41,550 nt of DNA, from assembly GCA_030750465.1 (NCBI GenBank), contig JASMHZ010000009.1, positions 1 through 41,550 of the forward strand. The letters run 5' to 3'. The position numbers and the translations under genes are program-made. Positions 1 to 41,550 of this stretch are shown piece by piece. The first letter of the stretch is position 1; each line of letters begins with the position of its first letter. The stretch is from Candidatus Peribacteraceae bacterium (GTDB taxonomy: Bacteria > Patescibacteriota > Gracilibacteria > Peribacterales > Peribacteraceae). A model generated the notes under the pieces. It worked only from the letters and a program-made list of their open reading frames with translations. It was not told where the DNA came from and searched no databases.

Positions 1-1683
1 TTAAACCGCGGAGCGAACTTAAGCGGCGAACCATGTCTCGAAGAACAAATTGGTGAATGCTGCGGACTTTGCAAAGGAAAACTGATGCAGGAGGAATATG
101 CTGACCGCATTCAGAATATAATTAAGTTTCTTAAAGGAGATCGCAAGCCTGCGATCAGCAAACTGGCTGAAGAGATGAGAAAAGCTGCTGAAAATAAAAA
201 GTTTGAGCGTGCGGCTAAACTTAGAGACGCTTTAACGTCTATAGAAAGAATGGAAGAACAACAACTTGTCTCCGACACTTCCGGTGAAGACATGGATGTG
301 ATCGGGATGTCGGTACTTAATGGGAAAGCTCAAGTAGTTCTCTTTAAACAACGCTTAGGAAAAGTAATTGATGAACTGAGTCTTACTCTTGCAGGACAGG
401 CTGAGTCGGAGGCGCAAGCTCTATCACAATTCATTCCTCAATATTATTCGGAGTCACCTGATATTCCCCCATTGATTGTAATTGGCAAAGAATTGGATGA
501 ACTACAAACACTCGAAGAGTGGTTACGTGAACAATCCGGACGAGCAACAGAACTTAGAGCTGCTGAGCGCGGAAATAAGTCTAAACTCTTGGCACTTGCC
601 GAAAAAAACGCTCATGAGAAACTAAAAGCACTGGAGACAAAATGGGAAGCTGCAGCGAAAAATACCGAATTAGCTTTAACTGATCTGAAAGAGGAACTTA
701 ACCTTCCTGATATTCCTAAAAGAATCGAGTGCTATGACATCTCGCACACAAGCGGAACGGAAACTGTGGGAAGCATGTCTGTTGCAAAGAACGGCAAAGC
801 TGCGAATGACCAATACAGGCATTTTACAATCCGAACTCTTAAGGAAGGAGAGATCGATGATTACAAAGCACTGGCTGAAGTTTTGAAGAGAAGACTTCGA
901 TACCTTGTAGTTAACCTTAAGGAAGAAGAGGCTAAGTGGAAAACCAAAGGAATCACTATTGGTAGAGCAAGAAAGGGCGAACAGGAAAAAATTGCAGAAA
1001 TAATTAATGCTGAACCGGAACTTAGTGATGAAGATTTGGATTACAGAGATTTCACAGTTGCACGAAAAGAAAAAGAAATCATTGCATTTGTCCGGCACAT
1101 GATTAATAAGGAGAAAACCCAAGAGCTAAAGTCGCTTTGGGTTAATCTGGAATACCGCAGCGATAAACTTGGTCAATTCTTAGCGCGAAAAGCATTAAGC
1201 AAAATTAAAAAAGGAAAGGTTTACATAATTTTTGCCCCGGAATCGAATCTGGAAGAGTACTACAGCGAAATAGGCTTCCGCCACATTCACGATGCACCGA
1301 AAATACTTAAGGAAAAAACTGCAAAGTTTGTAGTAAAACTTCCCCTCGGTAGAAAACTCGGACTCTTTATGATGTACGACACTGCGAAAAACAAAGCTGA
1401 CTCTTCTTTAAGTTCAAAACCGGACCTGATTGTTATTGACGGAGGTAAGGGGCAAGTCTCGACTGTTTCGGAAGTTCTTAAAGAATTAGATCTTAAGATT
1501 CCTCTAATTGGAATTGCAAAGAAAGAGGAAGAGATTTTCGTTCCAAACTCGTCGCATCCGATTCCATTTAATAAGGAAGCTCAAGCTGTATTTCTGCTAA
1601 TGAGGCTGAGGAATGAGGCGCACAGATTTGCAAACAGGCTGAGGGAGAAGAAGGCGGAGAAAGTAATGATTGGCAAGCTTTAA
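1..1683 (+). CDS. uvrC: UvrC excinuclease subunit, 5' partial, with inserted GNAT-like domain
   Basis: Nucleotide excision repair nuclease that incises damaged DNA with UvrB. The frame is open to the window edge: 28 codons precede the ATG at 85 and contain the conserved 'PCLEEQIGECCGLC' stretch that follows the GIY-YIG domain, so the start lies outside the window. Counting from the ATG at 85, a UVR (UvrB-binding) helix pair lies at about 24-58. The RNase H-like nuclease has 'YDISH' near 217, 'IDGGKGQ' near 451 and 'EAHRFA' near 511, so the expected Asp/Asp/His set is present. Residues about 276-440 are extra to the family and carry a GNAT-like segment with 'SEIGF'. The protein stops shortly after 'EAHRFANRLREKK', so the usual C-terminal helix-hairpin-helix DNA-binding tail is missing. 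Identity is certain; the effect of the insertion and truncation on activity is unknown. Confidence 0.95.
   Translation, partial: LNRGANLSGEPCLEEQIGECCGLCKGKLMQEEYADRIQNIIKFLKGDRKPAISKLAEEMRKAAENKKFERAAKLRDALTSIERMEEQQLVSDTSGEDMDVIGMSVLNGKAQVVLFKQRLGKVIDELSLTLAGQAESEAQALSQFIPQYYSESPDIPPLIVIGKELDELQTLEEWLREQSGRATELRAAERGNKSKLLALAEKNAHEKLKALETKWEAAAKNTELALTDLKEELNLPDIPKRIECYDISHTSGTETVGSMSVAKNGKAANDQYRHFTIRTLKEGEIDDYKALAEVLKRRLRYLVVNLKEEEAKWKTKGITIGRARKGEQEKIAEIINAEPELSDEDLDYRDFTVARKEKEIIAFVRHMINKEKTQELKSLWVNLEYRSDKLGQFLARKALSKIKKGKVYIIFAPESNLEEYYSEIGFRHIHDAPKILKEKTAKFVVKLPLGRKLGLFMMYDTAKNKADSSLSSKPDLIVIDGGKGQVSTVSEVLKELDLKIPLIGIAKKEEEIFVPNSSHPIPFNKEAQAVFLLMRLRNEAHRFANRLREKKAEKVMIGKL
910..1404 (+). 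other. GNAT-like domain insertion within UvrC
   Basis: The segment lies between the nuclease-domain helix ending 'EVLKRRLRYL' and the strand 'KPDLIVIDGGKGQ', which are close together in ordinary UvrC. It reads like an N-acetyltransferase fold: a 'TIGRARKGEQEKI' start, a strand 'EIIAFVRHM', then 'LWVNLEYRSDKLGQFL' in the acetyl-CoA loop position and 'EEYYSEIGF' as the typical end. The loop RSDKLG departs from the usual R/QxxGxG/A, so acetyl-CoA binding may be weak or lost. Boundaries are approximate. Confidence 0.75.
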
Positions 1684-1700
1684 TTATATGCAAAATAATG

Positions 1701-1731
1701 ATTGTATGTACAATGTACATACAATGATAAT
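1701..1731 (+). promoter_or_regulatory. Palindromic operator candidate overlapping a promoter-like sequence
   Basis: Bases 1701-1725 are a perfect 12-base inverted repeat (arm ATTGTATGTACA) around a single A. It overlaps a possible promoter, TTGTAT at 1702 and GATAAT at 1726 with an 18-base spacer, ahead of the ribbon-helix-helix gene at 1767. Such proteins commonly repress their own promoters through palindromes, so autoregulation is the natural reading. No T-run follows, so it is not a typical terminator for uvrC. Confidence 0.5.
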
Positions 1732-1763
1732 TTTCAATTATCAATTTACAATTTTCAATTTTT
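1729..1763. repeat. Degenerate heptamer array (ATTTTCA-like)
   Basis: About five degenerate seven-base units (ATTTTCA, ATTATCA, ATTTACA, ATTTTCA, ATTTTTC) run from the palindrome up to the start of the next gene. It is one of several heptamer-period arrays in the window. Confidence 0.65.
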
Positions 1764-1766
1764 CTT

Positions 1767-1931
1767 ATGATCACTCCTCATCTAACCATCCGCCTTGACC
1801 CAAGACTTAAAGCAGCCGTTATGAGACAAGCAAAAAGGGATCGCCTAAGTCTTTCTGATGCAATGCGACTACTCTTGTTTGCATATGCAAAAGGAGAAGT
1901 GAAGTTGGCAGCTCTTCAGGAAGTTAAATAA
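1767..1931 (+). CDS. Ribbon-helix-helix (CopG/Arc-type) DNA-binding protein, 54 aa
   Basis: This gene is too short for the ORF track. It starts 'MITPHLTIRLDPRLKAAVMR' and continues 'QAKRDRLSLSDAMRLLLFAY'. The alternating strand 'LTIRLDPRL' followed by two helices fits a ribbon-helix-helix fold, which binds DNA as a dimer through the strand. It probably represses its own promoter at the palindrome 42 bases upstream. Its closest functional analogues are antitoxins and plasmid copy-control repressors, but no toxin gene adjoins it: the next gene is a convergent membrane protein. No Shine-Dalgarno sequence precedes the ATG. The fold assignment is fairly secure; the role is inferred. Confidence 0.75.
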   Translation: MITPHLTIRLDPRLKAAVMRQAKRDRLSLSDAMRLLLFAYAKGEVKLAALQEVK

Positions 1932-1937
1932 TAAATC

Positions 1938-1962
1938 CTAAGTTCTAAGTTCTAAGTTCTAA
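1938..1962. repeat. CTAAGTT heptamer array
   Basis: Three exact CTAAGTT units plus CTAA. The array overlaps the TAG stop codon of the minus-strand membrane protein gene (1959-1961), so the repeat supplies that stop. Confidence 0.85.
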
Positions 1963-2576
1963 CCCACAGTCACCACCTTCGGTTGCGCTGTCTTCGGTGC
2001 AGGAGCAAACCCTCCTGTAGCCGGCTTTTGCTGTGAAGGCTGTCTTCTCTGATATGCAGTAACTACATCAGAAAGAATACCTGCAACACGTCCAGCGTAT
2101 GGGACGTACTTCTTTGTTAAATCCTGACCTCCCAATCCTTCCTTAAGATGCAAGCGAAGCGAACCAAATCTGAATATATCCCAGAATTGAGTCTCTGTGC
2201 TTACTCCCCCAATGTTTTCCAAATGTATTGGTTTAATTTCCCTTTTAAAGATGGAAGTCTGATCCACCATAAGTACTTTGTCCGTGGTAATCATTATAAA
2301 ATCAAACATCCAGTCTATAAGGGACTTGATCATTCTGCTGAAAATAAACAAGAACCAAAAGCCAAATGTAACCCCGCCAACCCAAGCCATCGGCCATTCG
2401 TAAATATATCCAACGATAAATATTGCAGTAAGAACCACTGTTGCAATAAATTCAGGAATAACAGCGAACAGAAGAGAGAGTAAATGAAATCTGGTTGTTA
2501 GCACCTCGCTCTCTCCGGCATGCAGGAAGCGGGCTTTGATCTTTTCTATATCCGTCTCTAGTGCAAAGATGCGCAT
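1959..2576 (-). CDS. Membrane protein with bacterial PH-like domain
   Basis: A 205-residue protein with two transmembrane helices at about 45-65 and 67-85 (around 'TAIFIVGYIYEWPMAWVGGV'). These are followed by a soluble part 'DFIMITTDKVLMVDQTSIF' and 'IHLENIGGVS', typical of the PH-like domain in small membrane proteins (bPH_2 type). The tail after about 175 is Pro/Gln/Ala-rich and probably disordered. The start is supported by a promoter whose -10 box lies 8 bases before the ATG. The family is recognisable from the helix pair plus the 'T..R....' strand pattern, but its biochemical role is not known to me. It is transcribed alone. Confidence 0.75.
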   Translation of the reverse strand: MRIFALETDIEKIKARFLHAGESEVLTTRFHLLSLLFAVIPEFIATVVLTAIFIVGYIYEWPMAWVGGVTFGFWFLFIFSRMIKSLIDWMFDFIMITTDKVLMVDQTSIFKREIKPIHLENIGGVSTETQFWDIFRFGSLRLHLKEGLGGQDLTKKYVPYAGRVAGILSDVVTAYQRRQPSQQKPATGGFAPAPKTAQPKVVTVG

Positions 2577-2584
2577 AGCTTCAG

Positions 2585-2613
2585 ATCTTAGGGGAGAAAT
2601 GGGTATTTGGCAA
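2585..2613 (-). promoter_or_regulatory. Promoter, leaderless type
   Basis: On the minus strand TTGCCA (2613-2608), a 17-base spacer and TAAGAT (2590-2585) lie 8 bases before the ATG at 2576. Transcription would begin at or next to the start codon. Confidence 0.7.
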
Positions 2614-2630
2614 GAATTATGCTTATGTTT

Positions 2631-3437
2631 TTAATCACGATAATCTTCAAAATCTATTGCAGTGTGTATACGTTTGTATAGCTGCCTCGTGAACAACAAG
2701 GTGATTTTTCGTTTTGCGAGATCGACGATCTCTTTTGTATGCTGATATCGGCGGCCGCTTGTTGTTACACATATTTCATCTGACATGTCGCGGATGATTC
2801 TTCCGACTTCTTCTAGTTTCATTCCAAGTATCATGTCCTCCCCAAGATTCATTCCTGGTTCATACCCAATCTGCAGTGCGGCTTCTCTGCGATACGAAAA
2901 GTTCGCACCCGTCTGACCGCGTTCTGGATGCTCTTTCTCCACAGCTCCAATCGCACGCAAAAGACGAAAAGCACTTTGTACAACTGATGCACATGCTTTG
3001 TACCCATGGAAGAGCGGATGAACATGATCGAAGCGAAATCGTCCCGTAACACCTACTACACCAGGATCGTCATATTTACTCAAATGTGAGTCGACCCATG
3101 TTGGAGGCACTACTGTATCGCCATCCGAACCAATCAGTACCGGCGTATTGGCCTCTTCCAGCCCGCGTTGTCTTGCATACGAAACTCCTTTCCGTGGTTC
3201 AGAGACAACCTTAGCTCCGGCATGTTCTGCAATCCCCGCGGTATCATCCGTACTCGCATTATCAACTATAATCACCTCGCATCGATGGTGCGCTACTTTT
3301 GCAACTGTCTCGGCTATCGAATTAAGCATAGCCAAGATAGCAGCCTCCTCATTGTGTGCAGGCACGACAATGCTTACATCAGGTTTCTCCCTATGCCTAT
3401 ATCGAAGCACACCTCTTTCAATGGTTCCGCCTTGCAT
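2631..3437 (-). CDS. Family 2 glycosyltransferase
   Basis: A 268-residue GT-A fold enzyme that should transfer a sugar from a nucleotide donor to a lipid or saccharide acceptor on the inner face of the membrane. The N-terminal 'VSIVVPAHNEEAAI' begins the nucleotide-binding fold, 'VIIVDNASTDDT' follows, and 'IGSDGDTVVP' holds the DxD-type metal and nucleotide site. 'GANFSYRREAAL' and 'GEDMILGMKLEEVG' are the acceptor-side motifs with the ED catalytic pair. No membrane helix is visible. It is preceded by its own weak promoter-like sequence and followed by a short gap. The donor and acceptor cannot be told from sequence; a cell-envelope glycolipid or polysaccharide role is likely. Confidence 0.9.
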   Translation of the reverse strand: MQGGTIERGVLRYRHREKPDVSIVVPAHNEEAAILAMLNSIAETVAKVAHHRCEVIIVDNASTDDTAGIAEHAGAKVVSEPRKGVSYARQRGLEEANTPVLIGSDGDTVVPPTWVDSHLSKYDDPGVVGVTGRFRFDHVHPLFHGYKACASVVQSAFRLLRAIGAVEKEHPERGQTGANFSYRREAALQIGYEPGMNLGEDMILGMKLEEVGRIIRDMSDEICVTTSGRRYQHTKEIVDLAKRKITLLFTRQLYKRIHTAIDFEDYRD

Positions 3438-3466
3438 TTAGTCTACATACTATGATTATGTTTAGT

Positions 3467-3712
3467 TTACTTGTCAATGAGCAGTATTTGTTCTTTCTCG
3501 GTCTTACTTAAACTCTTAACTTGCGCTTCCCTCTTCTTGGCTTTAGCCAGAGTTTCAAATTCTTCTGAATATACAATTTTCACGGGCCTTCTCGACCTAG
3601 TATATTTTGCTCCTTTACCTGAATTGTGTTTGTCTTCTCTCTTCTTAAGATCAAGACAAGATCCGCTGTAAAGCGAGTTATCCGAGCATCTGGCTAAGTA
3701 GAAATATGGCAT
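3467..3712 (-). CDS. GIY-YIG domain protein (UPF0213-like)
   Basis: An 81-residue single-domain protein of the usual length for the YhbQ/UPF0213 group. 'FYLARCSDNSLYSGSC' corresponds to the GIY-YIG strands with Tyr-to-Phe and Ile-to-Leu changes. 'KREDKHNSGKGAKYTRSRRP' carries the conserved Arg and His, and 'EFETLAKAKKREAQVK' is the end helix with the Glu. Members have GIY-YIG nuclease folds; their physiological substrates are poorly known. A -10 box (TATACT) 7 bases before the ATG supports this start. Confidence 0.9.
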   Translation of the reverse strand: MPYFYLARCSDNSLYSGSCLDLKKREDKHNSGKGAKYTRSRRPVKIVYSEEFETLAKAKKREAQVKSLSKTEKEQILLIDK

Positions 3713-3719
3713 GTACTTA

Positions 3720-3725
3720 AGTATA
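3720..3725 (-). promoter_or_regulatory. -10 box, leaderless type
   Basis: TATACT on the minus strand lies exactly 7 bases before the ATG at 3712. No clear -35 box is seen. Confidence 0.5.
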
Positions 3726-3763
3726 TGCTAAATGTAAATGGAAGCATTTTCACCCGTTATTCT

Positions 3764-3791
3764 TTGCACAAACATGATGTCAATTTATACT
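3764..3791 (+). promoter_or_regulatory. Promoter of tRNA-Glu
   Basis: TTGCAC (3764-3769), a 16-base spacer and TATACT (3786-3791) lie 8 bases before the first base of the tRNA. Confidence 0.65.
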
Positions 3792-3799
3792 TAAACTAT

Positions 3800-3874
3800 G
3801 GCCCGTTCGTCTAGTGGTTAGGACGCAAGGTTCTCATCCTTGTAACAGGGGTTCGATTCCCCTACGGGCTACCA
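3800..3874 (+). tRNA. trnE: tRNA-Glu, anticodon CTC
   Basis: A full cloverleaf can be drawn. The acceptor GGCCCGT pairs with ACGGGCT, with one G-U at the end. The anticodon stem CAAGG/CCTTG holds the loop TTCTCAT with anticodon CTC. The T arm is AGGGG-TTCGATT-CCCCT. The CCA end is encoded. It is transcribed alone from its own promoter. Confidence 0.95.
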
Positions 3875-3953
3875 GCTAGATTATGGCTTATTTAATCTTA
3901 AAGAAGTACTTCAGAGATTTCTCTTATTCATTTACTATGCGATACCGATACGT

Positions 3954-4436
3954 ATGGGGCTCACTTATCCTTACATGACTGGCTTTTTAGAAAAGATGCC
4001 AGACTTGGCAGTAGAAACTGTTGATCGACAAGTAGATGTGAATCGAATACTGAATGAGACTGTTTCAGGGGCATATGACAGCCTAGCTTTAGTTAGGAGA
4101 CCAGGAAGCCTTTCGCCCTCAGAGAGGACTGTGAACGAAAATAGGATTCAATCAAAAATTGGATATTGTGAGTTGATGGCATATGTGGAACAACAATCAC
4201 CTCGATCCTTCTGCGAAACATTTGTTCCAAAAGAAATGCTGCCTCAGCTTCTGCAAACAAAAAGAAGTAGGAGGCGAACCCTATTATCTGGTATGTTTGG
4301 CTCAATCTTGTGGGATGCAGCCTTCTTAACACAGCGAGATGCGGGCTTTATGGGAATGTACAACTCGTGGAATAATGCAATGACGGCTCTGATATGCAAA
4401 AGAGTTAGACGGATACTAAGTCGTGAACTCAAGTAA
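3954..4436 (+). CDS. Hypothetical protein, 160 aa
   Basis: I do not recognise this protein. It is soluble and mixed in charge, with no signal peptide or clear membrane helix. A basic patch 'QTKRSRRRTLLSGMF' near 100-115 and a basic tail 'CKRVRRILSRELK' could contact nucleic acid, but that is only inference. The frame is long and its codons look ordinary, which favours a real gene. The start is uncertain: ATG at 3954 or the in-frame ATG for residue 8. It lies alone between the tRNA and a convergent orphan. Confidence 0.5.
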   Translation: MGLTYPYMTGFLEKMPDLAVETVDRQVDVNRILNETVSGAYDSLALVRRPGSLSPSERTVNENRIQSKIGYCELMAYVEQQSPRSFCETFVPKEMLPQLLQTKRSRRRTLLSGMFGSILWDAAFLTQRDAGFMGMYNSWNNAMTALICKRVRRILSRELK

Positions 4437-4489
4437 CTTGAAATTTCAACCTAGTGCCAATCCCCTACGGTTTACCATCGATCTCAATT

Positions 4490-4897
4490 CTAAATCCAAT
4501 GCAATAACTGACAACCTGTATCATGTAAAAACCTTATCGTGCGACATAATTCATATTCATCCACATTTCTATCCCTTGCCGCATCGAGATCGTTTATATA
4601 CCTCGTCATCTCTTCATCAGTCATTAATAAACTAAGTTGTGTTGTTAAACGAAAACGAAGAACATCGAGCCGTTCCGATAGAGCTATGAGCTCACGTCGC
4701 GCTCTAAATTCTACTTCTCGTACATCGCCAAGTGCATCGAGCAGGCCATCATCATAATGCAATGCAAAACGCGCATTATCCAACATGCTACGTGCAACTT
4801 GCTCAACTGTATGAACAGGCAAGGTTTCGACTGGTACTTCACAATAGGAATCAAGTGACATTCTTACTACTTCCCCATCGGTGTATTCAGCTGCCAT
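4490..4897 (-). CDS. Hypothetical helical protein, 135 aa
   Basis: I do not recognise this protein. I place the start at the internal ATG ('MAAEYTDGEVVRMSL') rather than the ORF-track start at 5089. The 64 upstream codons run through a GC-rich hairpin and AT-rich filler and read like untranslated sequence, and TAGACT lies 8 bases before this ATG as a possible -10 box. The product is acidic and mostly helical ('REVEFRARRELIALSERLDV', 'MTDEEMTRYINDLD'), with coiled-coil character around 70-110. No membrane segment is seen. It converges with the 160-residue orphan. Confidence 0.55.
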   Translation of the reverse strand: MAAEYTDGEVVRMSLDSYCEVPVETLPVHTVEQVARSMLDNARFALHYDDGLLDALGDVREVEFRARRELIALSERLDVLRFRLTTQLSLLMTDEEMTRYINDLDAARDRNVDEYELCRTIRFLHDTGCQLLHWI

Positions 4898-4973
4898 GAT
4901 ATTTAAGTCTAACCAAATATAAATCCAGTATAAAGCCTCTAAGTGCTTTTTCTTGACTAAGAAGAAAAGATAC

Positions 4974-4995
4974 ACCCTCCCCCGTCGGGGTGGGT
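4974..4995. other. GC-rich hairpin
   Basis: An imperfect inverted repeat of ACCCTCCCCC against GGGGTGGGT around a short loop, in an otherwise AT-rich spacer. The region 4898-5251 holds no gene that I can support. It contains this hairpin, a nearby G-rich stretch and a second inverted repeat at 5176. It could be a terminator or a repeat-element fragment. Confidence 0.4.
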
Positions 4996-5175
4996 TAAGC
5001 TTCAGGGTGGCAGGGCGGTAGTTATATATAATGGTTTTCTCAAAATTCCAAGTCAATACCTCCTCAAAAAAATCTTTTCCCGACCACAACTTTTAAGCAT
5101 CTCAAAGCCCCGCAAGACGTTCCACTCCAAAGCGGAACAGATACAAAAAGTTGCTCAATTCTTTGACTAAACCCT

Positions 5176-5205
5176 GTTTCATTTCATAGAATTCAATAAT
5201 GAAAC
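5176..5205. other. 8-base inverted repeat upstream of the SEC-C gene
   Basis: GTTTCATT and AATGAAAC face each other across 14 bases, about 45 bases upstream of the start at 5252. This could be an operator or a small hairpin. No further support is visible. Confidence 0.3.
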
Positions 5206-5251
5206 CGCCTGAGACACGTGATGTAGTATCGAAATCGATCGTATTGCAATA

Positions 5252-5893
5252 ATGCAAGGAGTGATTCGCAGATGCGGCCAAAATATTGATGAGCTAAACC
5301 AAGAATCATTGCAAGAAGTATTCAAAGTAACCAAAGAGCTTGCTGAGCCGAAAAAATCAGAAGCAAGTACTACAAAATTTAACTGTAGTTATTATCATTT
5401 ACTTCAAATAATTCGAGGCGCAATCGAAAGACTAAAATTAGTGCCCAACCTACCATTGGTCATAGTTCCGGAAGAACTGGAAGAAGATGAAGGAGCCAGT
5501 TCAAAATGGGTGCAGGAAAGACAAAAAATTTCAATTTTATATCCTGTTTTTGTAGATGCAATAATTGACAAACTAAAAATGACAGACGAGTTTCCTTCAA
5601 TTGCAATAAACTCAATATATCAAGTCCTAACAGAACAACTCTTTTCTGTTTTAGGACATGCAGAATTCAAACAGGTTCCCGTTTTCGTTGTAAGTACAGG
5701 TTCACCCACTGTAAAAGATCAACAAGCTGAAAACACCAGAGCATATAATCAGGCAACTGCATATATGCACAAAGAGCCTCGTCTAGGAAGAAATGAGCCT
5801 TGCCATTGTGGAAGCGATAAAAAATATAAGAAATGTTGTATGCGAAAAGACAACTTTAAAGACAACTTTAAAGACAACTTTGGAAACAATTGA
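5252..5893 (+). CDS. SEC-C motif protein, 213 aa
   Basis: The C-terminal 'RLGRNEPCHCGSDKKYKKCC' (about 177-196) is a complete SEC-C zinc-binding motif (CxC...CC), as found at the end of SecA and in many small proteins, where it mediates protein contacts. The N-terminal about 170 residues are an unrecognised, probably helical domain with no transmembrane segment. The protein ends in three repeats of KDNF encoded by a 12-base tandem repeat and then GNN, so the tail length may vary. The start at 5252 is the first ATG of the frame; no ribosome binding site is seen. The partner and role are unknown. Confidence 0.75.
   Translation: MQGVIRRCGQNIDELNQESLQEVFKVTKELAEPKKSEASTTKFNCSYYHLLQIIRGAIERLKLVPNLPLVIVPEELEEDEGASSKWVQERQKISILYPVFVDAIIDKLKMTDEFPSIAINSIYQVLTEQLFSVLGHAEFKQVPVFVVSTGSPTVKDQQAENTRAYNQATAYMHKEPRLGRNEPCHCGSDKKYKKCCMRKDNFKDNFKDNFGNN
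5846..5881. repeat. 12-base tandem repeat in coding sequence (KDNF x3)
   Basis: Three exact tandem copies of AAAGACAACTTT, in frame at the 3' end of the SEC-C gene. Confidence 0.9.
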
Positions 5894-5976
5894 TTCTAGA
5901 TTATCTCATCCCAAACTCCTTCTGATCTTCGCAATCAAATTTGATTTCCTAGTTCTGTGGGGATATTTGCCAGATT

Positions 5977-8900
5977 TTATATCTGCCTCTTCTTCTTCCT
6001 TCTCTTGATGTCTGCGGCATAGAAATATCGCTGTCCATAATTTATTACCTTACCCCTCCTATCCAACTTAGCTAAAGTAAGGAACCATCCTCTGCTGGAA
6101 TGGCCGCGAGCCAAAATTAATGCACCATCTTCAGCTGCTTTCATAGATGATATTTCTTTAACAGGAACAAGATCTGGGGCTCCATATTTCTCAACCAAAG
6201 CACGGAAGTAATCAAGCCTCTCGCCTCTTTGCGCTGTTGCAACATCCTGGAGTGAAATTTCCAGAAGTTCTTCATGCGGAATTTCCTGAATTGAACCGTG
6301 TGCTTCAATCATTGCATGAATCGAATCAACAACGTGATCGAACTTGCGTTTCTCACCATGATGTTCTTCCTTTGCCTGCGATTGCTCTGCAGGAGTTTTG
6401 TACTCAACATCTCTTTCTCCTATCTTGAACCTTTCATGGTATGAACCCGGAGGCGCTTCTTCAGGATCTGCCGGCGTGCCGTTATGTCCTCCATATCCAC
6501 TTCCACTCCAGCGAGGCGGGTGTCCGAAGTGCAGTTTTTTATGATCAGTTGGGATAACCATTTCCATATCAGTTGGATCGCCCGTTTTTTTGACTGTAAT
6601 AATAAATCCATGGAATTGTTCCTCGTCCTCATTATCCGTAGATGTAACATAATTCGTATGTTCTTTTACAATTTCGAATCCAAAGAACTTTTGAAGTACA
6701 AAACAGAAGTCATCGAACTCTTCATCTGTTTGAAAGATACCAGGAGGCAAAGTTATCACGGCGACCCCGCCAGGTTTCAAGATGCGATTCATTTCTCTTA
6801 GGGCTCTGACTCTTTCTTCTCCGTCATTGGAAGGTTTTCGCGGGTTGTGGCGCGTGTAATGCAGAGCAAGAGAGTGAACAATCATGTGCTGCGATTCATT
6901 TTCATACGGCAGTTCGTCCATCGAACATTCATCTACCAAACTTTCATCCAGATCATCACCGTACATTCCCCTTCCAACTTCAAGCATAGCTGCAGATAGG
7001 TCGCTTGATCGCACTACCAAATCTTCTCTGTGCTTTAGATTGCGTGCCATCGCCATTGTACCTGCCGCAACATCTGCAATGTTTAGAACCGAGTCGCCTG
7101 AACAATCTTTAACTCCTTGCATATGCTCCTCCAAAACTCCCATTACAACGCGGCGGTTGTTTCCCGCATGTGACAACTCTTCCTCTTGCCCATAATGGTA
7201 CGCTAATTCTTTTGCATACTTCCCGTCTTTGCCTTCGAAGAATTCTTTAACCTTCTCTTTACCCTGGTTGAATATTTGCTTGAAGATAAACATAATTTTC
7301 TGCCTTGGGGTCATTGCTTCATACGCCAGGTAACCGCCTCTATTAACTTTGCACGTCTCATCGCTAAGGATCTGTTCTTCCTCCTCTGTAAGCGGAGCTC
7401 CTTGCAAGAGTCTTTCTATGATTACCTTTTTTCGTTCTGCAAATTCCCACATAGCCTGCTCGATGGTTCCCGCCATAATGCATCGCCTGTACGACATTGG
7501 GCAATCTCGTCCCCATCTCTGACCACGCCCAAACCATTGCCATTCTTCAGAGATTACTGAAGTTGGGGTCCCCATTCTGTGGAAGTGCACGCACGAAAGA
7601 TCTATTCCGACCCCTACAGTATCTGTGCGAGCAAATAGGACTGCATCCCGTTCGCAATCTCTGTATTCAGCAATTACTTTTCTGGTAGCTGTCATAGATG
7701 CGCCGTCATTATCAATCAAAGCTGCGCCATCACCACCAAACAACGGATCTCCTCCTGTATTAGTTCCATCAAGAATGAATGTTTCAATGTTTTCTTCTGC
7801 AAGTCTCTTTCTAATTCTTCCAACAATATAAGCATTGGTATCACTAGTCTCTGGATTATTGCTTCCAGTGATTTTATCAGCTGATTTCAAGGCTCTTTCT
7901 TCATCTGTACCAAAGTCTCTTGTCATTCCCTTTGCATCTCCAGTCATTCCAAATGAAATTCGTACTGGGCTTGTTCCTGAAGCACGAGCCTGTTTTATGT
8001 CCTCAACAATAACGTCGATAAGTTGCTGTTCCTTCTCTGGACTCATTGCACTTTGCTTCCAGAGTTCGTGAATCTTTTCGGTTGCATCAAAGAATGGATC
8101 TTCTCTGATGGCTTCGTACAAAGCGCGTCTGTATTCGTTCAACTCTGCATAGTGCGGCTCTTGCACATTAGGTGCAAAGCCGACTGGCAAGCTGTCTTCT
8201 GTTTCGCGCCTAAGCATCCTAAGGGACAGAAGGTTTCTAACAAGCCTTGTATGCTTGTCTCTGATAGCATCTCTGATTGACTTGATATTCGAGAAGTCTA
8301 CTGTCTCTTTACCTCCAGGCACTCCCGGAGTTTTCGATCTGTCTTGCCCTGCATTCAAGAACCTGAGCGATGCGGCAACATCGTCGATTGTGTTGTAGAT
8401 CGGTGTAGCTGTTGCAAGCACCATGTATCCTTCTTTGACTGTATCGCATTGTGAAATTCTGAATGCTCTCTCGTGGTCAGCTCCGCCTGGCTTTCTTAAG
8501 TAATGCGACTCGTCCATAGTCATAAAGTCCGCACCAACCCTCTTTGCAAGCTCTTCGTTTAGAACATCGGCACCAAGTTCAACACCAAGCTTGTCTGCAA
8601 ATGTCTGATCGTTGATCGGAGTGCTATGGCGCGCCATCGAGTAACTCATCAGAACATATTCAGATTCTTCGAATGCCTTCTTCCATTCCTTCCAACGTTC
8701 CGCTCTGTTGTTTGGATGAATTACTGCTACATTTGGTTTATCTGTAAAGTAACCTTCGCCATCACTTAAGCGCTTTTCCCATTCTCCAAGTACGCTAGGT
8801 GGGCAAAGAATGAGTGCCTTGTTTGCCTTACCTTGTTCACGGAGATATTCGAAAGTAGCAATACAGCTTCCTGTTTTTCCTGCTCCAACATCATCTGCAA

Positions 8901-9891
8901 GCAGAAGTTGTCTTTGTCTTTCTATTTCCACCATGCTGATTCGCTGATGTTGCGCAGGATAATCTTTTCCTTCTCCAATCTTATCTTTAAGTCTTGCAGG
9001 CTGAGCTAAGTTCTCGGCTTTTATGAAGTACTCTTCAAGCTCGCCAACAAACTGTCCCCGAATTTTTTTCTCATCTGGTTCAGCATCTGATTCCTGAATT
9101 CCCTGTCTTGCTTTCGCCAACTGGCCGAGCACGAGTGAAGCATCAGGATGATCTTTGTAGTAATGAGTGTAGTAATAATCTCTTCGTTTATTGAAAAGCA
9201 AATCTCTTAGAGCTCTGTGTTTGTCCTCTTGCAGAATCGGTACCGGCACATCTTCGAGAGGGTCTCCTGTGTAATGTTGGAATTGACCGATGTGCTCGCG
9301 AAGGTTTTGAATGTCGCGGTCGTTAAATTCAAACTTGTCGCGGAATACTTCGGACCAGTAGTCGGCAAGAGCAACTTCTCCGAGTTCCGCATACAAAGCT
9401 CTGTAAGCTTTTAGTTCGCCTGCGGGAATATACCCCTGGGCGAGAAGCTCTAGCGGCGGAAGCTCCGGACAGAAATCTGCTCTAAGAACCTGGCAAGCTT
9501 GAATACCATCTTGAGTCACTTTGTTTCTGTTAACCGGCTTCTTCTGTTTCCAACGCATCACAACTTCCTCTATATGTTTTCGGAGTTCCACCAATACTGT
9601 TTTTATTTCTTTTATAGTGCCGTCCATACTATCCGGAACATGTTCCAACTGACCGAGCATCTTCCTGATTTCTTTACACAATTCTCCAAGAGCCTGCCTG
9701 TTTTCCAGATCTCCGTGCTGTTTTATAAGTGCTTCGATTCTGCTTCTGATTTCGTCAAAGAGAGGATGCTTTACCTTGTCTGACCTGTGGTCCACACCTA
9801 TGGCTTGATATCGGAGTTCCAATTGACTCAAAAGCCAGCCCTCGGGGAGGACTTTTGCGCTAGCCGGAGAGGTTTCATTGGCACTTGCCAT
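5977..9891 (-). CDS. SNF2-type helicase fused to a class I methyltransferase
   Basis: A 1304-residue multidomain protein. Positions below count from the ORF-track start; subtract 13 for the start chosen here. Residues 1-320 are helical and unassigned. The SNF2-like ATPase has 'DDVGAGKT' near 346 (motif I), 'MDESHYL' near 472 (motif II), 'LATATP' near 505 (motif III) and 'GRGQRWGRD' near 801 (motif VI). Residues about 930-1115 are a Rossmann methyltransferase with 'IADVAAGTMAMA' (SAM loop), 'HSLALHYT' and 'ILKPGGVAVITLP'. There is no NPPY/DPPY motif, so it resembles UbiE-type rather than amino-DNA methyltransferases. A linker and a small basic C-terminal domain follow. I chose the ATG at 9891 (MASANETS) because promoter elements occupy the extra upstream codons. 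It is divergent from the 259-residue orphan. A DNA-remodelling role coupled to methylation is inferred; the substrate is unknown. Confidence 0.85.
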   Translation of the reverse strand: MASANETSPASAKVLPEGWLLSQLELRYQAIGVDHRSDKVKHPLFDEIRSRIEALIKQHGDLENRQALGELCKEIRKMLGQLEHVPDSMDGTIKEIKTVLVELRKHIEEVVMRWKQKKPVNRNKVTQDGIQACQVLRADFCPELPPLELLAQGYIPAGELKAYRALYAELGEVALADYWSEVFRDKFEFNDRDIQNLREHIGQFQHYTGDPLEDVPVPILQEDKHRALRDLLFNKRRDYYYTHYYKDHPDASLVLGQLAKARQGIQESDAEPDEKKIRGQFVGELEEYFIKAENLAQPARLKDKIGEGKDYPAQHQRISMVEIERQRQLLLADDVGAGKTGSCIATFEYLREQGKANKALILCPPSVLGEWEKRLSDGEGYFTDKPNVAVIHPNNRAERWKEWKKAFEESEYVLMSYSMARHSTPINDQTFADKLGVELGADVLNEELAKRVGADFMTMDESHYLRKPGGADHERAFRISQCDTVKEGYMVLATATPIYNTIDDVAASLRFLNAGQDRSKTPGVPGGKETVDFSNIKSIRDAIRDKHTRLVRNLLSLRMLRRETEDSLPVGFAPNVQEPHYAELNEYRRALYEAIREDPFFDATEKIHELWKQSAMSPEKEQQLIDVIVEDIKQARASGTSPVRISFGMTGDAKGMTRDFGTDEERALKSADKITGSNNPETSDTNAYIVGRIRKRLAEENIETFILDGTNTGGDPLFGGDGAALIDNDGASMTATRKVIAEYRDCERDAVLFARTDTVGVGIDLSCVHFHRMGTPTSVISEEWQWFGRGQRWGRDCPMSYRRCIMAGTIEQAMWEFAERKKVIIERLLQGAPLTEEEEQILSDETCKVNRGGYLAYEAMTPRQKIMFIFKQIFNQGKEKVKEFFEGKDGKYAKELAYHYGQEEELSHAGNNRRVVMGVLEEHMQGVKDCSGDSVLNIADVAAGTMAMARNLKHREDLVVRSSDLSAAMLEVGRGMYGDDLDESLVDECSMDELPYENESQHMIVHSLALHYTRHNPRKPSNDGEERVRALREMNRILKPGGVAVITLPPGIFQTDEEFDDFCFVLQKFFGFEIVKEHTNYVTSTDNEDEEQFHGFIITVKKTGDPTDMEMVIPTDHKKLHFGHPPRWSGSGYGGHNGTPADPEEAPPGSYHERFKIGERDVEYKTPAEQSQAKEEHHGEKRKFDHVVDSIHAMIEAHGSIQEIPHEELLEISLQDVATAQRGERLDYFRALVEKYGAPDLVPVKEISSMKAAEDGALILARGHSSRGWFLTLAKLDRRGKVINYGQRYFYAADIKRRKKKRQI

Positions 9892-9901
9892 AAAGTATAG
9901 A

Positions 9902-9930
9902 ATTTTACTTAATATATATTGACAAATCAA
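9902..9930 (-). promoter_or_regulatory. Promoter of the helicase-methyltransferase gene
   Basis: On the minus strand TTGATT (9930-9925), a 17-base spacer and TAAAAT (9907-9902) lie 10 bases before the ATG at 9891. The transcript would have at most a few leader bases. It interlocks with the plus-strand promoter at 9919. Confidence 0.6.
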
Positions 9931-9948
9931 CCCTAAATGGCATAAATT
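9919..9948 (+). promoter_or_regulatory. Promoter of the 259-residue orphan
   Basis: TTGACA (9919-9924), an 18-base spacer and TAAATT (9943-9948) are followed by a pyrimidine-rich leader 'ACCCCACCTTTTCAG' and the ATG at 9975. The two promoters overlap, so the divergent genes are probably co-controlled. Confidence 0.6.
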
Positions 9949-9974
9949 AGAGCCCTTTTACCCCACCTTTTCAG

Positions 9975-10754
9975 ATGACCAAGACCAATAATCCAGAAAG
10001 AGAAGACTTCTACAATAGGAGCTCCAGAGAGCTTTTGGACGTGCTTCCCGGAACCGTCATGATGACAGAAGGTGGCGTTGCAGTTGTTCACTCCCCTCAT
10101 GGATTTAATGACCTGACAAGAGGAGGAATGATTGATGCTTACAACAAGAAAAACCGCAAACCTGGAGATCTGGTGATCACCAACAGCCATAATTACCCTC
10201 AGTGCAATGTAGTTGGAACTACTTCGATTTTGGATGATACTGGGGAAGGAATAATTCCCCAACTTGTATGGCAGGAAGTTCTACATGAATTGGATAGCTC
10301 TACAACAAATTTCAATCAAATAGTAAAAGCCATAATGGAAGCAAGAGGACTGAGACATGGAAAAAAGGGGGCAACTCGAGCATTCGCAGAAGAAGAAATA
10401 GATGGTTGTAACGTAACCGATGCCAAAAGTCCTGTCCGATTTGTACAAAACAAACCGCATCCTCTAGGAGAAAGAAATGTACAATATGTTCCACCAACGC
10501 CAAAGTCAGGGAAAGATGGAAAAAAGATAATGCCACCAGAAAACGATGTTGGAACTTCCTATCCAACAAACGATGTGGTAACGCAGATAGATAGCAGAGC
10601 AAACATTCGCAAGATTATGGAAGCCGAAGCAGCAAGACTCGGCAAGACTCTTGACTGGATCTTAACTCCGAGAAATATGCCTTGGGTAGAAAAGCGATCA
10701 AAGATGATGAAGTATATCTACAGTAGAGCCGCCAACGGAGGATTCCCTGAATAG
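9975..10754 (+). CDS. Hypothetical protein of the helicase/giant-protein locus, 259 aa
   Basis: I do not recognise this protein. It is soluble with no signal peptide. The N-terminal half (about 20-120) looks like an alpha/beta domain: 'PGTVMMTEGGVAVVHSPHGF' then 'GDLVITNSHNYPQCNVVGTT'. A Lys/Pro-rich, probably disordered linker follows ('PPTPKSGKDGKK'), and a basic helical tail ends the protein ('MPWVEKRSKMMKYIYSRA'). It shares an interlocked divergent promoter with the helicase-methyltransferase, and its 3' end meets the end of the giant-gene operon with four bases between the stops. This placement suggests it works with one or both units. No ribosome binding site is seen. Confidence 0.7.
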   Translation: MTKTNNPEREDFYNRSSRELLDVLPGTVMMTEGGVAVVHSPHGFNDLTRGGMIDAYNKKNRKPGDLVITNSHNYPQCNVVGTTSILDDTGEGIIPQLVWQEVLHELDSSTTNFNQIVKAIMEARGLRHGKKGATRAFAEEEIDGCNVTDAKSPVRFVQNKPHPLGERNVQYVPPTPKSGKDGKKIMPPENDVGTSYPTNDVVTQIDSRANIRKIMEAEAARLGKTLDWILTPRNMPWVEKRSKMMKYIYSRAANGGFPE

Positions 10755-10758
10755 TTGA

Positions 10759-11568
10759 TCAATCATCTTCTTCTGTTTGGACTGCCGCTTTTGGATCCTT
10801 TGCTACAAGCATTTGCATTCCATAATCCCATAGAAGTTGAACTGCCCTAGACTCGGCGTAGTGTTTTTCCATTTCCAAAGGCTCCAGAAAAGCACCAAGT
10901 GAAGAATACCCAAGACGCTTGTAAACTTGCGTAGCAATTCTTAACCAATCTTCGTTGCTTTCAATCTTCAATGGTAAATCCATCGGAGTTAATTCTTCAT
11001 CAAACTTTTGTTTTACGTCTTTTGGAAGAAGAGCACTGAATCTTTTCCAATTCATCTCATCCTGATCAAGATTATAAACAAACCAAACAACTTCCCACCA
11101 AAAGTCTTCCGGTAAGTTTTCTTCCAACCACTCCGGACCAATCATTCCAGAAGGAGGATCATCTCTAAACTTCGGAAGCCACCTGGCAATTTTTAGGACC
11201 ATACTTCTCTCTTCTCTGTATTCCATTTGATGATCCATATCTTTTTCCACTTTCCTTTCGTAAAAGAGTGCAACCAACTCTACAAAAACCTTGGACCTTT
11301 CTATTTCTACCGAATCTGCAATCTCTGGTTCCAGATCCCATTCCGGACTTGAGTTAATACTAGTACACATATCGAATAATTCTGATATATCTTCTATTCC
11401 TCCGTTTCCATTACCACCATTGGCACCACCTGAACTAACCAGCCGCTTCATAAGGTAATGAACGTTAGCTCCCAAAGCAGCAACATAACCTGACTGATCT
11501 GGATGAGCTTCGACCAGTCTGGCGGATGCCTCGTCTATTGCCTCGTGAAAATCGTTAGCTTTAAGCAT
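10759..11568 (-). CDS. Hypothetical protein, third gene of the giant-protein operon, 269 aa
   Basis: I do not recognise this protein. I choose the ATG at 11568 ('MLKANDFHEAIDEA'); it overlaps the TAA stop of the upstream 2214-residue gene by eight bases in the form ATGCTTAA, which indicates translational coupling. The ORF-track start 17 codons upstream would overlap more deeply. The protein is acidic, helical and soluble. It has a short Gly/Asn-rich linker 'GGANGGNGNGGIED' near residue 50 and Trp-rich patches 'WWEVVWFVYNLDQDEMNW'. It is the last and smallest member of the operon and may be a partner of the giants. It lacks the Cys-marked repeat seen in them. Confidence 0.7.
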   Translation of the reverse strand: MLKANDFHEAIDEASARLVEAHPDQSGYVAALGANVHYLMKRLVSSGGANGGNGNGGIEDISELFDMCTSINSSPEWDLEPEIADSVEIERSKVFVELVALFYERKVEKDMDHQMEYREERSMVLKIARWLPKFRDDPPSGMIGPEWLEENLPEDFWWEVVWFVYNLDQDEMNWKRFSALLPKDVKQKFDEELTPMDLPLKIESNEDWLRIATQVYKRLGYSSLGAFLEPLEMEKHYAESRAVQLLWDYGMQMLVAKDPKAAVQTEEDD

Positions 11569-14500
11569 CTTCTTGTTCGGCGGTAGGAGGTGATTCGTAT
11601 GCCTGCATCGCTGCGGCAAGTTTTACTCGAATTTCATCAAGGCGGGCTTGCGCCTCATCGCGCCTCTTTTGTTCTCCGCTTAATCCCTTAAGCGTTCCCT
11701 TATCTCTTGCAATCTCTTCCCCAAGCCTTTCCGAAGTACCTTCGATTTCGGCCTTATCTGCACTTGCGGCTGCAAGTTTCTTGAACTGCTCCAGTCGATC
11801 AAGGCATATATTTGCATCCGAAAGTAAAGCAGGAACTCGGGCGTCAATATCTCCATCCTCAGAAATAGAACCTGACGGGTAGCCTGATTTGAAATGATCC
11901 AGACATTCAGCAGCAATCAGCTCGCACTCTTCCAAAGAAGATTCCAGAGCAGTTAATGCGACTATTCTCTGCGCATGCTCATCTCTTCTGGCAGCAGAAT
12001 TATTCATAATATTTGTTGCAGATCTTATAATTGGAGGATCCGTAACTCCATCATTAGCCAACTGATCCATCCTCTGGGACGCAGCAACATTCTTAGCCGC
12101 CTCTTCGTCATGATTTTCCTGAGCAACTTGCTTTTCTTTGAATACCCTCTGCCTTAAGCCTTTGGTTCTCGCCATTATCGAACCTGCTTCCCCAACCAAA
12201 CTTTCTTGAGTTATTACTTCACCTGAACTATCTGACGCAAGTTCAGCAAGAAGATCATCCGCCTGTTTTTTCTGACCTTGCGCACCTTCGATTGCTGCGG
12301 CTAACCTTTCTATTGTCTGTGCATGATCCGGCAGAGATCTGAGCAGTGTCTCTAATGGAATTCTTTCTGCATCATCTGAGCAAAGACTTGCTACGAGCTC
12401 GCCAAGTTCCGGAGACATATCGCCGGACTCTGCAGTCGCTTCACCTACTGCCAACTGTTCACGTCTTTTAGCTTTCCTTTCTACATAAGCTTTTACGCGT
12501 TTAGTATCCTGATCAAGAGATCTTGGCGTTCTTCTTTTCTTCTTGCCCTCCGAAGCTTCTCCGGCATCATCAGCCGAAGGCTCTGGGGCTTCTCCTCCAT
12601 TTATCACAATCACTCCCCGCTCACGTGCTTCTTTTACATCTTCTGCATATACACATGCTGCTGCAAGCTCTGGCGCTTCGCCTCCAAGTATTCTGCAACG
12701 CTGTAAGTACGCTTCGGATTGTTCGTGCGCGTAACGTAGTTCCCAATATCCCAGTCGGTCATCCGGCTTTGCGTGTTTTATCGGCCACTCTTTCATCCAC
12801 TGTGAATTAGCTTCTATTATTAATGCAAGATCTTTAAGGTGAACAATCTGCAAAAGCGCATCCATCGCTTGCTCGCGCAGTCTCTTTTCACTTGTCTGAT
12901 CGGCAGTCTGTCTGGCAAGCGCCATTCGTGCACCTATTTGAACTGCAAGCCTTAGAAGCTGTTCCCCTCCCCCTTCGCGTCGGAAATTAATGTCCGCATG
13001 GAACTCGTGGTCGAACCTGGCGGCAAGTTGATTCAAGCCCGCTATATCTTCTTTGAGCTGTTCTTCTACATCCCTGTTCGGATCCAAGTTCCTGTTTCTG
13101 CAGTACTGTTCTATGGCCGGGATTTCCTGCGGGAATAAACTATCCCCGGGCTTTCTGTCTCCCAGAAGATCTACTCTTACAAAGCCTACCAATTCATCTG
13201 TTGTAATCGACGCTTCCCGTTCGCCCTGCGTAAGATCGGGCAGTACTCTTGCCAGATCTCCAATTACAGATTCACTTGGTCCAGTTTTAAGCCTTTGCAA
13301 TGATTCTTCCACAACTCCCCTGGCTCTTTGGAATATCGCATGTTGAATTCTGCTATCAAATAGTCCTTTTACGTACTCTTCAGGATTCACTCCTTTTCTT
13401 GGCTGACGTATTGATACAAAGTTATCAACGGATCTATCAACCGCACCGCCTACTTGCCTCGCCCATTCAACCGAGAAGTCTTTACCTCTTACAGCGCTGC
13501 ATTCTCTGTCATTAAGTTTTACTGGCTTAGTTGATACTCCTGCAAACATGTTTCTAAGGAACGTGCATGTCATTCCTGCCTTAAGCTCGTCAACTCCGCG
13601 ATCGATTAACTCTTTTTGGGAAGCGATAAGAATTGGGAGTGGTTCGATATCAATTTCCTGAACTTCATCCGGTGCTGATCCATATCCCAAGATAATTGCT
13701 TCTTCAAAACACTTGGCAATTTCCGGAGGCAATGAAAAATCTGTTATGTTAATACCCAAAGCAGCTTCTTCTACAGGACGCAATGAAAGTGGCTCACTCA
13801 AATCGCTTGTTCTGCATTCTCGCCGTACAACATCGATCATTGCAGTCTCTAGTGCCTTAACGCATCTGCGTGCATTGCTTGTAACACTATCTCTCTCGCT
13901 TTCATCTCTTACATTGAAGCTTTCGAGCTGGGCACACTGGTCTCTGAAGTTATTCCAGATGCTAACTGCGAATCCTCGCACTTGATTCACTGTATGCAGT
14001 TCTCGCTGCTGGAGATTCATTGCATTCCTTTCCTCTATTTCCCTCCATGCATCTTCCAAAGTTCTTGTCTTTGTAATAAGAGCTGGAACCGGATACGTTT
14101 TCTTCTCGGACTCACCTGAATCTCTAGACGGCTTTTTTGGATCTGCTGCAGCGAATGGCTTCTTTCCTTGATATTGTTCTCCGGAAAGATAATTGCTATA
14201 CCTGGTTATTACTGCATCAAGAGATTCATCCAAGATTGTACGCATTCGCAGATCAATTTCATCTGTATATGCATTTTCCGCACTCAGCCAGTATTGAAAT
14301 TGAAAATGACATTCCTGCATAAAACTGATAATTGCATTCAAAGGCGCGTGCGTTTGTATCTGTTCCGGCATCCATTCATCCATAAATTTTCCAAGTTCGG
14401 CCTGAAGCCTATTGATGAAAGGAGCCACTACTTTCATCGGAATTCCATTTACACTACCTCGGCCATTACCAGATCTGCCACTACCTGAATTCTTTTTCCC

Positions 14501-17500
14501 TCTCCCCTTTCTCCCACCTCCAGACTTTGGACCAGTTAATTTAAATCTATTATCAAGATCATCGCATAACTCCTTGCGTAATCTTTTAGGATTCACGGCT
14601 CGATCAACTTCTATCAATTCCGCAATTGCGTAATCTTCAATAGTCGGCAATATGTGAAGTGCAAACTCCAAATCATCCAGAACTTTTTTGGCATCTGCAG
14701 AGGCTAATATTGCCTCACAAATCTCCCTGAACGCACCATCCAATTCATTTTCATTGATCTCCTTCATCCAACAGATACTACTTTCAAGTTTTGAATTTGG
14801 ATTCATCGCCCCTATTGCTTCAATTCGGCCCACTAGCCAGAAACCGAATTCGCGTAGTTGAGCTGGATGACAGACTACAGTTGGGCAAAGACGAAATACC
14901 GTATCTTTCATTATGCCTTCGAAATTCAAGTTATCACCCGTAGGCGAAGGCAAATTGCCTTCTACTATCTTGTCCGCTCTTCGGTTGGCAGATCTGAGAA
15001 TTTCCCAGATTCTCTCGCGTGTAATTGATCCGGATCCCTGTTCCTCCATCCTTAGCGCTTGCTCATCTACAAACCAAGCTCGACCTTGTATGTAAAGATA
15101 CTCAATTATTGGATCGTTCATATGTGAACATAAATTCTGCACCCGCTTGCTTAGAAACGAAACGCCTGCAGCATATTCATCCTGTATATCATCCAGATCT
15201 GCAATCAGGTTCAGGAACCTGCAATAGCTAAGGTTTTCGGTCTTGAGAAGTGCAATAACCGCCTGAGTCGAATCTCCGTATTTCTTTGCTGCAGCTTTAA
15301 CTGCATCAGAAGCATCGGCTGTTGTCACTTCTTTTACAAGAAGAGGTCTAAGTTCGCCGGTTTCTGAAGGCGGAACCAAAAGACCACTCGTAACCTCAGA
15401 AGGGATAAGTATTTCCTCATCTTCAACCACAAAGTGGGTCCTTGATTGCGAACATGGCGTGCCTTCGATAAGGTACACTTCTTCTATTCTCTGCGCCGAT
15501 TTATCGAAACACTGCCTATATCCTTCGATTAGAATATCTTTTAATCTCGCTCCCTTGGGCTCTGGCAATGTATCGCAAAATACTTCTATTCTGGCCAAAA
15601 AGGTTTCCGCATATAAGCCAACTTCACTCCAAGTTTTAACAACACTTGCTACTCCTGAACCGGAATTATGCAGAATATCAATAAATCTCTGATGATAAAG
15701 AGCGCCGTCACTCTTTCCGAGTTCATCGATAAACACTTCCTTTAGCCCCTCCAGATGTTCTCCCATGGTTTTGCATCCTGATAACATGCAGAATAATTCA
15801 GAACTTTCGGAGTTAACAAACATTGGAGGTCGTGCATCTATTGGATCATTTGGATTTGCATCCTTCATTTTTCCAGATAAGTATTCGATAGTTTGTTCGC
15901 AAGCCCATTCTTCTTCCTGATCCATCGCAGAAAAAATCGGGTGATCAATATTAGTCAAATTTACGTGCAAACCAGCTTGAACTCTTACTTGCTCAAGAGC
16001 ATCACGACACTCGGCAAGCGTTAACCTGTCTGATAATCCAGCGAAAACTGCAGTGATTGGTGACTCTCGCTGCAAAGTTGTTAGCCTTTCGCATTCCGCA
16101 AGGACCTCTTCGGTTAATGCTTCAATCTCAACTCTTGCGGAATGCTCCACTCTTGCAACGGCACCGAAATTTGAAAGAAGTATTATCAATTCATTTTTGT
16201 GAATTGTAGGTCCAGTTGGTTTTTCTGCTTCAGAACCCGTAGCATCTACAAACAACTCCTGGAGTCTTCTTGTTGATTCTCTGTGAACAAATGCATCCAC
16301 ATTGTCCAATGCTTCAAATAAGACATGCTGAAAGTCTGCCATTTCCGAATATCTTGCAAGATCATGAAGCCTTTCGATAATTGTAAGGCAATCCCGGAAT
16401 GTAAACGGTTCTTTTATATCACCTACAGAAGCGGTTCTCTTCTGCTTAATTTTCTTCAATGTACCAAGAACCTTCATAACTCTCGTCTTTTCTGCTTCAT
16501 CGGCAACCTTTATATCATCAGGCTCTGGAGCTTCTTTTGAAATCTGAGCAATAAAATCTGCAAATTCTTTCGCGGGAACAGTGTCTGTGTAAATCTCATT
16601 AACAGGATTGCCTGTGAATAATTCTACAAGTCTGATTCTCGATTCCGCAAGCAATATAACACCATGCATTTCAAGCGCTTCTCCAAGTTCAGGTATCAGG
16701 TTGTCTACCGTATCAAGTGATTCAATCCAGACTCTTCTAATATCATCCACATACTGTATGCAATCGGAATAAGTAAGAGGCTTGCCCTTGTATTTTGCAC
16801 TAATCTCTTTGCCTCTATCCCCTCTGTTCAATCGTATTGCAGTTTCCTGAGCTTCCGCTCCATTCGCCATTTTCTTGATTGCTTCTGCGGTCAAGTATTG
16901 ATCAGGCATGTCTTTTGATACAACTTTCAACAAATCAATTAGCTCATCCCACATAATTGTGTGGCTACTATCTTCCGGCTCTGGTCGAGACTGTCTGCCA
17001 AACAACTCCGGAAGCCTTTTATCCAGCTCGTCACTTACCCATGCATTCTGTACATCTAATGCAGCATATATCGAATGACCCGATTTGGATAATTCTACAA
17101 GTTTTGGAAGCGATCTAATCTTAACGCTAATATCTCTGCAATCTTCCAAGGTCAAAGGTTTATCATAAGCACCCAATATTCCTTTGATATGAACGTTACC
17201 CCGCTCTCGAAGCAATCCTCTGGCTTTTGCAGAAACTCTTGCCTCTTCCTCGTGATCGGCAAACACAACTTTCAATTCCGGTGCCCTCCTCGCTAATTCA
17301 CTATAAAAACTATAGAACTCATCACAAGTTATGGTTCCCGGATGTTCTTGCGTCTCATCTCCAGGCTCATATCCCTCGTGCCCCCCGAGCAATCGTATAA
17401 CATCGGCGCACATTCTGGCTTCTCTCCCTTCCAGAAGAGGAACAAGTTTTGGATCAACCTGATCTCCGAGATCAGAAAGAGCTTTTTCCGCGGCGTCCCG

Positions 17501-18205
17501 TGTTTCGCTTACTATTCTCACTGCTTGGCTGTATGTAACTCTCTCATTACCAGCCAAAGAATCTGTCATTTTTCTCTCCTTAGCTTTCATCACAGTTCGA
17601 TATTGACTAGTTCCTTTCTCCGAAAGACCACTTAAAACAGGCTCTGTTAATTCGCACCATACTTGTTGGCTTACCAGGTCTATTATTCCCGGAATCCTGT
17701 TAGCATCCATTGTTCCAACAGGACGCGAATCTTCATCTAATGATGCATCAACTCCAAACAGTATCGGAAGCCTTTCGTTTGCCTGTCTCATTATCCACTC
17801 ATATCGCCGATCAAGCATTTCAAAAACAGGATCTTCTATTAACGCTTGTTCCGTAGCATTCGGGGATGTTTCTACAAGTTCCAGAAGCTCTTTGCATTGT
17901 GCATAAGTAGGCCTATCAGAAGATTTAACCACGAAGCTTTCAATTATCTTATCTCTCCTTTTTCGAATTTCGGCTACGTTTGAAATCACGTCAACCTTAT
18001 CTTCAGGAATACCCGGGAATGGAATGGAATGGTTCACTTCTGCTTCCAAATGATTCATGAACCCAATAAGAACATCTCTAGGTATAGTCTCATCCACACC
18101 CACAGTTTCAACTTGAGGCGCAAATTGCTCGCGCATGCGGATCCCAGAGACTCTTTTTAGCCAGTCGCTTTGTTTGCCGAGAAGGATGAGTGGTTCACGA
18201 TTCAT
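11561..18205 (-). CDS. Giant Cys-marked repeat protein B, 2214 aa
   Basis: A very large intracellular protein with no signal peptide or membrane helix that I can see. Residues about 38-790 hold six tandem repeats. Each opens with a 'TIxxxEL'-like helix start and later carries a 'PLTLEDC'-type motif; the cysteines are at 104, 356, 482, 606 and 733, and the second repeat has Ala at 228, giving a 124-128 residue period. Several repeats end in 'RLPELFG'. Residues 790-1225 are more diverged but keep pieces such as 'NLSYCRFLNLI' near 990. A Gly/Arg/Lys-rich linker (about 1226-1254) looks disordered and could bind nucleic acid. After 1890 come a basic segment 'KKKRRTPRS' and long coiled coils to the end. 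The ATG overlaps the end of the upstream giant gene by 11 bases. Function unknown; a scaffold role is only a guess. Confidence 0.85.
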   Translation of the reverse strand: MNREPLILLGKQSDWLKRVSGIRMREQFAPQVETVGVDETIPRDVLIGFMNHLEAEVNHSIPFPGIPEDKVDVISNVAEIRKRRDKIIESFVVKSSDRPTYAQCKELLELVETSPNATEQALIEDPVFEMLDRRYEWIMRQANERLPILFGVDASLDEDSRPVGTMDANRIPGIIDLVSQQVWCELTEPVLSGLSEKGTSQYRTVMKAKERKMTDSLAGNERVTYSQAVRIVSETRDAAEKALSDLGDQVDPKLVPLLEGREARMCADVIRLLGGHEGYEPGDETQEHPGTITCDEFYSFYSELARRAPELKVVFADHEEEARVSAKARGLLRERGNVHIKGILGAYDKPLTLEDCRDISVKIRSLPKLVELSKSGHSIYAALDVQNAWVSDELDKRLPELFGRQSRPEPEDSSHTIMWDELIDLLKVVSKDMPDQYLTAEAIKKMANGAEAQETAIRLNRGDRGKEISAKYKGKPLTYSDCIQYVDDIRRVWIESLDTVDNLIPELGEALEMHGVILLAESRIRLVELFTGNPVNEIYTDTVPAKEFADFIAQISKEAPEPDDIKVADEAEKTRVMKVLGTLKKIKQKRTASVGDIKEPFTFRDCLTIIERLHDLARYSEMADFQHVLFEALDNVDAFVHRESTRRLQELFVDATGSEAEKPTGPTIHKNELIILLSNFGAVARVEHSARVEIEALTEEVLAECERLTTLQRESPITAVFAGLSDRLTLAECRDALEQVRVQAGLHVNLTNIDHPIFSAMDQEEEWACEQTIEYLSGKMKDANPNDPIDARPPMFVNSESSELFCMLSGCKTMGEHLEGLKEVFIDELGKSDGALYHQRFIDILHNSGSGVASVVKTWSEVGLYAETFLARIEVFCDTLPEPKGARLKDILIEGYRQCFDKSAQRIEEVYLIEGTPCSQSRTHFVVEDEEILIPSEVTSGLLVPPSETGELRPLLVKEVTTADASDAVKAAAKKYGDSTQAVIALLKTENLSYCRFLNLIADLDDIQDEYAAGVSFLSKRVQNLCSHMNDPIIEYLYIQGRAWFVDEQALRMEEQGSGSITRERIWEILRSANRRADKIVEGNLPSPTGDNLNFEGIMKDTVFRLCPTVVCHPAQLREFGFWLVGRIEAIGAMNPNSKLESSICWMKEINENELDGAFREICEAILASADAKKVLDDLEFALHILPTIEDYAIAELIEVDRAVNPKRLRKELCDDLDNRFKLTGPKSGGGRKGRGKKNSGSGRSGNGRGSVNGIPMKVVAPFINRLQAELGKFMDEWMPEQIQTHAPLNAIISFMQECHFQFQYWLSAENAYTDEIDLRMRTILDESLDAVITRYSNYLSGEQYQGKKPFAAADPKKPSRDSGESEKKTYPVPALITKTRTLEDAWREIEERNAMNLQQRELHTVNQVRGFAVSIWNNFRDQCAQLESFNVRDESERDSVTSNARRCVKALETAMIDVVRRECRTSDLSEPLSLRPVEEAALGINITDFSLPPEIAKCFEEAIILGYGSAPDEVQEIDIEPLPILIASQKELIDRGVDELKAGMTCTFLRNMFAGVSTKPVKLNDRECSAVRGKDFSVEWARQVGGAVDRSVDNFVSIRQPRKGVNPEEYVKGLFDSRIQHAIFQRARGVVEESLQRLKTGPSESVIGDLARVLPDLTQGEREASITTDELVGFVRVDLLGDRKPGDSLFPQEIPAIEQYCRNRNLDPNRDVEEQLKEDIAGLNQLAARFDHEFHADINFRREGGGEQLLRLAVQIGARMALARQTADQTSEKRLREQAMDALLQIVHLKDLALIIEANSQWMKEWPIKHAKPDDRLGYWELRYAHEQSEAYLQRCRILGGEAPELAAACVYAEDVKEARERGVIVINGGEAPEPSADDAGEASEGKKKRRTPRSLDQDTKRVKAYVERKAKRREQLAVGEATAESGDMSPELGELVASLCSDDAERIPLETLLRSLPDHAQTIERLAAAIEGAQGQKKQADDLLAELASDSSGEVITQESLVGEAGSIMARTKGLRQRVFKEKQVAQENHDEEAAKNVAASQRMDQLANDGVTDPPIIRSATNIMNNSAARRDEHAQRIVALTALESSLEECELIAAECLDHFKSGYPSGSISEDGDIDARVPALLSDANICLDRLEQFKKLAAASADKAEIEGTSERLGEEIARDKGTLKGLSGEQKRRDEAQARLDEIRVKLAAAMQAYESPPTAEQEDA
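15836..18094 (-). repeat. Six tandem protein repeats, about 126 aa period
   Basis: This is coding sequence for residues 38-790 of the 2214-residue protein. Anchors are the helix starts TIPRDVL, TMDANRI, TITCDEF, TIMWDEL, TVPAKEF and TIHKNEL, paired with RPTYAQC, RVTYSQA, PLTLEDC, PLTYSDC, PFTFRDC and RLTLAEC. Distances between successive anchors are 124, 128, 126, 124 and 127 residues. The units are highly diverged in sequence, so this is an old protein repeat and not a recent DNA duplication. Confidence 0.8.
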
Positions 18206-21200
18206 CGCTTAATTCTTGTAAAATTTTGGAAGTCGCTGCGTGCAATCTTTCTATCATTTCTGTGCACTGCGCTTCTGTTAGATCATCCGGATAATCGGCA
18301 AGAACAATTTCGAGTTCTTCTCCGGTCCTTCTTGCGTGAGTTTGCTTTTCTTCCTCAGTAAGATCGCTCGCCATTGGAACTGACATAACGGAATCAGCCA
18401 TTCCTGCAACTCCTGCAATCATTCTTTTGAACTCTGTTTTGGATATTGTTGGAGGTTTTGTAAGTGCTTCGATTTCATCGCTGGAAACCAGAGATACACC
18501 CAGATTTACTGCTTGTGCAGTGTCTGCCGATTCAGCTTTCGCGTGCTTTCTAAACAACTCTGGTAGCCCCTTTTCTATTGCTCTATACATATCCCTATCT
18601 ATTCTTCTAAGCAGCTTGCAGAAATTCGACGGCAATTTCTCTCCAAAATCTTTAGGAGGAAATCCCATTGCTGCATATCGACAGTAATGTTTACACACAG
18701 CAAAAGTCAGTCTCTCTCCCCAATTATTCTCGCGAAACTTTTGTATTGCAGCAATTTTTGAATCGGATACGACCTGAGCTTCCTGTTGGCCTTCTGGACT
18801 TAATCTGTCATATGCTTTGCCAAGTGGTTTAGCATGTTTCTTATTTGAATCAGCATCGACAGAAGAGAGAAGTGTTACAAACTCCTGTATGGAAACAGTA
18901 CCCTTGGGTTCGTTCTCTGATTCATTTGCATCTTTTTCGAAAAGAGCAGGAAGTTTTGCAATTATCCTGTCGAGCATCTCGTTTTCGGAGTCATCGCTAC
19001 TCTGTGCTATCTCATCCGGCAAAGGAGGCCCTTCTACGAAATGTGTTAACCTCATATTGTTTCTATGATGCAAAAGATACGCGTTGCATTCCGACAAACT
19101 AACCAATACTGGAAGTTTGTCTCTTAAATCCTCAACAGCGCCAATCGATTTATCCCGAGCTGCAATTATTTGTCTCTGAACAGGTTTGTCTGCATCAGCA
19201 AATAGCTGACCTTGAATCCTTGTTATGGCACTACTCTTATATTCAGACTCAGTTTGCTTCATCAACTGAATAAGTGCGATTTTGCTTGTTCTAAACTCGG
19301 GCTCTGCTTCCGCAGATTCGCCTGACTCTCCGAATAGTTTCGGCAAGCGCCTCTCGACTTCATTGATAGCATATATTTGTCTATCATCAATTAGTTTTGC
19401 AAATTTCCTTGGTACTACTTTCATAACGTTTACCGCACGAACTTTTAGGCATCTGTCGCGAAACTGTCTGATTAATTTTTTACATTGAGAATAATCAAGC
19501 CAGTCTCCAACATTACTAACACATTGATTAGAATGAGTTTTAAATCCTAACGTAAAACTCTCCCATTCTGCCCTGGAGCCTTGTGGCAATTGTTCCATGG
19601 AAGGAGGCGGGACCGCTTTGCGGGAAGCAGTTACACAGTTATCAAATAGGGAATTAAAGCTAAGAAGGGGTATTTGCCCTTCTGACTCCTTTTCTGCAGA
19701 AGCCTGCAGCCCATCCGGAAGGCTTTTTCCAAATCTTGCAGATCCAATTGCCAATCCACCGCTCTCTTGTTCCATTCCAAATCTAGTTCGCATTCTTTGC
19801 CTAAAAGTGGCCAAATGCGCTTGGTAATGTGCCACAATTTCGTTTATTGCCGGACGGTTCACTTGCTTTGCTCTCGAATCAAGTGAAACCATCGCACCTC
19901 GTATTGCATCAATGAATTTGCAGAATCTCGCAACTGTAATAAACGGCGGCATATCTTCTACAATCTGCGCTAGAGCTTTTACTGTTAACCTCATGGTTTC
20001 GACGCACTTTTGAACATTGGGGTCTTTGGTATCATCTTTACTTAATCCACCGGCATTAATTCCTCCTTCCGGAGGAGTGAATTCCTGATTCCAAATAGAA
20101 ATGAACTCACTCTTAAGTATGCAAACAGGTCCACCTGCTTCTGAAATTTCGACTGATTCCTGGGCTATACTCGGACCTGCAAACCAGTTATCTGTCATTG
20201 TGGTAACCTGATCTATCACTCTGCCCGCATGCTTCTTCCAATCTGTCTTCCATTTGGAGGATGCCTGTTTATAAGTAGTATTTTCCTGCTTCAATAAACG
20301 ACTAAGCATCCAATCTAATAATTCATAGCACTGTGCTTCGGTAAATGCTTGCCCATCATTCGAGCAATGCTGCACCATTTCATTTATATCTTGATTGAGA
20401 AGTTGACTTATTTCGTCGGCCTGCGATGTGGATAATTCATTAGTAAGTCGTTCAAGCAATTGCTCGTGTTCCTGCAAGCAATTATCCATTGCGGTTGTGA
20501 AGTTTTGTAAAAAGACCTGTTCCGGCATTGTTGTCATTTTTCCATCTTCTGCTGAAGCAATTTGGAAGAAATCATCAACAGCTCTTTTAAGCGCAGCCTT
20601 ATTATCAGCATAAACACTCGTCATCTTATCAGCCAGTCCCTCTGGTAAGCGATCTACGTTGTCCATGATCGGCCTGGCTGAAGCTTCGAGTAATTTAAGG
20701 AATTCTAAACAATGATATTCGTTAACAGGATCCGGAAGAGCATCATATCCAGCCTGTAGAGCTGCATTTGCTGCAGTACATGCGTCTGCAAATCCAGGTA
20801 CTTTTTGCGCTAGCACTTTAAATACTTGCTCGTGTTCTGCGGCGTCTAAACCATGGCCAACACGGGCTTTATCGGTTAACTCAAAGAATTCTTGTTTTGA
20901 GATTGTTCGTTCTGCCGCCGCTTCCAGTTGTGCCTCAAAAGCCTCGCGCACTTCAACTTCAAGCCGATCGTAAGTAGCTCGCGAACCTGCTCCTAGTGCT
21001 TCGCGTATCTCTGTGTACTCAACTTCCAGCAAGACACCTGTTGGCTGCACTGCTCGGAGTAAATTAATCCTATCCAAACATTCAGCTAAAGTAATTCTAT
21101 CGGGCAAATTCGACAATATTTGATTTACTATTTGCCCCCGTGTTTCGACTTCTACCATTACAGCATCTGCCTTTTCATCAGATAACTGTTCCATTAGTTG

Positions 21201-23309
21201 CTGGACCATATCTGCTGCAGGCTTTTCTGAATCTGAAAGTTGCTCTCTTATTCTTCGAAAGAAATCAGTTAGCTTAACTGAACTTATTGTTGGACTTATT
21301 TCTCTGAACCGTTCTCTGGCCTGACCTGCCATGAAATCACACGCAGCATCAACGCTTTTCCGCAATCTATCTCCAATGACAACATGCTTAATTCCAGCAA
21401 GAGCGCCGGTTAGTTCTAAATTTCTAATTATCTCTATTGCCCCTATGCAATCTGCTTCTGTAAGTTTTGCAGGAAGCCCTTGAATTACTGCGTCTGTAGC
21501 ATTTTCATGCTGTCTCACCGCTTCCATAATGGCATTACCTTCATCGTCTGGCAGAGCCGAAGTCATCTCCCCTACTAATTGAAGTGGCATTGCGGCGCTG
21601 CTTAATTGATTGTCATACCTGTCTCCATATATCCTTGATAAAACATCATGATCCACAGTCGGCTCGCCAGATTCCACACTTACTTCCGGTGGCTGACTAT
21701 CTTTTTCAAATATTTTAAATAGCGCCCTCGCTCTTTGCCTCATTTGGTCGAAGGACTCTCTGTAGAACTGCTCAACTTCTTTCCTCAACCTATCATCGCA
21801 ACATGCCAAATATTTTTTCCTTGCATTTACAATCCACGTTTCGTACTTCTTTATCAATCGATTACAATGATCCAAATCCAAATGACCACTTAATTTTTCC
21901 ATATCTTTTCTGATCTTTTGGCCAGCTCCCTCAATAGCTTTTTTAAATCTGCCTCTGTTAATTCCTCTCTTCCCACTTCTATCAACCACAGCAAAAACTC
22001 TGTGCAAAAGTTCGGTAGGCAATGTGCGCTCCTTACCTATTTCCATAAATTGTTCGCGTGTAATCGTATTCGACGGAGCTTCAATTCTTATCGGCCCAGA
22101 GGTAGCAACAACTCTTCCTCCTTCCGGAGTAAATTCGGTACTTGCTGCTTGCGCCGCTGCCGCTCTTGCGAGGTCTGCAAAGCGCTCTTTTATTGCCTGA
22201 TCACACGCATCAATTACTGCTTGATTATTTGCTATATAAGCATCGGCAACTTCATGCGGCAGTTCCGAAAGGGCATCCAAAGGAATCATTATTGCTGCAT
22301 TTCTTCTTGCAAATTCAAGACATGCTTCCAAATTCATTCTGTCATCAGGATTTCCTTCTGTAAAAAGTGCCAAACCGCTATTGATCACTTCAGTTGTGAT
22401 TTCTCGCATCCAATCCATATGATCTTGATCTAAATGCCTTTTACACAACGCAGAAAATTGCGCTTCTTTCTCTGGAGTAGCTAATTTATCGGAAACATAA
22501 GACATTTGATCTATAAGCTCTTTTCTGCTTACGGTAGGTTCCTCCGGTGCTCTTTCCGGATCATGAAATGTTCCTGCATCTATTTCTGTGCCGCCGAGGA
22601 ATCCTTCCGGAAGCACCAGCTTCTCCGGCAATCCACCCGGACCAGTTGGCCCTAACTCACCTGCCTGAAATGATCCCGCGAACCTTAATTCGCCGGGGCT
22701 TTCCGAGCCAACGATTTTTGCACCCACTGCACCAGTATTACTTACAGAATCCATCTGCCCATCTTTTCCAACGTGGAATGATCCGATTTTAACCATGTTT
22801 CTACCGGGTTGTTCGGCACTTGACCCTCCTGCTGTCTGACCGCAACTAGCAAACTGCTCTCTTACGAGACGTTCAGCTGCTTGATACACCGCCTTGTTAT
22901 CTCTATGTTGCATTTTTGCGATTTCTTCAGGCAAGCCTGATGTTGCTTGCAGGTTGCCGGCTGCTGCTAACGATCTTGCAGTTTGGATATAGGCAAGACA
23001 CTCAACAAGCGATACATTGTCTGGAAGTTCTGCAAGTTTTTGTACGATCCCCCTTGCACACGCATCTCTAGCTATCTTTCTTTTATTCAATTCTTCTTCA
23101 TCAAATTGCTTTTCAAATGCTTCTGTTATCGTTGTTAAGTCCGTAGGATTCTGAGGATTTGGTGAACGGGCTTGATCAAATAATGCTTCAAATGACTGCC
23201 TGGTCATTTTCAAAACACCTCCTTCCAATACAAAATCCTTTGGCAATTCATTGGATTGAATGCCATCAGGTTGGCCGGAATCTGGACCTTCTGGAGGGCC
23301 TTGAGACAT
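18195..23309 (-). CDS. Giant Cys-marked repeat protein A, 1704 aa
   Basis: First gene of the three-gene operon. Positions count from the ORF-track start; subtract 12 for the chosen start. Almost the whole protein is 12 diverged repeats. Each has a helix start like 'TISKQEFFEL' and a motif like 'LPDRITLAECLDRI', and the motif cysteine is present in all twelve (116, 342, 494, 633, 756, 879, 1006, 1142, 1288, 1420, 1551, 1694). Spacing is mostly 123-152 residues; the first gap is longer because of a Gly-rich linker at about 180-270. The last repeat is cut short after its Cys motif. Late repeats end in 'RLPKLFG' or 'GLPELFR'. No signal peptide, membrane helix or catalytic motif is visible. I chose MSQGPPEG at 23309 because TTGACA-16-TAGAAT ends 8 bases before it. 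The TGA stop overlaps the next start (ATGAATCGTGA). Function unknown. Confidence 0.85.
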   Translation of the reverse strand: MSQGPPEGPDSGQPDGIQSNELPKDFVLEGGVLKMTRQSFEALFDQARSPNPQNPTDLTTITEAFEKQFDEEELNKRKIARDACARGIVQKLAELPDNVSLVECLAYIQTARSLAAAGNLQATSGLPEEIAKMQHRDNKAVYQAAERLVREQFASCGQTAGGSSAEQPGRNMVKIGSFHVGKDGQMDSVSNTGAVGAKIVGSESPGELRFAGSFQAGELGPTGPGGLPEKLVLPEGFLGGTEIDAGTFHDPERAPEEPTVSRKELIDQMSYVSDKLATPEKEAQFSALCKRHLDQDHMDWMREITTEVINSGLALFTEGNPDDRMNLEACLEFARRNAAIMIPLDALSELPHEVADAYIANNQAVIDACDQAIKERFADLARAAAAQAASTEFTPEGGRVVATSGPIRIEAPSNTITREQFMEIGKERTLPTELLHRVFAVVDRSGKRGINRGRFKKAIEGAGQKIRKDMEKLSGHLDLDHCNRLIKKYETWIVNARKKYLACCDDRLRKEVEQFYRESFDQMRQRARALFKIFEKDSQPPEVSVESGEPTVDHDVLSRIYGDRYDNQLSSAAMPLQLVGEMTSALPDDEGNAIMEAVRQHENATDAVIQGLPAKLTEADCIGAIEIIRNLELTGALAGIKHVVIGDRLRKSVDAACDFMAGQARERFREISPTISSVKLTDFFRRIREQLSDSEKPAADMVQQLMEQLSDEKADAVMVEVETRGQIVNQILSNLPDRITLAECLDRINLLRAVQPTGVLLEVEYTEIREALGAGSRATYDRLEVEVREAFEAQLEAAAERTISKQEFFELTDKARVGHGLDAAEHEQVFKVLAQKVPGFADACTAANAALQAGYDALPDPVNEYHCLEFLKLLEASARPIMDNVDRLPEGLADKMTSVYADNKAALKRAVDDFFQIASAEDGKMTTMPEQVFLQNFTTAMDNCLQEHEQLLERLTNELSTSQADEISQLLNQDINEMVQHCSNDGQAFTEAQCYELLDWMLSRLLKQENTTYKQASSKWKTDWKKHAGRVIDQVTTMTDNWFAGPSIAQESVEISEAGGPVCILKSEFISIWNQEFTPPEGGINAGGLSKDDTKDPNVQKCVETMRLTVKALAQIVEDMPPFITVARFCKFIDAIRGAMVSLDSRAKQVNRPAINEIVAHYQAHLATFRQRMRTRFGMEQESGGLAIGSARFGKSLPDGLQASAEKESEGQIPLLSFNSLFDNCVTASRKAVPPPSMEQLPQGSRAEWESFTLGFKTHSNQCVSNVGDWLDYSQCKKLIRQFRDRCLKVRAVNVMKVVPRKFAKLIDDRQIYAINEVERRLPKLFGESGESAEAEPEFRTSKIALIQLMKQTESEYKSSAITRIQGQLFADADKPVQRQIIAARDKSIGAVEDLRDKLPVLVSLSECNAYLLHHRNNMRLTHFVEGPPLPDEIAQSSDDSENEMLDRIIAKLPALFEKDANESENEPKGTVSIQEFVTLLSSVDADSNKKHAKPLGKAYDRLSPEGQQEAQVVSDSKIAAIQKFRENNWGERLTFAVCKHYCRYAAMGFPPKDFGEKLPSNFCKLLRRIDRDMYRAIEKGLPELFRKHAKAESADTAQAVNLGVSLVSSDEIEALTKPPTISKTEFKRMIAGVAGMADSVMSVPMASDLTEEEKQTHARRTGEELEIVLADYPDDLTEAQCTEMIERLHAATSKILQELSDES
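18198..23213 (-). repeat. Twelve tandem protein repeats, about 123-152 aa period
   Basis: This is coding sequence for residues 45 to the end of the 1704-residue protein (ORF-track numbering). All 12 units keep the cysteine of the 'LxxCxxxI' motif, while nearly every other position varies. The repeat is recognisably the same family as in the downstream 2214-residue protein. Confidence 0.8.
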
Positions 23310-23317
23310 AGCGATAT

Positions 23318-23345
23318 ATTCTAATACTTTTTTATAATTTGTCAA
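23318..23345 (-). promoter_or_regulatory. Promoter of the giant-protein operon, leaderless type
   Basis: On the minus strand TTGACA (23345-23340), a 16-base spacer and TAGAAT (23323-23318) lie 8 bases before the ATG at 23309. It is the only promoter I see for the operon of three overlapping genes. Confidence 0.75.
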
Positions 23346-23464
23346 TGGTTCGTTATGGCTAGTTTTTGGCTTAACTAAGCCATTTTGTTAAAAATCTTTA
23401 GTCCGGTGTTCCGCTTGTGGGTGGAACTGCTTACGGGGCTTAGTGAAGCGGAAAAGTCCTGCTC

Positions 23465-23570
23465 GACCTCACCCCCTAACCCCCTCTCCCCTGAGGAGGA
23501 GAGGGGGAAACTACACTAATTGCGTAGCTCCCCTCTCCTGTTTACAGGAGAGGGGCCGGGGGGTGAGGTC
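23465..23570. repeat. GC-rich palindromic repeat element, long copy
   Basis: A 106-base imperfect palindrome with ends GACCTCACCCCC and GGGGGTGAGGTC and two inner hairpins (around CTCCCC/GGAGAG and CTCTCCTG/CAGGAGAG). A shorter copy with the same ends is at 35330. It resembles the REP/MITE-like 'CCTCACCCCCTAACCCCCTC' elements seen in many bacterial genomes. It accounts for much of the gene-free stretch 23310-23629, along with the two flanking promoter regions. Confidence 0.75.
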
Positions 23571-23590
23571 AGATAATTCTTGCATCCTCT

Positions 23591-23629
23591 TACCCCCTCC
23601 TATATAGTATACCCATACCCCCTACCCAT
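23591..23629 (+). promoter_or_regulatory. CsoR operator/promoter candidate
   Basis: TACCCCCT occurs at 23591 and again at 23616, with further ATACCC and TACCC tracts, on both sides of a TATAGT -10 box (23603-23608). CsoR repressors bind short C/G tracts flanked by TA, so copper-responsive autoregulation is likely. Confidence 0.6.
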
Positions 23630-23899
23630 ATGCTTCCCACTCATAAAAAGAAGGCAATCGCAGCTCTTAAGAGGCTCAATGGCTTAAGCACAAAGCTTGA
23701 AGAAATGATTGAGAATGATGAATACTGTCCTAAGTTACTAGAAATAGCGCTTGCCATGAAAGGGCACGTAAAGTACGTTCAGGGAACTATTCTGGAAAGC
23801 CATATGAACACTTGCGCCCCAAAAAAATTGGCATCCCAGACCGATCGTGATAAATTCATAAAAGAATTATTGAAGGTTGTGGGCCTGTCTAATAGATGA
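23630..23899 (+). CDS. csoR: CsoR/RcnR-family copper-sensing repressor
   Basis: An 89-residue all-helical protein of the DUF156 family, of the usual length. The helix 'AIAALKRLNGLSTKLEEMI' matches the family's DNA-contacting helix. The metal ligands appear as Cys in 'YCPKLL', His in 'LESHM' and Cys in 'NTCAP', the C-H-C pattern of Cu(I)-binding CsoR. Apo-CsoR represses and Cu(I) releases it. It is the first gene of the copper cassette and is preceded by C-tract operator-like repeats. The next gene follows within 40 bases, so it is probably co-transcribed. The Cu(I) assignment rests on the ligand pattern and on the CusA-type pump downstream. Confidence 0.88.
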   Translation: MLPTHKKKAIAALKRLNGLSTKLEEMIENDEYCPKLLEIALAMKGHVKYVQGTILESHMNTCAPKKLASQTDRDKFIKELLKVVGLSNR

Positions 23900-23903
23900 T
23901 AAC

Positions 23904-23933
23904 TTTTAACTATTCACTATTCACTTTTAACTT
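23904..23933. repeat. Degenerate heptamer array between csoR and the next gene
   Basis: Units such as TAACTAT, TCACTAT and TCACTTT repeat with a seven-base period in the 38 bases after csoR and end just before the GTG at 23938. Confidence 0.65.
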
Positions 23934-23937
23934 CCCC

Positions 23938-24279
23938 GTGCCACTAACAAAACTGACTCTTCTGGCAACTCTAATAGCAACCACACTCGGAGTCTGTCCG
24001 ATGCAGATGACGATGATGCCCATGAATAATATGGCAATGAGAGAAGAGATGGCGGATCAGAATATGCCATGCTCTGAGTGCTATTCCGATAACGAGAGTT
24101 ATGCGCTTAAGGATGCCGGAAGTTTGGGAACGGATCCCATCCTTATGTCCGTGATTATTCCTGAAGACTCAATCGAGTACTCTTTGAATATCGCCTCAAC
24201 TAAGCAAGTTTCAATTAATGTAACAGGACCGCTTGCCAACGCTCCCCCACTTGTAGGCACGGTCATTTTGCGAACGTAA
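23938..24279 (+). CDS. Secreted Met-rich protein, probable copper-binding
   Basis: I choose the GTG at 23938 (first residues 'VPLTKLTLLATLIATTLG') instead of the ATG at 23896, because the upstream codons lie in a heptamer array and the GTG begins a clean signal peptide. The mature part opens with a methionine cluster 'PMQMTMMPMNNMAM' and then 'MPCSEC', which together suit Cu(I) or Ag(I). The rest (about 60 residues) is beta-rich and unassigned. The whole protein is about 113 residues. It sits between csoR and a Met/His-tailed lipoprotein in the copper cassette, so a role as an extracytoplasmic metal carrier or sponge is inferred. I know no family for it. Confidence 0.65.
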   Translation: MPLTKLTLLATLIATTLGVCPMQMTMMPMNNMAMREEMADQNMPCSECYSDNESYALKDAGSLGTDPILMSVIIPEDSIEYSLNIASTKQVSINVTGPLANAPPLVGTVILRT

Positions 24280-24352
24280 ATAATCACAGCTTGAAATATA
24301 ACTGACGTTTCTTTGCGTCTTTATATCTTATTTATTTTTCCCCATTTCTATT

Positions 24353-24586
24353 ATGAGAAAGCTTCTCACACTATCAGTTTTAATTCCTTCCATTTTCCTA
24401 GCAGGTTGCGGTTCTCAAGGTCCTATGACCGAAGAACAGCAAGCAGATAAGTACGGCATGACCATTGAGCGTTACCGTGAAGAAAAGGAAGCAGCCGCAC
24501 GCATGGGCATGACTTGGGAAGAACATGTAAAAATGATCCAGGATGATGAAGCAATGGATCATGGAAACATGAAACATGACATGTAG
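24353..24586 (+). CDS. Small lipoprotein with Met/His tail
   Basis: A 77-residue protein with a lipoprotein signal 'MRKLLTLSVLIPSIFLAGCG', whose lipobox LAGC places the lipidated Cys at residue 19. The mature part is helical and charged ('EEQQADKYGMTIERYREEKE') and ends 'MDHGNMKHDM', a likely Cu(I)/Ag(I) site. It would be anchored to the outer face of the membrane beside the CusBA-like pump encoded 15 bases downstream. A metallochaperone feeding the pump, in the place CusF takes in enterobacteria, is an inference; there is no CusF sequence similarity. The start follows the C-run leader TTTTCCCCATTTCTATT; no Shine-Dalgarno sequence is seen. Confidence 0.75.
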   Translation: MRKLLTLSVLIPSIFLAGCGSQGPMTEEQQADKYGMTIERYREEKEAAARMGMTWEEHVKMIQDDEAMDHGNMKHDM

Positions 24587-24601
24587 TACCCCCACTCTAT
24601 T

Positions 24602-26401
24602 ATGAAAAAATTAATTATCTCACTTGTCGGCATTATTCTAATAACAATCATCTCGATTAGTGCAATGGCACTTACCAAACCTGAACTTCCTCCGACGATT
24701 ACAAAAACGGGGGAAGCTCAGGAAGAAAAAAGATTTACCACGACTAATCCTACATTAATAAGCGATTCATCCTCCCTGATTTTACTTGGCAAAGTCCTCT
24801 CTCACGACACAGCTAATATCTATCCGCGCAGAGATGGAATCGTGGAAGATGTTCTTGTTGATATCGGAGATGAAGTTGAAAAAAATCAGGTTGTTGCAAT
24901 CCTTCTCCCCAAGGGGGTAGAAGGACAAAGCGCCGCGATGATTTCCGAAAAGAACGCGCGCAAACTTCAGGCAGAAGCCGATGCGATGAATGCACTTGGT
25001 GTTGCTCAGGAGTCTTTGAATAAAGCTTCCGACCTGCTTGAAGAGAAACATATTGCGTTAACTGTAGCCAAAAACCAGCAGGAGTCGCTCAAGATAAAAT
25101 TCGCGCAAGCTAATGATAATGTTATGCAAACTCTAGAGCACGCTTTCATTTCCATTCGACGTGCACGACAATTAATCGAACAGATTACACTCGGTTCCAA
25201 TACGCGAACCGGGATTGCTCTAAATGACGACAACATTGGCGTGCAGCTTGGGCTGTTGGATTATAAAACAAGATTTAGCCTCTCATATGCATTCTCTGAA
25301 CTGGATGAAGCAGAAAAAAAATACAGGAACAGCAACCAGGAAAAGCAAAAAGAAATTATTTACGAAGTTATGGAGCACGCTGTGCATGCACTTTTTAAAA
25401 CTGCTGATCTGCTGGCCTCAACTCCAAGCGTTCCGTTGCCGCAACCCGGACTTTATACAGAACTTAGTCTGACGAGTTTAAATAACAAAGTTCTTTCTGC
25501 TCAACATGATATTTTAACCGCTAAAGAAAAATTTGAAGATGCAAATAATGCTTTTCTTACTCTTACAACAAGTGAACCTGCATTATATTCGGCATGGAAA
25601 AGTGGATCTAATAATCCAAATGTCCAAAGTAATAAAGTTCAGATGTTAACTGCCCAGATGCAAACCGCTGAGCAAAATCTGTCATTTGTAGAATCTCAGC
25701 AAAATCTGATGACGGAAAAATCAGAAAATATGGTGCACATAGCAAACGCAATGTTGGCAGCTGAATATGCAAAAAGCGGACACAAAGAAATTCGATCCCC
25801 TTTTTCCGGAATTGTTTCAAAACGATTCATAACTGTCGGCACCATTACCATGCCTTCTATGTCTGCTTTTGAGCTTGTTGATGTGGAAACTACGCTTTCC
25901 AAGAAAGCCAAACAGGAAATTCAATTCGGGATTCCTGAACACATCCAATCTTCAATTGCAGTGGGAAATACTGTTGAATTTTTCCTTCCGGAAAATGAAG
26001 AAAAAGCCATAATCGCAGAAATAACCAGAAAAAGTCCGCAGGTAGATTTGCAATCTAGAACAGTCATTGTTCAGGCAAAAGTTCCAGATGAGCTGAATCT
26101 GCCTCATCAATCTAATATTCGAGTAAGAGTTATTGACCAAAGCACTCCACTTTTTCGCATTCCTTCCTTCTCTGTAAAGAGGAATGAAGATAACAATGTT
26201 ATATGGATTTTGAATCCGGAAACAAAAATTCCGGAAACAATTAAAGTAACTGTTAAATCCGAAGATGGCGAGTTCGCGGAAGTCAGTGGAGATATCGATG
26301 AAGATACTGTGATCATCTTAGACCCACCTGATTTAATAACTCAGATTTCGAATACTCGAATATTCGAATATTCGAATCCTCAATCCCCAACAGTGCAATG
26401 A
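24602..26401 (+). CDS. RND efflux periplasmic adaptor (CusB/HlyD-like), 599 aa
   Basis: A membrane-fusion protein with an N-terminal membrane anchor 'LIISLVGIILITIISIS'. The first half of the lipoyl-like domain is at about 60-100 ('IYPRRDGIVEDVLVDIGDEV'). A very long helical region with coiled-coil character runs from about 110 to 390. The second lipoyl half is 'EIRSPFSGIVSKRFITVG' near 398, and beta-barrel and membrane-proximal domains follow. It is longer than E. coli CusB because of the helical region. The final residues 'ISNTRIFEYSNPQ' are encoded by an octamer repeat. The stop overlaps the start of the pump gene (ATGA), so the two are coupled. With the pump it should move Cu(I)/Ag(I) outward. 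No outer-membrane channel partner is visible. Confidence 0.88.
   Translation: MKKLIISLVGIILITIISISAMALTKPELPPTITKTGEAQEEKRFTTTNPTLISDSSSLILLGKVLSHDTANIYPRRDGIVEDVLVDIGDEVEKNQVVAILLPKGVEGQSAAMISEKNARKLQAEADAMNALGVAQESLNKASDLLEEKHIALTVAKNQQESLKIKFAQANDNVMQTLEHAFISIRRARQLIEQITLGSNTRTGIALNDDNIGVQLGLLDYKTRFSLSYAFSELDEAEKKYRNSNQEKQKEIIYEVMEHAVHALFKTADLLASTPSVPLPQPGLYTELSLTSLNNKVLSAQHDILTAKEKFEDANNAFLTLTTSEPALYSAWKSGSNNPNVQSNKVQMLTAQMQTAEQNLSFVESQQNLMTEKSENMVHIANAMLAAEYAKSGHKEIRSPFSGIVSKRFITVGTITMPSMSAFELVDVETTLSKKAKQEIQFGIPEHIQSSIAVGNTVEFFLPENEEKAIIAEITRKSPQVDLQSRTVIVQAKVPDELNLPHQSNIRVRVIDQSTPLFRIPSFSVKRNEDNNVIWILNPETKIPETIKVTVKSEDGEFAEVSGDIDEDTVIILDPPDLITQISNTRIFEYSNPQSPTVQ
26347..26378. repeat. 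TCGAATAT octamer repeat in coding sequence
   Basis: About three to four copies of TCGAATAT-like units lie at the 3' end of the adaptor gene. The tract is also palindromic around CGAATATTCG. Confidence 0.75.
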
Positions 26402-29400
26402 TAAATTCATTAATCAAGTTGGCAATAAACAACAGATTTTTAACTCTGACTCTGTTTGGCGTGATTGCAGTTCTGGGAATAATTTCTATTAAGCAAACCC
26501 CTGTTGATGCTATTCCGGATCTTTCCGAAAATCAGGTGGTCATTATGACTATGTGGATGGGACAAAGTCCCAAAAATGTTGAAGATCAAATTACCTATCC
26601 ACTTACTGTTAGTATGCAGGGGCTTGCGGGAGTCAAAGATATTCGTGCCATGTCTCAGCTCGGAATCTCTATGGTCACTGTGATATTTGAGGACGATGTT
26701 GATTTCTATTTCGCACGTGACAGAGTTTCGGAGAGACTGAGCTTGACTCAAGCACAACTCCCTTCCGGAGTTACTCCCGTTCTTGGTCCTGACGCGACAG
26801 GCCTTGGACATATTTTCATGTATACGTTGGAAAGTGACAAGCATTCACTGACTGAGCTGAGGTCAATTCAGGACTTTACAGTGCGTTTCGGACTTCAAAG
26901 TGTGCCTGGCGTTGCTGAAGTTGCTTCAGTTGGAGGTCATGTAAAGGTTTATCAGGCAATTCTGGATCCTATAAAGCTGCAGCAATATGGAGTCAGTCTG
27001 ATGCAGGTGATGAATGCAGTTAAAGCTGCTAATAATAATGTTTCCGGACAGGTTGTAGATACAGGAGGCCGTGAAGTAGCTATTCAAGGAATAGGATTTT
27101 TTGAAGGAACCGATGATATTTCGAGCCTAGTAATCGGTAATAGATCCGATGGTATTGCACTAACCCTGAAGGATTTGGGAGAAGTGCGTACCTCTGGCCT
27201 ATTCCGTCGTGCGGTCCTTGCCGATGACAAGGAAGAAAAAGTCGGAGGAATAATTGTTATGCGCTTCGGAGAAAATCCATTATCTGTTATTGAAGCTGCC
27301 AAAGAAAGAATAGAAAAAATAAATGAAACCCTGCCCGAAGGAGTTTCAATAGTTCCATTTTATGATCGAACTGAACTGATTCAGGGCGCAATTCGTACTC
27401 TTTCTAGTGTTCTTGTGCAGGAACTTATTATTACCGCGATAATTCTGCTCATTTTCCTGTGGCACTTTAGATCTACAGTAATAATCGCCATTGCTCTGGT
27501 AATGGGAGTACTGATGACATTTATTTTTATGAGAATATTCAATATTCCTTCGAACATAATGAGCTTGGGAGGAATTGCAATTGCAATAGGAACAATGGTT
27601 GACTCTGCGATAGTAATCAGCGAGAACGCGTATCGTAAATTGCTCGAAAATCCTACTGACTCAGCAAACGAACGGCTTAAGCTTGTGACCAAATCGACTC
27701 TGGAAGTTGGAAAACCGATCGTCTTTGCAATCTTTATAATTATATTATCTTTCCTGCCAATCTTTAGCCTGACTGGAATGGAAGGAAAGCTATTTGCCCC
27801 GCTCGCATTTACGAATGTATTTGCAATGCTTGGAGCATTGATCGCAGCACTGTTTTTGGTCCCCCTTCTTTCACTAATATTTCTGAAAGGGAACTTAAGA
27901 AAAGATGAAGACATTCCTATCGTACGTTTTCTTCAGAAATGGTACGAACCACTGCTTCTTAAAGCCTTGAACAATCGGCGCAAGACACTCTATATAATGG
28001 GCGTTTTAATCCTTGTGGGAGTCATTGCAATGACGCAGATTGGATCCGAGTTCATGCCTCCACTTGATGAAGGATCGATAATGTATATGCCGATTACTAT
28101 TCCGGATGTTTCTGAGGAGCGAGTTCAGGAACTTTTGATAATGACCAACAAGATAATATCCCGCATTCCTGAAGTTAAAACTGTAGTTGGTAAGGCTGGT
28201 CGTGCAGATACAGCTACCGACCCTGCACCTCTTGCAATGATCGAAACGTTTATTACCCTCAAGCCAAAGTCCGAATGGCGGAGAGGAATGACTAAGCGAA
28301 AGATAATCTCTCAGATGAACCGCGAAATTCGCATAGATAAACTTTGGAACAGTTTCACACAACCGATTATTGGACGAATAGACATGCTTTCAACAGGAAT
28401 CAGATCCGAAATAGGAATTAAAGTGTTCGGCGATGATCCTGTTAAATTGGAGGAATTGGCCATTGAAATCGAAGGCCTCCTTAATAGCGTTCCTGGTGCG
28501 ACTAACACAGTTGCAATCAGAAACATGGGGCTCAGGTATTTGGATATTAATCTTGATGACGAACTTCTAGCGCAATATGGAATTACCAAAGGAAATGCTC
28601 TGCAAACAATTGCAGTAGGAGTCGGCGGCGCACTGGTGACTTCGACAATTGAAGAACGCGAGCGATATGGAGTTCAAATCAGACTCAAACAATCGTTCAG
28701 ACAGGATATTGAAGACGTAGAATCTTTGCCTCTTATGGGCAAAAATGGTGCGCAAGTTCCACTTAAGAGCGTTGCTGATATCGATCTTGTCGATGGTCCT
28801 GCTGTTATAAAGAGCGAAAACGGTATTCCCGTCGCAATCGTTCAGACTGACGCTGTAGGTATTGATGTGATGTCATTTGTGAAAAATGCGCAGAAGTATT
28901 TGAATGAAAATATGGAACTCCCCACCGGATATCATTTGGAATGGGCTGGACAATTTGAGAACCAGATAAGAGCAAAGAAACGCCTTGCATGGGTTGTGCC
29001 TTTGGTGATCTTCATTATCTTTGTTCTCCTTTATATGACTTATAAGGATCTGAGTTTGGTCTCGATTGTCATGATGACGATTCCTCTTAGCCTTGTTGGA
29101 GGAGTAATCGCACTATTCCTTGCCAGATACAACTTCTCCGTCGCGGTATGGGTAGGATTCATTTCTCTGTTTGGAAATGCAGTTGAAACCGGAGTTGTAA
29201 TAATCGTTTATTTGGAGAACTCATTTAGATCGCAGTTCGGTTTACCGAGTATGGAGGAAGCAAGTACTTACGAAGTTGATCCTGGACAAGAAATAACGCG
29301 CGAAGGCATCCACGCGGCAGTGCTTGAAGGAGCTTTGCTTAGGTTAAGACCGATTTTGATGACAGCATTCACTTCCATAATCGGACTTATGCCAATGCTT

Positions 29401-29538
29401 CTCACAACCGGCATCGGAGCTGAAGTGACTAAGCCTCTCGCGCTCGTAGTTGTAACCGGACTAACTACTTCTATCTTCCTTTCGCTAATTGTGTTGCCTG
29501 TTCTCTTCTCCATGTTGAAGGAGAGACAGACTGTTTAA
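26398..29538 (+). CDS. cusA: CusA-type heavy-metal RND efflux pump, 1046 aa
   Basis: A proton-driven inner-membrane transporter of the HME-RND subfamily, close to the 1047-residue length of E. coli CusA. It has two sets of six membrane helices around large extracytoplasmic loops. The Cu(I)/Ag(I) motif regions are all present: 'GSIMYMP', 'PAPLAMIET' and 'RIDMLSTGIRS'. Their methionines align with the three-Met site of CusA, which argues for monovalent metal rather than Zn/Co. Helix 4 keeps the proton-relay acidic residue in 'GTMVDSAIVISEN'. It is coupled to the adaptor gene by an ATGA overlap and followed by a Cys-rich peptide gene. Oddity: if the host is a single-membrane CPR cell, this normally tripartite pump has no outer membrane to cross. 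Confidence 0.95.
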   Translation: MINSLIKLAINNRFLTLTLFGVIAVLGIISIKQTPVDAIPDLSENQVVIMTMWMGQSPKNVEDQITYPLTVSMQGLAGVKDIRAMSQLGISMVTVIFEDDVDFYFARDRVSERLSLTQAQLPSGVTPVLGPDATGLGHIFMYTLESDKHSLTELRSIQDFTVRFGLQSVPGVAEVASVGGHVKVYQAILDPIKLQQYGVSLMQVMNAVKAANNNVSGQVVDTGGREVAIQGIGFFEGTDDISSLVIGNRSDGIALTLKDLGEVRTSGLFRRAVLADDKEEKVGGIIVMRFGENPLSVIEAAKERIEKINETLPEGVSIVPFYDRTELIQGAIRTLSSVLVQELIITAIILLIFLWHFRSTVIIAIALVMGVLMTFIFMRIFNIPSNIMSLGGIAIAIGTMVDSAIVISENAYRKLLENPTDSANERLKLVTKSTLEVGKPIVFAIFIIILSFLPIFSLTGMEGKLFAPLAFTNVFAMLGALIAALFLVPLLSLIFLKGNLRKDEDIPIVRFLQKWYEPLLLKALNNRRKTLYIMGVLILVGVIAMTQIGSEFMPPLDEGSIMYMPITIPDVSEERVQELLIMTNKIISRIPEVKTVVGKAGRADTATDPAPLAMIETFITLKPKSEWRRGMTKRKIISQMNREIRIDKLWNSFTQPIIGRIDMLSTGIRSEIGIKVFGDDPVKLEELAIEIEGLLNSVPGATNTVAIRNMGLRYLDINLDDELLAQYGITKGNALQTIAVGVGGALVTSTIEERERYGVQIRLKQSFRQDIEDVESLPLMGKNGAQVPLKSVADIDLVDGPAVIKSENGIPVAIVQTDAVGIDVMSFVKNAQKYLNENMELPTGYHLEWAGQFENQIRAKKRLAWVVPLVIFIIFVLLYMTYKDLSLVSIVMMTIPLSLVGGVIALFLARYNFSVAVWVGFISLFGNAVETGVVIIVYLENSFRSQFGLPSMEEASTYEVDPGQEITREGIHAAVLEGALLRLRPILMTAFTSIIGLMPMLLTTGIGAEVTKPLALVVVTGLTTSIFLSLIVLPVLFSMLKERQTV

Positions 29539-29573
29539 TTATTTATTTCTATTTCTTTTTCCCATTTACCATC

Positions 29574-29783
29574 ATGAGATACCTCATAGCACTCGCTCTC
29601 ATTATTACCCCCGCGTTCCTGGTTTATTCGCAGAAAACTCAAGCAAATGTATCAGCAAACGATGAAGTTCAATGCGAGCAAAACGGAATCGATTGTTCAT
29701 GTAACTCGAAAGCTCCGACAAAAGCTCCTTCTGCCAAACCTGGCAAAGGATGCGGATGCGGAAGCAAATCTTGCAATCAGTAA
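29574..29783 (+). CDS. Secreted Cys-rich small protein
   Basis: A 69-residue protein with a signal peptide 'MRYLIALALIITPAFLVYS'. The mature chain carries CxxxxxxCxC ('CEQNGIDCSCN'), a Lys/Pro/Ala linker, and a Gly/Cys tail 'GKGCGCGSKSCNQ', seven cysteines in all. The C-terminal CGCGSKSC cluster resembles metallothionein-like metal-binding tails. It lies 35 bases after the CusA-like pump gene, so an extracytoplasmic metal-buffering role is likely. It belongs to no family that I can name. The leader has a C-run (TTTTTCCCATTT) and no Shine-Dalgarno sequence. Confidence 0.7.
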   Translation: MRYLIALALIITPAFLVYSQKTQANVSANDEVQCEQNGIDCSCNSKAPTKAPSAKPGKGCGCGSKSCNQ

Positions 29784-29829
29784 TTCTGAACTTTAGTGAT
29801 ATGATTGCGAATAATTCCCTCGCTAAAAT

Positions 29830-30906
29830 ATGGATAATATGATGCATTCTGATCATTCGGCCCCTCAACAACATCCAGAAGGATGTGCTATGCACAATAA
29901 AAAGAAGCGCAAAGATTGGCTTCTAATGATTAGTTTATTGATAATTGTGATTGCATACGCCCTGACATTTTTTGCAACTTCAAACCCACAATTGGCTATA
30001 TTTACCGAAAGCGTATTCGAGCTGATGAATCGTATGTGGTGGGGAATACTTTTGGGAATATTATCCGTGGGATTGATTGGAACATTGCCTCGTCAACTGG
30101 TAACTTCGGCCCTTGGCAAAGGAGGAACATTCAATGGAATACTTCGAGCAACCGGAGCAGGGGTAATGCTTGATCTCTGCTCGCATGGAATTCTACTTGT
30201 TGGAATGAAGCTTTATGAACGCGGAGCAAGCTTGGGGCAGGTAATGGCATTTTTAATAGCAAGTCCGTGGAATTCAATTTCATTAACATTAATACTTTGG
30301 TCTCTAATCGGATTTAAATGGATGATTTCAATACTAATACTATCTCTTTTGATAGCATTGATATCCGGTATTATCTTTGATCACTTAGTTAAGAAAGGAG
30401 CATTGCCATCAAATCCAAATAAGACAGACTTGCCTGAAAACTATTCCTTCTTCAAAGAATTCAAAAATCATTTCAAAACTGTTCGGCCAACGCCAAATAG
30501 AATAGCCCTAACTGCATGGAAAGGGCTCAAAGACTCGCGAATGATACTCAAGTGGATCTTCTTTGGAGTTGTACTCGCATCATTGATTCGCACTTTTGTT
30601 AATCCAGAACTTTTTGCTGTCGTATTTGGACCTACCGTTATCGGCTTGGGAGCAACGCTAATATTCGCAACTATTCTAGAAGTATGTTCAGAAGGTTCAG
30701 TTCCGGTTGCGGCAGACATGCTTTTGCGTGCCAAAGCTCCCGGTAATACATTTGCATTTCTGATGACCGGAGTCTCGACAGACTATACGGAAATACTTTC
30801 ACTAAAAGAGACCACTCATTCCTGGAAAATTGCATTTTTCCTGCCTTTGGTTACATTCCCACAAGTTCTTATAATCGCAATAATCCTTAACTCGCTTACG
30901 GTGTAA
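29830..30906 (+). CDS. Permease of the UPF0718/ArsP-like family with Met/His-rich N-terminus
   Basis: A 358-residue polytopic membrane protein. The cytosol-side N-terminus 'MDNMMHSDHSAPQQHPEG' is rich in Met and His. Two homologous sets of helices follow: 'GATGAGVMLDLCSHGILLVG'-like motifs near 115 and 'FATILEVCSEGSVPVAADML' near 285. Each has the conserved Cys-Ser pair of the DUF318/YraQ/ArsP permeases, some of which export organoarsenicals through cysteine-thiol binding. In this cassette it may instead move copper or a thiol adduct; that is inference. It starts 46 bases after the Cys-rich peptide gene. The -10-like TAAAAT sits just before the start. Confidence 0.85.
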   Translation: MDNMMHSDHSAPQQHPEGCAMHNKKKRKDWLLMISLLIIVIAYALTFFATSNPQLAIFTESVFELMNRMWWGILLGILSVGLIGTLPRQLVTSALGKGGTFNGILRATGAGVMLDLCSHGILLVGMKLYERGASLGQVMAFLIASPWNSISLTLILWSLIGFKWMISILILSLLIALISGIIFDHLVKKGALPSNPNKTDLPENYSFFKEFKNHFKTVRPTPNRIALTAWKGLKDSRMILKWIFFGVVLASLIRTFVNPELFAVVFGPTVIGLGATLIFATILEVCSEGSVPVAADMLLRAKAPGNTFAFLMTGVSTDYTEILSLKETTHSWKIAFFLPLVTFPQVLIIAIILNSLTV

Positions 30907-30911
30907 AAAAC

Positions 30912-30995
30912 ATGAATCAATTTATTTTAATAACGTCAATTCTTATTTTTCCGCTTATTAAAGAGGTTTCTAGAGATTTGCCCCTCGGTACCTAA
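30912..30995 (+). CDS. Possible 27-residue hydrophobic peptide
   Basis: An ORF begins five bases after the permease stop: 'MNQFILITSILIFPLIKEVS' then 'RDLPLGT'. It has one short hydrophobic stretch. It could be a leader or membrane peptide, or simply chance, since the stretch is AT-rich. There is no ribosome binding site. The rest of the gap up to 31054 holds nothing else I can support. Confidence 0.2.
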   Translation: MNQFILITSILIFPLIKEVSRDLPLGT

Positions 30996-31054
30996 TCTGT
31001 CAGAATCTCAACCACTGTCTTTAATTTTTACCACCAATTTTCCCCACACTTCTT

Positions 31055-31759
31055 ATGGCTTCAAATAGCAACCCATGGTTTGCAGTTTCGCTCGCTCTAG
31101 TCGGAATCATAGTCGGATACGGCGTTGCAACTGGTATGAACAGCTCAGCTCCTGCTGGAAACAAGGACACAGTAGTGGCCGACGATCCCACTCCTGAACC
31201 ACCTGCTCCTCCTGCAGCAAATCTAGACGACATGCCCCCAATTAGCGATGACGACTACGTCCAAGGAGACCCCGACGCTAAAGTTACAATAGTAGAATAC
31301 TCTGATTTTGAATGTCCGTTCTGCAAGAGACACCATGACACAATGGTTAAATTAATGGAAGAATATGATGGAAAAGTTAATTGGGTTTTCCGCCACTATC
31401 CTCTCTCATTCCACTCTAACGCACAAAAAGCTGCCGAAGCTGCAGAGTGCGCAGGTGAACTGGGAGGTAACGATGGTTTCTGGGCTATGGGAGATATGAT
31501 TTTTGAGAAAGGATCTGATAATACCGAGCTTGCTTCCTACGCTTCTGAAATCGGATTGAACGAGGGTAAGTTCACCGAGTGTCTGGATAGCGATAAATAT
31601 GCAGACAAAGTTGAAGCTCATATGGAGGGCGGTACCAAAGCAGGAGTTCGTGGAACACCCGGTAACATTGTTATCAATAACAAGAAAGGCGAAGCTGAAC
31701 TTATCTCCGGCGCACAACCGTTTGATAACTTCAAGAAAGTTATTGATGATATGCTATAG
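31055..31759 (+). CDS. DsbA/BdbD-like membrane-anchored thiol oxidoreductase
   Basis: A 234-residue protein with an N-terminal anchor helix 'WFAVSLALVGIIVGYGVATG', a Pro/Ala/Asp-rich linker (about 30-62), then a DsbA-type thioredoxin fold with an inserted helical domain. The active site is 'FECPFCKRHH' (CPFC) near residue 90 and the cis-proline loop is 'VRGTPGNIV' near 208. It should introduce or shuffle disulfides outside the membrane. It lies directly after the copper cassette and could serve its Cys-rich secreted protein, but it may be a general oxidase. A strong terminator follows. The start follows TTTTCCCCACACTTCTT, without a Shine-Dalgarno sequence. Confidence 0.9.
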   Translation: MASNSNPWFAVSLALVGIIVGYGVATGMNSSAPAGNKDTVVADDPTPEPPAPPAANLDDMPPISDDDYVQGDPDAKVTIVEYSDFECPFCKRHHDTMVKLMEEYDGKVNWVFRHYPLSFHSNAQKAAEAAECAGELGGNDGFWAMGDMIFEKGSDNTELASYASEIGLNEGKFTECLDSDKYADKVEAHMEGGTKAGVRGTPGNIVINNKKGEAELISGAQPFDNFKKVIDDML

Positions 31760-31773
31760 AAAGTAATACAAAG

Positions 31774-31805
31774 ACGCGGCTCCGTATCTACGGGGCTGCG
31801 TTTTT
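31774..31805 (+). terminator. Rho-independent terminator after the DsbA-like gene
   Basis: A 12-pair stem (ACGCGGCTCCGT / ACGGGGCTGCGT, with two G-U pairs) with a four-base loop runs straight into a T-run. It ends the copper/DsbA transcription unit. Confidence 0.85.
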
Positions 31806-31814
31806 GAAATAAAG

Positions 31815-31970
31815 AATGAAAGAACGAAATGCTTAAAAAGAGAGAAAGAACGAAAGACTGAAAGGAAGGATAAAGGAAAAAGATTTTAAATATGAAAGCT
31901 TTTACACTTTCTACTTTTTTAAGCTTCCTTTCTCTCTTTCTCTCTTTCCTTCTTTCATTCTTTTACCAAC
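31815..31970. repeat. Facing purine/pyrimidine degenerate repeat arrays
   Basis: GAAAGAA-like purine units (about 31815-31880) face TTTCTCTC/TTCTTTCA pyrimidine units (about 31920-31967). The second tract is close to the reverse complement of the first, so the two could pair as a long imperfect stem. It fills most of the convergent gap between the DsbA-like gene and the RNA methyltransferase gene. Confidence 0.55.
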
Positions 31971-31983
31971 AGGCCATTTAATT

Positions 31984-33534
31984 CTACTTGCGCTGCAACA
32001 CACTCACAGTTTCTATATGCGCCGTATGCGGGAACATATCAACAGGTTGCACTGACCTGAGTTCGTATCCGTTTTTTAGAAGTTCGCCAAGATCGCGAGC
32101 AAGAGTCGCTGTGTTACATGAAACATAGACTATCTTTTCCGGATTGTGTGCCAGTATTGCTCCGCGTGCTTTTGGATGCAGTCCCGTTCGCGGTGGATCG
32201 ACTATTACAGTTGTAAATTTATATTTGCCGCCAGGTTTAAGCTGTCCTGCAAGCACTTGCTCCACTCTTCCTTTATAAAAACTGATGTTTCCTATGCGGT
32301 TTTTGCCAGCGCTTTTTAGAGCATCCTCGATTGCCGAAGGATGACTCTCGATTCCAATTACTTTTTGGCAGAAACGGGAGAGATATTGCCCGATAGTTCC
32401 CATGCCGCAATAAGCGTCTAATATAACGTCTCGCGGACCTAGGTCAGCCGCATCCGCGATAGCCTTGTAAAGCTTTTCTGCGCCGGAAGTATTTGTTTGG
32501 AAGAATGAAAATGGAGAGATTTCGAACTCCAGATCGAAAAGTCTCTCCTTTATATAAGGTTCCCCAACAAGAGAATGTATTTTTGGATGTTCGGGCCTCT
32601 CATTCATCCCTAAGTTTTCTATCACAAGCAAAGACTTGAGTCCAGATCTACCTCCAAACTGCATGAAGTGCTGGAACAAAGGTTCCAACTCTCTCTTCCT
32701 CGCTTTTACTATGAAAGCAATCATATTTTCACCAGTATTAGTGCCTCGCCTAAGAAGAAGAGTACGCAATAATCCTTTTTGAGTTTTTGGGTTGTAAACA
32801 GAAAGCTTTGTGTACTCCAAAAAGTCATGCACATCAGAAAGAAGTGACGGCAATTGTTCATCGTATAAATGACATTCTCTAATAGGCATTACAGTCGCCC
32901 ATTGCCCTGGCTGGTGGAAACCAATAGTTGGATTCTCATCTATATATTTTGTCTTTCCTTTGGATTCTTCTTTGCGAATGTTTGAAAAACCGAAATGAAG
33001 CTCCAGCTTGTTTCGATAATGAAATACCTGTGGACTCGGGATTATCTTTAATACCCTTCCCGGAAGCTGCTTCCTTAAATCCTCTCCAACAGGAGTTAAG
33101 TGTTCCAGAGTCTCTCTGACTATTTCCTCCTTATATTCAATCTGCTTGTTATATGGCAAATTCTGCCAAGCACATCCTCCACAATCATGACAATGACTGC
33201 ATCTGGAGACCACTTCATCAAATGACTTTTTAAGCACCTTTTCTACCTTTCCTTCTGCGTATCTTCCTTTGTGCTTTGCAAGTGTTATTTCGACCTCCTG
33301 GCCGGGCAAAGATTCGGGGATAAACACTGGAATACCATCAATATGTGCCAATCCCGACCCCCCATGTGTAAGTTTTTCGACTTTAATCGTGTATTTCTGA
33401 CCTATTTTGGGGTCAGCAGCCTGCCCTGAGCTTGTCGAAGGGTTATTTTTTGGCTTGCTTGAGCCAGAATCACCTATATCAGGTGACCCAACCGAATCGC
33501 CCCCTAGAGGGGTTATTTGGGCATCATCAGGCAT
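31984..33534 (-). CDS. RlmD/TrmA-family RNA (uracil-5-)-methyltransferase
   Basis: A 516-residue SAM-dependent enzyme that methylates C5 of a uridine in rRNA or tRNA. Domains in order: a low-complexity N-terminus (1-46); a TRAM RNA-binding domain from 'KYTIKVEKLTHGGSGLAHID' to about 108; four-Cys iron-sulfur ligands in 'CSHCHDCGGC' near 113-122 plus upstream context; and the Rossmann domain with 'LDAYCGMGTIG' (SAM), 'VIVDPPRTG', and catalytic Cys in 'IVYVSCNTATLARDL'. The iron-sulfur Cys pattern fits the RlmD/RlmCD group better than TrmA. The N-terminus is unusual: 'PSTSSGQA' is encoded by an inserted CCCTGAGCTTGTCGAAGGG element. No other start is available downstream before the TRAM domain. 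Confidence 0.9.
   Translation of the reverse strand: MPDDAQITPLGGDSVGSPDIGDSGSSKPKNNPSTSSGQAADPKIGQKYTIKVEKLTHGGSGLAHIDGIPVFIPESLPGQEVEITLAKHKGRYAEGKVEKVLKKSFDEVVSRCSHCHDCGGCAWQNLPYNKQIEYKEEIVRETLEHLTPVGEDLRKQLPGRVLKIIPSPQVFHYRNKLELHFGFSNIRKEESKGKTKYIDENPTIGFHQPGQWATVMPIRECHLYDEQLPSLLSDVHDFLEYTKLSVYNPKTQKGLLRTLLLRRGTNTGENMIAFIVKARKRELEPLFQHFMQFGGRSGLKSLLVIENLGMNERPEHPKIHSLVGEPYIKERLFDLEFEISPFSFFQTNTSGAEKLYKAIADAADLGPRDVILDAYCGMGTIGQYLSRFCQKVIGIESHPSAIEDALKSAGKNRIGNISFYKGRVEQVLAGQLKPGGKYKFTTVIVDPPRTGLHPKARGAILAHNPEKIVYVSCNTATLARDLGELLKNGYELRSVQPVDMFPHTAHIETVSVLQRK
33424..33442. repeat. CCCTGAGCTTGTCGAAGGG repeat element inside a CDS
   Basis: This exact 19-base REP-like sequence, widespread in bacterial genomes, lies in the 5' part of the RNA methyltransferase gene and is translated as PSTSSGQ. 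Confidence 0.85.
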
Positions 33535-33562
33535 TGACTTTTGCGTTAAAATACCTTATAAA
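33534..33562 (+). promoter_or_regulatory. Promoter of the HEFGH metallopeptidase gene
   Basis: TTGACT (33534-33539), a 17-base spacer and TATAAA (33557-33562) lie 21 bases before the ATG at 33584. The -35 box touches the start codon of the divergent RNA methyltransferase gene. Confidence 0.65.
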
Positions 33563-33583
33563 ATATGACTTTAATTACTTATT

Positions 33584-34459
33584 ATGAGAGCAGTCCTCGT
33601 TCACCTTATCGGCTTCGTTCTTCTGCTCGGAAGTACCCTTCCGCAGGATATTGTAGCACATGCAGAGGCAAAGGCAAATGAAGCTATCCCCCAACTAGCC
33701 ATAGTTCGCCCCCAGAAGCGCGATCCAAGCATTACCCGAAAGGCTATCAAAGCTGTAAAAAGAAGAACAAGTGCGAAGCAAATCATTAAATTTCCGAGCC
33801 CTTCTGTTGGATTGCTGCCAGTAGTTAACCAGGAAGACATACGTATACACCACCGAGAGATGGCTGATGATGTACTTAGGTCTCTTCCCGTTGAATGTAC
33901 AGATCATTTGGAGAACTTCTATGTGAGATATGACAATCCAGAACGCAGAGGTTTGGCTGGAAAAAGATCAATTATTCTGGATGGAACAGTTCCTGATGAT
34001 GAATTTGTGGCTCTTTTAATTCATGAGTTTGGCCACATAACAGATTTGGGATGCATGGCAGGAAGCAAAGAAATGGCGCCAAGCGGATATAAGGACGGAT
34101 CTGAAATTATTTACGCTAATGATCCTAGTGTGAGCTTCTATTCTATTTCTTGGAAAGATTCCAAAACTCAAACCGTAAATTCATCTCCGGAAGATTTCGT
34201 ATCCGGATACGCAGGTTGGGATGCATTCGAAGACTTTGCAGAAACATACATTTATTACGCACTTCAGAATGAATCGTTCAGAACAAGAGCTCGAAAGAAT
34301 CCCGTGCTCGCCGCCAAGTACAGATGGATGTCACGAAATGCATTTGCAAGTACAACCAAGATTGCAGAAGGTAATTTTGTATGGGAAGGAAGGATCCCTT
34401 GGGATACCACTAAATTATCGTATAAGTGGTTGGTGAATGATGAAATTGCACTTAAATAA
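33584..34459 (+). CDS. Secreted zinc metallopeptidase (HEFGH), 291 aa
   Basis: The N-terminal signal 'VHLIGFVLLLGSTLPQDIVA' directs export. A basic linker 'RKAIKAVKRRTSAK' follows. The catalytic domain has the zincin helix 'LLIHEFGHITDLG' near 143 (HExxH with catalytic Glu) and a downstream 'EDFAETYIYYALQN' near 214, whose Glu is the probable third zinc ligand as in gluzincins. 'FRTRARKNPVLAAKYRWM' closes the domain. It probably cleaves peptides or proteins at the cell surface; the substrate is unknown. It has its own promoter, divergent from the RNA methyltransferase gene, and is followed by a pair of facing heptamer arrays. Confidence 0.8.
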   Translation: MRAVLVHLIGFVLLLGSTLPQDIVAHAEAKANEAIPQLAIVRPQKRDPSITRKAIKAVKRRTSAKQIIKFPSPSVGLLPVVNQEDIRIHHREMADDVLRSLPVECTDHLENFYVRYDNPERRGLAGKRSIILDGTVPDDEFVALLIHEFGHITDLGCMAGSKEMAPSGYKDGSEIIYANDPSVSFYSISWKDSKTQTVNSSPEDFVSGYAGWDAFEDFAETYIYYALQNESFRTRARKNPVLAAKYRWMSRNAFASTTKIAEGNFVWEGRIPWDTTKLSYKWLVNDEIALK

Positions 34460-34461
34460 AA

Positions 34462-34560
34462 TTGACAATTAACAATTAACAATTGACAATTCTAAAGAGA
34501 CTCAAGCTCTTTACTCGCTTGCGTTAATTGTCAATTGTCCATTGTCCATTGTCAATTCTG
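34462..34560. repeat. Facing inverted heptamer arrays
   Basis: Left array: CAATTAA/CAATTGA units (about 34463-34490). Right array: AATTGTC/CATTGTC units (about 34524-34557). They are reverse complements of each other and enclose a short AAAGAG...CTCTTT hairpin. The right array runs up to the ATG at 34561 and creates the false upstream start used by the ORF track. Confidence 0.8.
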
Positions 34561-35328
34561 ATGCGTCCAAGAATCTTATTAATCACCTGGCTCATTACTG
34601 ATTTAGCTTTATTCACAGCATCTTATCTATTAGCATATTTCATAAGAGTCGGACCCATCCTATCAACCGACTTCCCATTTGATCGATTTCTGACGGTTGC
34701 AATTGCAGTTGCACCTATTTGGCTCTTGGTGCTTGCAACAACCAGAACTTTTTACATGACCAGAAACCAAATGACTATCAGAAACGTTGCTTATATCTCT
34801 TACGCGGCGCTTGTTGGAGTTGCGCTTTTCTCGCTCGCTTATTACTTCCGCTTCCAGCTTTTCTTCTCACGATTGCTTCTGGTTTACGCATTTGTTTTTA
34901 GCATGATGCTAACGCTACTTTGGCACATCATCTTCCAACAAATTCAAAGGGCAATCTTAACCAAGAATCCGCCCGCCTTCCCCACTCTGATAGTCGGTGT
35001 GACGCGAGAATCTAAAGAGCTTGTTAATACTCTGATCAGAAAAAAGAATCCTCTTAAGCCTGTCGCAATATTGGACGGACGCGGCGCAAAAGAATCTGAA
35101 GTTAGCGGAGTTCAAGTCCTTGGAAAACTGAATAAATTGGAAGAAGTACTGGAGCAAAAGAAGATTACACACTTAATTCAATGCTCTGATCTTGAGCAGT
35201 CGCTTAATTTACTGAGTGCATGCAGAAACAAAAATATTACTTATCTGATGCTTCCATCCGTTCTGGGAATTGTGGAGAGAGATGAGAAGGTAGAATCACT
35301 TGAGGGGATGGCGGTGATTATGGTCTAA
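34561..35328 (+). CDS. WcaJ-like polyprenyl-phosphate sugar transferase N-terminal part, truncated
   Basis: A 255-residue protein. The first about 120 residues hold four membrane helices ('LLITWLITDLALFTASYLLA', 'LFSLAYYFRFQLFFSRLLLV'), as in the N-terminal region of WcaJ/PssY-type phosphoglycosyltransferases. A Rossmann-like domain follows ('FPTLIVGVTRESKELVNTLI', 'GVQVLGKLNKLEEVL', 'ITHLIQC'), matching their CoA-binding-like domain. The chain ends at about the point where the catalytic bacterial sugar transferase domain should begin, so it lacks the catalytic part. It may be a remnant, or a regulatory or membrane partner. The start is set at 34561, just after the heptamer array. A GC-rich palindrome begins two bases after the stop. 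Confidence 0.75.
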   Translation: MRPRILLITWLITDLALFTASYLLAYFIRVGPILSTDFPFDRFLTVAIAVAPIWLLVLATTRTFYMTRNQMTIRNVAYISYAALVGVALFSLAYYFRFQLFFSRLLLVYAFVFSMMLTLLWHIIFQQIQRAILTKNPPAFPTLIVGVTRESKELVNTLIRKKNPLKPVAILDGRGAKESEVSGVQVLGKLNKLEEVLEQKKITHLIQCSDLEQSLNLLSACRNKNITYLMLPSVLGIVERDEKVESLEGMAVIMV

Positions 35329-35329
35329 C

Positions 35330-35385
35330 GACCTCACCCCCTAACCCCCTCTCCTGCTTGCAGGAGAGGGGCTGGGGGTGAGGTC
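35330..35385. repeat. GC-rich palindromic repeat element, short copy
   Basis: A 56-base near-perfect hairpin with ends GACCTCACCCCC and GGGGGTGAGGTC and inner stem CTCTCCTG-CTTG-CAGGAGAG. It has the same ends as the element at 23465. It lies right after the truncated WcaJ-like gene and could also act as a transcription end. Confidence 0.8.
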
Positions 35386-35402
35386 GGTAAGGTCAAAAAG
35401 CT

Positions 35403-35416
35403 GGCCCCGCGGGGCC
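35403..35416. other. Perfect GC palindrome GGCCCCGCGGGGCC
   Basis: A 14-base perfect palindrome in a short GC-rich patch between the palindromic element and the small membrane protein gene. The role is unclear. Confidence 0.5.
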
Positions 35417-35446
35417 GGCCTTCGAGCGTTCGGCTTCTTGAATTCG

Positions 35447-35704
35447 CTACAGTCCACACATGCGACAAATCCGAGGAATAACCAGGAGTGTGAAAGCAAT
35501 CGTACACCAGATCGCCAAAATCAAACTGAGCCAACTGTCCACAATCTGTGAAATCTCAATTTTGCCATCCATCCATGGAGATAATATTGAAATCAAAGAT
35601 ATCAGGAAGCTGATAGCCAACAACATATCCAACCATCCAAATGTTGAGGGCTCTTTTTGCTTACACCTCTTCTTACTGAGCTCATTTCTTCTCATCGCAC
35701 TCAT
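35447..35704 (-). CDS. Small membrane protein, 85 aa
   Basis: It has two transmembrane helices: 'WLDMLLAISFLISLISILSP' near 24-43 and 'SWLSLILAIWCTIAFTLLVI' near 57-76. A basic N-terminus 'RRNELSKKRCKQK' suggests N-in topology. The ATG at 35704 is preceded by AAAGGAGAA at good spacing, one of the few clear Shine-Dalgarno sites in the window. This and the helix pattern favour this frame over the overlapping plus-strand ORF 35460-35786. No family is recognised. Confidence 0.6.
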   Translation of the reverse strand: MSAMRRNELSKKRCKQKEPSTFGWLDMLLAISFLISLISILSPWMDGKIEISQIVDSWLSLILAIWCTIAFTLLVIPRICRMCGL

Positions 35705-35819
35705 TTCAGATTCTCCTTTGCGAATGCTTCAATTGAAGGATCAACCTAACCAAACGTCACCTCAAAGACTAAATCATTTGCCTTGAAAAACAACAGAAAT
35801 CAGCCCAAAAATAATGACT

Positions 35820-35848
35820 AAACGAATTAACGAAATAACGAATTAACG
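35820..35848. repeat. AACGAATT-type degenerate array
   Basis: Units AACGAATT, AACGAAAT, AACGAATT and AACG repeat with an eight- to nine-base period directly upstream of the sugar nucleotidyltransferase gene. They also supply its possible -35 box. Confidence 0.65.
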
Positions 35849-35855
35849 TTATTAT
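35827..35855 (+). promoter_or_regulatory. Promoter, leaderless type
   Basis: TTAACG (35827-35832), a 17-base spacer and TATTAT (35850-35855) lie exactly 7 bases before the ATG at 35863. Confidence 0.55.
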
Positions 35856-35862
35856 CGACCTA

Positions 35863-36867
35863 ATGAAAGCTTTTATTTTAGCCGGCGGCTTTGCCACCCG
35901 CCTCTGGCCTCTGACCGAGAAAAGGGCCAAGCCTCTGCTTCCACTAGCCGGAAAGCCGATAATCTCGCATATTGTGGAGAAGATACCGGAGGATATTCCA
36001 ATAACTGTAAGTACTAACGCTGTATTTATGGAGGGCTTTGAGCAGTGGAAGAAGGATTTAAACCGGGATAATCTGGAGATATTGATTGAGGATACGAGGA
36101 GTGACGACCAGAAACTGGGGGCGCTAGGGGCAGTTAGTCAGTGGATACAATCTGAGAGTATTGATGAAGATGTATTACTTCTGACTGGTGATAATTATTT
36201 CGGATTTGAAATTAGTGACTTCATCGAAGCTTATTCGAACGGTACTCCCATCCTTGCCGCCTTTGATATTGGAGATGAAATCAAGGCTAGATCTTTTGGG
36301 ACTGTAATTCTTGAGAAATCTAAGAAACCGACAACCGACAACCGACAACCGACAACCGATATTATCTCAGCATTTGAAGAGAAGCCCAAAGAACCTTCAT
36401 CGACTATTGTCAGTACAGGTTGTTCCATTCTTCCTGAGAGCTCTCTCCCTGTTTTGGTTGAATATGCAAAAGAACACCCTGACAATGTAGGTGGAATTTT
36501 TGAAGAATTCTTGAACCCGAAAACCGAAAACCGAAAACCGATTGCCGTTCAGGCCTTCACTTTTACAAACCCTTGGTTCGACATAGGATCCTTTGAAGCT
36601 TATCTGGAGGCAACTCGCGAGCTTGTGGGTGAAAAGATTGTAATAGAAGAGGGTGCAAGCTTGGAACATACCAATTGCGAAGGAAGCGTCGTAGTAGGAG
36701 CAGGTTCCAAAGTGAATCGAAGCGAGCTCAAGGACGTTGTAATATTTGAAGGATCGACGATTGAGGACTGCAATCTGGAAAACTGTATTATTGACCTCAA
36801 TTGCTCGCTTAAGGGTGTGGATTTAAGGGGGAAGATGATAAGAGAGAATACAAGATTATTGCGTTAA
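35863..36867 (+). CDS. NDP-sugar pyrophosphorylase with left-handed beta-helix tail
   Basis: A 334-residue nucleotidyltransferase that should make an NDP-sugar from NTP and a sugar-1-phosphate for envelope polysaccharides. The N-terminal 'AFILAGGFATRLWPLTE' is the nucleotide-binding loop and 'KPLLPLAGKPI' the following motif. 'LLTGDNYFGF' near 109 gives the metal-binding Asp, and 'PWFDIGSFEAYLEA' near 238 closes the domain. From about 255 on, hexad-like repeats ('GSVVVGAGSKVNRSELKDVV') form a short left-handed beta-helix. It differs from typical proteins in two surface loops encoded by heptamer repeats ('KKPTTDNRQPTTD' and 'PKTENRKP'). Sugar and nucleotide specificity cannot be read from sequence. 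It has its own leaderless promoter. Confidence 0.88.
   Translation: MKAFILAGGFATRLWPLTEKRAKPLLPLAGKPIISHIVEKIPEDIPITVSTNAVFMEGFEQWKKDLNRDNLEILIEDTRSDDQKLGALGAVSQWIQSESIDEDVLLLTGDNYFGFEISDFIEAYSNGTPILAAFDIGDEIKARSFGTVILEKSKKPTTDNRQPTTDIISAFEEKPKEPSSTIVSTGCSILPESSLPVLVEYAKEHPDNVGGIFEEFLNPKTENRKPIAVQAFTFTNPWFDIGSFEAYLEATRELVGEKIVIEEGASLEHTNCEGSVVVGAGSKVNRSELKDVVIFEGSTIEDCNLENCIIDLNCSLKGVDLRGKMIRENTRLLR
36326..36360. repeat. AACCGAC heptamer array in coding sequence
   Basis: Four exact AACCGAC units plus AACCGAT inside the nucleotidyltransferase gene, translated in frame as part of a loop 'KPTTDNRQPTTD'. Confidence 0.95.
36518..36542. repeat. CGAAAAC heptamer array in coding sequence
   Basis: Three exact CGAAAAC units plus CGAT, in the same gene as the AACCGAC array, translated as 'PKTENRKP'. 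Confidence 0.92.
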
Positions 36868-36890
36868 TAAGGTAGATTTGATCTATTACT

Positions 36891-36995
36891 AAATTGCCAA
36901 ATTGTTCGGCAGAGCGTTACTTGCAATTGTAGTAATAATAGCTCGTATCGGAGTTCTTAACTCGCTCAGCGAACAATTTAACAGTTTAGCAATTT
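36891..36995. repeat. Facing inverted repeat arrays with hairpin
   Basis: The left part AAATTGCCAAATTGTTCG... (36891-36916) is the near reverse complement of the right part ...CGAACAATTTAACAG...AATTT (36963-36995). GCAGAGCG and CGCTCAGC lie at the inner ends. No gene lies in 36868-37045. Confidence 0.65.
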
Positions 36996-37066
36996 AACGA
37001 TGTAACACTTTAATTAACCACCAATTACATTGCCCCCAGCACATCATGCCATTAGACTTTACTCCT

Positions 37067-37732
37067 ATGAAAAAATTATTCCTCATCTCATCATTTTTGC
37101 TTCTATCCGCCTGCGGAGAACCAACTTTGGTACTTGACGTTGAATACTCCACAGATGAACCCGAATTATTGGACATTTTGGAGACTGCGACAGAAAACGT
37201 TATAGAAAGAATGGCATTTGCGATTGAAAATCAGGTTCCAGATATAGAGGTTCAGGACAAGGGAGATAAACTTAGGTTTACAGTCGGGCTAATGCATAAA
37301 GCCACAGCTGATCAATTGGCTGAAAGCTTGGCAAGGCCTTTGGATGTTGTTTTCGCATTACAAGCAGAAGAAGGCGAAGCTCCTGACATTACTAACGAGA
37401 ATTACGGCGACTTTGTAAAAACCGATTTGGCAGGTGAACACATACAATGGGTGTCCGCAGAAGGGCACGAAAGCGAAGACTCAGGAGAAGCCAATGTTGC
37501 AATATCATTGAAAGAAGATGGTGGAAAGATTTGGAGCGATATTGTTCAGAACAACGCCGGCAGAAAGACGGGCCTCTTTGTACGCGGAGGACTGGTTTCT
37601 CTGACAGCTGTAAAAGAGGGAGGAACCGGCTCTACAATTTATATATCAGGAATCCCCAGCTTCACACTTGCACGTATATTCTCGGAAGATATCATTGTTG
37701 GGACGTATGCTAAATTTGTCGTTGTTAAATGA
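37067..37732 (+). CDS. Lipoprotein resembling the SecD periplasmic domain
   Basis: I choose the ATG at 37067, giving a 221-residue lipoprotein with signal 'MKKLFLISSFLLLSACGEP' and lipobox LSAC; 37046 is an alternative. The mature chain tracks SecD's extracytoplasmic P1 region. The last about 80 residues, 'NVAISLKEDGGKIWSDIVQN' then 'KTGLFVRGGLVSLTAVKEGG' and 'STIYISGIPSFTLARIF', align by eye with 'PVVQIMFDAQGGEIFHELTK' and following in the SecD gene downstream. There are no membrane helices other than the signal. It lies about 160 bases before secD. It may be a soluble accessory to late protein translocation, or a diverged duplicate of the SecD domain. I know of no named family for it. Confidence 0.75.
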   Translation: MKKLFLISSFLLLSACGEPTLVLDVEYSTDEPELLDILETATENVIERMAFAIENQVPDIEVQDKGDKLRFTVGLMHKATADQLAESLARPLDVVFALQAEEGEAPDITNENYGDFVKTDLAGEHIQWVSAEGHESEDSGEANVAISLKEDGGKIWSDIVQNNAGRKTGLFVRGGLVSLTAVKEGGTGSTIYISGIPSFTLARIFSEDIIVGTYAKFVVVK

Positions 37733-37736
37733 ATTC

Positions 37737-37840
37737 AGCTTACTAGCTTCTAACTTTTAGCTTCTTTAGCTTTGGCTGGTTCTTGTCTATAATTTGCCAC
37801 AAATGGAAGCTAATGGAGCTATAAGCTAATGAAGCTAAAT
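37737..37840. repeat. Facing inverted arrays of TAGCTTC-type units
   Basis: The left array TAGCTTC/TAACTTT/TAGCTTC (37737-37773) faces its reverse complement GAAGCTAATGGAGCTATAAG... (37805-37840). A TATAAT lies in the loop. The structure separates the SecD-like lipoprotein gene from secD. Confidence 0.7.
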
Positions 37841-37878
37841 ATTCAAGAAAAACCCTCCCCCAATCCCTATTAAATCTC

Positions 37879-37884
37879 TACAAT
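37879..37884 (+). promoter_or_regulatory. -10 box of secD, leaderless type
   Basis: TACAAT lies exactly 7 bases before the ATG at 37892. No good -35 box is visible at 17 bases. Confidence 0.5.
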
Positions 37885-37891
37885 ATCCGCA

Positions 37892-40318
37892 ATGTTTGAA
37901 CGCCGTTCCCGCCTTTGGCCGTCTCTGACTATCGTAATTGCAATTTTGGTCGTAGTTATAGCATTGCCACAGGAGAAACGCACATGGGTTCCTTCTTTTC
38001 TAAGGATTCCTAAGCTTCATTATGGTTTGGATCTGATTGGGGGTACTCAATTGGATTTTAGAATCTCTGAAAGAGAAATGAGGGAACAAACAGAATCGTT
38101 GGAGGCAGATATCGTAACTATGGAAAAAGAAGGCGCTCCTCCGGAGAAGCTTAACGCTGCGCGAGCCCAGATAATTGCTCTGCAGGAACAACAGCAGACA
38201 ATTGTTGAAGCTATACGCACAGTTTTGGAACGACGCATTAATGCACTTGGCGTTAGCGAGGCAGTTATAACGCCGTCATATATAGGAAACGAGAAGCACT
38301 TGCTGGTTGAATGTCCCGGAGTTGTAAACACCCAAGATTGCATCGATACTGTAGGTAAAACTATCAAACTTGAGTTTAAGGAAGAATTTACAGAGCCTAC
38401 CGAAGAGTTCGAAGTTAGCGTAAATGATCGAGTTGCCAGCGCCTTATCCAGAATCACAGAAAGTGGAGAGACATTGTCGCTTGTAGGACAAGACCTTAGT
38501 GACGAGCTTGGTGTAGGATTCGAAGATGAACGTGCCTACTTCTACGACGAACTGCATGCGGGGCTGGAAGTAATGTGGGATCGCAGTCCTTCGTCTGGTG
38601 TAAAAAAGTTTGAAGGAAGTATCTCTATCCCCGAACAAGTTGATGGAGAAATCGTATTCAACGACTATCCTGGAATTTTCCTCGCCGAAGTAACCAAGGA
38701 AAACGAGAAAATTGCACGCGTAATCACAGATCCTGCTATTGCCTTGGAGCATTTGGCGAATACTAATGAAGGCTTATCTTTTGAAAGCTTTGAAGATCAA
38801 GTTTTAGAAAATGAATCGGATCCTGTTGAACAAGCTTTGAAAGCTACGATTGTTGGACGTATGCAGAACGTTAGTATTGATGAGAAAACAATGCAGATCA
38901 TTTACCTCAAGTCTCTTGATAAAGGGGCGGAAGAAATGTCTGCGAGCCACATCCTGATTGCATATAAAGGAACCTTGTCTGCAGAAGAAGATGTGACTAG
39001 AACTCGATCGGAAGCGCAAGAGTTTGTACAAGAGCTTAAGAAGAGAATTGCAGAAGGTGAAATTTTTGAAGATTTGGCTAAGGAGTTTTCCGACGGACCT
39101 TCTGGTTCGGAGGGAGGAAGTCTGGGAACCTTCGGCCAAGGTGCAATGGTACCAGTGTTCGAGCAAGCCGCGTTTGCATTGAGCGAAGGTAAAATCAGTG
39201 AGCCAGTTGAAACCCAATTTGGTTTCCATCTTATTCGAGCAGACAGCGCTTTAATCACTAAGCCAGACATTGCTTCATACGATGTACTTACTATCAAAGA
39301 CGATAATGCTTCTGACCTCTCTCTTAAATACAAGACCGACATGGAAAACAGGAAAGTGGAACGCGAAGAAGAAGCTGCTTATATACGTACCCTTTTCTTC
39401 TCTTTGCTCCCAACAGGATGGAAAGATACATCGCTTGATGGAAAACATTTCCAATCCGCAACAGTCACACTGGATTCGACCACTAACCTTCCTGTGGTTC
39501 AGATAATGTTCGATGCGCAGGGAGGCGAGATCTTCCATGAGCTTACAAAGAATAATGTTAGCAAAAGAATCGCAATTTTTGTTGGAGGACAATTGGTCTC
39601 TGCACCAACGGTTCAAACAGAGATCGCAGGAGGAATTGCGATAATCACCGGAAGCAGAACATTCGAGGAAGCAAAGACTCTCGCACAGGATCTAAATACA
39701 GGCGCAATTCCGGCTCCTATCTATCTGACAGGCCAAAGGACTGTGGAGGCTACTCTCGGTGCAAAAGCACTCCAGACCTCTGTAAAGGCTGCTCTGATCG
39801 GCATAGCCATTCTTATGCTCTTTATGATCTTGATGTACAGACTTATGGGGCTTTTGGCAGACTTGGCATTGTTTGTTTACGCTCTGATATTTTTGACAGT
39901 GCTTAAGCTTCCTCTGTTCCTTCTGTCTGACCAGTACATTGTTCTAACTCTCGCAGGAATGGCCGGAATAATTCTCTCGATTGGAATGGCAGTTGATGCA
40001 AATATTCTAATTTTTGAAAGGATTAAAGAGGAACTTAGGAAGGGCAAATTATATAAGACCGCGGTTGAGACCGGCTTTGAGCGTGCATGGCCAAGCATTC
40101 GCGATGGTAACGTTTCAACGTTTATAACCTGCATAGTCCTGTTTACAATTGGAACTTCCATAGTCCGCGGATTCGCCGCAACTCTTGGTATGGGAGTCTT
40201 GATCTCTATGTTCTCTGCAATTGTTGTGACCAGATTTTTACTTAGGCAACTCGCCAAGTCTCCGATTTCGGAGAATATGGAAATGTTTGGAATTAAAAGA
40301 GAGATAACCGAGGAATAA
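37892..40318 (+). CDS. secD: SecD translocase subunit with inserted parvulin (PpiC) domain, 808 aa
   Basis: SecD works with SecF after SecYEG to pull exported proteins across the membrane using proton flow. It has helix 1 near 10-26, then 'YGLDLIGGTQLDFRI' near 44, a coiled coil (about 60-110), 'IRTVLERRINALGVSE' and the rest of the first periplasmic subdomain. Residues about 347-455 are a full parvulin-type prolyl isomerase: 'ASHILIAYKG', 'FEDLAKEFSDGPSGSEGGSL', 'AAFALSEGKISEPVETQFGF', 'HLIRAD'. The P1 head ('VVQIMFDAQGGEIFHELTK' near 535) and five C-terminal helices follow, with conserved 'GMAVDANILIFERIKEE' near 698. At 808 residues it is far longer than the usual 400-620. No secF follows in this window. 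The start is supported by a -10 box 7 bases upstream. Confidence 0.95.
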   Translation: MFERRSRLWPSLTIVIAILVVVIALPQEKRTWVPSFLRIPKLHYGLDLIGGTQLDFRISEREMREQTESLEADIVTMEKEGAPPEKLNAARAQIIALQEQQQTIVEAIRTVLERRINALGVSEAVITPSYIGNEKHLLVECPGVVNTQDCIDTVGKTIKLEFKEEFTEPTEEFEVSVNDRVASALSRITESGETLSLVGQDLSDELGVGFEDERAYFYDELHAGLEVMWDRSPSSGVKKFEGSISIPEQVDGEIVFNDYPGIFLAEVTKENEKIARVITDPAIALEHLANTNEGLSFESFEDQVLENESDPVEQALKATIVGRMQNVSIDEKTMQIIYLKSLDKGAEEMSASHILIAYKGTLSAEEDVTRTRSEAQEFVQELKKRIAEGEIFEDLAKEFSDGPSGSEGGSLGTFGQGAMVPVFEQAAFALSEGKISEPVETQFGFHLIRADSALITKPDIASYDVLTIKDDNASDLSLKYKTDMENRKVEREEEAAYIRTLFFSLLPTGWKDTSLDGKHFQSATVTLDSTTNLPVVQIMFDAQGGEIFHELTKNNVSKRIAIFVGGQLVSAPTVQTEIAGGIAIITGSRTFEEAKTLAQDLNTGAIPAPIYLTGQRTVEATLGAKALQTSVKAALIGIAILMLFMILMYRLMGLLADLALFVYALIFLTVLKLPLFLLSDQYIVLTLAGMAGIILSIGMAVDANILIFERIKEELRKGKLYKTAVETGFERAWPSIRDGNVSTFITCIVLFTIGTSIVRGFAATLGMGVLISMFSAIVVTRFLLRQLAKSPISENMEMFGIKREITEE
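38930..39256 (+). other. Parvulin/PpiC domain insertion within SecD
   Basis: About 109 codons encode a complete rotamase domain with the family's beginning (SASHILI), the GG.LG.F motif ('SEGGSLGTFGQGAMVPVFEQ') and the closing 'FGFHLI'. It is flanked on both sides by SecD periplasmic sequence in the same frame. Confidence 0.9.
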
Positions 40319-40338
40319 CAAATCAATCTCCACTTATG

Positions 40339-40344
40339 TATAAT
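40339..40344 (+). promoter_or_regulatory. -10 box, leaderless type
   Basis: A perfect TATAAT lies exactly 7 bases before the ATG at 40352, just after the secD stop. Confidence 0.6.
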
Positions 40345-40351
40345 CCATACA

Positions 40352-40864
40352 ATGCTTAATACAATGGAGCTTTCACCGAATCAAGTTATTACTCTGCATG
40401 ACTTCCCGTTGCATAGTGAACAGGTTCTGAAACTCTATTTCAGAATGTATCAGCAAAACTGCGGTAATATTGTTCCCACTTGTCCTGTACTTAAAAAAGA
40501 TCTTGTCCATGTAGCCTTCACAGGGAAAACGAAAGATTCTTATGACGAATATATTGCAAATAATCCCCAGGTTGATTTCTTTTTGCTCGATGGCAGTCAC
40601 AAGACAACAGCTGCAACGCTCGCCAGAACACCATTGAGCGTAATAGTCTTTGAAAAAGATGAAGACATACAAGAAGCAAAAGAACTTGTAATTAAAGGAG
40701 AACTATTAAGCCTAACAGTTGGAGACTCTATTCAAGAAAATGTAGAAATATTAAAGGGGTACTTCGATAAAAAGCCTACTTTCCAAACAGTTGAAGAAAA
40801 AACTTTACTTTTAGTTGAAAAAGGCAAAATACCTAACTACATGATTGAGTTTTATCATCAATAG
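40352..40864 (+). CDS. ParB/Srx-like domain protein, 170 aa
   Basis: The segment 'VDFFLLDGSHKTTAATLART' near 74-93 followed by 'PLSVIVFEKDEDIQEAKELV' fits the ParB/sulfiredoxin N-terminal fold ('lidG.hR..A', where this protein has SHK instead of GHR). That fold binds and hydrolyses nucleotides in ParB-type proteins. There is no helix-turn-helix DNA-binding half, so it is not a standard chromosome-partition ParB. The remaining C-terminal part is helical. It has its own leaderless promoter right after secD. An 18-base perfect palindrome lies 27 bases after its stop. Function unknown. Confidence 0.65.
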   Translation: MLNTMELSPNQVITLHDFPLHSEQVLKLYFRMYQQNCGNIVPTCPVLKKDLVHVAFTGKTKDSYDEYIANNPQVDFFLLDGSHKTTAATLARTPLSVIVFEKDEDIQEAKELVIKGELLSLTVGDSIQENVEILKGYFDKKPTFQTVEEKTLLLVEKGKIPNYMIEFYHQ

Positions 40865-40890
40865 AAATGCTATTTAGACTACTCTAAAGA

Positions 40891-40908
40891 ACCATTCGCG
40901 CGAATGGT
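40891..40908. other. Perfect 18-base palindrome ACCATTCGCGCGAATGGT
   Basis: It lies in the convergent gap between the ParB-like and HEFGH genes. It could form a short hairpin shared as a terminator, although T-runs are weak, or serve as a protein-binding site. Confidence 0.55.
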
Positions 40909-40926
40909 AGACTAATTAATAATATT

Positions 40927-41550
40927 TTAATTATTCTCCGGATTAACCGTATCTTGTCCTCCCAGCTCAGGATCTATTTCAGCAAGCCATGTAAGTAATT
41001 TGCCTCTATCCTCTCTGCCTTGCATCATTGCATCCACGCTCCCCCAACCGAATTTGTCGGACGCTTCTTTCATCATTCTTTGCCCTTCTCCATATACAAC
41101 ATCCGGTTGTCCGGATCGCACATGAGACAATCCATTTCCCGTTCTCTGATTCGCAAACAGTTCTGCATGTCCTTCGTTAGCCCTAAGTGACACAGGCACT
41201 TGCAATGTATGGCCAAACTCATGCCAGCTAGCATGTCTCATTTGTGCAATATCCGCCTGTGATCTAAGAGTTGCAAAGCGATTCTCATTTAATTCTCCGG
41301 ATCCTTTCGCCCCAAGCATCGCCTGCCCCAGCCTTGAATCATCTCCCAAGTTGCTAAGAGACATATCTCTATTATCATTAGTAGCATCCTCAACCACTTG
41401 CTCTCTTTCTTCTGCAACAATTCTTAATTCAGGATCAACCATTGTTTTTGCCCCATCATCTCCCACTGCTTCATCCAAGAGCAACTGATGCAGATCTGTT
41501 TTGAAACGACTTTCAAATGCACCCACATTTGCAGCTGAGCGCGCGGCTTG
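40927..41550 (-). CDS. HEFGH putative metallopeptidase domain protein, 5' partial
   Basis: This is the C-terminal 207 or more residues of a larger protein. The frame stays open through the window edge; eight further codons precede the GTG used by the ORF track, so the start lies outside. 'ASWHEFGHTLQVPVS' carries HExxH, and 'NEGHAELFANQRTG' about 20 residues later has a Glu suitable as the third zinc ligand. The preceding part is acidic and helical with no membrane segment. It differs in surroundings from the secreted HEFGH protein at 33584 and shares only the motif. Whether it is an active protease, and what the missing N-terminal part holds, cannot be judged here. Confidence 0.65.
   Translation of the reverse strand, partial: QAARSAANVGAFESRFKTDLHQLLLDEAVGDDGAKTMVDPELRIVAEEREQVVEDATNDNRDMSLSNLGDDSRLGQAMLGAKGSGELNENRFATLRSQADIAQMRHASWHEFGHTLQVPVSLRANEGHAELFANQRTGNGLSHVRSGQPDVVYGEGQRMMKEASDKFGWGSVDAMMQGREDRGKLLTWLAEIDPELGGQDTVNPENN

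Follow-up and report, generated by a model that had tools for sequence, protein, structure and literature searches.

UvrC occurs in almost all bacteria and is highly conserved, yet a class of Patescibacteria has rebuilt its nuclease around another enzyme fold while keeping the catalytic residues. Here, we ask what this inserted domain is, when it arrived and what it might do for the repair enzyme. We start from the uvrC gene of the window (the whole stretch of 41,550 nucleotides that was analyzed) of a Candidatus Peribacteraceae genome whose named relatives are Ca. Peribacter and Peregrinibacteria.

The features of this gene are shown in Table 1. The window holds the C-terminal 560 residues of UvrC, which reached 301.9 bits with the equivalog model TIGR00194 (cut-off 285.45). 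The general domain layout of UvrC has been reviewed (PMC7835731). The GIY-YIG domain would lie upstream of the window start, where the gene is cut off, and was found in a 91%-identical sister (L033; Pfam, 5e-11). The frame stops at position 1683, right after the nuclease domain and without a C-terminal (HhH)2 domain. L004, L007 and L019 lack this domain too, whereas L005, L006 and L008 have it, so more than one loss seems to have occurred; no HhH match was obtained in L033. Since the window protein still passes the equivalog model, it was filed as a UvrC variant. The Pfam match to the 5'-nuclease (PF08459, UvrC_RNaseH_dom) is split into two pieces (688-906 and 1390-1632) with about 160 residues between them. 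Karakas et al. (2007) reportedly described an Asp-Asp-His triad in the UvrC nuclease. Alignment to solved UvrC structures (3c65/2nrr) placed the triad at D246, D480 and H541, all of which are kept, and the earlier statement that both RNase H catalytic parts are intact was correct. The insertion point is the loop between the helix ending in DDYKALAEVLKRRL and the strand PDLIVIDGG, and the end of the insert adjoins a D-x-S-[LF] element, which many ordinary UvrCs also have ahead of their PDLLVIDGG strand.

Table 1. Features of the uvrC gene at the start of the window
Feature	Position	Strand	Evidence
uvrC, 5' part missing at contig start	1..1683	+	ORF; TIGR00194 over cut-off
UVR motif (UvrB-binding element), residues 52-83	154..249	+	PF02151 1.2e-6
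UvrC RNase H-like domain PF22920	289..627	+	8e-27
5'-nuclease RNase H, first half, catalytic D246 (736-738)	688..909	+	PF08459 positions 1-71; alignment to 3c65/2nrr
Inserted GNAT domain, between ...EVLKRRLRYL and DSSLSSKPDLIVIDGG	910..1389	+	Profiles, predicted structure, alignments of UvrCs that carry or lack the insert
Acetyl-CoA pyrophosphate loop position, RSDKLG; family consensus RGxKLG	1156..1173	+	Family alignment
GNAT motif B, Tyr four residues ahead of Gly-Phe (YSEIGF)	1261..1278	+	Tyr 61/75, GF 70/75 UvrC GNATs
5'-nuclease RNase H, second half, catalytic D480 (1438-1440), H541 (1621-1623)	1390..1644	+	PF08459 positions 66-158

The earlier note, made from the letters of the window, had recognized a GNAT-like domain within the nuclease. 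On its own, the window insert scored over the cut-off with Acetyltransf_1 (24.5 bits; cut-off 20.7), slightly under the cut-off with Acetyltransf_7 (1.3e-5, 26.0 bits; cut-off 27), and matched PRK07757 (3e-8). A phmmer search of PDB with this single insert returned only proteasome noise, and the family profile was needed for GNAT matches. When the family was aligned, 26 of 30 members matched GNAT Pfam models (best 3e-11), and the profile of these 30 inserts found GNAT structures in PDB, with ElaA at the top (9e-8). The fold predicted for the insert alone (pLDDT 83.0, pTM 0.80; model from four sequences) gave 298 PDB matches at E <= 0.001; those listed were GNAT-type acetyltransferases, and the best among them were N-acetylglutamate synthase/ArgA. 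In the predicted full-length model, UvrC C-terminal halves and the same GNATs were matched together. The predictions drew on four or five sequences, and the pTM of the full-length model was 0.47, too low for a reliable placement of the GNAT relative to the nuclease. The identity of the insert as a GNAT is confirmed at the level of sequence profile and predicted fold.

It should be considered whether the segment is instead an ordinary variable loop of UvrC, an assembly chimaera or a chance resemblance to GNATs. The site is indeed a loop of variable length in UvrC and the GNAT scores of the window copy itself are modest. However, chance similarity is ruled out by profile, PDB and fold matches that all give GNAT. 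An assembly artefact or contamination is ruled out, since a second, independent assembly with 91% identity (L033/L004) carries the insert too, as do the single-contig genomes L014 and L018. An ordinary loop is ruled out as well: the insert is found in dozens of genomes, whereas the loop measured only 7-73 residues in 20 chosen comparators from the phylum that lack it. We therefore consider all three explanations extremely improbable. The longest of the comparator loops (to 73 residues) are of low complexity and look like translated repeats. A scan for viral contigs found nothing.

The insert was then found to be widely shared, in line with the suggestion that CPR relatives be searched for it. 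It is present in the UvrC of most sampled families of the class, including nearly all members of the window's own family, and in one family outside the class. Within the class, the insert profile matched in 103 of the 192 sampled genomes, mostly within UvrC-length frames. In nearly all genomes of the phylum sample outside the class, the nuclease domain was a single uninterrupted match, which rules out the insert as a general feature of CPR UvrCs. Among the two-piece cases outside the class that were re-checked, only two genomes of a single family (f39) had this insert. In the UvrC tree their proteins group beside the window's family, and thus the insert probably came with UvrC. To our knowledge, the insert is absent from UvrC outside Patescibacteria; it was absent in one Actinomycetota record (L036), which is the sole record behind this statement.

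A tree of the UvrC body, with the insert left out, placed the GNAT-bearing copies in a clade (SH-aLRT 98-99) separate from the insert-free members of the phylum, and a few members with an empty loop fell within it. This pattern fits one old insertion followed by later losses. A tree of the inserts together with free-standing GNATs was weakly resolved and did not reject a single clade of UvrC GNATs (p-AU 0.40); several captures of related GNATs would also be compatible with such a tree of a 150-residue insert. Profile comparison gave no tie to GNAT for the inserts of L070, L071, L074 and L086, and their derivation from GNAT is only suggested by tree position. The insert has changed faster than its host, with a mean identity in the family of 35% versus 66% for the flanking nuclease halves. 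Between the window and its nearest relative (L004), the dN/dS of the insert was 0.14, indicating purifying selection. Across the measurable pairs it ranged from 0.05 to 0.42, and purifying selection was generally weaker than on the flanks.

The earlier note had called the acetyl-CoA loop RSDKLG degenerate. Compared with the signature Q/R-x-x-G-x-G/A, the window loop retains the first Arg and the last Gly and has Lys at position 4. Free-standing relatives from the class (L179-L181, L183) have RGQKLG or RGKKLG, and ElaA has RGEKVG, so that Lys at position four is a trait of this GNAT subfamily and not decay. The sister loop is RGEKLG, and the only private change of the window at a motif position is from Gly to Ser. 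The term degenerate thus fits the loop only in part, with respect to this serine and not to the lysine, and the insertion is not the cause. The cofactor loop of the window species is probably weakened, not abolished. Of 75 UvrC GNAT copies, 51 keep the loop signature and 24 have lost it. On the UvrC tree this amounts to no fewer than 16 changes, some of them between close sisters (RGRKLG in L005 versus QDPILV in L008). Because the loss is so frequent and often independent, acetyl-CoA chemistry cannot be essential for UvrC. A non-catalytic role, structural or ligand-sensing, had been proposed from the RSDKLG loop; such a role is the one that we favor, on the grounds of the repeated loop loss across the tree and not of that loop.

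On the other hand, the domain could be an active acetyltransferase that UvrC carries to sites of DNA damage or to the proteins it works with (UvrB, UvrA, RNA polymerase), which the domain would acetylate, tying repair to the acetyl-CoA level. The intact loop in most copies and the conserved Tyr of motif B (61/75) would speak for this, as would the nearest folds, which are enzymes binding acetyl-CoA and amino acids; furthermore, with RGxKLG in the free-standing relatives and a similar loop in ElaA, the motif is not by itself a sign of a dead site. Nevertheless, the signature has been lost even between close sisters whose nuclease has hardly changed, the whole domain has in some cases been removed from the site or has given way there to unrelated folds, and the window copy itself carries RSDKLG. 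We consider this explanation quite unlikely. Acetyl-CoA use may persist in many lineages, and the conservation of the Tyr, together with the motif in two thirds of copies, would point to a continuing importance of cofactor binding in many of them, which counts against a dispensable chemistry.

Further investigation of the same loop revealed that GNAT is not its only occupant. A serine hydrolase (PF06821, 8e-12, over the cut-off) was found there in G042 (UvrC at L076, 565-3102), a nucleotidyltransferase (PF10706, 2e-6, over the cut-off) in G040 (UvrC at L075, 619-2952) and a DUF559 nuclease (8e-35) in G445 (L163). A second type of GNAT occupies the loop in four related genomes (L159-L162) and has an internal Met at the point at which a free-standing gene would begin; two tandem GNATs, the first with a canonical RGKGLG, occupy it in G505 (L100, contig C23). 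In addition, truncated remnants occur (G009; L068, 90 residues), and the loop is empty in L067, L069, L072 and L164-L167, several of which are close relatives in one family. In G492 (L164), another UvrC loop contains a DUF559-like domain, identified by its likeness to the L163 domain. Peptides that resemble translated repeats, for example PLPEGEG, border the DUF559 inserts. With one loop reused by different enzymes, the conserved UvrC turns out to be a tolerant host for nested enzyme domains.

Such tolerance might mean that the GNAT is a functionless passenger: the loop would tolerate whatever domain folds and has its ends near each other, and only copies that misfold and harm UvrC would be selected against. 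This would be consistent with at least five different inserts in the loop, with the low-complexity, repeat-like peptides outside the class, and with the repeated loss, truncated remnants and motif decay described above. However, the insert has been retained in most of the class across a deep tree; the loop Arg and Gly and the Tyr, which are not obviously required for the fold, are conserved in most copies; and dN/dS is as low as 0.05-0.14 in some pairs. A functionless passenger thus seems unlikely.

Nested domains were not limited to UvrC. Among the class genomes listed, that of the window included, only G042 had an interrupted UvrB. There, a UvrB frame of 1125 residues (L210, contig C69) contains a nested histidine phosphatase and a serine hydrolase that is 37% identical to the one in UvrC of the same genome. 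IleRS frames in the class are 1.0-1.8 thousand residues long, and those examined had nested segments showing features of a histidine phosphatase, a GNAT or a NUDIX domain; Pfam confirmed five of them. In the window's own genome, IleRS (contig C7, 5000-10200; L211; 1458 residues) carries two nested histidine phosphatases (PF00300, 8e-45 and 4e-38) with intact RHG motifs. A GNAT is nested in the IleRS of L203 and L205, the latter with a histidine phosphatase in addition, and the IleRS of G042 (L219, contig C30) has a nested NUDIX domain (PF00293, 3e-24) and a segment with a phosphatase-like RHG motif. A UvrD-like helicase with a nested GNAT was found in G052 (L204). On the basis of these nested domains in IleRS, UvrB and the helicase, the UvrC insert appears to be part of a wider habit of the class. 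We tentatively suggest, as a possibility somewhat short of even, that the class repeatedly nests small enzyme domains (GNAT, histidine phosphatase, NUDIX, serine hydrolase, nucleotidyltransferase and DUF559 nuclease) in frame at fixed loops of large housekeeping proteins, chiefly UvrC and IleRS. Each site would gain, swap and lose such domains over time, much as though the host proteins formed a scaffold on which a reduced genome carries its small enzymes, and the window UvrC would be one old example.

Two other multidomain proteins of the window are worth recording. In a SecD-like protein (37892-40318, + strand), the SecD parts are separated by a rotamase domain of the PPIC type (PF13616, 3.5e-27), which is perhaps nested too. 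A 1317-residue protein (5977-9930, - strand) has a methyltransferase domain after its SNF2-type helicase domain.

Considering all these observations, we favor an accessory module over both the active tethered acetyltransferase and the functionless passenger. The GNAT would be an ancient, autonomous and replaceable module at a permissive loop of UvrC, with a chemistry dispensable for incision, and we consider this slightly more likely than not. A complete ArgA/ElaA-like GNAT would have been inserted in frame into the loop of the 5'-nuclease, most likely once, near the root of the class, and inherited with UvrC afterwards. Judging from RNase H topology, the loop should reach the catalytic strand from the end distal to the active site; since it enters the strand away from that site, the nuclease could still fold with its catalytic residues kept. 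The GNAT would fold as a separate module. It is kept by purifying selection, but its cofactor loop has disappeared time and again, and certain lineages have deleted the entire domain or swapped it for other enzymes. The module may bind a ligand and add surface to UvrC, and acetyl transfer would presumably be unneeded for incision.

No description of a UvrC with a GNAT was found in the open-access literature, in agreement with the earlier note, which knew of no UvrC of such form. The word 'undescribed' is provisional here, as subscription papers and domain-architecture databases were outside the scope of the search. With its loop reused by unrelated enzymes, this one protein offers a natural set of exchangeable domains, and close relatives without the insert provide the controls. 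One can thereby test if the nested domains of reduced genomes are tethered working enzymes, ligand sensors or tolerated passengers. It should also be noted that a plain annotation as 'UvrC' or 'IleRS' hides nested enzyme domains.

Finally, the protein may be compared with known systems. With the UvrCs of T. maritima (2nrt) and D. radiodurans (8b0q), the window copy has in common the UVR, RNase H-like and 5'-nuclease domains and the Asp-Asp-His residues, and its sister L033 also the GIY-YIG domain; it differs from them in the nested GNAT of about 160 residues and in lacking the C-terminal (HhH)2 domain. The best fold and profile matches of the insert, the GNAT of ArgA/N-acetylglutamate synthase (2r8v, 5yge) and PRK07757, share with it the full GNAT order of strands and helices and the Tyr ahead of Gly-Phe. 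In contrast with ArgA/N-acetylglutamate synthase, to which it is about 13-16% identical in fold alignments, the insert is nested in a nuclease and has no kinase-like domain. ElaA of E. coli (5z6n), the top PDB match by sequence profile, has a loop resembling that of the sister species, but it is a free-standing protein, whereas the insert is part of a repair nuclease.
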